From NCBI GenBank assembly GCA_035651955.1, contig DASRES010000074.1, positions 1 to 33,557 on the forward strand: a stretch of DNA of 33,557 nt, in the 5' to 3' direction. A program made the translations under genes and the position numbers. The first letter of the stretch is position 1. Every line of letters starts with the position of its first letter. Under the pieces are notes generated by a model, which did no database searches, was not told the origin of the DNA, and saw nothing but the letters and a program-made list of their open reading frames with translations. Origin of the DNA: Acidimicrobiia bacterium (GTDB taxonomy: Bacteria; Actinomycetota; Acidimicrobiia; IMCC26256; JAMXLJ01). Of the stretch, positions 1-33,557 are shown one piece after another.

Positions 1-1
1 G

Positions 2-744
2 ATCTACCCGGTCATGTTCCTCGACGCGATCGTCTGCAAGGTCCGCGACCAAGGGATCGTGCGCAACAAGGCCGCCTACCTGGCGGTCGGTGTCGACGTC
101 GAAGGCATCAAGCACGTGCTCGGCATCTGGATCGACACCGCCGAGGGCGCCAAGTTCTGGCTCAAGATCATGAGCGAGTTGCGCACCCGCGGTGTCGAAG
201 ACGTCATCTTCGTCTGTTGCGACGGGCTGCCTGGTCTGCCTGATGCGATCGAAGCGGTGTGGCCGGACGCGACCGTGCAGACCTGCATCGTGCATCTCAT
301 CCGGGCGTCGTTGCGCTACTGCTCCTACAAGGAACGCCGACGCGTCACCAGCGAGCTCAAGAACATCTACCGGGCGGTCAACGAGACCGAAGCCGCCGCC
401 GCGCTCGCGCGTTCGACGCCGGCTACGGCGACCGTTACCCCGGGATCGTGAAACTCTGGCGTGACAACTGGGAACGCGTCATCCCGTTCCTCGCGTTCGC
501 GCCCGAGATCCGCTACGTGCTCTACACCACGAACACGATCGAGAGCATCAACTACCAGCTCCGCAAGATCACCAAGAACCGCGGGCACTTCCCCAACGAC
601 GACGCGCTGATGAAACTGCTCTACCTCGGCGTGCGGAACCTCTCCGGACGACGACCCGGCAACCGCGGCAACAACGCCGACCACTGGATCGCCGCACTCA
701 ACGCCTTCGAGATCTACTACCCCGGCCGCATCCACCTCGACTGA
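2..744 (+). pseudogene. IS256-family transposase, 5'-truncated by the window edge and frameshifted
   Basis: This is the C-terminal two thirds of a mutator-type (IS256) DDE transposase. The frame is open from base 2 (IYPVMFLDAI...), so the true start lies upstream. The catalytic triad can be placed: Asp at 23-25 (FLDA), Asp at 221-223 (VCCDG) and Glu at 541-543 (TTNTIES). The NYQLRKITKNRGHFP block typical of the family follows the Glu. Near 409-413 the reading frame shifts by one base: the first frame reads AAAALARSTPA, while the family sequence continues in another frame as FDAGYGDRYPGIVKLW. A single lost T in the run cgttcgac would explain it. Unless the shift is a sequencing error or a programmed slip, the enzyme is dead, with its last two catalytic residues split between frames. 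Family assignment is firm; the cause of the frameshift is inference. Confidence 0.9.
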
Positions 745-763
745 ACAACACGACCGCCACGAT

Positions 764-792
764 CACTTACACAGACGAGCGGACAGGCTCGC
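764..792 (+). mobile_element. Candidate right end (IRR) of the IS256-type element
   Basis: Twenty to fifty bases after the transposase stop the sequence reads cacttacacagacgagcgga and then caggctc. IS256-type elements end a few tens of bases past their transposase, often with an ACACAG...GGACAG-like terminal repeat. From about base 791 an unrelated reading frame (HNH endonuclease) begins. The left end is outside the window, so neither the inverted repeat nor a target duplication can be confirmed here. Confidence 0.45.
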
Positions 793-1176
793 CTCGGACC
801 CGTCCCGATCAGCACGGCACGCGACCTGCTGGGCGAGAGCATCCTCAAGCTCGTCATCACCAAAGGCGACGACGTCGCCAACGTCACCCACCTCGGCCGC
901 GGGCCGAAGGTCGCCCAGAAGATCGCGCTCCTGTGGCAGTCACCGTGCTGCCGCGTCGAGGGCTGCACCCGGACCCGCATCGAGTTCGACCACCGCGAAC
1001 CGTGGGCGAGCACCAAGCACACCAAGCTGGACGAGCTCGACCCGCTGTGCAGCTTCCACCATCACCTGAAACACCGCGACGGCTGGGCTCTCGTCGACGG
1101 CACCGGCAAACGCGCCATCGTCCCGCCCGACCATCCCGACCATCCCAAGAACCGGCCGAAGCACGACACGAGCTGA
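791..1176 (+). pseudogene. HNH endonuclease (DUF222/13E12-type), 3' fragment only
   Basis: An open frame without a start codon reads GPVPISTARDLLGES... and ends at the TGA at 1174-1176. It carries the full C-terminal HNH module: a Cys pair around PCCRVEGC, then FDHREPW, then LDPLCSFHHHLKHRDGW. These supply the zinc cysteines and the His/His-His metal site of the HNH nucleases fused to DUF222 in many Actinobacteria. About 125 codons remain, whereas such proteins usually have 350-500 residues, so the N-terminal DUF222 part is missing. The frame runs straight out of the putative right end of the transposon, which suggests that the element inserted into, or deleted, the front of this gene. It converges on mpg, with 12 bases between the two stops. 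The fragment has no visible start or ribosome binding site and is probably not expressed as an intact enzyme. Confidence 0.8.
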
Positions 1177-1188
1177 CCGGGTGGCGGG

Positions 1189-1812
1189 TCACGACATGCG
1201 CAGGACCGAGCCGGCGATCGGGCCGCGGCTCACGTTCGGGTCGCCGGAAACGAAGAACCGCCACGGATGCGTCTCGCCGCGTCCCGCGCCGAGCCCGACC
1301 CGGGTCGAGACGCCCGGCCGCGAAGGCGGTGGGACGCCGTCGTCGACGACACGGAGCGCGCCGCGCACGAGATCCGCGCCGTCGAACGAGCGGTCGATGC
1401 CGAGAGCCTGGGTCAGCTTGCCGGGACCCGAGCACAGGTCGCGGTCGCGACGAGCACGCACGCGCCGCTTGCGCATGAGCTCGATCCCTTCGACGGGCGC
1501 GCCCGCGCGCAGCAGCACCGCGCTCGCCACGCCGTCCGGTCCGCACACGACGTTCATGCACCAGTGCGCGCCGTAGCTGAAGTACACGTACAGGTGACCG
1601 GCCGGACCGAACATCGTGCGGTTGCGCGGCGTCATCCCGCGGTACGCATGACTCCCGGGATCCTCCGCGCCTCGGTAGGCCTCGACCTCGACGAGCCGCA
1701 CTGCGAGCCGCTCGCCGGACGGGTCGTCGTGCACGAGCAGCTTGTTCAGGAGTTGCGGCGCGACGTCGAGCGCGTCGTCGGCGAAGAACGAGCGGGGCAG
1801 GACTCGCGTCAC
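1189..1812 (-). CDS. mpg: 3-methyladenine DNA glycosylase (Mpg/AAG family)
   Basis: A 207-residue monofunctional DNA glycosylase of the AAG/MPG fold, which flips alkylated purines such as 3-methyladenine out of DNA and cleaves the N-glycosidic bond. Family landmarks are visible in order: LPRSFF near the N-terminus, VRLVEVEAYRGAEDPGSHAYRG with the catalytic Glu and the intercalating-loop region, RNRTMFGPAGHLYVYFSYGAHWCMNVV, and SGPGKLTQALGI towards the C-terminus. Length is normal for bacterial Mpg. The GTG start overlaps the argH stop by four bases (GTGA at 1809-1812), so the gene is the ninth and last cistron of the arginine operon and is probably translationally coupled to argH. Why a repair enzyme sits there is not shown; it may simply be a hitch-hiking neighbour. 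Confidence 0.93.
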   Translation of the reverse strand: MTRVLPRSFFADDALDVAPQLLNKLLVHDDPSGERLAVRLVEVEAYRGAEDPGSHAYRGMTPRNRTMFGPAGHLYVYFSYGAHWCMNVVCGPDGVASAVLLRAGAPVEGIELMRKRRVRARRDRDLCSGPGKLTQALGIDRSFDGADLVRGALRVVDDGVPPPSRPGVSTRVGLGAGRGETHPWRFFVSGDPNVSRGPIAGSVLRMS

Positions 1813-3224
1813 CGAGCGTGCGGCTCGTTCACGTCGAGCCAACCGCGTTGCTCGGCGAGACGGGCGCGCGCCTCCTCCATCTGTCGGGCGACGGGCGACG
1901 GGCCGGCGCCGCCCGGCGACGACCGGCGCTTCACCGCCTCGCCCGGCTGCAACAGCTCGAGCGCCTCGGGGCCGAGACGGGGCTCGTTCGACACCAGCTC
2001 CTCGAGCGGGATGCCACGCTCCAGCGACTGCCGCACCAGCCCGCCCACGATCGCGTGCGCGTCGCGGAACGGCAGCCCCTGGCGCACGAGCTGCTCGGCG
2101 AGGTCCGTGGCGGACGACGCGGCCGAGTCCGCGGCCGCGCGCATGCGGTCGAGATCGAACACCGCCGTTCCCATCAGACCGGTGATGGCGCGCAACGCGA
2201 GCCGACACGTCCGCAACGCGTCGAACAGCGGCTCCTTGTCCTCCTGCAGGTCGCGGTCGTATGCGAGCGGCAGGCCCTTCAATGTCGCGAGGAACCCCGT
2301 GAGGTGCCCGATGAGCCGGCCGGCCTTGCCGCGTGCGAGCTCCGCGATGTCCGGGTTCTTCTTCTGCGGGAGCATCGACGAGCCGGTGCTGAACGCGTCC
2401 GCGAGGCGCAGGAACCCGAACTCGTCGCTCGACCACAGCGTGATCTCCTCGCCGAGCCGCGACAGGTGCACCTGGGTCATCGCCGCCGCGAACAGCGCTT
2501 CGGCCACGAAGTCGCGGTCCGACACCGCGTCGAGCGAGTTGTGGAACCGCGACGCGAACCCGAGCTCGGCCGCCACGGCGTCGGGATCGAGCGGCAGGCT
2601 CGACCCGGCCAGCGCTCCCGCGCCGAGCGGCGACACGTCGGCACGCGCGAGCGCGTCGCGCCAGCGGTCGACGTCGCGCGCGAGCGCCCACACGTGCGCG
2701 AGCAGGTGGTGCGCGAGGAGGACCGGCTGCGCGCGCTGCAGGTGCGTGTACCCGGGCAGGTACGCGTCCTCCACCTCGTCGGCCCGGCCGAGCAACACCT
2801 CCTGCAGCTCGTGGATCGCGGCCACGATGGCCCGCCCTTCACGACGCAGCCACAGGCGCAGGTCCAGCGCGACCTGGTCGTTGCGGCTCCGGCCCGTGTG
2901 GAGCTTCGCGCCGGCCGGACCGGCGAGATCGGTGACCCGCCGCTCGATCGCGGTGTGGATGTCCTCGTCGGTCGGCGCGAACGCGAACGTCCCCGACTCG
3001 AGCTCCTCCTCGACGCGCGCGAGCGCGGTGAGCAGCATCGCCTTCTCGTCCGGCGCGATGAGACCCACCTTCTCCAACATCGCGACGTGCGCCCGCGACC
3101 CCACCAGGTCGTCCCGCGCGAGCGCGCGGTCGTACTCGAGGCTGACCGTGAACTCGAGCAGGTCCTCGGACGGCCCCTCCTGGAAACGCCCGTGCCAGAG
3201 CGGGCGCGCCTCCTTGTCCGCCAC
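1809..3224 (-). CDS. argH: Argininosuccinate lyase ArgH
   Basis: Argininosuccinate lyase, 471 residues, splits argininosuccinate into arginine and fumarate, the last step of arginine synthesis. It belongs to the fumarase/aspartase superfamily and should be a homotetramer in the cytoplasm. Visible landmarks: HTGRSRNDQV (residues 109-118), the TH pair of the proton-transfer region in PGYTHLQRAQP (about 158-167), and the mobile signature loop GSSMLPQKKNPD (281-292) with the catalytic serine. The GTG start at 3224-3222 lies one base after the argG stop (TGA-C-GTG). A longer in-frame extension upstream runs inside argG and has no family similarity. The stop overlaps mpg. All expected domains and motifs are present. 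Confidence 0.96.
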   Translation of the reverse strand: MADKEARPLWHGRFQEGPSEDLLEFTVSLEYDRALARDDLVGSRAHVAMLEKVGLIAPDEKAMLLTALARVEEELESGTFAFAPTDEDIHTAIERRVTDLAGPAGAKLHTGRSRNDQVALDLRLWLRREGRAIVAAIHELQEVLLGRADEVEDAYLPGYTHLQRAQPVLLAHHLLAHVWALARDVDRWRDALARADVSPLGAGALAGSSLPLDPDAVAAELGFASRFHNSLDAVSDRDFVAEALFAAAMTQVHLSRLGEEITLWSSDEFGFLRLADAFSTGSSMLPQKKNPDIAELARGKAGRLIGHLTGFLATLKGLPLAYDRDLQEDKEPLFDALRTCRLALRAITGLMGTAVFDLDRMRAAADSAASSATDLAEQLVRQGLPFRDAHAIVGGLVRQSLERGIPLEELVSNEPRLGPEALELLQPGEAVKRRSSPGGAGPSPVARQMEEARARLAEQRGWLDVNEPHAR

Positions 3225-3225
3225 G

Positions 3226-4461
<1,236 letters not shown>

Positions 4462-4474
4462 GGCGTTCCTCTCC

Positions 4475-4945
4475 CTACAGTCCGCTCAGCGCGCCGAGAC
4501 GCTCGGCGAGCGCCCCGCAGTCCGCCTGCTCGGCGCAGACGACGAGCAACGTGTCGTCGCCCGCGACGGTGCCGAGCACCTCCTGGAACCCGGCCCGGTC
4601 GATCGCCGAGCCGATCACGTGCGCGGAGCCGGGCGGCGTCCGCAACACGACGACGTTGCCGCTGTGCGCGACCTCGACCACGAAGTCGCCCATCAGCCGG
4701 CGCAGGTGGTCGTCCGGGGCGGGACGGTCCTTCGAGTGCTCGGGGATCGCGTACGCCATCGAACCACCCGGGATGCGAACCTTCACCGCGCCGAGCTCCT
4801 CGAGGTCGCGGCTCACGGTCGCCTGCGTCGCGACGACGCCTTCCGCGGCCAGCAGCTCGACCAGCTGCACCTGACTCGACACCGGCTGCTCCTCGAGCAG
4901 GCGGGAGATGCGGTGCTGGCGCTGCGGCTTCCCGAGCGTCGCCAC
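4475..4945 (-). CDS. argR: Arginine repressor ArgR
   Basis: ArgR/AhrC-family transcriptional repressor, 156 residues. The N-terminal winged helix-turn-helix includes ATQATVSRDLEELG (about residues 39-52), where SRDL contacts the ARG box. The C-terminal half forms the hexamer and binds arginine; GTVAGDDTLLVV (126-137) is the characteristic arginine-binding/oligomerisation segment. Arginine as corepressor would switch off the operon that encodes the protein, so it probably autoregulates through the dyad in front of argC. The GTG start at 4945 is one base after the argF stop (TGA-C-GTG). Position between argF and argG is the usual actinobacterial order. The open frame extends further upstream into argF without family similarity, so the short start is preferred. 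Confidence 0.95.
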   Translation of the reverse strand: MATLGKPQRQHRISRLLEEQPVSSQVQLVELLAAEGVVATQATVSRDLEELGAVKVRIPGGSMAYAIPEHSKDRPAPDDHLRRLMGDFVVEVAHSGNVVVLRTPPGSAHVIGSAIDRAGFQEVLGTVAGDDTLLVVCAEQADCGALAERLGALSGL

Positions 4946-4946
4946 G

Positions 4947-5846
4947 TCAGCGCTCCAGCAGCTCGGGCAGCAACGCACGGGCCGCGTGCATGCGGTTCGC
5001 CGCCTGCTGCCACACGCGCGAGCGCGGCCCGTCGATCACCTCCGCGCTCACCTCCTCCCCGCGGTGCGCGGGGAGGCAGTGCAGGAACAGCGCGTCGTTG
5101 CCGGTCGCGGCCATCATCGTCTCGTCGACGCAGAACCCGGCGAAGGCCGTACGCCGGACGGCGGCCTCGTCCTCCTGTCCCATCGACGTCCACACGTCGG
5201 TGTACACGACGTCCGCGTTCTTGACCGCGTCGAGTGGGTCGTGGGACACGTCCACGGCACCACCGAGGTTGCGGGCCCGTTCGACGACGTCGTCGTCGAG
5301 CTCGTAGCCGGGCGGCGACGCGACGACGAGCTCCATGCCGGTCAACGCGGCCGCGAGCGCGAGCGACGCCGCAACGTTGTTCCCGTCGCCGACGAACACG
5401 ACGCGCCGGCCCTCGAGCGAGCCGAGCTCCTCGCGCACGGTCAGCACGTCGGCGATCGCCTGGCACGGGTGCGCACGATCGGAGAGCAGGTTCACGACGG
5501 GCACGTCGACGGCGGCGGCCATGCGCTCGAGCGTCTCGTGGTCGAACACGCGCGCCGCGAGCACCGAGCAGTAGCAGGCCAGCGTGCGCGCGACGTCCTC
5601 GACGGTCTCGCGCGTGTCGAGGCCGACCTCGTCGGCGCGCACGTAGACCGGGTGGCCGCCGAGGCCGATCACGGCCATCTCGCTCGACGAGCGGGTGCGC
5701 GCCGACGGCTTCTCGAACATGAGCGCGACGCCGTGACCGTCGAGCACGCGTGCGATGGACGCAGGATCGCGCTTCCACGCGGTCGCGCGGTCGAGAACAC
5801 CCGCGAGCCGAGCGGGGTCGAGGTCGTCGACGTCGAGGAAGTTCAT
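4947..5846 (-). CDS. argF: Ornithine carbamoyltransferase ArgF
   Basis: Anabolic ornithine carbamoyltransferase, 299 residues, makes citrulline from ornithine and carbamoyl phosphate. Visible motifs: the carbamoyl phosphate loop FEKPSARTR (44-52), HPCQ (126-129), the ornithine loop DVWTSMG (217-223) and the catalytic HCLP (256-259). The SMG loop separates it from aspartate carbamoyltransferase. The phosphate loop is slightly unusual: most family members read STRTR followed by (T/V)SFE, whereas here it is SARTRSSSEM; the contacting Ser, Arg, Thr and Arg remain. The ATG start overlaps the argD stop in ATGA (5843-5846). The stop is one base before argR. A homotrimer in the cytoplasm is expected. 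Confidence 0.96.
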   Translation of the reverse strand: MNFLDVDDLDPARLAGVLDRATAWKRDPASIARVLDGHGVALMFEKPSARTRSSSEMAVIGLGGHPVYVRADEVGLDTRETVEDVARTLACYCSVLAARVFDHETLERMAAAVDVPVVNLLSDRAHPCQAIADVLTVREELGSLEGRRVVFVGDGNNVAASLALAAALTGMELVVASPPGYELDDDVVERARNLGGAVDVSHDPLDAVKNADVVYTDVWTSMGQEDEAAVRRTAFAGFCVDETMMAATGNDALFLHCLPAHRGEEVSAEVIDGPRSRVWQQAANRMHAARALLPELLER

Positions 5847-7030
5847 GACAGGACCTTCGCGAGGATCGCGACCGCGGCGTCGATCTCGTCGTCGGTGACG
5901 ACCAGCGGCGGCGCGAACCGCAGCGCCGTCGGCGTGACGGCGTTGACGATCAGGCCGGCGTCGAGGCAACGCTGCGCGACGTCCTTCGCGTCGAAGCCGC
6001 GCAGCTCCGCGGCGAGCAGGAGGCCGAGGCCACGCACCTCGTCGACCGCGTCGAGCGCGCGGAGGGCCTCGGACAGGTGCTTGCCGGCCCGCTCGGCGTG
6101 CCCCGGGAGGTCGTCGCGCTCCATGACGGCGAGCGTGGCGAGCGCGGCGCGGGCGGCGAGCGGCTGACCGCCGAAGGTGCTCGCGTGGTCGCCGGCGCGA
6201 AGCGCGGTCGCGACCTGCGCGTCGGCCCAGCACGCGCCGATCGGCATGCCGTTGCCGAGGGCCTTCGCCATCGTGACGACGTCGGGCCGGACGCCGTGCG
6301 CGTGCTCGAACCCGAACCACTTGCCCGTACGGCCGAGGCCGGTCTGCACCTCGTCCATCACGAGCAGCGCCTCGCGCTCGTCGCACAACGCGCGCACCGC
6401 TTCGAGGTAGCCGGGCGGTGAGGGCTGCACGCCGCCCTCGCCCTGGACGGGCTCGAGCATCACCGCGCAGACACGCTCGTCCATGGCGGCGGCGAGCGCG
6501 CCGACGTCCGCGAAGGGGACATGGCGGAACCCGGACGGCAACGGCTGGAACGTCTCCTGCTTCTGTGGCTGGCCGGTCGCCGCGAGCGTCGTGAGCGTCC
6601 GGCCGTGGAACGACGCGTATGCCGACAGCACGTGGTACCGCTCGGGACCGCCGTGCAGCTGGCCGTGGCGACGGGCCAACTTGATCGCGCACTCGTTCGC
6701 CTCCGCGCCGGAGTTGGCGAAGAACACCCGCCCACCGCCGCCGAGCAGCCGGTCGAGCGTCGCGGCCAGCGGCGGCTGCAGCGCGTTGCCGTAGAGGTTC
6801 GAGACGTGCACGAGCGTCCGCGCCTGGTCCGCGATCGCGTCGGCGACCTCGGGGTGGGCGTGGCCGAGGCCCACGACCGCGAGGCCGGCGAGGAAGTCCA
6901 GGTACTCGTGACCCTCGGTGTCCCACAGCTTCAGACCCTCGCCGCGCACGAACGTCACCGGCAGGCGCGCGTAGGTCTGCATCACGTGCTGCGCGTCCAA
7001 GGCGGCGAGCTCGTCGAATTGCTCGCTCAC
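5843..7030 (-). CDS. argD: Acetylornithine aminotransferase ArgD
   Basis: PLP-dependent class III aminotransferase, 395 residues, converts N-acetylglutamate semialdehyde to N-acetylornithine with glutamate as amino donor. FFANSGAEANECAIKLAR (103-120) is the cofactor phosphate-binding region. DEVQTGLGRTG (226-236) holds the Asp that pairs with the pyridine nitrogen. Lys256 in TMAKALGNG is the Schiff-base lysine. The GTG start at 7030 overlaps the argB stop in GTGA; longer in-frame starts would lie inside argB. Related enzymes can also act as succinyldiaminopimelate aminotransferase in lysine synthesis, and nothing here excludes a dual role, but the operon makes ArgD the main job. Confidence 0.95.
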   Translation of the reverse strand: MSEQFDELAALDAQHVMQTYARLPVTFVRGEGLKLWDTEGHEYLDFLAGLAVVGLGHAHPEVADAIADQARTLVHVSNLYGNALQPPLAATLDRLLGGGGRVFFANSGAEANECAIKLARRHGQLHGGPERYHVLSAYASFHGRTLTTLAATGQPQKQETFQPLPSGFRHVPFADVGALAAAMDERVCAVMLEPVQGEGGVQPSPPGYLEAVRALCDEREALLVMDEVQTGLGRTGKWFGFEHAHGVRPDVVTMAKALGNGMPIGACWADAQVATALRAGDHASTFGGQPLAARAALATLAVMERDDLPGHAERAGKHLSEALRALDAVDEVRGLGLLLAAELRGFDAKDVAQRCLDAGLIVNAVTPTALRFAPPLVVTDDEIDAAVAILAKVLS

Positions 7031-7878
7031 GGCGTCACCATGGTCCCGATCCCCTCCCGCGTGAGCAGCTCGAGCAGCAGCACGTGCGGGACCCGACCGT
7101 CGAGGACGTGCGCGCTCGCGACACCGTTGCGCAGCGCGGCGATGCACGACTCGACCTTCGGGATCATGCCCTCGTCGAAGACGCCACGCTCGCGCAGCTC
7201 CTCGAGTCCGCGCGTGTCGATCTGCGACACGAGCGTCGACTCGTCCGGGTAGTCGGTGTACAGGCCCGCGACGTTCGTGAGGTACACGAGCTTGCGCGCG
7301 CCCAGCGACTCCGCGATCGCGCCGGCGACCGCGTCCGCGTTGACGTTGTAGGGCTGTCCGTCGTCGTCGACGCCCACCGTCGCGACGATCGGGATCAGCT
7401 CCTCGCGGATGAGGCGCTCGAGGATCGACGGGTCGACCTTGCCGACGTCGCCCACGAAGCCGAGCCGCTCGTCGCGTGCAACCGCAGTGAGCAGGCCGGC
7501 ATCCTCGCCCGAGAGTCCCACCGCGTAGGAGCCGTGCCGGTTCACCGACGCCACGACCTCGCGGTTCACCTTCCCGACGAGCGCCATGCGGACGATGTCG
7601 ACCGTCTCCGCGTCGGTCACGCGCAGGCCGTCCACGAACTCGGGCTCCTTGCCGAGCCTGCGCATCAGCTGGCTGATCTGCGGCCCGCCCCCGTGCACGA
7701 CGACGGGATTCATGCCGACGAGCCGCATGAGCACGATGTCGCGCGCGAACAGGTCGGCGAGCCCGGGATCGTCCATCGCGTGGCCGCCGTACTTGACCAC
7801 GATCGTCGAACCGGTGAACTCGCGGATGTACGGCAACGCCTCGGCGAGGACCGTCGCCCGCTCCTGCGGCGACGTCAC
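7027..7878 (-). CDS. argB: N-acetylglutamate kinase ArgB
   Basis: Amino acid kinase family protein, 283 residues, phosphorylates the side-chain carboxylate of N-acetylglutamate with ATP. IVVKYGGHAM (26-35) supplies the catalytic lysine and first glycine loop, VVHGGGPQI (60-68) the second loop, and NVNADAVAGAIAESLGARKLVYLTNVAGLY the substrate and ATP sites. In most organisms with the cyclic pathway (ArgJ present, as here) this enzyme is feedback-inhibited by arginine; the N-terminal ALPYIREFTG segment is compatible with the arginine-sensitive hexameric form, but that is inference. The GTG start overlaps argJ (GTGA, 7875-7878) and the stop overlaps argD. Confidence 0.96.
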   Translation of the reverse strand: MTSPQERATVLAEALPYIREFTGSTIVVKYGGHAMDDPGLADLFARDIVLMRLVGMNPVVVHGGGPQISQLMRRLGKEPEFVDGLRVTDAETVDIVRMALVGKVNREVVASVNRHGSYAVGLSGEDAGLLTAVARDERLGFVGDVGKVDPSILERLIREELIPIVATVGVDDDGQPYNVNADAVAGAIAESLGARKLVYLTNVAGLYTDYPDESTLVSQIDTRGLEELRERGVFDEGMIPKVESCIAALRNGVASAHVLDGRVPHVLLLELLTREGIGTMVTP

Positions 7879-9038
7879 GACGTCCGCCGGTTCTCGTCGA
7901 TGTAGCCGTGGCTCAGGTCGGTGGTCAGGACGGTCGCGTTGCCGTCACCACGGTGCAGGTCGCACTCGATCGTGATCTCGCGGGCCTGCATGGTCTGCGC
8001 GAGCGCGGCGGCGTCGTGCCCGGCCGCGATCCCGTTGCGGCAGACGACGACGGACCCGTACGCGATGTCGACGGCCTCGGGATCGAGCTGCGCGCCGCTC
8101 GCGCCCAGCTCCGACAGCACGCGTCCCCAGTACGGATCGCTCCCATTGAGCGAGCACTGCACGAGCTGGCTGCGCGCGACGGCGTGCGCGGCGCGACGCG
8201 CGTCGTCGACGCTCGCGGCGTTGCGTACGACGACGCGCGCGAGCTTGGTCGCGCCCTCGGCGTCGCGGGCCATCTGTTCGGCGAGGGACGCGCACACGAT
8301 GGTCATCGCGTCGACGAGCGCATCGTGCGACGGCGACTCGCCGGTCGCGCCGTTCGCGAGCACGAGGACCGTGTCGTTCGTGCTCGTGCACGCGTCGACA
8401 CAGAGCTGGTTGAACGACACGTCGACCGCGCGCGTGAGCGCGTCGTGGAGCGCGGGCGCGTCCACCGCCGCGTCGGTCGTGAGGACCGCGAGCATCGTCG
8501 CCATCGACGGAGCGAGCATCGCGGCACCCTTCGCCATGCCGCCGACCACCGCCGCGGTACCGCTGACGGGCGCGACCGCCTCCTTGCGCACGGTGTCGGT
8601 GGTGAGGATCGCCTCCGCGGCGGCGTCCGAACCGTTCAGCGACGACGTCAGCTTCGGGATGCCGGCCTCGAGCGCGTGCATCGGCATCGGGATGCCGATC
8701 AGGCCGGTCGAGCACACGAGCACGTCCTGCGTCGTGCACCCGAGCCCGTCCGCGGTCAGCTCGCACATGCGCGTCGCGTCGCGGCGTCCCTGCTCACCGG
8801 TCGCCGCGTTCGCGTTGCCCGACGACAGCACGACCGCCGCGGCGTGCGGGGTCGCGGCCAGGTGCGCGCGGCTCACCTGCACGGGCGCGGCCGTCGCGCG
8901 GTTCGAGGTGAACACGCCCGCGGCCGGTACCGCGCGCGCGTCCGCGGTCGCGACGATCGCGAGGTCGGGCGCGCCCGAATCCTTGATGCCGCACGCGAGC
9001 CCGCCCGCGACGAACCCCCGCGCGGCGGTGACGCTCAC
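7875..9038 (-). CDS. argJ: Bifunctional ornithine acetyltransferase / N-acetylglutamate synthase ArgJ
   Basis: ArgJ, 387 residues, moves the acetyl group from acetylornithine to glutamate, so the pathway is the cyclic one; many members can also use acetyl-CoA. It is an Ntn-like self-cleaving protein: the precursor is cut before Thr181 in KGAAMLAPSMATMLAVLTTDA, and that Thr becomes the nucleophile of the beta subunit. The oxyanion TG pair is seen at TGLIG (111-115). DVSFNQLCVDACTSTNDT and the C-terminal SHGYIDENRRTS are further family marks. The GTG start overlaps the argC stop (GTGA, 9035-9038). Whether it is mono- or bifunctional cannot be read from the sequence. Confidence 0.95.
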   Translation of the reverse strand: MSVTAARGFVAGGLACGIKDSGAPDLAIVATADARAVPAAGVFTSNRATAAPVQVSRAHLAATPHAAAVVLSSGNANAATGEQGRRDATRMCELTADGLGCTTQDVLVCSTGLIGIPMPMHALEAGIPKLTSSLNGSDAAAEAILTTDTVRKEAVAPVSGTAAVVGGMAKGAAMLAPSMATMLAVLTTDAAVDAPALHDALTRAVDVSFNQLCVDACTSTNDTVLVLANGATGESPSHDALVDAMTIVCASLAEQMARDAEGATKLARVVVRNAASVDDARRAAHAVARSQLVQCSLNGSDPYWGRVLSELGASGAQLDPEAVDIAYGSVVVCRNGIAAGHDAAALAQTMQAREITIECDLHRGDGNATVLTTDLSHGYIDENRRTS

Positions 9039-10075
9039 GGCAGGATCCCGACGTTGCTCAGGCCCGCCGTCTCCGGCAGACCGAGGACGAGGTTGGCGCC
9101 CTGGATCGCCTGGCCCGACGCGCCCTTTACCAGGTTGTCGATCGCGCCCAGCGCGAGCACGGTGCCCGTCCGCGCGTCGAAGCGCACGGTGACGTGCGCG
9201 GCGTTCGACGCGAACGTCGCCTTCGTCGCCGGCGGCTCGTCGAGCACCACGACGAACGGCTCGCCGGCGTAGAAGTCGCGGTAGTGCGCGAGCAGCGACG
9301 TGCTCGACAGCCCGTCGACCGCGGGCCGGGCGTAGCACGTCGCGAGGATGCCGCGCGTCATCGGGACGAGATGGGGCGTGAAGAGCACCTGCAGGTCGCT
9401 CCCCGCGACGCGTCCGAGCGCGAGCTCCATCTCGGCGGTGTGACGATGGTCGAGCAAGCCGTACGCGTTCACGTTGCCGTCGGCCTCGGAGAACAGGCTC
9501 GGCGCCGACAGCCCGCGACCGCGCCCCGACACGCCCGACACCGCGTTCACGACGATGCCCGTCGGCTCGACCAGCCCGCCGGCGAGGAGCGGCGCGAGCG
9601 CCAGCACCGTCGCCGTCGGGTAGCAGCCCGGCGCGGCAACGTGCGCGTGCGCGCGCACGTCGTCGCGGAACAGCTCGGGCAGGCCGAAGGCGAACTCGTC
9701 GAGCAGCTCGGGCGCCGAGTGCCGCGCGCCGTACCACTGCTCGTACGCGGCGGCCGGGAGCCGGAAGTCGGCACCGAGGTCGACGACATGGTCGACCTTG
9801 CCGACGAGGTCGGGGACGAGCTGCTGCGACTCGCCGTGCGGGAGCGCGACGAACACGATGTCGAGGCCGGCGAGGTCCCCCGGCTCGAACGCCGCGAACG
9901 ACCGCTGCGGGTAGGCGGCCGCGAGCGACGGGTACAGCGACGCGACCGTCGCACCCGCGCTGCTCGCCCCGGTCACGTGCGCGACGTCGACGTCGGTGTG
10001 GGCGGCGAGCAGCCGGAGCAGCTCCGCGCCCGCGTACCCCGAAGCGCCGACGATCCCGGCCCGGTACGTGCTCAC
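9035..10075 (-). CDS. argC: N-acetyl-gamma-glutamyl-phosphate reductase ArgC
   Basis: NADPH-dependent reductase, 346 residues, reduces acetylglutamyl phosphate to the semialdehyde. The Rossmann motif GIVGASGYAGAELLRLL is at residues 7-23. Cys151 in APGCYPTA is the thioester-forming nucleophile. SGVSGRGRG and the HRHTAEME block match type 1 ArgC. It is the first gene of the operon. The GTG start at 10075 lies only six bases downstream of a TAGAAT -10-like element and no Shine-Dalgarno is visible, so the transcript is probably leaderless, as is common in Actinobacteria. An in-frame ATG/GTG alternative further in would cut the Rossmann motif. Confidence 0.95.
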   Translation of the reverse strand: MSTYRAGIVGASGYAGAELLRLLAAHTDVDVAHVTGASSAGATVASLYPSLAAAYPQRSFAAFEPGDLAGLDIVFVALPHGESQQLVPDLVGKVDHVVDLGADFRLPAAAYEQWYGARHSAPELLDEFAFGLPELFRDDVRAHAHVAAPGCYPTATVLALAPLLAGGLVEPTGIVVNAVSGVSGRGRGLSAPSLFSEADGNVNAYGLLDHRHTAEMELALGRVAGSDLQVLFTPHLVPMTRGILATCYARPAVDGLSSTSLLAHYRDFYAGEPFVVVLDEPPATKATFASNAAHVTVRFDARTGTVLALGAIDNLVKGASGQAIQGANLVLGLPETAGLSNVGILP

Positions 10076-10081
10076 GCCGCT

Positions 10082-10087
10082 ATTCTA
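10082..10087 (-). promoter_or_regulatory. -10 element of the arg operon promoter (leaderless argC)
   Basis: On the minus strand TAGAAT is followed by six bases and then the argC GTG. This is the spacing expected when transcription starts at the A/G of the start codon. A -35 candidate, TTGCAT (plus-strand 10107-10112), stands at a long 19-base spacing and is weak. The AT-rich block stands out sharply in very GC-rich surroundings. No promoter mapping is available, so this is inference from pattern. Confidence 0.55.
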
Positions 10088-10113
10088 TTCAACATCGTGA
10101 ATAGAAATGCAAA
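10085..10113. promoter_or_regulatory. ArgR operator (ARG-box-like dyads) between argC and the divergent gene
   Basis: Two overlapping symmetries are visible. Bases 10085-10104 form a perfect inverted repeat, CTATTCA-acatcg-TGAATAG. Bases 10096-10113 read cgTGAATagaaATGCAaa, one base away from the half-site pair TGAAT-N4-ATTCA of the enterobacterial/Bacillus ARG box. The site covers the argC -10 element and also the start codon of the divergent MaoC-type gene. ArgR is encoded in the operon. Binding here would repress argC and possibly the divergent gene. Match to a lineage-specific ArgR consensus is not tested. Confidence 0.6.
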
Positions 10114-10915
10114 CGTCCTCACCGGCCTGGAGGTCGGCGACCGTTTCCCGGTGCTCGAGGTCACGGTGTCGCCCGCCGCGAACGAGCGCTACTGGACGGC
10201 CGCGGGCGTCGACCACCCGCTGCTGCGACGCGGGGCGCTCTACCCGCCGATCGCGGCGAACTTGACCGTGCTGCTCGTTCAGCAGACGGTCGGTGAGGCG
10301 CTGCTGCACACCGAGCAGACGCTCACGAGCCGGGCCGTCGGCACGGCCGGTGATCCGCTGCAGGTCGCCGGCACGGTGACCGAACGCGTCGCGCGCCGGG
10401 GACGTGAGTACGCGGTCGTGACCGCGACGATCGCCGGCGCCGCGGGAGAGCCGCTGTGGGAGAGCACCGCGACGTTCACGACCGCCCGCGCACCCGCGGC
10501 GCAACCGGGAAGCGGTGCCGCGCGGCCGGCTCCCGACCCGGTCCCGCCGGACGCGCGCCACCGGACGCTCCACCTCGACGCCGCGGCGCTCCGCGCGTAC
10601 TCACGGGCCGGGAACTTCCACTCCGATCCCGACGAGGCCCGCCGGCTCGGGATGCCGGGCCTCGTCGCGCAGGGCATGCAGGTGTGCGGGCCCGCGTACG
10701 GGATCGTGCTCGACGAGTGGGGCGAGGAGCTCCTCGCTTCCGGCACGTTCTCGGCGCGCTTCGTCGGCATGGTCGTCGAGAACCAGACCGTGGACGCCGC
10801 GGTCGAGCTCGGCCGGGACGGCAACCGCGCGCGATTCGACGTGCGCGACGACCGCGGCCGCGTCGCCGCCGTCGGCACGGCGTCGCGCGTCAGGCCGTCG
10901 GCGGCCCCGGGCTGA
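10097..10915 (+). CDS. MaoC-type double-hotdog dehydratase-like protein
   Basis: A 272-residue protein built of two hotdog domains joined by a Pro/Ala-rich linker (about residues 130-155). The N-terminal half resembles the FAS1-like/MaoC_N dehydratase domain; the C-terminal half carries NFHSDPDEARRLGMPGLVAQGMQ, the hydratase 2 signature region. (R)-specific enoyl-CoA hydratases use an Asp/His pair in a GD-x-NP-x-H pattern. Here the segment is RAGNFHSD (170-177): His175 is kept but the expected catalytic Asp is not in place, so activity is doubtful or altered. The GTG at 10097 is the only convenient start and sits inside the operator dyad, 21 bases from the divergent argC start, again without a visible ribosome binding site. 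The 3' end overlaps the convergent receiver/PAS gene by 26 bases. Substrate unknown. Confidence 0.75.
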   Translation: MNRNANVLTGLEVGDRFPVLEVTVSPAANERYWTAAGVDHPLLRRGALYPPIAANLTVLLVQQTVGEALLHTEQTLTSRAVGTAGDPLQVAGTVTERVARRGREYAVVTATIAGAAGEPLWESTATFTTARAPAAQPGSGAARPAPDPVPPDARHRTLHLDAAALRAYSRAGNFHSDPDEARRLGMPGLVAQGMQVCGPAYGIVLDEWGEELLASGTFSARFVGMVVENQTVDAAVELGRDGNRARFDVRDDRGRVAAVGTASRVRPSAAPG

Positions 10916-11663
10916 CGGGCTGCACGCGCCCGCGACGGCGACGTGCATGGGCGAGGAGCTCGACGGCGGGCGGGACGTGGGTGTCGCCGACCGGGTGGAC
11001 CGCACCGTCGACGAACGTCTCGCGGCCGTCGGGCGCGACTCGCGCCGCGACGATGACGGGGATGCGTGCGCCGTCGGTGCGTCGCACGTCCGTGCGCAGC
11101 TCGCGTACGACACCGGAGACGCGCAGCCGTCGTGCGAGCGCGCGCGCGTCGTCACGTCGCATCGCGAGGTGGCCGTTGTCGAGGAGTGACGCGACGAACG
11201 GGTTGGCGTCGACGACGAACAGGTCGTCGCCGCGGAGCACGGCGCGGAACAGACCCGCCGGCACGTGGTCGAACAGCGGGCGGAACCGGGTCTCGAGCTC
11301 GCGGGACGTGTTGCGCGCGCGGAGCAACGTGGTGATCCGGATGCGCAACTCGACCGGGTCGACGGGCGTCGGCGTGACGTCGTCGACCGCGCCTTCGTAC
11401 GCCTTGCTCGCGAGAGCCGCTCCGTGCCGGCCGGTCAGCACGAGCGCGGGCAGGAACACCGGGTGCTCCTCCGACCGCCGCTGCACGAGGCGGCGCCACC
11501 ATCGGTCGAGCGCGGCACCGTCGAGGATCGCGAGGTCGAACGGCACGACGAAGGGATCGACGCCCCGGGCTTCGGTGAGCGTGACGGCGAGCGGTGCGAC
11601 CGCGTCGGCCACCGCGTGCCGCGCCTCTCCCTGCCCACAGACGACCAGGATGCGATCGCCCAC
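10890..11663 (-). CDS. Degenerate receiver-PAS protein, putative regulator
   Basis: A 257-residue protein. Residues 1-118 look like a response-regulator receiver: hydrophobic strand ILVVCG, LAILDG with a possible phospho-acceptor Asp48, LPALVLTG with the conserved Thr, and VDDVTPTPVDPVELRIRITTLLRAR at the end. The acidic pair after strand 1 (usually DD) is replaced by CGQG, and the conserved Lys of the KP motif is Thr (TPTP). Phosphorylation is therefore unlikely, and the domain may be a pseudo-receiver. A PAS-like domain follows (about 126-215: LFDHVPAGLFRAV...FVVDANPFVASLL...RTDGARIPVIV). No DNA-binding or output domain is evident. The GTG start has an excellent AGGAGG ribosome binding site six bases upstream. 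It lies 145 bases downstream of pheT and may be cotranscribed or separate. Confidence 0.65.
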   Translation of the reverse strand: MGDRILVVCGQGEARHAVADAVAPLAVTLTEARGVDPFVVPFDLAILDGAALDRWWRRLVQRRSEEHPVFLPALVLTGRHGAALASKAYEGAVDDVTPTPVDPVELRIRITTLLRARNTSRELETRFRPLFDHVPAGLFRAVLRGDDLFVVDANPFVASLLDNGHLAMRRDDARALARRLRVSGVVRELRTDVRRTDGARIPVIVAARVAPDGRETFVDGAVHPVGDTHVPPAVELLAHARRRRGRVQPVSPGPPTA

Positions 11664-11808
11664 GCTGCCTCCTGCGGGCGTGACGGAACCGGCTCGCAGT
11701 GCCTCGTACCCCGCGTCGCCGCTCGTGTACCGCGAACCGCAAACGCGCCGTCACTGTGCGTGGCAATGCCCGCGTCGGACCGCCGAGATGTGGACGGAGC
11801 GCGTCGGC

Positions 11809-14193
11809 TCAGCCGCGTAGCTCGGCCCCGTGCGCGGTCACGACCGCGTCGATGCATCGCTGCCGGATCTCGGCGACCTCGGCGTCGGTCAGCGTCCGAT
11901 CGGGCGCGCGGAACCGCAGCGACCACGTCAGGCTCTTTCGACCGGCGCCGATGGCGTCCGAGCGGAACACGTCGAACAGCTCGACCGACTCGGCCAGCTC
12001 GCCGGCCGCGCGACGCAACGTTGCGCGGAGATGGCCCGCGGGCGTTGCCTCGTCGACGACGAACGCGAGGTCGATGCTCGACGCGGGATACCGCGACACC
12101 GGCCGGAGCGTCCGGCGCGTGCGCGACGCGTCGAGCAGCGCGTCCAGCTCGAGCTCCATCGCGACGACGGGCCCGTCGAGCGAGAAGCGCGCGACGACGT
12201 CGGGATCGACCTCGCCGAGCGCCCCGATCGGCGCGCCGTCGACGTACGCGACCGCCGCCCGTGCGGGATGCAGCGACGGCCACTCCCCCGGCTCGAGCCG
12301 CGCGTCGGCGAGGTGGAGCGCGGTGACGAGCTCGCACCATGCGTCGACGACGTCGAACGCGTCGACCGGGCGATCGGGCTCGTGCGGGCGACGGTGTTGC
12401 GCGCCCGACAGCAGCACCGCGACGCGGTCGCGCTCGTCGGGCAACGGGCCCGCACCTTCGGGCGGCAGGAACACGTGCCCCACCTCGAAGAGCGCGAGGT
12501 CGCTCTGACCGTGCCCGGCGTTGAACGCGGCCGCGCCGAGCAGGCCCGGCAGCAGGCTCGGGCGGAGCAACGACTCCTCCGCGCGCAACGGGTTCTCGAG
12601 CTCGACGCCCTCCGGTGACAGCCCGGCGCGGGCGACGTCCGCGGGCGCGAGCAACGGCAGCGTGTACGCCTCGTCGTAGCCCATGCCGACGAGCACGTCG
12701 ACGACGAGCCGGCGCTCGTGCTGGCGCGCGGTCAGCCCGCCGGCGTGCTCGCCCGAGCTCGGAACATGACGCGCGATCGAGTTGTAGCCGACGCGACGCG
12801 CCACCTCCTCGACGAGGTCGACCTCGCGCTCGAGATCGGGACGGAACGTCGGGGTCACGGCTGTGCGCGTCGCACCGCTGCCCTCGAGGTCGATGCCGAG
12901 CGGCACCAGCGCCTCGCCGATCTCGTCGTCCGAGAGCTCGGTGCCGAGCAACGCGTTCACACGCGTCGTGCGGATCGTGATGCGGCGGGGCTCGATCGGT
13001 GCCGGGTACTCGTCGCACGCTCCCGGCGCGGGATCGGCCGCGGCCACGTCGACCAGGAGCTCGATCGCCCGGTCGGCGGCGCGCAGCACGCCGTTCGGAT
13101 CGACGCCGCGCTCGAACCGCGCGCTCGACTCCGTGCGCAGCCCGAGACGCTTCGACGTGCGACCGATCCCGACGGGATCGAAGTACGCCGATTCGAGCAG
13201 GATCTCGCGCGTCGAGTCGGTCACCTCGGACGACCCGCCGCCCATGATCCCCGCGATCGCCTGGGGTGCGCGCTCCGCGTCGCAGATGAGGAGGTCCTCG
13301 CGCTGCAGCACGCGCTCCGTACCGTCCAGCGTCGTCATCCGCTCGCCGTCGCGTGCGACGCGCACGACGATGCCGCGCCCGGAGAGCCGATCGAGGTCGA
13401 AGGCGTGCAGCGGTTGGCCGAGCTCGAGCAGCACGTAGTTCGTCACGTCCACCACGTTCGAGATCGGGCGCATGCCCGCGAGGGTGAGTCGCCGTTGCAT
13501 CCAGCGGGGCGACGGGCCGAGCGACACCGACGCGACGCGCGCGACGTAGCGCGGGCACGCACCGGGCGCCTCGACCGACAACGAGATGCCGCGCACGTCG
13601 CCGCCGACCTCGCTCGGCGGCGGGGTGGGCACGAGCAACGGCGTGTTGAAGGCGGCCGCCAGGTCGCGCGCGACGCCGACGATCGACATCGCGTCCGGAC
13701 GATTCGGCGTGATGTCGAGGTCGAGGACGACGTCGTCGAGGCCGAGGACCTCGCGCACGTCGGCGCCGAGGGGCGCGTCGTCGTCGAGGTGGAGGATCCC
13801 GGAGTGGTCGTCCCCGAGCCCGAGCTCACGCGCCGAGCACAGCATCCCGTCGGACTCGATCCCCGCGACGGGCTTGCGCTTCAGGGTCAGCCCCGGGATG
13901 CGCGCACCGACCGGCGCGTAGGGCACGACGTCGCCGGGCGCGACGTTGCGCGCGCCGCAGACGACGGTCGTGGTCGTGCCGCCCGCGTCCACGTCGACGA
14001 GCGTCAGTCCCTTCGTGCTCTTCGGGTGCTCGCGCACGTCGAGGACTCTCGCGACGACGACGCCCTCCACGTCGCGCCCCGGCTCGTCGAGGCCGTCGAC
14101 GACGAGGCCGAGCTGGTTGCACGCGTCGACGATCTCCGACGTCGACGCCGCGATCGGCGTGAACTCGCGCAACCACGAGAGCGGAACGAGCAT
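11809..14193 (-). CDS. pheT: Phenylalanine-tRNA ligase beta subunit PheT
   Basis: The 794-residue beta subunit of the alpha2-beta2 phenylalanyl-tRNA synthetase. Domains in order: the N-terminal EMAP/OB tRNA-binding domain (about 40-150, with VVCGARNVAPGDVVPYAPVGARIPG), the B3/B4 editing domain that clears Tyr-tRNA(Phe) (about 210-380), B5 (about 400-475, ending in TPTFRPDLEREVDLVEEVARRVGY), the catalytic-like core, and the C-terminal anticodon-binding FDX-ACB domain (from about 700, VSRYPASSIDLAFVVDE...LTWSLRFRAPDRTLTDAEV). The length is typical. The ATG overlaps the pheS stop by one base (TGATG), which favours equal production of the two subunits. Confidence 0.97.
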   Translation of the reverse strand: MLVPLSWLREFTPIAASTSEIVDACNQLGLVVDGLDEPGRDVEGVVVARVLDVREHPKSTKGLTLVDVDAGGTTTTVVCGARNVAPGDVVPYAPVGARIPGLTLKRKPVAGIESDGMLCSARELGLGDDHSGILHLDDDAPLGADVREVLGLDDVVLDLDITPNRPDAMSIVGVARDLAAAFNTPLLVPTPPPSEVGGDVRGISLSVEAPGACPRYVARVASVSLGPSPRWMQRRLTLAGMRPISNVVDVTNYVLLELGQPLHAFDLDRLSGRGIVVRVARDGERMTTLDGTERVLQREDLLICDAERAPQAIAGIMGGGSSEVTDSTREILLESAYFDPVGIGRTSKRLGLRTESSARFERGVDPNGVLRAADRAIELLVDVAAADPAPGACDEYPAPIEPRRITIRTTRVNALLGTELSDDEIGEALVPLGIDLEGSGATRTAVTPTFRPDLEREVDLVEEVARRVGYNSIARHVPSSGEHAGGLTARQHERRLVVDVLVGMGYDEAYTLPLLAPADVARAGLSPEGVELENPLRAEESLLRPSLLPGLLGAAAFNAGHGQSDLALFEVGHVFLPPEGAGPLPDERDRVAVLLSGAQHRRPHEPDRPVDAFDVVDAWCELVTALHLADARLEPGEWPSLHPARAAVAYVDGAPIGALGEVDPDVVARFSLDGPVVAMELELDALLDASRTRRTLRPVSRYPASSIDLAFVVDEATPAGHLRATLRRAAGELAESVELFDVFRSDAIGAGRKSLTWSLRFRAPDRTLTDAEVAEIRQRCIDAVVTAHGAELRG

Positions 14194-15242
14194 CAGAATT
14201 GCTCGAGGACGCGCACGTCGTCCTCGAAGAAGGTCTTGATGTGGTCGACGTCGAAGCGGTCCATGGCCATGCGGTCGAGCCCGAACCCGAACGCGAACCC
14301 GGAGTACTCCTCGGGATCGATACCGACGGCCTCGAACACGTTCGGGTCGACCATCCCGCAGCCGCCGAGCTCGATCCAGCCCGTCCGCGAGCAGACACCG
14401 CAACCGGCGCCGTCGCAGAACACGCACGTCACCTCGAACTCGGCCGACGGCTCGGTGAACGGGAAGTACGACGGTCGCAGCCGCGACTCCTTGTCGGGCC
14501 CGAAGTACGCGTGCGTGAACGCCTCGATCGTGCCGGCGAGGTCACCGAACGTGATCCCCTTGTCGACCACGAGGCCCTCGATCTGGTGGAACACGGGTGA
14601 GTGACGCGCGTCGAGCGTCTCCTTGCGGTAGCAGCGACCGGGCATGACGGTGTAGATCGGCGGCGTGCGCGACTGCATGACCCGGATCTGCACCGGTGAC
14701 GTGTGCGTGCGCAGCATCACCTGCTCGGGACGGCCCAGCTTCACGTAGAGCGTGTCCCACATCGAGCGCGCTGGGTGCGCGGGCGGCATGTTGAGCGCCT
14801 CGAAGTTGTAGAAGTCGGTCTCGACCTCAGGTCCCTCGGCGACCTGGAACCCGAGGCCGACGAACACGTCCTCGAGCTCGCGCTGCACCTGCGTGACGAG
14901 ATGCAGGTGCCCGCGGCGGCGGCCGTGGCCACCGACCGTCAGGTCGAGCCGGTCGCGCGCCAGCGACCGCTCGCGGTCCGCGGCCTGCAACGCCGCGCGG
15001 CGCTCGGCCACGATCTCCTCGACGCGCGACTGGAACGCGGTGAGCGCCTTCCCGACGACGGGACGCTCCTCGGACGCGAGCGACTTGATCGCGTCCTTGA
15101 CCTCGCTCGCGACGGAGCGCTTCTTGCCCACGTAGCGGCGCTCGATCTCCGTGAGCTCGTCGAGGGACGCCGCGCGCGCGACGTCAGCGGCCGCGGTGGT
15201 CGCGGCGTCGTCGAGGCGGGCCGTCGCGTCCGTCGCGTTCAC
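14193..15242 (-). CDS. pheS: Phenylalanine-tRNA ligase alpha subunit PheS
   Basis: The 349-residue catalytic alpha subunit, charging tRNA(Phe). An N-terminal coiled-coil arm that holds the tRNA (about residues 1-90) precedes the class II core: GFQVAEGPEVETDFYNFEALNMP (motif 1 area), RTHTSPVQIRVM and YRKETLDARHSPVFHQIEG (motif 2), and GFGLDRMAM (motif 3). The CxxC...CxxC insertion CVFCDGAGCGVC before TGWIE occurs in many bacterial PheS proteins. Two GTG starts are possible. GTG 15242 begins four bases after the methyltransferase stop and has a GAGG at suitable distance, so I prefer it. GTG 15257 would add five residues and overlap the upstream gene. The stop overlaps pheT. Confidence 0.95.
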   Translation of the reverse strand: MNATDATARLDDAATTAAADVARAASLDELTEIERRYVGKKRSVASEVKDAIKSLASEERPVVGKALTAFQSRVEEIVAERRAALQAADRERSLARDRLDLTVGGHGRRRGHLHLVTQVQRELEDVFVGLGFQVAEGPEVETDFYNFEALNMPPAHPARSMWDTLYVKLGRPEQVMLRTHTSPVQIRVMQSRTPPIYTVMPGRCYRKETLDARHSPVFHQIEGLVVDKGITFGDLAGTIEAFTHAYFGPDKESRLRPSYFPFTEPSAEFEVTCVFCDGAGCGVCSRTGWIELGGCGMVDPNVFEAVGIDPEEYSGFAFGFGLDRMAMDRFDVDHIKTFFEDDVRVLEQF

Positions 15243-15246
15243 GTCG

Positions 15247-16080
15247 TCACGCCTCACGACCCGCGCGCCGCTGGCGCGCCGCCTCGAACACGAGCACCGA
15301 GCACGCGACCGCGACGTTCAGCGACTCCGCCCGTCCGGCCATGGGGATCGTGACCCGCTCGTCGACCCGCGCCGTGACCGCATCGGGCAGCCCACGGGCC
15401 TCGCCGCCGACGACGATCGCGACGCCACCGCGCAGATCGCACGCGTCGTACGGCACGCCGCCACGCGCGACGGCCGCGACGCTCCGACGTCGTTGCGCGC
15501 CGAGCGCGTCGAGCACGTGCACCGGGTCCTCGCCCTCCACGACCGGGATACCGAAGATCGCACCGGCCGACGCGCGCAGCACCTTGGGGTTGTGCGGGTC
15601 GACCGAATTGCCGCAGAACACTAGTCCGGCACCCCCGGCAGCCTCGGTGCTGCGCACGATCGTCCCCGCGTTGCCGGGATCCGCGACGTCGACGGCGACG
15701 ACGACGGGCGCGCCCGCGTCGGCACAGCCGGTCGCGTCGTGCAGCGACGTGTCGCGCCACGTCGCGACCGCCACCACGGGCTGCGGCGTGACGGTCGACG
15801 CGACGCGCTCGAGGACCCCCGGCGCGACGACGCGCGTCGCGACGCCCGCATCGGCGAGTCGGTCCAGCAACCGGCGGTCAGCGCCGCGTGTCGCGGCAGC
15901 ATCGACGTACGCGGCGACGAGCGGTGCACCGCGGTCGAGCGCGCCGTCGACGAGCCGAGCCCCCTCGAGCACGACGGCGCGACGTCCGCGACGGGCGCGC
16001 CCGTCGCGGACGAGGGCGCGCAGCTCGCGGATCTCGTGGTGCCGCGGACCGAGCGGCGGCGTGCGCGGCGACGCGGTCAG
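15247..16080 (-). CDS. SPOUT (TrmH-family) 23S rRNA/tRNA 2'-O-methyltransferase, probable non-standard start
   Basis: A TrmH/SpoU-type RNA ribose 2'-O-methyltransferase of about 277 residues, in the place occupied by tsnR in mycobacteria. An N-terminal substrate-binding domain ([33 protein letters not shown]) leads to the trefoil-knot catalytic domain with motif 1 [13 protein letters not shown], motif 2 [11 protein letters not shown] and motif 3 [23 protein letters not shown]. The exact RNA target is unknown. The start is odd: between the rplT stop and the conserved N-terminal block there is no ATG, GTG or TTG in frame. The CTG at 16080-16078 overlaps the rplT stop (CTGA) and is the best candidate. 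The first GTG would delete the front of the substrate-binding domain, and upstream starts lie in rplT out of frame. Confidence 0.88.
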
Positions 16081-16436
16081 GCTGCGAGCGCCTCGCGCGC
16101 GGTCGCGACGAGCTTGGCGAACGCCCCCGCGTCGCGGACCGCGAGGTCGGCGAGCACCTTCCGGTCGACGTCGACGTCGGCCGCCTTCAGGCCCGCGATG
16201 AACCGCGAGTAGCTGATGCCGTGCTCGCGGCACGCGGCGTTGATGCGCACGATCCACAGCCGACGGAACTCGCCCTTGCGGGCGCGACGGTCCCGGTACG
16301 CGTACTGCAGCGAGTGCATGACCTGCTCGTTGGCCTTGCGGAAGCTGCGGCTGCGCGCACCCGAGTACCCCTGGGCCGCTTCGAGCACGGCCCGGCGGTG
16401 CTTCTTGCCGTGGACCGAGCGCTTGACCCTGGCCAT
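16077..16436 (-). CDS. rplT: 50S ribosomal protein L20
   Basis: The 119-residue L20 binds 23S rRNA early in large-subunit assembly. The sequence is classic from [38 protein letters not shown] onward, with the basic helical N-terminal arm and the globular C-terminal half ([21 protein letters not shown]). In other bacteria L20 or its leader element represses the infC-rpmI-rplT operon; whether that holds here is unknown. The ATG at 16436 has an AAAGGA Shine-Dalgarno. The 168-base gap to rpmI is large for this operon and is mostly the 63-bp tandem repeat. The stop overlaps the candidate CTG of the methyltransferase gene. Confidence 0.97.
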
Positions 16437-16455
16437 CGTCGTGATCCTTTCCTAT

Positions 16456-16581
16456 TTGGTCGACTCCGCTCCGGCGTCCCGGCCTCCGGCCACGCCTGCG
16501 CTTCGTCTTCCGGTCTGATTGGTCGACTCCGCTCCGGCGTCCCGGCCTCCGGCCACGCCTGCGCTTCGTCTTCCCGTCTGA
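16456..16581. repeat. Two-copy tandem 63-bp repeat between rpmI and rplT, each copy with a hairpin
   Basis: Units 16456-16518 and 16519-16581 match at 62 of 63 positions (one G/C difference near the end). Each contains GGCGT...GGCC-tcc-GGCC...ACGCC, which folds as a GC-rich hairpin with a CCC/GGG bulge. A 63-base unit equals 21 codons; on the minus strand each unit encodes TKRRRGRRPGRRSGVD-like basic peptide in one frame, but no start and ribosome binding site support translation. It lies inside the operon's transcript, where it could act as an mRNA processing, stability or attenuation element. It may also be a local copy of a dispersed genomic repeat. Confidence 0.93.
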
Positions 16582-16604
16582 CGCGATCGTGCGGAGCGGC
16601 CGAG

Positions 16605-16799
16605 CTACCGACCGAGCAGGCGCTCGACGTGCTTGCGGTCCCCGCCGGTCACCTCGGCGGGGCGCCCGAGCCGGCGCGTCCGCTTCGTCGGCTTCTTCTC
16701 GAGCAGGTGGGAGCGGAACGCCTTGCGCCGGCGGATCCGGCCCGTCCCCGTGATCGTGAACCGCTTCGCGGCGCCACGGTGGGTCTTCATCTTCGGCAT
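16605..16799 (-). CDS. rpmI: 50S ribosomal protein L35
   Basis: The 64-residue L35, beginning [31 protein letters not shown] and ending with KHVERLLGR, is a small very basic large-subunit protein. The ATG shares one base with the infC stop (TGATG at 16797-16801), giving tight coupling to IF3. The [17 protein letters not shown] segment is the conserved core. Length is as expected (about 64-66). Downstream comes the tandem repeat and then rplT. Confidence 0.96.
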
Positions 16800-17407
16800 C
16801 AGCGTGCTCCTGTCGCGTCCGCGGCGGCGGGCGCGGTCTCGGCGGGCTCCTCGCCACGCGCGGCGCGACGGGGCGCCGCGTTGGCGGTCGGCCTCTTGTT
16901 GGGGTGCAACACCATCGTCATGTTGCGGCCGTCCTGGCGGGGCGCCGACTCGACCACGGCGATCTCGGCGACCTGCTCGGCGATCCGGTTGAGGATCTTC
17001 AGCCCGAGCTCCGGGTGAGCCATCTCGCGACCGCGGAACATGATCGTGAGCTTCACCTTGTTGCCCTCGCCGAGGAAGCGCTCGACGTTCTTCATCTTCG
17101 TCTCGTAGTCGTGACCGGAGATCTTGGGCCGGAACTTCATCTCCTTGATGACGACGTTCGTGGCCCGCCGGCGCGACTCCTTCCGCTTCTGCTGCTGCTC
17201 GTACTGGTAGCGCCGGTAGTCCATGATCCGGCACACGGGCGGGTTCGCGTTCGGTGCGACCTCGACGAGATCGAGCTCCTGCTCCCGGGCGATCTGGAGC
17301 GCCTGCGGGAGCGGCTTCACCCCGAGCTGCTCACCCGATTCACTGATGAGACGGACCTCGCGGGCACGGATCCGGTCGTTGATCCTGGCTTCGTTCGCAG
17401 CAGCGAT
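16799..17407 (-). CDS. infC: Translation initiation factor IF-3, probable AUC start
   Basis: IF3 of about 202 residues; it binds the 30S subunit, keeps the subunits apart and checks start codons and initiator tRNA. The N-terminal domain ([33 protein letters not shown]...) and linker ([17 protein letters not shown]) are followed by the C-terminal 30S-binding domain ([26 protein letters not shown]...). A 30-residue Ala/Glu/Arg-rich tail ends the protein. The ATC at 17407-17405 lies eight bases after a strong AGAGGTG and directly precedes the conserved region, so it is the likely start. Rare AUU/AUC starts of infC underlie IF3 autoregulation in other bacteria. The nearest in-frame standard codon is a GTG at 17461, without a Shine-Dalgarno and inside a leader hairpin. 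Confidence 0.93.
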
Positions 17408-17432
17408 CTGAGCATCACCTCTCTCGTACGGA

Positions 17433-17477
17433 CCGCCTGCGAACGAGCAGGCGGCGGACACGGGAAGCGTCCGCCGC
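17433..17477 (-). promoter_or_regulatory. infC leader: two mutually exclusive hairpins
   Basis: Two perfect stems lie just before the infC ribosome binding site. Bases 17433-17440 pair with 17447-17454 (8 bp, 6-base loop). Bases 17451-17459 pair with 17469-17477 (9 bp, 9-base loop). They share 17451-17454, so both cannot form fully at once, which is the geometry of an attenuator or a ribosomal-protein leader. There is no U-run, so a Rho-independent terminator is not indicated. Regulation by L20 or IF3 is only inference. Confidence 0.5.
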
Positions 17478-17667
17478 GCGGAGGCCGGGGCCTGAGCACC
17501 AACGAACCCGGACGCCCGCGGGACCACGTGACCGTGGTGAGGGGGCCGGGTGGGGAAGAATCGGCGTGGCGGGTGCGCGGTGCGCCCCGGGGACCGGTTC
17601 GACCCACTTCCCATGTGACTGATGTGGGCAACTGGTGTGACGTGTTGCAGTGAGCGAGGTTACCAGC

Positions 17668-18123
17668 GTGAGCAGCCTCTGGACACCATACGGCGAGCAC
17701 GAGCCCGAACGGGACGTCCGTGACGCCCCGCCGGCCGGCACCGCGGCCGACGACGCCGCCGTCGCGGAGCAGGCCGACGACGCGGCACGTGAGCAGCCGA
17801 CCACGCACGCCGAAGATGCCGAGATGCGGGAGGCGATGGCGCGGCTGGCGCGGACGCCCGTCGCCGACATCGTCGCCAACCACGCGATCGGGATGTGGCA
17901 GCTCGCCGTCCTGCACCTGGGCCTCGGTGGCGAGGCCCCGCCGGACCTCGCCCAGGCCTCGCTCGCGATCGACGCGATGGGTGCGCTCGTCGACGGGCTC
18001 GGCGACCGTCTCGGCGACCGTCTCGGCGAGCACGCCGTCCCGCTGCGGGACGCGGTCGCGCAGCTTCGCCTCGCCTTCGTGCAGGTGTCGCAGACGACGG
18101 AGCGTCCGGACGCCTCCAGTTGA
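17668..18123 (+). CDS. Small DUF1844-like protein divergent from infC
   Basis: A 151-residue protein of unknown function. It opens with SSLWTPYGEHEPERD, passes through a low-complexity acidic/Ala stretch, and ends in a predicted helical domain (ADIVANHAIGMWQLAVLHLGL...DLAQASLAIDAMGALVDGLGDRL...LRDAVAQLRLAFVQV) that resembles DUF1844; genes of that family occur next to infC in other Actinobacteria as far as I recall. There is no signal peptide. The GTG at 17668 has a GAGG eight bases upstream; GTG 17650 in the same frame would add six residues. A 12-bp tandem duplication at 17998-18021 creates the repeated LGDRLGDR. The 242 bases between this gene and infC hold the infC leader and presumably two divergent promoters that I cannot place with confidence. 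Confidence 0.7.
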   Translation: MSSLWTPYGEHEPERDVRDAPPAGTAADDAAVAEQADDAAREQPTTHAEDAEMREAMARLARTPVADIVANHAIGMWQLAVLHLGLGGEAPPDLAQASLAIDAMGALVDGLGDRLGDRLGEHAVPLRDAVAQLRLAFVQVSQTTERPDASS

Positions 18124-18140
18124 CGCGAGACAATGGCGCG

Positions 18141-19967
18141 ATGTCCCAGCGCATCGAGGACTACGCCCTGATCGGCGACACCCGGACGGCGGCGTTGGTC
18201 GGTCGGGACGGCTCGATCGACTGGCTCTGCCTCCCCCGCTTCGATTCCGGCGCGGTGTTCGCGGCGCTGCTCGGAGACCGCGCCAACGGCCGCTGGATCA
18301 TCACGCCCGAGGCCGAGGTGCGCCGCACCCGTCGGGCGTACCGGCCCGGGACGCTCGTGCTGGACACCGAGTTCGACACGGTCGACGGCGACGTGCGCGT
18401 CACCGACGTCATGCCGACGCGCGGCGAGTACCCCTCGGTCGTGCGCATCGTCACCGGGCTGCGCGGCACCGTGCGGATGCGCATGCAGCTCGTCATGCGG
18501 TTCGACTACGGGTCGATCACCCCGTGGGTCCGCAACGTCGACGGTTGCCTGCGGGGCGTCGCGGGACCCGACGCGCTCGTGCTGCGCACCGACGTCCCCA
18601 CGCACGGCGAGGACGAGGACGGTGAGCGCACGACCGTCGCGAGCTTCAACGTGCGGGCGGGTGACGACGTCCCGTTCGTGCTGCAGTACTGCCCGTCGTT
18701 CCTCACGTGCGACGACGTGATCGACGGTCTCGGCGCGGTCGCGAGCACCGAGGAGTGGTGGCGCGAGTGGTCGGCGCGCTCCACCTACGACGGGGACTGG
18801 CGCGAGGACGTGCAGCGCTCGGTCGTCACGCTGAAGGCCCTGACGTACGCGCCGACGGGTGGGATCGTCGCCGCCCCGACGACGTCGTTGCCCGAGTGCC
18901 TCGGCGGCGTACGGAACTGGGACTACCGCTACTGCTGGCTGCGTGACGCGACGTTCACGCTGTACGCCCTGATGATCGCGGGCTACCTCGACGAGGCGAC
19001 CGCGTGGCGGGACTGGCTGCTGCGCACCGTCGCCGGCGACCCGGCCGACCTGCAGATCATGTACGGGCCCGCGGGCGAGCGCCGACTCCCCGAGCTCGAG
19101 CTCGACTGGCTCGGCGGGTACGAGGGGTCGAAGCCCGTCCGGATCGGGAACGCGGCGTCGGGGCAGTACCAGATCGACGTGTACGGCGAGATGATGGACG
19201 CGCTCCACCAGACGCGCCGCCACGGCATCGACCCGACGGCCGACGCGTGGGACCTCGAACGCGTGCTCATGGACTTCCTCGAGTCGGGTTGGAAGAAGCC
19301 CGACGACGGCATCTGGGAGGTGCGCGGCCCCCGCCGGCACTTCACCCACTCGAAGGTGATGGCCTGGGTCGCGTTCGATCGCGCGGTCCACGCGGTCGAG
19401 CGGTTCCATCTCGACGGACCGGTCGACCGGTGGCGCTCGGTGCGCGACGAGATCCACCGCGAGGTGTGCGAGAAGGGCTACGACGCGCAGCGGGGCGCGT
19501 TCGTCCAGTACTACGGATCGAAGGACCTCGACGCGAGCCTTCTCATGATCCCGCTCGTGGGGTTCCTGTCACCGAGCGACGAGCGGGTCGTGTCGACGGT
19601 CGACGCGATCCAGCGCGAGCTCGTGCACGACGGGTTCGTCGCGCGCTACGAGACGTCGGACACCGGCGAGGTCGACGGCCTGCCCCAAGGGGAGGGCGCG
19701 TTCCTGCCCTGCTCGTTCTGGCTCGCCGACAACCTCGCGATGATGGGCCGTCGCCGGGACGCGCTCGCGCTGTTCGAGCGGCTGCGCGGGCTGCAGAACG
19801 ACGTCGGGCTGTTCGCCGAGGAGTACGACGCGTCGGCGAAGCGCCTGGTCGGCAACTTCCCCCAGGCGTTCACCCACGTCTCGTTCGTCAACTCGGCGTG
19901 CAACCTGAGCGGGAGCGGCGAGCGCGGTCCCGCGCACCACCGGGCCCGTCACCACAACGGTGGTTAG
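18141..19967 (+). CDS. Glycoside hydrolase family 15 (glucoamylase/trehalase-type)
   Basis: A 608-residue GH15 enzyme. The N-terminal beta-sandwich domain starts IEDYALIGDTRTAALVGRDGSIDWLCLPRFDS, as in actinobacterial trehalases and glucoamylases of this group. The (alpha/alpha)6 barrel follows, with RNWDYRYCWLRDATFTLYAL, then DGIWEVRG supplying the likely general-acid Glu, and GLFAEEYDASAKRLVGNFPQAFTHVSFVN supplying the base Glu. It lacks a signal peptide, so it acts in the cytoplasm. Mycobacterial homologues of this type hydrolyse trehalose, while others cleave alpha-1,4-glucans or dextrins; the sequence alone does not decide. The ATG at 18141 is 17 bases after the upstream stop, so the two are probably one transcript. 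It meets the convergent SHOCT gene with a four-base overlap of the stops. Confidence 0.9.
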   Translation: MSQRIEDYALIGDTRTAALVGRDGSIDWLCLPRFDSGAVFAALLGDRANGRWIITPEAEVRRTRRAYRPGTLVLDTEFDTVDGDVRVTDVMPTRGEYPSVVRIVTGLRGTVRMRMQLVMRFDYGSITPWVRNVDGCLRGVAGPDALVLRTDVPTHGEDEDGERTTVASFNVRAGDDVPFVLQYCPSFLTCDDVIDGLGAVASTEEWWREWSARSTYDGDWREDVQRSVVTLKALTYAPTGGIVAAPTTSLPECLGGVRNWDYRYCWLRDATFTLYALMIAGYLDEATAWRDWLLRTVAGDPADLQIMYGPAGERRLPELELDWLGGYEGSKPVRIGNAASGQYQIDVYGEMMDALHQTRRHGIDPTADAWDLERVLMDFLESGWKKPDDGIWEVRGPRRHFTHSKVMAWVAFDRAVHAVERFHLDGPVDRWRSVRDEIHREVCEKGYDAQRGAFVQYYGSKDLDASLLMIPLVGFLSPSDERVVSTVDAIQRELVHDGFVARYETSDTGEVDGLPQGEGAFLPCSFWLADNLAMMGRRRDALALFERLRGLQNDVGLFAEEYDASAKRLVGNFPQAFTHVSFVNSACNLSGSGERGPAHHRARHHNGG

Positions 19968-20698
19968 TTGAGCAGCTTTGCCTTCTGGGCCTGGAACTCG
20001 TCCTCGGTGAGCACGCCCTGGTCCCGCAGGTCGGCGAGCTTGCGGAGCTGATCGGCGACGTCGACCGGCGCGGCGGGCGCAGCCGCGGCGGCCGGGGGTG
20101 CGGCGGCGGCCGGGTTGACCTGGTGGATGTACTGCGTCTGACGCTCGACGAGCTTCTTCTGCCGGGCCTCGCTCACGAGCGGCATGAGCAGCTCACGCAC
20201 CTGGTACGGGCCGTCGATGTTGTCGAGCACGACCTCGCCGCTCGTGTGACCGCCCGACATCTCGGCCGCGCCCGAGAGGCCGAACGCACCGGCCTGGCCC
20301 GCCGCCAGCGACGGGTCCTCGAGCCACAGCACGACGTCGCCGACGTCCTTGCCCCGCTGCATCACGTTCTGGCGGACGTCGAGGTCCTTGACCGCCCACA
20401 TCGGGACGTACTCCGAGCGCACGCCGAGCACACCGCTCTCGATCCAGATCCGGTCCTTCGTGATCCGGTAGAAGGCCTTCGACACGCCCGTCGCCTTCGA
20501 CGCCGCGTCCTGGCTCTGCCCGAACCACAGCGTCTCGGGGTCGTCCTTCCACTGCTCGACCCGCTTGGCCTGCTGCTCGCCGAGGGTCGTCTTCGCCTGG
20601 TCGGCGAGCTCCTTGCCCTTCTCCGTCGCGGTCTGCGCGGCCGACTTCAGCCGGTCCTTCCACGACCGCTTCGGCTGGCCCGTCTCGTCGTCCGGCAT
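19964..20698 (-). CDS. PH-like domain protein with C-terminal SHOCT
   Basis: A 244-residue protein of unknown role. A charged N-terminal helix (SWKDRLKSAAQTATEKGKELADQAKTTLGEQQAKRVEQWKDD) precedes a beta-rich segment (about 75-175, FYRITKDRIWIESGVLGVRSEYVPMWAVKDLDVRQNVMQRGKDVGDVVLWL...) that looks like a bacterial PH/YdbS-type domain. An Ala/Pro linker and a 32-residue SHOCT tail (DVADQLRKLADLRDQGVLTEDEFQAQKAKLLN) complete it. No membrane segment is present. The ATG at 20698 has GAGGAG nine bases upstream; an ATG eight codons further up lacks such a site. It follows the phosphoesterase gene by 41 bases and may share its transcript. SHOCT modules are thought to mediate oligomerisation. Confidence 0.8.
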   Translation of the reverse strand: MPDDETGQPKRSWKDRLKSAAQTATEKGKELADQAKTTLGEQQAKRVEQWKDDPETLWFGQSQDAASKATGVSKAFYRITKDRIWIESGVLGVRSEYVPMWAVKDLDVRQNVMQRGKDVGDVVLWLEDPSLAAGQAGAFGLSGAAEMSGGHTSGEVVLDNIDGPYQVRELLMPLVSEARQKKLVERQTQYIHQVNPAAAAPPAAAAAPAAPVDVADQLRKLADLRDQGVLTEDEFQAQKAKLLN

Positions 20699-20739
20699 GC
20701 TCCGCCGCTCCTCGTGCTCCATCGGGAAAGCGCAGGAGT

Positions 20740-22200
20740 CTACGGGGCGCGCGCGCCCGTTCGTTCCGTGAGCGTCGTCTGCGGTCGCTCGGGCAGCAGG
20801 ACGGGCGGACGTGGCTTCTGGGTGAAGTCGAAGTCGCTCGCGAGGTCGCCGAGGATCTTCACGTCCTCGCGCACGGTGGGTCGTGGGTCGGGACGGCCGT
20901 CGGTGCGCGGGTCGAGCCGCTGGCCGTGCAGGAAGTCGTCCTCGATGAACTTGTCGTACGCGTCGAAGCTCAGCGTCTGGTGGTCGACGTAGCCGCGCTT
21001 CGCGTACGGACTGATCACGATGCCCGGGACGCGCAGCCCGTAGCCGTTCTCGTCGACCGTCGGCGGGACGACGTGGTCGTAGAACCCACCCCAGTCGTCC
21101 CACGCCAGGAAGATCGCGGTCGACGACCAGTCGGGACTGCGCATCACCGCGTTCACGAGACTCGTGACGTACGTCTGCCCCGCGCTGACCTTCGCGGGCG
21201 GGTGCTCGCTCACCGATCCGGACGGCGCGATCCACGACACCGCCGGGAGCGTTCCCTTCTTCGCCTGGGCGTAGAAGTTGTCGAGCGACTGGATGTTGCC
21301 GAGCTGCCCGTCGCTCTTGACGGTGTCGAAGTACGGCAGCGGGTTCCAGATGCCGGGCGTCTTGGCGTTCTGCGGGACGGGTGCGCACGACTCCGCGGCG
21401 TCGTCCTCGCAGTCGGGCTCCGTGCCGTTCAGCACGTAGTAGCCCCAGGACACGTCGTCCTTGTGGAGCAGGTACGTGAGGTCGGTCCACGCGTAGATCG
21501 GCGGCCGCCGCGCCGCGACGTTCGCGTTGCGCTTCGCCGCGAAGTCCGGCGGGAGCCCGGGCGACTGGAGCGCGTTGCGGCAGCTGCCCGGGTTGTCGTG
21601 CTGCGTGCACGCGGCCGACCACTCCGACACCTGGAACAGGTGCTCGGGCAGGCTCCACGACGCGTTCGGCTCGAACATGTGGTCCTGCAGCACGAAGTCC
21701 TCGGCGTACGTCCAGTAGTTCGGGATGTCGGACCTGGTGTGGTACCCGACGACGTCGGGCGTCGCCGAGTTCGTGCACGCGGGGTTGGTCGGGTCGAGGC
21801 ATCCCTTGCGCCCGGCCTCGGCCTGGGCCACGAAGCCGTCCATCTTCCCGCCGTTGACGTCCGCGGTCGCGTTGGCCGCGCTGTGCGGGCCGCCGCCGTT
21901 CACGTCCGCGTGGTCCGCGTACGGGCGCACGCAGTCGCCCTTCTGCGGGTCGGGGACGCAGACGGTCGGCTGGCCGTCGCGCATCGGGATGCCGTCCGCG
22001 CCCGGGAACGTCCCGAAGTACGAGTCGAACGACCGGTTCTCCTGCATGATCACGACGACGTGCTGGATCTTGTGGATCCCGTCGTTCGCCGAGGCGGCGG
22101 CCGTCTTCGTCTTCGACGCGCTCGTCGAACCGCCACCGCTGCACGCGGCGAGCGCGGTGACCGACATGACCGCGGCGAGCGCGGTGGCTGCACGTCGCAC
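20740..22200 (-). CDS. Exported phosphoesterase lipoprotein (phospholipase C/acid phosphatase family)
   Basis: A 486-residue secreted enzyme of the phosphoesterase family PF04185, which includes bacterial phospholipases C and acid phosphatase AcpA. With the GTG start at 22200 the protein opens [20 protein letters not shown], a signal peptide with lipobox and Cys20, so it is probably anchored to the outer face of the membrane. That GTG has GGGGAGG six bases upstream; an ATG twelve codons earlier is possible but adds an unneeded charged stretch. [19 protein letters not shown] (47-65) holds the metal/nucleophile region with the conserved Glu-Asn, and [17 protein letters not shown] and [17 protein letters not shown] supply the other metal ligands. 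Several Cys residues could form disulphides. The substrate (phospholipid or phosphomonoester) is not decided. Confidence 0.88.
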
Positions 22201-22298
22201 GATGGACCTCCCCGGACGGGACCGACGACCGAGCATCCGCCGCGCGCGTGAGCAGCGTACGGCCGCAGTGTCAGAGGACCGTGAAGCCCCATGCGTTC

Positions 22299-22339
22299 AT
22301 GCGTCGCTCGTCGTCGAAGAGCGACGTTTGGCGACGCAT
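22299..22339 (-). terminator. Inverted repeat after the rib-his-csp transcript
   Basis: ATGCGTCGC (22299-22307) pairs perfectly with GCGACGCAT (22331-22339). The interior also contains an alternative inner stem. It lies nine bases past the stop of the cold-shock-like gene and upstream of the phosphoesterase start, where the rib operon should end. There is no U-tract, so it may be a non-canonical terminator or an operator for the phosphoesterase gene. Confidence 0.45.
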
Positions 22340-22347
22340 GGACGCGC

Positions 22348-22554
22348 TCACGCCCGGCGGATCTCGATCGCCTCCCACTGCCCGAGCGGGCCCGGCCCGA
22401 CGTCGAACGTGACGGGCGCACCGGTCGGGATGGTCCGGGTGCCGTCGGCGATGCGCGTGCAGTGGAAGGGATAGCGGGTGCCGTCGCCGTCGACGATCTC
22501 GCCCCGGCCGCGGCGCTCGTCGAAGTGCTCGACCCGCCCGCGCCGCTCCGGCAT
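22348..22554 (-). CDS. Cold-shock-domain-like small protein
   Basis: A 68-residue protein that aligns along its length with the CspA fold: GRVEHFDERRGRGEIVDGDGTRYPFHCTRIADGTRTIPTGAPVTFDVGPGPLGQWEAIEI follows the pattern GxVxxFDxxxGxGxI...FxH...G..VxFdv..G..A..V. The two nucleic-acid-binding motifs are altered: the aromatic GFGFI motif is GRGEI and the VFVHFS motif is YPFHCT, so single-stranded RNA/DNA binding may be weak or different. The ATG shares one base with the hisG stop (TGATG), making it the last cistron of the rib-hisG operon. It is shorter and more diverged than major cold-shock proteins, which suggests a specialised role that I cannot name. Confidence 0.72.
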   Translation of the reverse strand: MPERRGRVEHFDERRGRGEIVDGDGTRYPFHCTRIADGTRTIPTGAPVTFDVGPGPLGQWEAIEIRRA

Positions 22555-23429
22555 CAGTGGACGATCTTCGAGATCGGCAGCTCGATGATCCCGGTCGCGC
22601 CGTGGTCCTTGAGCGCGGGGATGAGCGTGTTGATCTCGGACTTGGCGACGACCGCCTCGACGGCGTAGGCGTCCACGCGGAACAGCTTCGACACCGTCGG
22701 CGCCTTCAACGCCGGCAACAGCGCGACGACGCCGTCGAGGTGCTGCTCGTCGACGTTCAGCTTCACGAGCACCCGGCCACGGGCCTCGAGCGCGCCGGTG
22801 AGCAGCGTCTGGATCTGCTCCATGGCCTTGCGCTTGGCGGGATCGCCGTGCGACTCGGGGTTCGCGATGAGCTCCGTGTACGACGTGAGCACGGTGTCGA
22901 CGATCTTGAGTCCGGCGGCGCGCAGCGCGCGGCCCGTCTCGGTGATCTCGATCACCGCGTCCGCGATCTCGGGGATCTTCGCCTCGGTCGCTCCGTAGGA
23001 CAGCGTGACGTGCGCGTCGACGCCGTGCTTCTCGAAGTAGCGGCGCGTCAGCTCCGGGTACTCGGTGTGGACGCGCACGCCGTCGGGCAGGTCGGTCACC
23101 GACGCGACCGGTGAGTCACCGGCGACCGCGAGCACCATGCGGATCGGGCGCGCGGTCGCCTTGGAGTAGTGCAGCTGCGTGAGCGAGACGACGTCCGCGC
23201 CGGTCTCCTCGATCCAGTCGCGCCCGGTGATGCCGACGTCGAACAGCCCGCCGGCGACGTAGCGCGGGATCTCCTGGGGCCGGAGGATGCGGACGTCCTC
23301 GACGCGCGGGTCGTCGATCGACGCGCGGTAGTCGACCTCGGAGGACCGCTCGACGGCGAGATCGGCCTCCTCGAAGAGCTGGAGCGTCGCGCGCTCGAGT
23401 GTCCCCTTCGGCAGCACCAGCCGCAACAT
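22554..23429 (-). CDS. hisG: ATP phosphoribosyltransferase HisG (long form)
   Basis: The first enzyme of histidine synthesis, 291 residues, joins ATP and PRPP to give phosphoribosyl-ATP. LRLVLPKGTLERATLQLFEEADL is the N-terminal catalytic start, DVGITGRDWIEE and IVDTVLTSYTELIANPES flank the PRPP loop region, and the C-terminal ~75 residues (LNVDEQHLDGVVALLPALKAPTVSKL...) form the ACT-like histidine-binding domain of the long, HisZ-independent form. Feedback inhibition by histidine is therefore expected. The ATG at 23429 has a GAGAGGA ribosome binding site. It begins eight bases after ribH and is the only his gene in the window, lying in a riboflavin operon. hisE, often next to hisG, is not here. 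Confidence 0.95.
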   Translation of the reverse strand: MLRLVLPKGTLERATLQLFEEADLAVERSSEVDYRASIDDPRVEDVRILRPQEIPRYVAGGLFDVGITGRDWIEETGADVVSLTQLHYSKATARPIRMVLAVAGDSPVASVTDLPDGVRVHTEYPELTRRYFEKHGVDAHVTLSYGATEAKIPEIADAVIEITETGRALRAAGLKIVDTVLTSYTELIANPESHGDPAKRKAMEQIQTLLTGALEARGRVLVKLNVDEQHLDGVVALLPALKAPTVSKLFRVDAYAVEAVVAKSEINTLIPALKDHGATGIIELPISKIVH

Positions 23430-23437
23430 GTCCTCTC

Positions 23438-23923
23438 TCAGCCTCCGGTCCTGGGATGGGGCAGACGGCGCAGCAACGTTGCCATCTCGATCGCCGTGCA
23501 GGCCGCTTCGGCGCCCTTGTTCCCCTCCGCGCCGCCCGCCCGGGCCAGCGCCTGGTCGAGGTCGTCGGTCGTCAGGACGCCGAACGCGCACGGCACACCG
23601 GTGTCGAGCGACACCCGCATGATCCCCGCGGCACACTCCCCCGCGACGTACTCGAAGTGCGGCGTGTCGCCGCGGATCACGGCGCCGAGGCACACGACGG
23701 CGTCGTACCCGTGCGTCGCCGCGAGCCGCATCGCGACGATCGGGATCTCGAACGCGCCCGGCACCCAGTGGACGGGCACGTCGTCGTCGACACCGGCGTC
23801 GCGGAGCGCACCGAGCGCGCCGTCGAGCAACGGCTTCGTGATGTGGTCGTTGAAGCGCGCCGCGACGACCGCGACGCGCAACCCGCGCCCGTCGAGCTCG
23901 CTCGCCGGCGAATACTCACCCAT
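23438..23923 (-). CDS. ribH: 6,7-dimethyl-8-ribityllumazine synthase RibH
   Basis: Lumazine synthase, 161 residues, condenses the ribitylaminouracil with 3,4-dihydroxybutanone 4-phosphate to form the lumazine used by riboflavin synthase. VAVVAARFNDHITKPLLDGAL, VPGAFEIPIVAMRLA, VCLGAVIRGDTPHFEYVAGECAAGIMRVSLDTGVPCAFGVLTTDD and the late GAEGNKGAEAACTAIEMATLLR are the standard conserved blocks, with the active-site His in TPHFEYV. Related enzymes build pentamers or 60-subunit capsids. The ATG starts three bases after ribBA; hisG follows after eight bases. Confidence 0.96.
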   Translation of the reverse strand: MGEYSPASELDGRGLRVAVVAARFNDHITKPLLDGALGALRDAGVDDDVPVHWVPGAFEIPIVAMRLAATHGYDAVVCLGAVIRGDTPHFEYVAGECAAGIMRVSLDTGVPCAFGVLTTDDLDQALARAGGAEGNKGAEAACTAIEMATLLRRLPHPRTGG

Positions 23924-23926
23924 GCG

Positions 23927-25153
23927 TCAGCTCGTCCCGAGGCCCTCGTCGCCGAGGTCGAGGAGATGACCGAGCTTCTCCTGCTTCGCGCGCAGGTACG
24001 CGATGTTCTCCTGGTTGGGCACGGTGCTGAGCGGGACGCGCTCGACGATCTCGAGCCCGTACCCGTCGAGACCGCCGTACTTGGCGGGGTTGTTCGTCAT
24101 CAACCGCATCGTGGTGATGCCGAGATCGACGAGGATCTGCGACCCGATCCCGTACTCGCGCTTGTCGACCGGGAAGCCGAGCTCCACGTTCGCCTCGACC
24201 GTGTCGCGCCCGCGGTCCTGCAGGTTGTACGCGCGCATCTTGTGGCCGAGCCCGATCCCACGGCCTTCGTGGCCGCGCAGGTACACGACGGCTCCCTCGC
24301 CCTCCTCGGCGATGCGCGCCAACGCGAGGTCGAGCTGGACGCCGCAGTCGCACCGCATCGACCCGAACACGTCGCCGGTGAGGCACTCGCTGTGGACGCG
24401 CACGAGGACGTTCTGCTTGCCCGCGACCTCGCCGCGCACGAACGCCATGTGCTCCACGCCGTCGAGCAAAGACTCGAACACGTACGCGGTGAAGTCGCCG
24501 TGGCGCGTCGGGATGCGCGCCTCCGACACGCGCCGTACCAGCTTCTCCTGGTGGCGTCGGTAGCGGATGAGGTCGGCGATCGAGATCATCAGGAGGCCGT
24601 GCTCGGCCGCGAGCGCCTCGAGCTGCGGCAGACGGGCCATCGTGCCGTCGTCGTTGACGACCTCGGCGAGGATCCCGGCCGGGTAGCACCCGGCGAGCCG
24701 CGCGAGATCGATCGCGGCCTCGGTGTGCCCCGCTCGCTTCAACACGCCGCCCTCGCGGTACCGCAACGGGAAGATGTGACCCGGCCGCATCAGGTCGTCC
24801 GGCTTGGTGCGCTTCTCGATCAGCGTGTGCACGGTCGTCGTGCGGTCGGCCGCGGAGATCCCGGTCGTCGTCCCGACGCGCGCGTCCACCGACACCGTGA
24901 AGGCGGTGCGGTGGTGCTCGGTGTTGTTCGCGACCATCAACGGGAGCTGCAGCTCGTCGAGCCGCGCGCCGAGCATCGGCATGCAGATGACGCCGCTCGT
25001 GTGACGGACCATGAAGCCCATCGCCTCGGTCGTGACGCGCTCCGCGGCCATGATGAGGTCGCCCTCGTTCTCGCGGTCGGCGTCGTCCACGACGATCACC
25101 ATCTCGCCGCGCCCGATCGCCTCGATCGCGTCCTCGATCCTGCTGAACGGCAT
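23927..25153 (-). CDS. ribBA: Bifunctional DHBP synthase / GTP cyclohydrolase II RibBA
   Basis: A 408-residue fusion that supplies both branches of riboflavin synthesis. Residues about 1-200 are the DHBP synthase, which turns ribulose 5-phosphate into 3,4-dihydroxybutanone 4-phosphate (acidic loop DDADRENEGDLIMAAE at 23-38, and GHTEAAIDLARLAG). Residues about 205-400 are GTP cyclohydrolase II, with the zinc cysteines in CLTGDVFGSMRCDCG, the RGHEGRGIGLGHKM loop, and NNPAKYGGLDGYGL. Both halves look intact. The ATG at 25153 has a GGAAGGA site. A 21-base gap separates it from ribE. Ribulose 5-phosphate is also the substrate of Rpe, encoded further right in this window. Confidence 0.97.
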   Translation of the reverse strand: MPFSRIEDAIEAIGRGEMVIVVDDADRENEGDLIMAAERVTTEAMGFMVRHTSGVICMPMLGARLDELQLPLMVANNTEHHRTAFTVSVDARVGTTTGISAADRTTTVHTLIEKRTKPDDLMRPGHIFPLRYREGGVLKRAGHTEAAIDLARLAGCYPAGILAEVVNDDGTMARLPQLEALAAEHGLLMISIADLIRYRRHQEKLVRRVSEARIPTRHGDFTAYVFESLLDGVEHMAFVRGEVAGKQNVLVRVHSECLTGDVFGSMRCDCGVQLDLALARIAEEGEGAVVYLRGHEGRGIGLGHKMRAYNLQDRGRDTVEANVELGFPVDKREYGIGSQILVDLGITTMRLMTNNPAKYGGLDGYGLEIVERVPLSTVPNQENIAYLRAKQEKLGHLLDLGDEGLGTS

Positions 25154-25174
25154 CGTCGGTCCTTCCGTTGCGCC

Positions 25175-25771
25175 CTACGCAGATGCGGAGAGCAGTCGCT
25201 CGACGTACTTCGCGAGCACGTCGACCTCGAGGTTCACCCGGTCACCCGGCCGCGCGGTGCCGAGCGTCGTCACCGCGAGCGTGTGCGGGATGACGGCGAC
25301 CGAGAAGCCGTCGCCATGCAGCGCGGCGACTGTGAGGCTGATGCCGTCCACGGTGATCGAGCCCTTCTCGACGACGTAGCGCAGCAGTCCCGGTGGTGTG
25401 GTGATCGTCACGCGCGTCGACCCGTCGTCGAGCGGCTCCCGGCCGGCGACGGTGCCGACGCCGTCGACGTGGCCCTGCACGATGTGGCCACCGAGTCGGT
25501 CGGCGAGGCGGACGGGGCGTTCGAGATTGACGGGATCACCGGCGCGCAGGCCGCCGAGCGAGGTGCGCTCGAGCGTCTCGACGACGGCGTCGGCCGCCCA
25601 CCAGCCGTCGCCGACGCCGACGACCGTGAGGCAGCAGCCGTTGACCGCGATCGACGCGCCGTCCTGTGCGTCGTCGAGGACACGCTCGCACCCGATCTCG
25701 AGCCGCGCGCCGCCGTCGTGGTGGTCCACGCGTCGCACGCGCCCGAGCTCCTCGACGATGCCGGTGAACAT
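25175..25771 (-). CDS. ribE: Riboflavin synthase alpha chain RibE
   Basis: Riboflavin synthase, 198 residues, dismutates two lumazine molecules to riboflavin and the pyrimidine precursor. It is made of two similar lumazine-binding barrels: MFTGIVEELGRV...GCCLTVVGV...ERTSLGGLRAGDPVNLERPVRLADRLGGHIVQGHVDG in the first, then GSITVDGISLTVAAL...IPHTLAVTTLGTARPGDRVNLEVDVLAKYVERLL in the second. The N-terminal MFTGIVEE is diagnostic, which separates it from lumazine proteins with lost catalysis. The ATG overlaps the ribD stop by one base (TGATG). Some nomenclatures call this gene ribC. Confidence 0.97.
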   Translation of the reverse strand: MFTGIVEELGRVRRVDHHDGGARLEIGCERVLDDAQDGASIAVNGCCLTVVGVGDGWWAADAVVETLERTSLGGLRAGDPVNLERPVRLADRLGGHIVQGHVDGVGTVAGREPLDDGSTRVTITTPPGLLRYVVEKGSITVDGISLTVAALHGDGFSVAVIPHTLAVTTLGTARPGDRVNLEVDVLAKYVERLLSASA

Positions 25772-26910
25772 CAGTCCATGGCTCCCGGCGTCGGCGTCAG
25801 GTCGAGCCGGGCGTCATTGCCGACGCGCGTGACCGACGTGAGCTGCCATTGCGACGCATCGCCGATCGTCGCCGCTCCGGGCAGCGCGAACGCAGGACGC
25901 CCGCGATCGCCGATGACGACGGGTGCGACGTACGCGACGACGGCGTCGGCGAGCCCGGCCTCCAGGAACGACGCGTGGACGGTGGGGCCGCCTTCGACGA
26001 GGACCTGCAGCACGCCGAGCCCACCGAGCACCGCGAGGGTCCCGGCCAGGTCGACGCCGGCCCCGGCGGATGACGGTTCGACGAGCTCGACCTTGGCACC
26101 CGCGGCCCGCCAGGCGTCGACGGCGCGCGTGGGTGCGGCGTCGGTCGTGACGACGAGCGTCGGTGCGAGCGCGGTGTCGAACAGCGGACCGGTGGCCGGG
26201 ACCCGACCGCGCGCGTCGACCACGACACGCACCGGCGCGACGCGCGGCGGGTCGTCGACGTCGCGGACCGTCAGCGACGGCTCGTCCGCCAGCGCGGTCC
26301 CCGCGCCGACGAGCACGGCCTGGCTGTCGGCACGTAGCTCGTGCGCGTCGCGGCGGGCGTCCGGACCCGTGATCCAGCGTGACGTGCCATCGGCCGCGGC
26401 GACGCGCCCGTCGACGCTCGTTGCCGTCTTCAAGAGCGCATACGCGCGCCCCGTGCGGCGGTGGTGGAGGTACGCGGCCAACGACGCCCGGGCGTCGTGC
26501 GCGCCGGCACCGACGTCGACGGTGATCCCCGCGTCGCGCAGGACGGCGATCCCGCGTCCGGCGACGTTCGGGTCGGGGTCCTCGAGCGCGACGACGACAC
26601 GCGCCACCCCGGCATCGCGCACCGCGTCGACGCACGGCGGCGTGCGGCCGTGGTGCGAGCACGGCTCGAGCGTGGTGTAGAGCGTGGCGCCGCGGGCGCG
26701 CGCACCGGCGGCGCGCAAGGCGTGAATCTCGGCGTGAGGCCCGCCGGGCGGCGACGTCGCACCCTCACCGACGATCTCGTCACCGTGCGCGACGACGGCG
26801 CCGACCCACGGGTTCGGCGCGGTGTGGCGGCGGACGGAGCGGGCGAGGTCGACCGCGCGCGCCATGAGCCGGGCGTCGGTCTCGGGTCCTGCGTCCCCCG
26901 CTGCGGGCAC
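25771..26910 (-). CDS. ribD: Bifunctional riboflavin deaminase/reductase RibD
   Basis: A 379-residue fusion of pyrimidine deaminase and reductase, carrying out two consecutive steps of riboflavin synthesis after GTP cyclohydrolase II. The deaminase zinc site is HAE (59-61) and PCSHHGRTPPC (83-93). The reductase half (from about 145) shows LLKTATSVDGRVAAADGTSRWITGPDARRDAHELRA, NADPH-binding VVVDARGRVP, and LVEGGPTVHASFLEAGLADAVVAYVAPVVIG. The GTG at 26910 is chosen because a perfect GGAGGA lies five bases upstream and an FMN riboswitch precedes it; longer in-frame readings would run through the riboswitch itself. It is the first cistron of the rib operon. Confidence 0.95.
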   Translation of the reverse strand: MPAAGDAGPETDARLMARAVDLARSVRRHTAPNPWVGAVVAHGDEIVGEGATSPPGGPHAEIHALRAAGARARGATLYTTLEPCSHHGRTPPCVDAVRDAGVARVVVALEDPDPNVAGRGIAVLRDAGITVDVGAGAHDARASLAAYLHHRRTGRAYALLKTATSVDGRVAAADGTSRWITGPDARRDAHELRADSQAVLVGAGTALADEPSLTVRDVDDPPRVAPVRVVVDARGRVPATGPLFDTALAPTLVVTTDAAPTRAVDAWRAAGAKVELVEPSSAGAGVDLAGTLAVLGGLGVLQVLVEGGPTVHASFLEAGLADAVVAYVAPVVIGDRGRPAFALPGAATIGDASQWQLTSVTRVGNDARLDLTPTPGAMD

Positions 26911-26915
26911 TGGTT

Positions 26916-26979
26916 CCTCCCGACCCTGCGGGAAGGCGCGGGAACAGCGCGCAGTGGCCACGTGCGGCCACGTCTGCGC
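26916..26979 (-). promoter_or_regulatory. FMN riboswitch expression platform: SD-sequestering hairpin and upstream hairpin
   Basis: Between the aptamer and ribD two hairpins can form in the mRNA. The first is 26949-26954 with 26974-26979 plus an inner TGGCC/GGCCA stem. The second pairs CCTTCCCG (minus strand, 26936-26929) with CGGGAGG (26922-26916), which is the ribD Shine-Dalgarno. The aptamer's 3' strand GGGAGAGGGCGC could instead pair with GCGCCTTCCC and free the ribosome site. This is the usual logic of a translation-off switch. There is no U-run for termination. Confidence 0.65.
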
Positions 26980-27146
26980 CCTCTCCCATCCGGACTGTGA
27001 CCGTCGGCCCAGGACTTCGGCCGCCGCCGGTGCGGCGCCCGGCACCTGGTCGACCGCACGGCTGGCTGCCGTGGGCTCGCGGGCTCCCGCGACCAGTGTC
27101 GCGGCTACCGCCGGTCGGGACTTCCACCCAACCCCGAGGGCCGTTG
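26980..27146 (-). ncRNA. FMN riboswitch (RFN element)
   Basis: The minus strand reads GGGGTTGGGTGGAAGTCCCG, then ACCGGCGGT, a variable GC-rich arm, GGTCGACCAGGTGCCGG, CCGAAGTCCTGGGCCGACGGT and finally AGTCCGGATGGGAGAGGG. These are the conserved blocks of the RFN element around its six-helix junction. The P1 helix pairs GCCCTC near 27140 with GAGGGC near 26980. It binds flavin mononucleotide and lies in the 5' leader of ribD, so FMN should lower expression of the whole rib-hisG-csp transcript or at least of ribD translation. Boundaries are accurate to about ten bases. Confidence 0.95.
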
Positions 27147-27169
27147 CTCTTGTGTGATCTGGGATATCG

Positions 27170-27198
27170 AGGATACCGCCAGTGAACCTGACGGACAA
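27170..27198 (-). promoter_or_regulatory. Predicted sigma-A type promoter of the rib operon
   Basis: On the minus strand TTGTCC (27198-27193) and TATCCT (27175-27170) are separated by exactly 17 bases. Transcription from about base 27163 would begin some 15-20 bases before the riboswitch, an arrangement common for riboswitch genes. The match is good for so GC-rich a genome. Not experimentally known. Confidence 0.6.
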
Positions 27199-27299
27199 TC
27201 AGATACAGAGCGGTGAGACTCCGCCGGCGCGGTCTCGCGCCGAGCGAACGACCTGTCGTCACGCGCGCGATCGCGCGGGCGCGCGTCGCGATGGATCGC

Positions 27300-27328
27300 T
27301 TGTCACGCGCGACGCGCGTCATCACAAT
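27300..27328 (+). promoter_or_regulatory. Predicted promoter with a palindromic spacer upstream of the small membrane protein
   Basis: TTGTCA (27300-27305), a 17-base spacer and CACAAT (27323-27328) suggest a promoter about 100 bases before the ORF at 27434. The spacer holds the perfect dyad ACGCGCG-A-CGCGCGT (27305-27319); another ACGCGCG...CGCGCGT pair lies at 27261-27286. These may be repressor sites or may only reflect base composition. I see nothing else in 27199-27433 beyond these elements. Confidence 0.4.
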
Positions 27329-27433
27329 GACGAGGAAAAGACTCGGAGCTGACGGGACAGCGGCCTCCCGATCGGGTAACAAGGCACTCGCAACCCGTTC
27401 GGTGCACCGGAGCACGTCAGAGGAGTGATGGCG

Positions 27434-27820
27434 ATGTTGATTGCCGTCGCCGCGGGTGGTGTGTTCGTCGTCGTGGTTGCGGCGATGCTCGTCCTCTGGG
27501 CGCGCCGCCGCCCGGCGCTCGAGCAGATCGACCCGCAGTCGGTTGAGCTCGCGGCCGATCCCCCGTCGAGCCAGGTCCGGATCCTGCGCAGCCGCGAGGA
27601 GCTGGCCGAGGCGATCGAACGCGCGACGACGACCGAGCAGGCGCTCGCCGCCATGGCGTCGCGCCGCGCCGCGCGCTACACGCGCTTCGGCGGCTCGGCC
27701 ACGGGCGCGTCGAAGACCCCCGCGCTGGCCGACCACCCGGGCGTGACCCCCCTGCGCGGCATCGGCGACACGCCCGCGCCGCCCGTCCCGCCGACCGGCA
27801 CCGCCGACCCCGGGATCTGA
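27434..27820 (+). CDS. Small single-pass membrane protein of unknown function
   Basis: A 128-residue protein starting with one hydrophobic segment, LIAVAAGGVFVVVVAAMLVLW (2-22), followed by the basic ARRRP stop-transfer run, so the N-terminus is probably outside and the rest cytoplasmic. The soluble part has a short helical stretch (SREELAEAIERATTTEQALAAMASRRAARY) and a Pro/Thr-rich tail. No family is recognised. AGGAG lies eight bases before the ATG at 27434; an ATG at 27428 is too close to that site. It is divergent from the rib promoter and convergent with mogA. Codon use is as GC-rich as its neighbours. Confidence 0.65.
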   Translation: MLIAVAAGGVFVVVVAAMLVLWARRRPALEQIDPQSVELAADPPSSQVRILRSREELAEAIERATTTEQALAAMASRRAARYTRFGGSATGASKTPALADHPGVTPLRGIGDTPAPPVPPTGTADPGI

Positions 27821-27823
27821 CCG

Positions 27824-27843
27824 GCCGGGCCGTCCGGCCCGGC
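27824..27843. terminator. Bidirectional hairpin between convergent genes
   Basis: GCCGGGCC (27824-27831) and GGCCCGGC (27836-27843) form a perfect 8-bp stem with the loop GTCC. It starts three bases after the membrane protein stop and ends 11 bases before the mogA-like stop, so it can serve both strands. It has no U-tract, as is often the case in high-GC Actinobacteria. Confidence 0.65.
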
Positions 27844-27854
27844 ACGCGAGTGCG

Positions 27855-28340
27855 TTAGTGCGGGTGTCCGCCCGCCAGCAGGTCGAGCGCGTGCGGCACC
27901 GCGGGGAGCACGACGTCCAGGCACTCGAGCGCGCCGCGGCTCGACCCGGGCAGGTTGCACACGAGCGCGGCGCCGACGGTGCCGCACACGCCGCGCGACA
28001 GCATCCCGAACGGCTGCCCGGGACGGTTGCTCGCGGCGCGCATCGCTTCCGCGAAGCCCGGGACGTCGCGCTCGACGGCGGCCCGCGTGCCCTCGGGCGT
28101 CAGGTCGCGTGGGCCGAAGCCGGTCCCGCCCGTCGTGACGACCAGGCCCGCGAACCCGTCGGTCAGCTCCCGCAACGCGTCGCGCACGGACTCGACGCCG
28201 TCCGGGACCACACGGTGCTCGACGACGTCACAGCCCTCGGCACGCAGCCGGTCGACGAGCGCGCGTCCCGACTTGTCCTCCCGGGTCCCCGCGACCACGC
28301 CGTCCGAGACGGTCAGCACCTTCGCCGCGAACGTGCGCAC
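27855..28340 (-). CDS. Molybdopterin adenylyltransferase-like protein (MogA/MoaB family)
   Basis: A 161-residue MoCF-domain protein. MogA adenylylates molybdopterin before molybdate insertion; MoaB is its close relative, often trimeric or hexameric. AKVLTVSDGVVAGTREDKSGRALVDRL begins the Rossmann-like fold, GLVVTTGGTGFGPRDLTPEGTRAAVERDVPGFAEAMR is the signature TTGGTG...D.TPE region with the catalytic Asp, and RGVCGTVGAALVCNLPGSSRGALECLDVVLP completes it. The GTG at 28340 lies one base after the rpe stop (TGA-C-GTG). It is the last gene of the priA-def-fmt-rsmB-rpe run. No other molybdenum cofactor gene is nearby. MogA versus MoaB cannot be decided. Confidence 0.9.
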   Translation of the reverse strand: MRTFAAKVLTVSDGVVAGTREDKSGRALVDRLRAEGCDVVEHRVVPDGVESVRDALRELTDGFAGLVVTTGGTGFGPRDLTPEGTRAAVERDVPGFAEAMRAASNRPGQPFGMLSRGVCGTVGAALVCNLPGSSRGALECLDVVLPAVPHALDLLAGGHPH

Positions 28341-28341
28341 G

Positions 28342-29004
28342 TCAACCCGCGTCGGGCCACGCGGCGCGACGGATCTCGCGGGCCGAGGCACGGGGATCGT
28401 CAGCGTGGAAGATCGCGCTGCCCGCGACGAGGATGTCCGCCCCGGCGTCGGCGGCCTCACGCGCGGTGTGGACGCTGATCCCGCCGTCGATCTCGACCTC
28501 GACCGCGAGGTTGCGCGCGTCGATCTCGCGCCGCGCGGCGCGCACCTTGTCGAGCACTTCGGGGATGAAGGCCTGGCCGCCCCAGCCCGGGTGCACGCTC
28601 ATGACGAGGAGGATGTCGATCTCGTCGAGGTACGGGACGACCGCGTCGAACGCGGTCTCCGGGTTGAGGACCAGCCCGACCCGCATCCCGAGCGACCGCA
28701 TCCGGTCGAACAGGGGTCGGGGGTCGCCGAGCTCGACGTGCACGGTGCAGCTGTCGGCACCGGCCTCGGCGAAGTCGTCGAGGAGCACGCCCGGGTTGTC
28801 GATCATCAGGTGGCAGTCGAGATACAGGTCGGTGTCCTTGCGCAGCGACGCGACGACGGGCGGGCCGATCGTCAGGTTCGGCACGAAGTGACCGTCCATC
28901 ACGTCGACGTGGAGGAGGTCGGCCTCGTCGCGCACGCGCTCGACGTCCTCGGCCAGGCGGGCGAAGTCGGCGGACAGGATCGACGGCGCGAGCTTGCGGG
29001 TCAC
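28342..29004 (-). CDS. rpe: Ribulose-phosphate 3-epimerase Rpe
   Basis: A 220-residue TIM-barrel enzyme interconverting ribulose 5-phosphate and xylulose 5-phosphate in the pentose phosphate and Calvin cycles. The full motif set is visible: LAPSILSADFARLAEDV, LLHVDVMDGHFVPNLTIGPPVV (metal His and Asp), CHLMIDNP, SVHPGWGGQAFIPEVLDKV, VEIDGGIS and AGSAIFHADDP for phosphate binding. The GTG start overlaps the rsmB stop in GTGA (29001-29004). It competes with RibBA, encoded downstream in this window, for ribulose 5-phosphate, which may be why rpe sits near rib genes in this phylum. Confidence 0.96.
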   Translation of the reverse strand: MTRKLAPSILSADFARLAEDVERVRDEADLLHVDVMDGHFVPNLTIGPPVVASLRKDTDLYLDCHLMIDNPGVLLDDFAEAGADSCTVHVELGDPRPLFDRMRSLGMRVGLVLNPETAFDAVVPYLDEIDILLVMSVHPGWGGQAFIPEVLDKVRAARREIDARNLAVEVEIDGGISVHTAREAADAGADILVAGSAIFHADDPRASAREIRRAAWPDAG

Positions 29005-30326
29005 GAACCCGACCCTACCGATCGCAGCGTGAGCACGAACATCCCGTCGGTCCCGGCGTCCTGCGGGAGCAGGAGCGCGCCGCGGCCGCACGGTCGCCAC
29101 GGTCCGCCGGGCGGAGCTGTCGGCTCGAGGCCGGGCGCGTTCCGCCGCAACCACTCGTCGACGTCGACGGTCTCCGCGCGCGTCACCGTGCACACCGAGT
29201 AGACGAGCACGCCGCCGGGCCGGACGCGCGTCGCCGCGTGCCCGACGAGCTCACGCTGCAGCGTGGCGAGGGCGTCGACGTCGGCGGGCCGGACCCGCCA
29301 GCGCGCCTCCGGACGGCGGCGCAGGACGCCGAGCCCGCTGCACGGGGCGTCGACGAGCACCCGGTCGAAGCGCGTGCGGGGTGCGAACGGCAGCGCGCGC
29401 CCGTCGGCCGTCACGCTGCGGACCCGGCGCAGTCCGAGGCGGCGGGTGGCGGTCCGGACGAGTTGCGTCCGGCGGGGGTTCGCGTCGAGCGCGACCACGA
29501 GGCCGTCGTCGCCGATGCGCTCGCCGAGCGCGGTCGCCTTTCCGCCGGGCGCGGACCCGACCTCGAGCACGTGCTCGCCGGGTCCTGCGCCCACGAGCGC
29601 GGCGACCGCCTGGCTCGCCTGGTCCTGCGGCGTCGCTCGACCTTCGACGACGGCGGGGAGCGCGCCGGGGTCGCCGATCCCCCGCACGACGAGCGCGTCG
29701 TGGACGAGCGCGCCGCGCGACACGTCGGCGCCCGCGGACAGCAGCTCGCGCGTCAGCGCGTCGGGTGTCGTCCAGACCGGGTTCGGCCGCAGCGTCAGGG
29801 CGGGGACGTCGTTGTCGGCGGCGAGCAGCGCGAGCGCGTCGTCGCGCCCGAGGTCGTCGACGAGGCGGGCGACGATCCAGTCCGGGTGCGAGGTGCGGAT
29901 GCCGACGGACGTGACGTCGTCGCCCTCCGGCCACGGCCACGGGGGCCCGAGCGTGGCGACCGTCCGGAGCACGCCGTTCACGAACCCGCGGGCGCGCGGT
30001 GCCCGACGCGCGCAGGCGTCGACCGTCGCGGACACCGCCGCGTGCGCCGGCACGCCGTCGACGAGCTGGGCGGCGCCCATCCGCAGCGCGGCGCGCACCG
30101 GCGCGTCGAGGGTCTCGACGGCCCGCGTGAGGGCGATGCCGAGCAGGTGGTCGAGGGCCCGCAGGCGCCGCACCGTCCCGTAGACGAGCGACGTCGCGAA
30201 CGCGCGGTCTCGGGCCGCCAGCCGCGTGTCGCGCAACATCGCGGGCAGGAGCAGGTTGGCGTACGCGCCGTCCTCGATCCGCACGAGCGCGTCGAGGGCG
30301 ACGTCGCGCGCAGAGCGAGACGTCAC
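29001..30326 (-). CDS. rsmB: 16S rRNA (cytosine-C5)-methyltransferase RsmB
   Basis: RsmB/Fmu, 441 residues, methylates C967 (E. coli numbering) of 16S rRNA. An N-terminal NusB-like helical domain (about 1-130, SRSARDVALDALVRIEDGAYANLLLP...RGFVNGVLRTV) leads to the methyltransferase core with the SAM loop VLEVGSAPGGKATALGE, motif IV VDAPCSGLGVLRRRPEARWR, and motif VI YSVCTVTRAETVDVDEWL carrying the catalytic cysteine. The SAM loop is slightly off the usual D(L/M)CAAPGGKT. The GTG at 30326 overlaps the fmt stop in GTGA; an upstream in-frame GTG would lie inside fmt. The stop overlaps rpe. Confidence 0.94.
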   Translation of the reverse strand: MTSRSARDVALDALVRIEDGAYANLLLPAMLRDTRLAARDRAFATSLVYGTVRRLRALDHLLGIALTRAVETLDAPVRAALRMGAAQLVDGVPAHAAVSATVDACARRAPRARGFVNGVLRTVATLGPPWPWPEGDDVTSVGIRTSHPDWIVARLVDDLGRDDALALLAADNDVPALTLRPNPVWTTPDALTRELLSAGADVSRGALVHDALVVRGIGDPGALPAVVEGRATPQDQASQAVAALVGAGPGEHVLEVGSAPGGKATALGERIGDDGLVVALDANPRRTQLVRTATRRLGLRRVRSVTADGRALPFAPRTRFDRVLVDAPCSGLGVLRRRPEARWRVRPADVDALATLQRELVGHAATRVRPGGVLVYSVCTVTRAETVDVDEWLRRNAPGLEPTAPPGGPWRPCGRGALLLPQDAGTDGMFVLTLRSVGSGS

Positions 30327-31222
30327 GTCACGGCGATCGGGCCGTCGACGCGACGTCCCGCGAGCCACGCGCGCGCGGGCATCGGGCGACGCCCTTCGGG
30401 CTGCACCTCCTCGAGCACGAGCGCACCCGCGGGCGTGACGATCGCGTCACGCGCGAGCGAGCCGACCGGCGCGTCGACCGGCTCGTCGGCGACGTGCGCG
30501 CGCAGCACCTTGACCCGCGTGCGCTCCATGGTGCACCACGCACCCGGGCGAGGGTTGCCGGCTCGGACGACACGGGCGAGCTCGTCGGCCGGCCGCCGGG
30601 GGTCGAGGTGGAACTCGTCGACGGTGAGCTTGTCGGCGTACGTCGGCTCGCCGGTCTGCTCCACGGGCGTCGTCGTGGGCACGGCGGGGAGCGTGGCGAC
30701 GAGCAGGTCCGTGCCGAGCTGGACGAGCCGCGTGCGCAGCTCGCCGGCCGTCTCCTCGCGCCCGATCGCCGTGGCGCGGCGCGCGTACACCGGGCCGGTG
30801 TCGAGCCCGGCCTCGATCCGCATGATGCAGACGCCCGTCTCGTCGTCGCCCGCGAGGATGGCGCGCTCGACCGGCGCCGCACCTCGCCATCGCGGCAGCA
30901 GCGAGAAGTGCACGTTGACGAAGCCGTTCGGAAGCGCGTCGAGCAGGCGCGTCGGGAGCAGCTGTCCGAACGCGACGACCACACCGAGCGTGGCGCCGGT
31001 CGCCGCGACCTCGTCGACCACCTCCCCGGCCTTGGCCGGCGTCCGCACGTCGAGCCCGAGCTCCCGCGCGGCGACGCTGACGGGGCTCGGCTCGTCGCCG
31101 CCGCGACGACTGCGACGGCGGTCGGGCTGCGTGACGACGAGCGCGATCTCGTGTCCGTGTGCGTGGAGTGCCCGCAGCGGCGGGACCGCGTCGGCCGGCG
31201 TGCCGAGGAACACGACGCGCAC
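30323..31222 (-). CDS. fmt: Methionyl-tRNA formyltransferase Fmt
   Basis: A 299-residue formyltransferase that adds the formyl group from 10-formyl-THF to Met-tRNA(fMet). VVFLGTPADAVPPLRAL is the N-terminal Rossmann start. SLLPRWRGAAP (107-117) is the diagnostic loop, and the catalytic triad is Asn103, His105 (VNVHFSLLP) and Asp141 (LDTGPV). The C-terminal OB domain (AWCTMERTRVKVLRAHV...AIVTPAGALVLEEVQPEGRRPMPARAWLAG) binds the tRNA. It begins with a GTG 24 bases after def and overlaps rsmB. Confidence 0.96.
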   Translation of the reverse strand: MRVVFLGTPADAVPPLRALHAHGHEIALVVTQPDRRRSRRGGDEPSPVSVAARELGLDVRTPAKAGEVVDEVAATGATLGVVVAFGQLLPTRLLDALPNGFVNVHFSLLPRWRGAAPVERAILAGDDETGVCIMRIEAGLDTGPVYARRATAIGREETAGELRTRLVQLGTDLLVATLPAVPTTTPVEQTGEPTYADKLTVDEFHLDPRRPADELARVVRAGNPRPGAWCTMERTRVKVLRAHVADEPVDAPVGSLARDAIVTPAGALVLEEVQPEGRRPMPARAWLAGRRVDGPIAVT

Positions 31223-31246
31223 GGTGAGCCGCCCGCGTCCTCGCGG

Positions 31247-31774
31247 CTAGAGACCCGGCGTGCCGTTGTGGCGCGCCGGCGCCTCGCCGAGCAGCTCGCG
31301 CTCGCGCATCGTGCGGAGCGCCTGCTTGCGCACGTCGGGCTCGAGGCGGTCGAGCATCAGGACGCCGTCGAGATGGTCGAGCTCGTGCTGCATGACACGC
31401 CCGAGGTAGTCGTCCGCCTCGAACGTCTTCTCGTTGCCTTCGAGGTCGAGACCGCGAACGGTGACGACGCGCGGACGGACGACCTCGAACGCGTAGCCGG
31501 GGATCGAGAGACAGCCCTCCTCGAACTCCCACTCGCCGGTGCTCTCGACGATCTCGGGGTTGATGAGGACCTCGGGACCCTCGCCGACGTCGTAGGTGAA
31601 CAGCCGCCGCTGGACGCCGACCTGCGGCGCGGCCAGCCCCACGCCCGACGCGTCGTACATCGTCTCGTACATCGTGTCGACGAGCCGCGCGAGCGCGCCG
31701 TCGATCTCCTCGACCTCGCGCGAGCGCTGCTTCAGCACGGGATCGCCGAACTTCCGGATGGTGTACGTCGCCAC
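31247..31774 (-). CDS. def: Peptide deformylase Def
   Basis: A 175-residue metallo-deformylase removing the formyl group from nascent proteins, the partner step to Fmt. All three motifs are intact: GVGLAAPQVG (44-53), EGCLS (86-90, metal Cys88) and QHELDH (129-134, His130, catalytic Glu131 and His134). The length and spacing are those of type I/III actinobacterial enzymes. The GTG start at 31774 is followed by ATYTIRKFGDPVLKQRS, the normal N-terminus. It lies 34 bases after the priA stop. Confidence 0.97.
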   Translation of the reverse strand: MATYTIRKFGDPVLKQRSREVEEIDGALARLVDTMYETMYDASGVGLAAPQVGVQRRLFTYDVGEGPEVLINPEIVESTGEWEFEEGCLSIPGYAFEVVRPRVVTVRGLDLEGNEKTFEADDYLGRVMQHELDHLDGVLMLDRLEPDVRKQALRTMRERELLGEAPARHNGTPGL

Positions 31775-31808
31775 GAGCTCAGGGTACCAGCGGCCTCGCG
31801 CGTGCCCG

Positions 31809-33557
31809 TCAGACGCGCAGCGGGTCGACGTCTACGCGCAGACGGCCGTGACGGCGACCGTCCGCGGCCGCGACGGCGAGCGCGTCGCACAGCGTGGCGA
31901 CGTCGTCGGCGCGCACGAGCGCGCGTGCGCCCGCGCGCGTCGGCGTCGGGCCGAGCACGGACACGTGCGCGTCCGGGAGGCGTGCGACGGCGGCGTCGAC
32001 CGCTTCGCCGGCGCCCGAGACCTCGGCGAGCGCACCGAAGGGCGGGAACCCGAGGAGCTGCCGCCGTTCGCGTTCGACGCCCGGGACCAGCTCGGGATCC
32101 CGTGCTCGGACGGCGCGTACCACCTCGTGGTCGGGGACCCGCGTCTGCACCAGCAGCCGGCCGTCCGGCCCGACCGCACGCGCGCCCCGGGCGAGGAGCC
32201 ACAACGCCTGCTCCGCGGCGCGGTACCGCAACGCGAGGAGCTCGTGGTCAAGCTCGAGGAACGCGGCGAGACCCGGGCGCCGACCCGGCATCCCGCGCAC
32301 CCGGTGCAGCACGGCTTCCGTGCCGACGAGCACGTCGGCGTCGGGCACGTGCACGGTCGCCGCGTCGACCGCGGCGACGGTCGCGCGCGGCAACAGCGCG
32401 GCGAGGTCGTCGCGCAGCCGGGACACGCCGGCGCGCACGACGCGCATCCGTGTCCCGCCGCACCGGGTGCAGAGGCGCGCGCGCGGCTCGTCGCACCGCG
32501 GGCAGACGAGCCCGCCGTCGGTCTCGCCCACCGCGGCACCACACCGCTCGCACCGCACGAGCTCGCCACACGCGGCGCACGCGAGCAACCGGGCGCGACC
32601 CTTCCGGTTCACGACGCACAGCGCGCGCCGGTCGCGGTCGATCGTCTCGTGCAACCGCGTGGCGAGCGTCTCGGACAGCAGCCCGAACCCCGGTCGCGTG
32701 TCGCGCAGGTCGACGACGTCGACCACCGGCCACCCGTCGCGCTCCAGCGCCCGGTTCGGGCGGGCGAACGCGGTCGCCGCGACGCACGCGTCGACCGTCG
32801 GCACGGGGCTCACGAGCGTCACGCGCGCGCGGGCGCGTCGCGCGCGTTCGATCGCGACGTCGCGGGCGTGCCACGCGGGAACACGCTCCTCGACGAGACC
32901 TTCGTCGCCCTCGTCGAGCACGACGATCGCGGAGAGGTCGGGTACGGGCGCGAGCACCGCGACGCGACCGCCGACGACGACGCACGCGCCCCGCCGGGCT
33001 GCGGACCACGCGCGGGTGCGCTCGGCGCCCGTCTGGTCGCCGCGCACGACGACGACCGAGCGCCCGTCGCGCTCGAGCGCGCCGACGAGCGACCCGAGGC
33101 GCACACCCTCGGGCACGACGACAACCGTCGAGCCCGAGGGCGCGAGGAGGGACCGGACGAGCGCGCGCCGGTCGGACGCGGGCGGCCACGCGACGAGCCC
33201 GACGGGCGCGTCCGCGATGCCGTCGAGACCGGCCGGCGCGTCGACCACCGGGTGCACGCCGACCTCGCTGATCGGAACGGCCTCGGGCGGGACGATGTTG
33301 GACGGCGACGCGCTGCGCAACAACGCGGTGACCGGCCCGCACCACCGCCACGCGATCCACCGGCACAGGTCCACGAGCTCGCGGGACGGGCCGGCCGACA
33401 CCGCGGCCGCGATGGGCCGGAGCCGCTCGGGTTCCGTCTCGGGCGCGACGTCGTCGGCCACGACCCAGCCGCGCACGCGCCGACCGTGGAGCGGGACGCG
33501 CACGATCGTGCCGACCGCGACGCGCGCGTCGAGCGCGTCGGGCACGAGATAGTCGAA
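31809..33557 (-). CDS. priA: Primosomal protein N' (PriA), actinobacterial helicase-degenerate form, 5' end cut by the window
   Basis: The frame runs off the right end (FDYLVPDALDARVAVGTIVRVPLHGRRVRGWV), so the true N-terminus is beyond 33557; about 582 residues are seen. The N-terminal 3'-DNA-binding domain and winged-helix region are followed by a helicase-like part without its ATPase motifs: no Walker A G-x-GKT is present, and the Walker B DEEH is replaced by LDEGDEG. The zinc-binding module is intact, with CAACGELVRCERCG...CPRCDE...CTRCGG (four CxxC pairs). This loss of helicase residues is known for actinobacterial PriA. The protein probably loads or positions the replication restart machinery without unwinding. 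It heads the def-fmt-rsmB-rpe run. Confidence 0.92.
   Translation of the reverse strand, partial: FDYLVPDALDARVAVGTIVRVPLHGRRVRGWVVADDVAPETEPERLRPIAAAVSAGPSRELVDLCRWIAWRWCGPVTALLRSASPSNIVPPEAVPISEVGVHPVVDAPAGLDGIADAPVGLVAWPPASDRRALVRSLLAPSGSTVVVVPEGVRLGSLVGALERDGRSVVVVRGDQTGAERTRAWSAARRGACVVVGGRVAVLAPVPDLSAIVVLDEGDEGLVEERVPAWHARDVAIERARRARARVTLVSPVPTVDACVAATAFARPNRALERDGWPVVDVVDLRDTRPGFGLLSETLATRLHETIDRDRRALCVVNRKGRARLLACAACGELVRCERCGAAVGETDGGLVCPRCDEPRARLCTRCGGTRMRVVRAGVSRLRDDLAALLPRATVAAVDAATVHVPDADVLVGTEAVLHRVRGMPGRRPGLAAFLELDHELLALRYRAAEQALWLLARGARAVGPDGRLLVQTRVPDHEVVRAVRARDPELVPGVERERRQLLGFPPFGALAEVSGAGEAVDAAVARLPDAHVSVLGPTPTRAGARALVRADDVATLCDALAVAAADGRRHGRLRVDVDPLRV

Follow-up and report, generated by a model that had tools for sequence, protein, structure and literature searches.

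How does a leader that carries an FMN aptamer pass the state of that aptamer on to the riboflavin genes behind it, and which strand of the aptamer is given up when the leader changes its fold? These questions are raised by a locus in the window, by which we mean the whole stretch of DNA analyzed (33,557 nucleotides; contig DASRES010000074.1 of assembly GCA_035651955.1, from an Acidimicrobiia bacterium). A first-pass annotation of the same letters had proposed an FMN riboswitch that regulates translation of ribD, in which a short strand of the linker between aptamer and gene moves between the Shine-Dalgarno (SD) sequence and the 3′ edge of the aptamer's first helix, P1. The analysis described below leads us to an OFF-type FMN riboswitch that would act mainly on the translation of ribD-ribE-ribBA-ribH, through an exchange between a strand at the 5′ side of the aptamer (strand A) and an arm of the linker (strand D), combined with masking of the SD and the GTG start codon. 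We regard this reading as moderately probable. The features on which it draws are collected in Table 1.

Table 1. Features of the ribD leader and operon, in coordinates of the window
Feature	Positions	Strand	Basis or remark
-35-like hexamer TTGTCC, weak	27193..27198	minus	4/6 matches; absent from promoter-scanner list
-10-like hexamer TATCCT	27170..27175	minus	sequence; TAnnnT box recurring in the order
Aptamer, helices P1-P6	26974..27145	minus	RF00050, 63.5 bits, E 5.3e-14
Strand A GGCCCUCGGGG (P1 5′ strand + J1/2 + P2 start)	27132..27142	minus	5′-strand complementarity order-wide; own-versus-swapped test
P1 5′ strand GCCCUC	27136..27141	minus	RF00050 alignment, sequence
Hairpin inserted in L5 T-loop, 24 nt	27019..27042 (about)	minus	covariance-model alignment; same site in sister species
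P1 3′ strand GAGGGC	26978..26983	minus	RF00050 alignment, sequence
Linker hairpin GUGGCC-GCACGU-GGCCAC, between aptamer and platform	26954..26971	minus	predicted folds; position kept in sister species
Better-scoring putative sequestor, 5′ arm GCGCUGUUCC	26941..26950	minus	helix probability, P1 forced
CCUUCCC, anti-SD strand of the first-pass annotation	26930..26936	minus	letters present; pairing not above chance, approximately zero ensemble probability
Strand D UCCCGCAGGGUC, putative anti-P1 arm	26922..26933	minus	11 pairs with A, bulged C at 26928; directly before SD
SD GGGAGG	26916..26921	minus	sequence
Better-scoring putative sequestor, 3′ arm GGAACCAGUGC (3′ part of SD + GTG start)	26907..26917	minus	helix probability, P1 forced
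ribD (deaminase + RibD_C), GTG start at 26910	25771..26910	minus	PF00383, PF01872
ribE (riboflavin synthase)	25175..25771	minus	PF00677 twice
ribBA	23927..25153	minus	PF00926, PF00925
ribH	23438..23923	minus	PF00885

The Operon and Its Promoter

Pfam domains identify ribD, ribE, ribBA, and ribH in that order downstream of the aptamer on the minus strand, and the closest relatives of RibD in named genomes are found in Acidimicrobiales MAGs. The ends of ribD and ribE overlap in the letters TGATG, an arrangement that probably couples their translation. The ribD frame also continues upstream without a stop; it crosses the entire aptamer and reaches a TTG at 27198 (25771-27198 on the minus strand, 475 codons), so that automated gene prediction could take the riboswitch for coding sequence.

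The promoter named by the first-pass annotation survives in part. Its two hexamers, TTGTCC-17-TATCCT, match only 8 of the 12 consensus bases, and the pair was not listed by the promoter scanner; of 34 leaders from the window's order, however, 26 have a TAnnnT box at this position, compared with 9.1 ± 2.5 in shuffles, and the -10 hexamer is therefore credible.

In other leaders (L003, L007, L011, L018, L050, and others), an inverted repeat of 14 bases, TRGAACNNGTTNCA, precedes the aptamer by 40-80 nt. A looser pattern places it near the -35 position in 19 of the 34 ribD leaders of the order; in the eight genomes tried it occurs only one to nine times per genome, and none stands before ribD in the window. 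We take the repeat to resemble the operator of KstR, a regulator of the TetR type, and a transcription factor that controls the riboflavin operon may bind it.

The FMN Aptamer

A covariance search, the check that accompanied the first-pass annotation, aligns RF00050 from end to end with positions 26974-27145 of the minus strand (model positions 1-138 of 138, 63.5 bits, E 5.3e-14), though below the gathering score of the family, and this is the only FMN riboswitch match across the genome. An Rfam scan at the gathering threshold lists nothing for the leader because 63.5 bits falls short of the curated 66.2 bits, a limit set for annotation and not a biological property. The sister species likewise has one match, at 63.1 bits, which is also under gathering. 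In the window, the core letters and helices fit the model with high posterior, and the core is identical in the two species while the flanks diverge. Together with the rib operon downstream, the full-length match bears out the placing of an FMN riboswitch ahead of ribD: the aptamer is established by homology, and the element is, to judge from its sequence, a genuine member of the class that presumably binds FMN.

The low score likely has its reason in L5, the loop of P5, where five positions of the model hold 29 here, and where a hairpin has been inserted. An insertion occupies the same site in the sister species (L002) and, in different form, in L031 and L050. Compared with the RFN element as RF00050 describes it, then, the window has the whole model, every helix, and a rib operon behind it; it differs in the 24-nt insertion and in its score, which is 63.5 bits where the family asks for 66.2 or more.

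Complementarity between Aptamer and Linker

In most linkers of the order, a motif similar to GCCCCGNGGGC stands shortly upstream of the SD; its reverse complement gives the first letters of the aptamer itself, GCCCUCGGGGU. When aptamer nucleotides 1-21 are paired with the linker and compared with dinucleotide shuffles, the complementarity across 30 leaders is far beyond chance (Fisher 6.5e-13; 4e-12 in a rerun). Moved along the aptamer, the test gives its strongest signal at the 5′ end (mean z -1.66, Fisher 1e-10), with little at the 3′ end (z -0.26, Fisher 0.097). The variable letters that follow GGGG co-vary with the linker: L007-L009, for example, combine CGGGGUAUG with CAUACCCCG, and L025 combines GGGGUGCGGGU with ACCCGCGCCC. 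Aptamers paired with their own linkers beat swapped combinations (permutation p 0.0019; Wilcoxon test between families, 0.012). The window's linker finds its best partner in its own aptamer (-31.0, versus a mean of -24.9 for 28 others).

Taken singly, the A-D duplex of the window has a p value of 0.04-0.17, depending on the length taken. In the sister species A and D pair only with an internal loop, and that linker fits its own aptamer no better than the average swapped one. The strength of the A-D case lies in the relatives, the window by itself being borderline, and it is comparison that supports the exchange. From these comparisons, the conserved exchange most likely uses the 5′ strand of P1, J1/2, and P2 and not the 3′ edge. 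A conserved CCC-NNN-GGG mini-hairpin before the SD was also considered as a separate element and has been superseded, since A-D complementarity explains the same letters.

Possible Masking of the Ribosome-Binding Site and the Level of Control

How the exchange could reach the ribosome-binding site was followed in ensemble models. For transcripts with 3′ ends at 26905-26897, forcing P1 gives the helix between 26950-26941 and 26917-26907 a probability of 0.75-0.85 and lowers the accessibility of the SD and start codon to 0.24-0.26, versus 0.46-0.61 in the unconstrained fold, in which A:D has a probability of 0.45-0.72 and P1 is near zero; no more than 1.4 kcal/mol separates the A:D ensemble from that of P1. 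The sequestor weakens or vanishes for most longer transcripts and is nearly gone at 3′ ends of 26889-26881 or beyond 26857. No significant change of accessibility with P1 was seen across the order (Wilcoxon 0.13) or, compared with shuffles, in the window (p 0.15-0.43); SD accessibility gives a weak signal over the order (Fisher 0.02). The unconstrained minimum-energy fold proved unusable as proof of a switch; it breaks the aptamer and varies with the transcript end. As modeled, sequestration of the SD and start codon by this helix is plausible.

We suspect that the leader works as follows. In the absence of FMN, arm D (26933-26922), emerging just before the SD, would invade the 5′ side of the aptamer and pair with strand A (27142-27132), thereby dismantling P1. 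Because A and D would then be paired across the leader, no hairpin enclosing D could form, and the SD and GTG would stay available. With FMN bound, strand A would be locked into P1/P2 and D would be free; the downstream segment would fold over the SD and start codon, most likely by the sequestor helix described above, and the TGATG overlap would carry the block on to ribE. We infer that A:D pairing occurs in the cell in this way and that masking is what would lower expression when FMN is bound.

The first-pass annotation saw no terminator U-run, and we find no terminator-like site between the aptamer and ribD. This absence supports the translational sequestering type that had been assigned, which also agrees with what has been described for this class of mechanism and remains a probable reading; the particular exchange at 26936-26930 by which that type was to be realized is unsupported. 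It may be, instead, that FMN acts on elongation or stability of the transcript (through Rho-dependent termination, a terminator without U residues, or RNase cleavage) and that any effect at the SD is secondary. E. coli ribB uses Rho besides translational control (PMC10085680; PMC5234074), which keeps a Rho-dependent mechanism alive for the window, terminators lacking a U-run are possible (a caveat in PMC2258182), and the modeled change in SD accessibility is, as noted, not significant. Against such a mechanism stand the missing terminator-like site, a leader with no feature pointing specifically to Rho, and the observation that translation attenuation is the commonest assignment outside Firmicutes (PMC2258182). 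We consider action on the transcript unlikely, but worth keeping in mind.

The 3′ Edge of P1 as a Proposed Alternative Partner

In the exchange put forward by the first-pass annotation, CCUUCCC would lie on the SD with FMN bound and on the 3′ edge of P1 without it. All of the letters it named are in place: GCCCUC and GAGGGC of P1, CCTTCCC at 26936-26930, the SD GGGAGG at 26921-26916, and the GTG at 26910. In its best form the pairing with the 3′ edge, GCGCCUUC (26939-26932) with GAGGGCGC (26983-26976), is an 8-pair helix of the classic 3′-strand kind, and the letters GGGCGC/GCGCC are retained in the sister species. This helix could even coexist with A:D, in which it would be nested, but the double exchange, possible on paper, scores poorly, about 11 kcal/mol worse than A:D alone.

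What speaks against CCUUCCC as the moving strand is, first, that double complementarity equal to its own arises in 20.6% of dinucleotide-shuffled linkers, the linker having a high content of G and C. The energies of the two duplexes point the same way, both for linker with SD (window p 0.12; Fisher 0.18 over 30 leaders of the order) and for the 3′ strand of P1 with linker (window p 0.09; Fisher 0.21 over the same number). A convincing conserved linker partner of the 3′ strand was not found in the order, the Fisher value being 0.097 in a 21-nt scan and 0.03, at best, in a 20-nt test. Finally, the proposed SD-hiding hairpin carries approximately zero probability when P1 is forced, at every 3′ end tried, lying about 6 kcal/mol above the ensemble. 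An exchange at the 3′ edge is in our estimation quite improbable; the first-pass annotation was right about the class of riboswitch and most likely wrong about the strand that moves. That the aptamer is a degenerate relic whose regulation has been lost, as the sub-gathering score in both species of the genus and the hairpin within L5 might suggest, is a notion we can scarcely credit, given core letters and helices that match RF00050 with high posterior, a core identical in the sister species while the flanks diverge, and an intact rib operon behind it.

Discussion

The exchange between strands A and D that we favor has counterparts elsewhere. In E. coli thiC, probing and mutation have documented a long-range anti-P1 stem that enters the aptamer from its 5′ side, and stems of this kind are predicted for E. 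coli ribB, thiB, thiM, lysC, and btuB (PMC5234074; PMC11476745); in the ribB leader, we find complementarity between UCAGGGCGG and CUGCCCUGA. The window resembles these translational riboswitches in that the 5′ strand of the aptamer finds its complement in a linker strand close to the start codon, and pairing of the two would exclude both P1 and the stem predicted to mask the ribosome-binding site. It differs in belonging to the Acidimicrobiales, in having its arm directly upstream of the SD and matched to the aptamer of its own species, and in being described here from its sequence. The geometry is thus already known from E. coli, and the window adds an Acidimicrobiales case. A literature search returned no paper that joins Acidimicrobia with an FMN riboswitch; the founding comparison of RFN attenuators (NAR 2002) lay outside the scope of that search.

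The B. subtilis ribD switch, of the terminator type, has the same aptamer and the same target genes, but there the platform complements the 3′ strand of P1, whereas the window is without a terminator. As a check on the method, FMN switches sampled from the wider phylum were scored too. Many of them have a U-tailed hairpin behind the aptamer, and in this set the pattern is reversed: it is the 3′ strand that finds its complement (Fisher 1e-10), which is what the classic antiterminator model predicts. A Proteobacterial set, small at n=14, gives a Fisher value of 0.005 for the A strand that comes mainly from two members. The strongest 5′-strand case that we found is at a Pseudoxanthomonas locus (L174), where aptamer 5′ strand and linker share 18 consecutive pairs, CGACGTCTTCAGGGCGGGGC with TCCCCGCCCTGGGGGCGTTC.

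Within the same class there is also a different arrangement. In family f24 (L056, L057, L064-L067, and others) the start codon of ribD comes immediately after the aptamer, and the sole SD-like sequence of these leaders (AAGGGGAC, AAGGAGGGC) is supplied by the 3′ strand of P1. Judged by these letters, the family has a direct-sequestration platform.

It is tempting to extend the A-D exchange to the order. Across this order of the Acidimicrobiia, the linker arm immediately before the ribD SD would then invade three elements together, the 5′ strand of P1, J1/2, and P2. The arm would co-evolve with the variable letters of J1/2 and P2, and its exchange would replace the 3′-strand exchange of terminator-type members of the same phylum. 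We see this generalization as evenly balanced between acceptance and doubt.

For this genus, the Rfam cut-off misses what appears to be a real FMN riboswitch. The analysis also corrects which strand of the aptamer most likely moves, and it gives letters by which the correction can be tested. In a larger context, a simple shuffle test tells the 5′-strand from the 3′-strand geometry, and its outcome suggests that the FMN riboswitches of one phylum use two geometries of exchange, one at the 5′ strand, in the translational switches of this order, and the other at the 3′ strand, in those of the terminator type.
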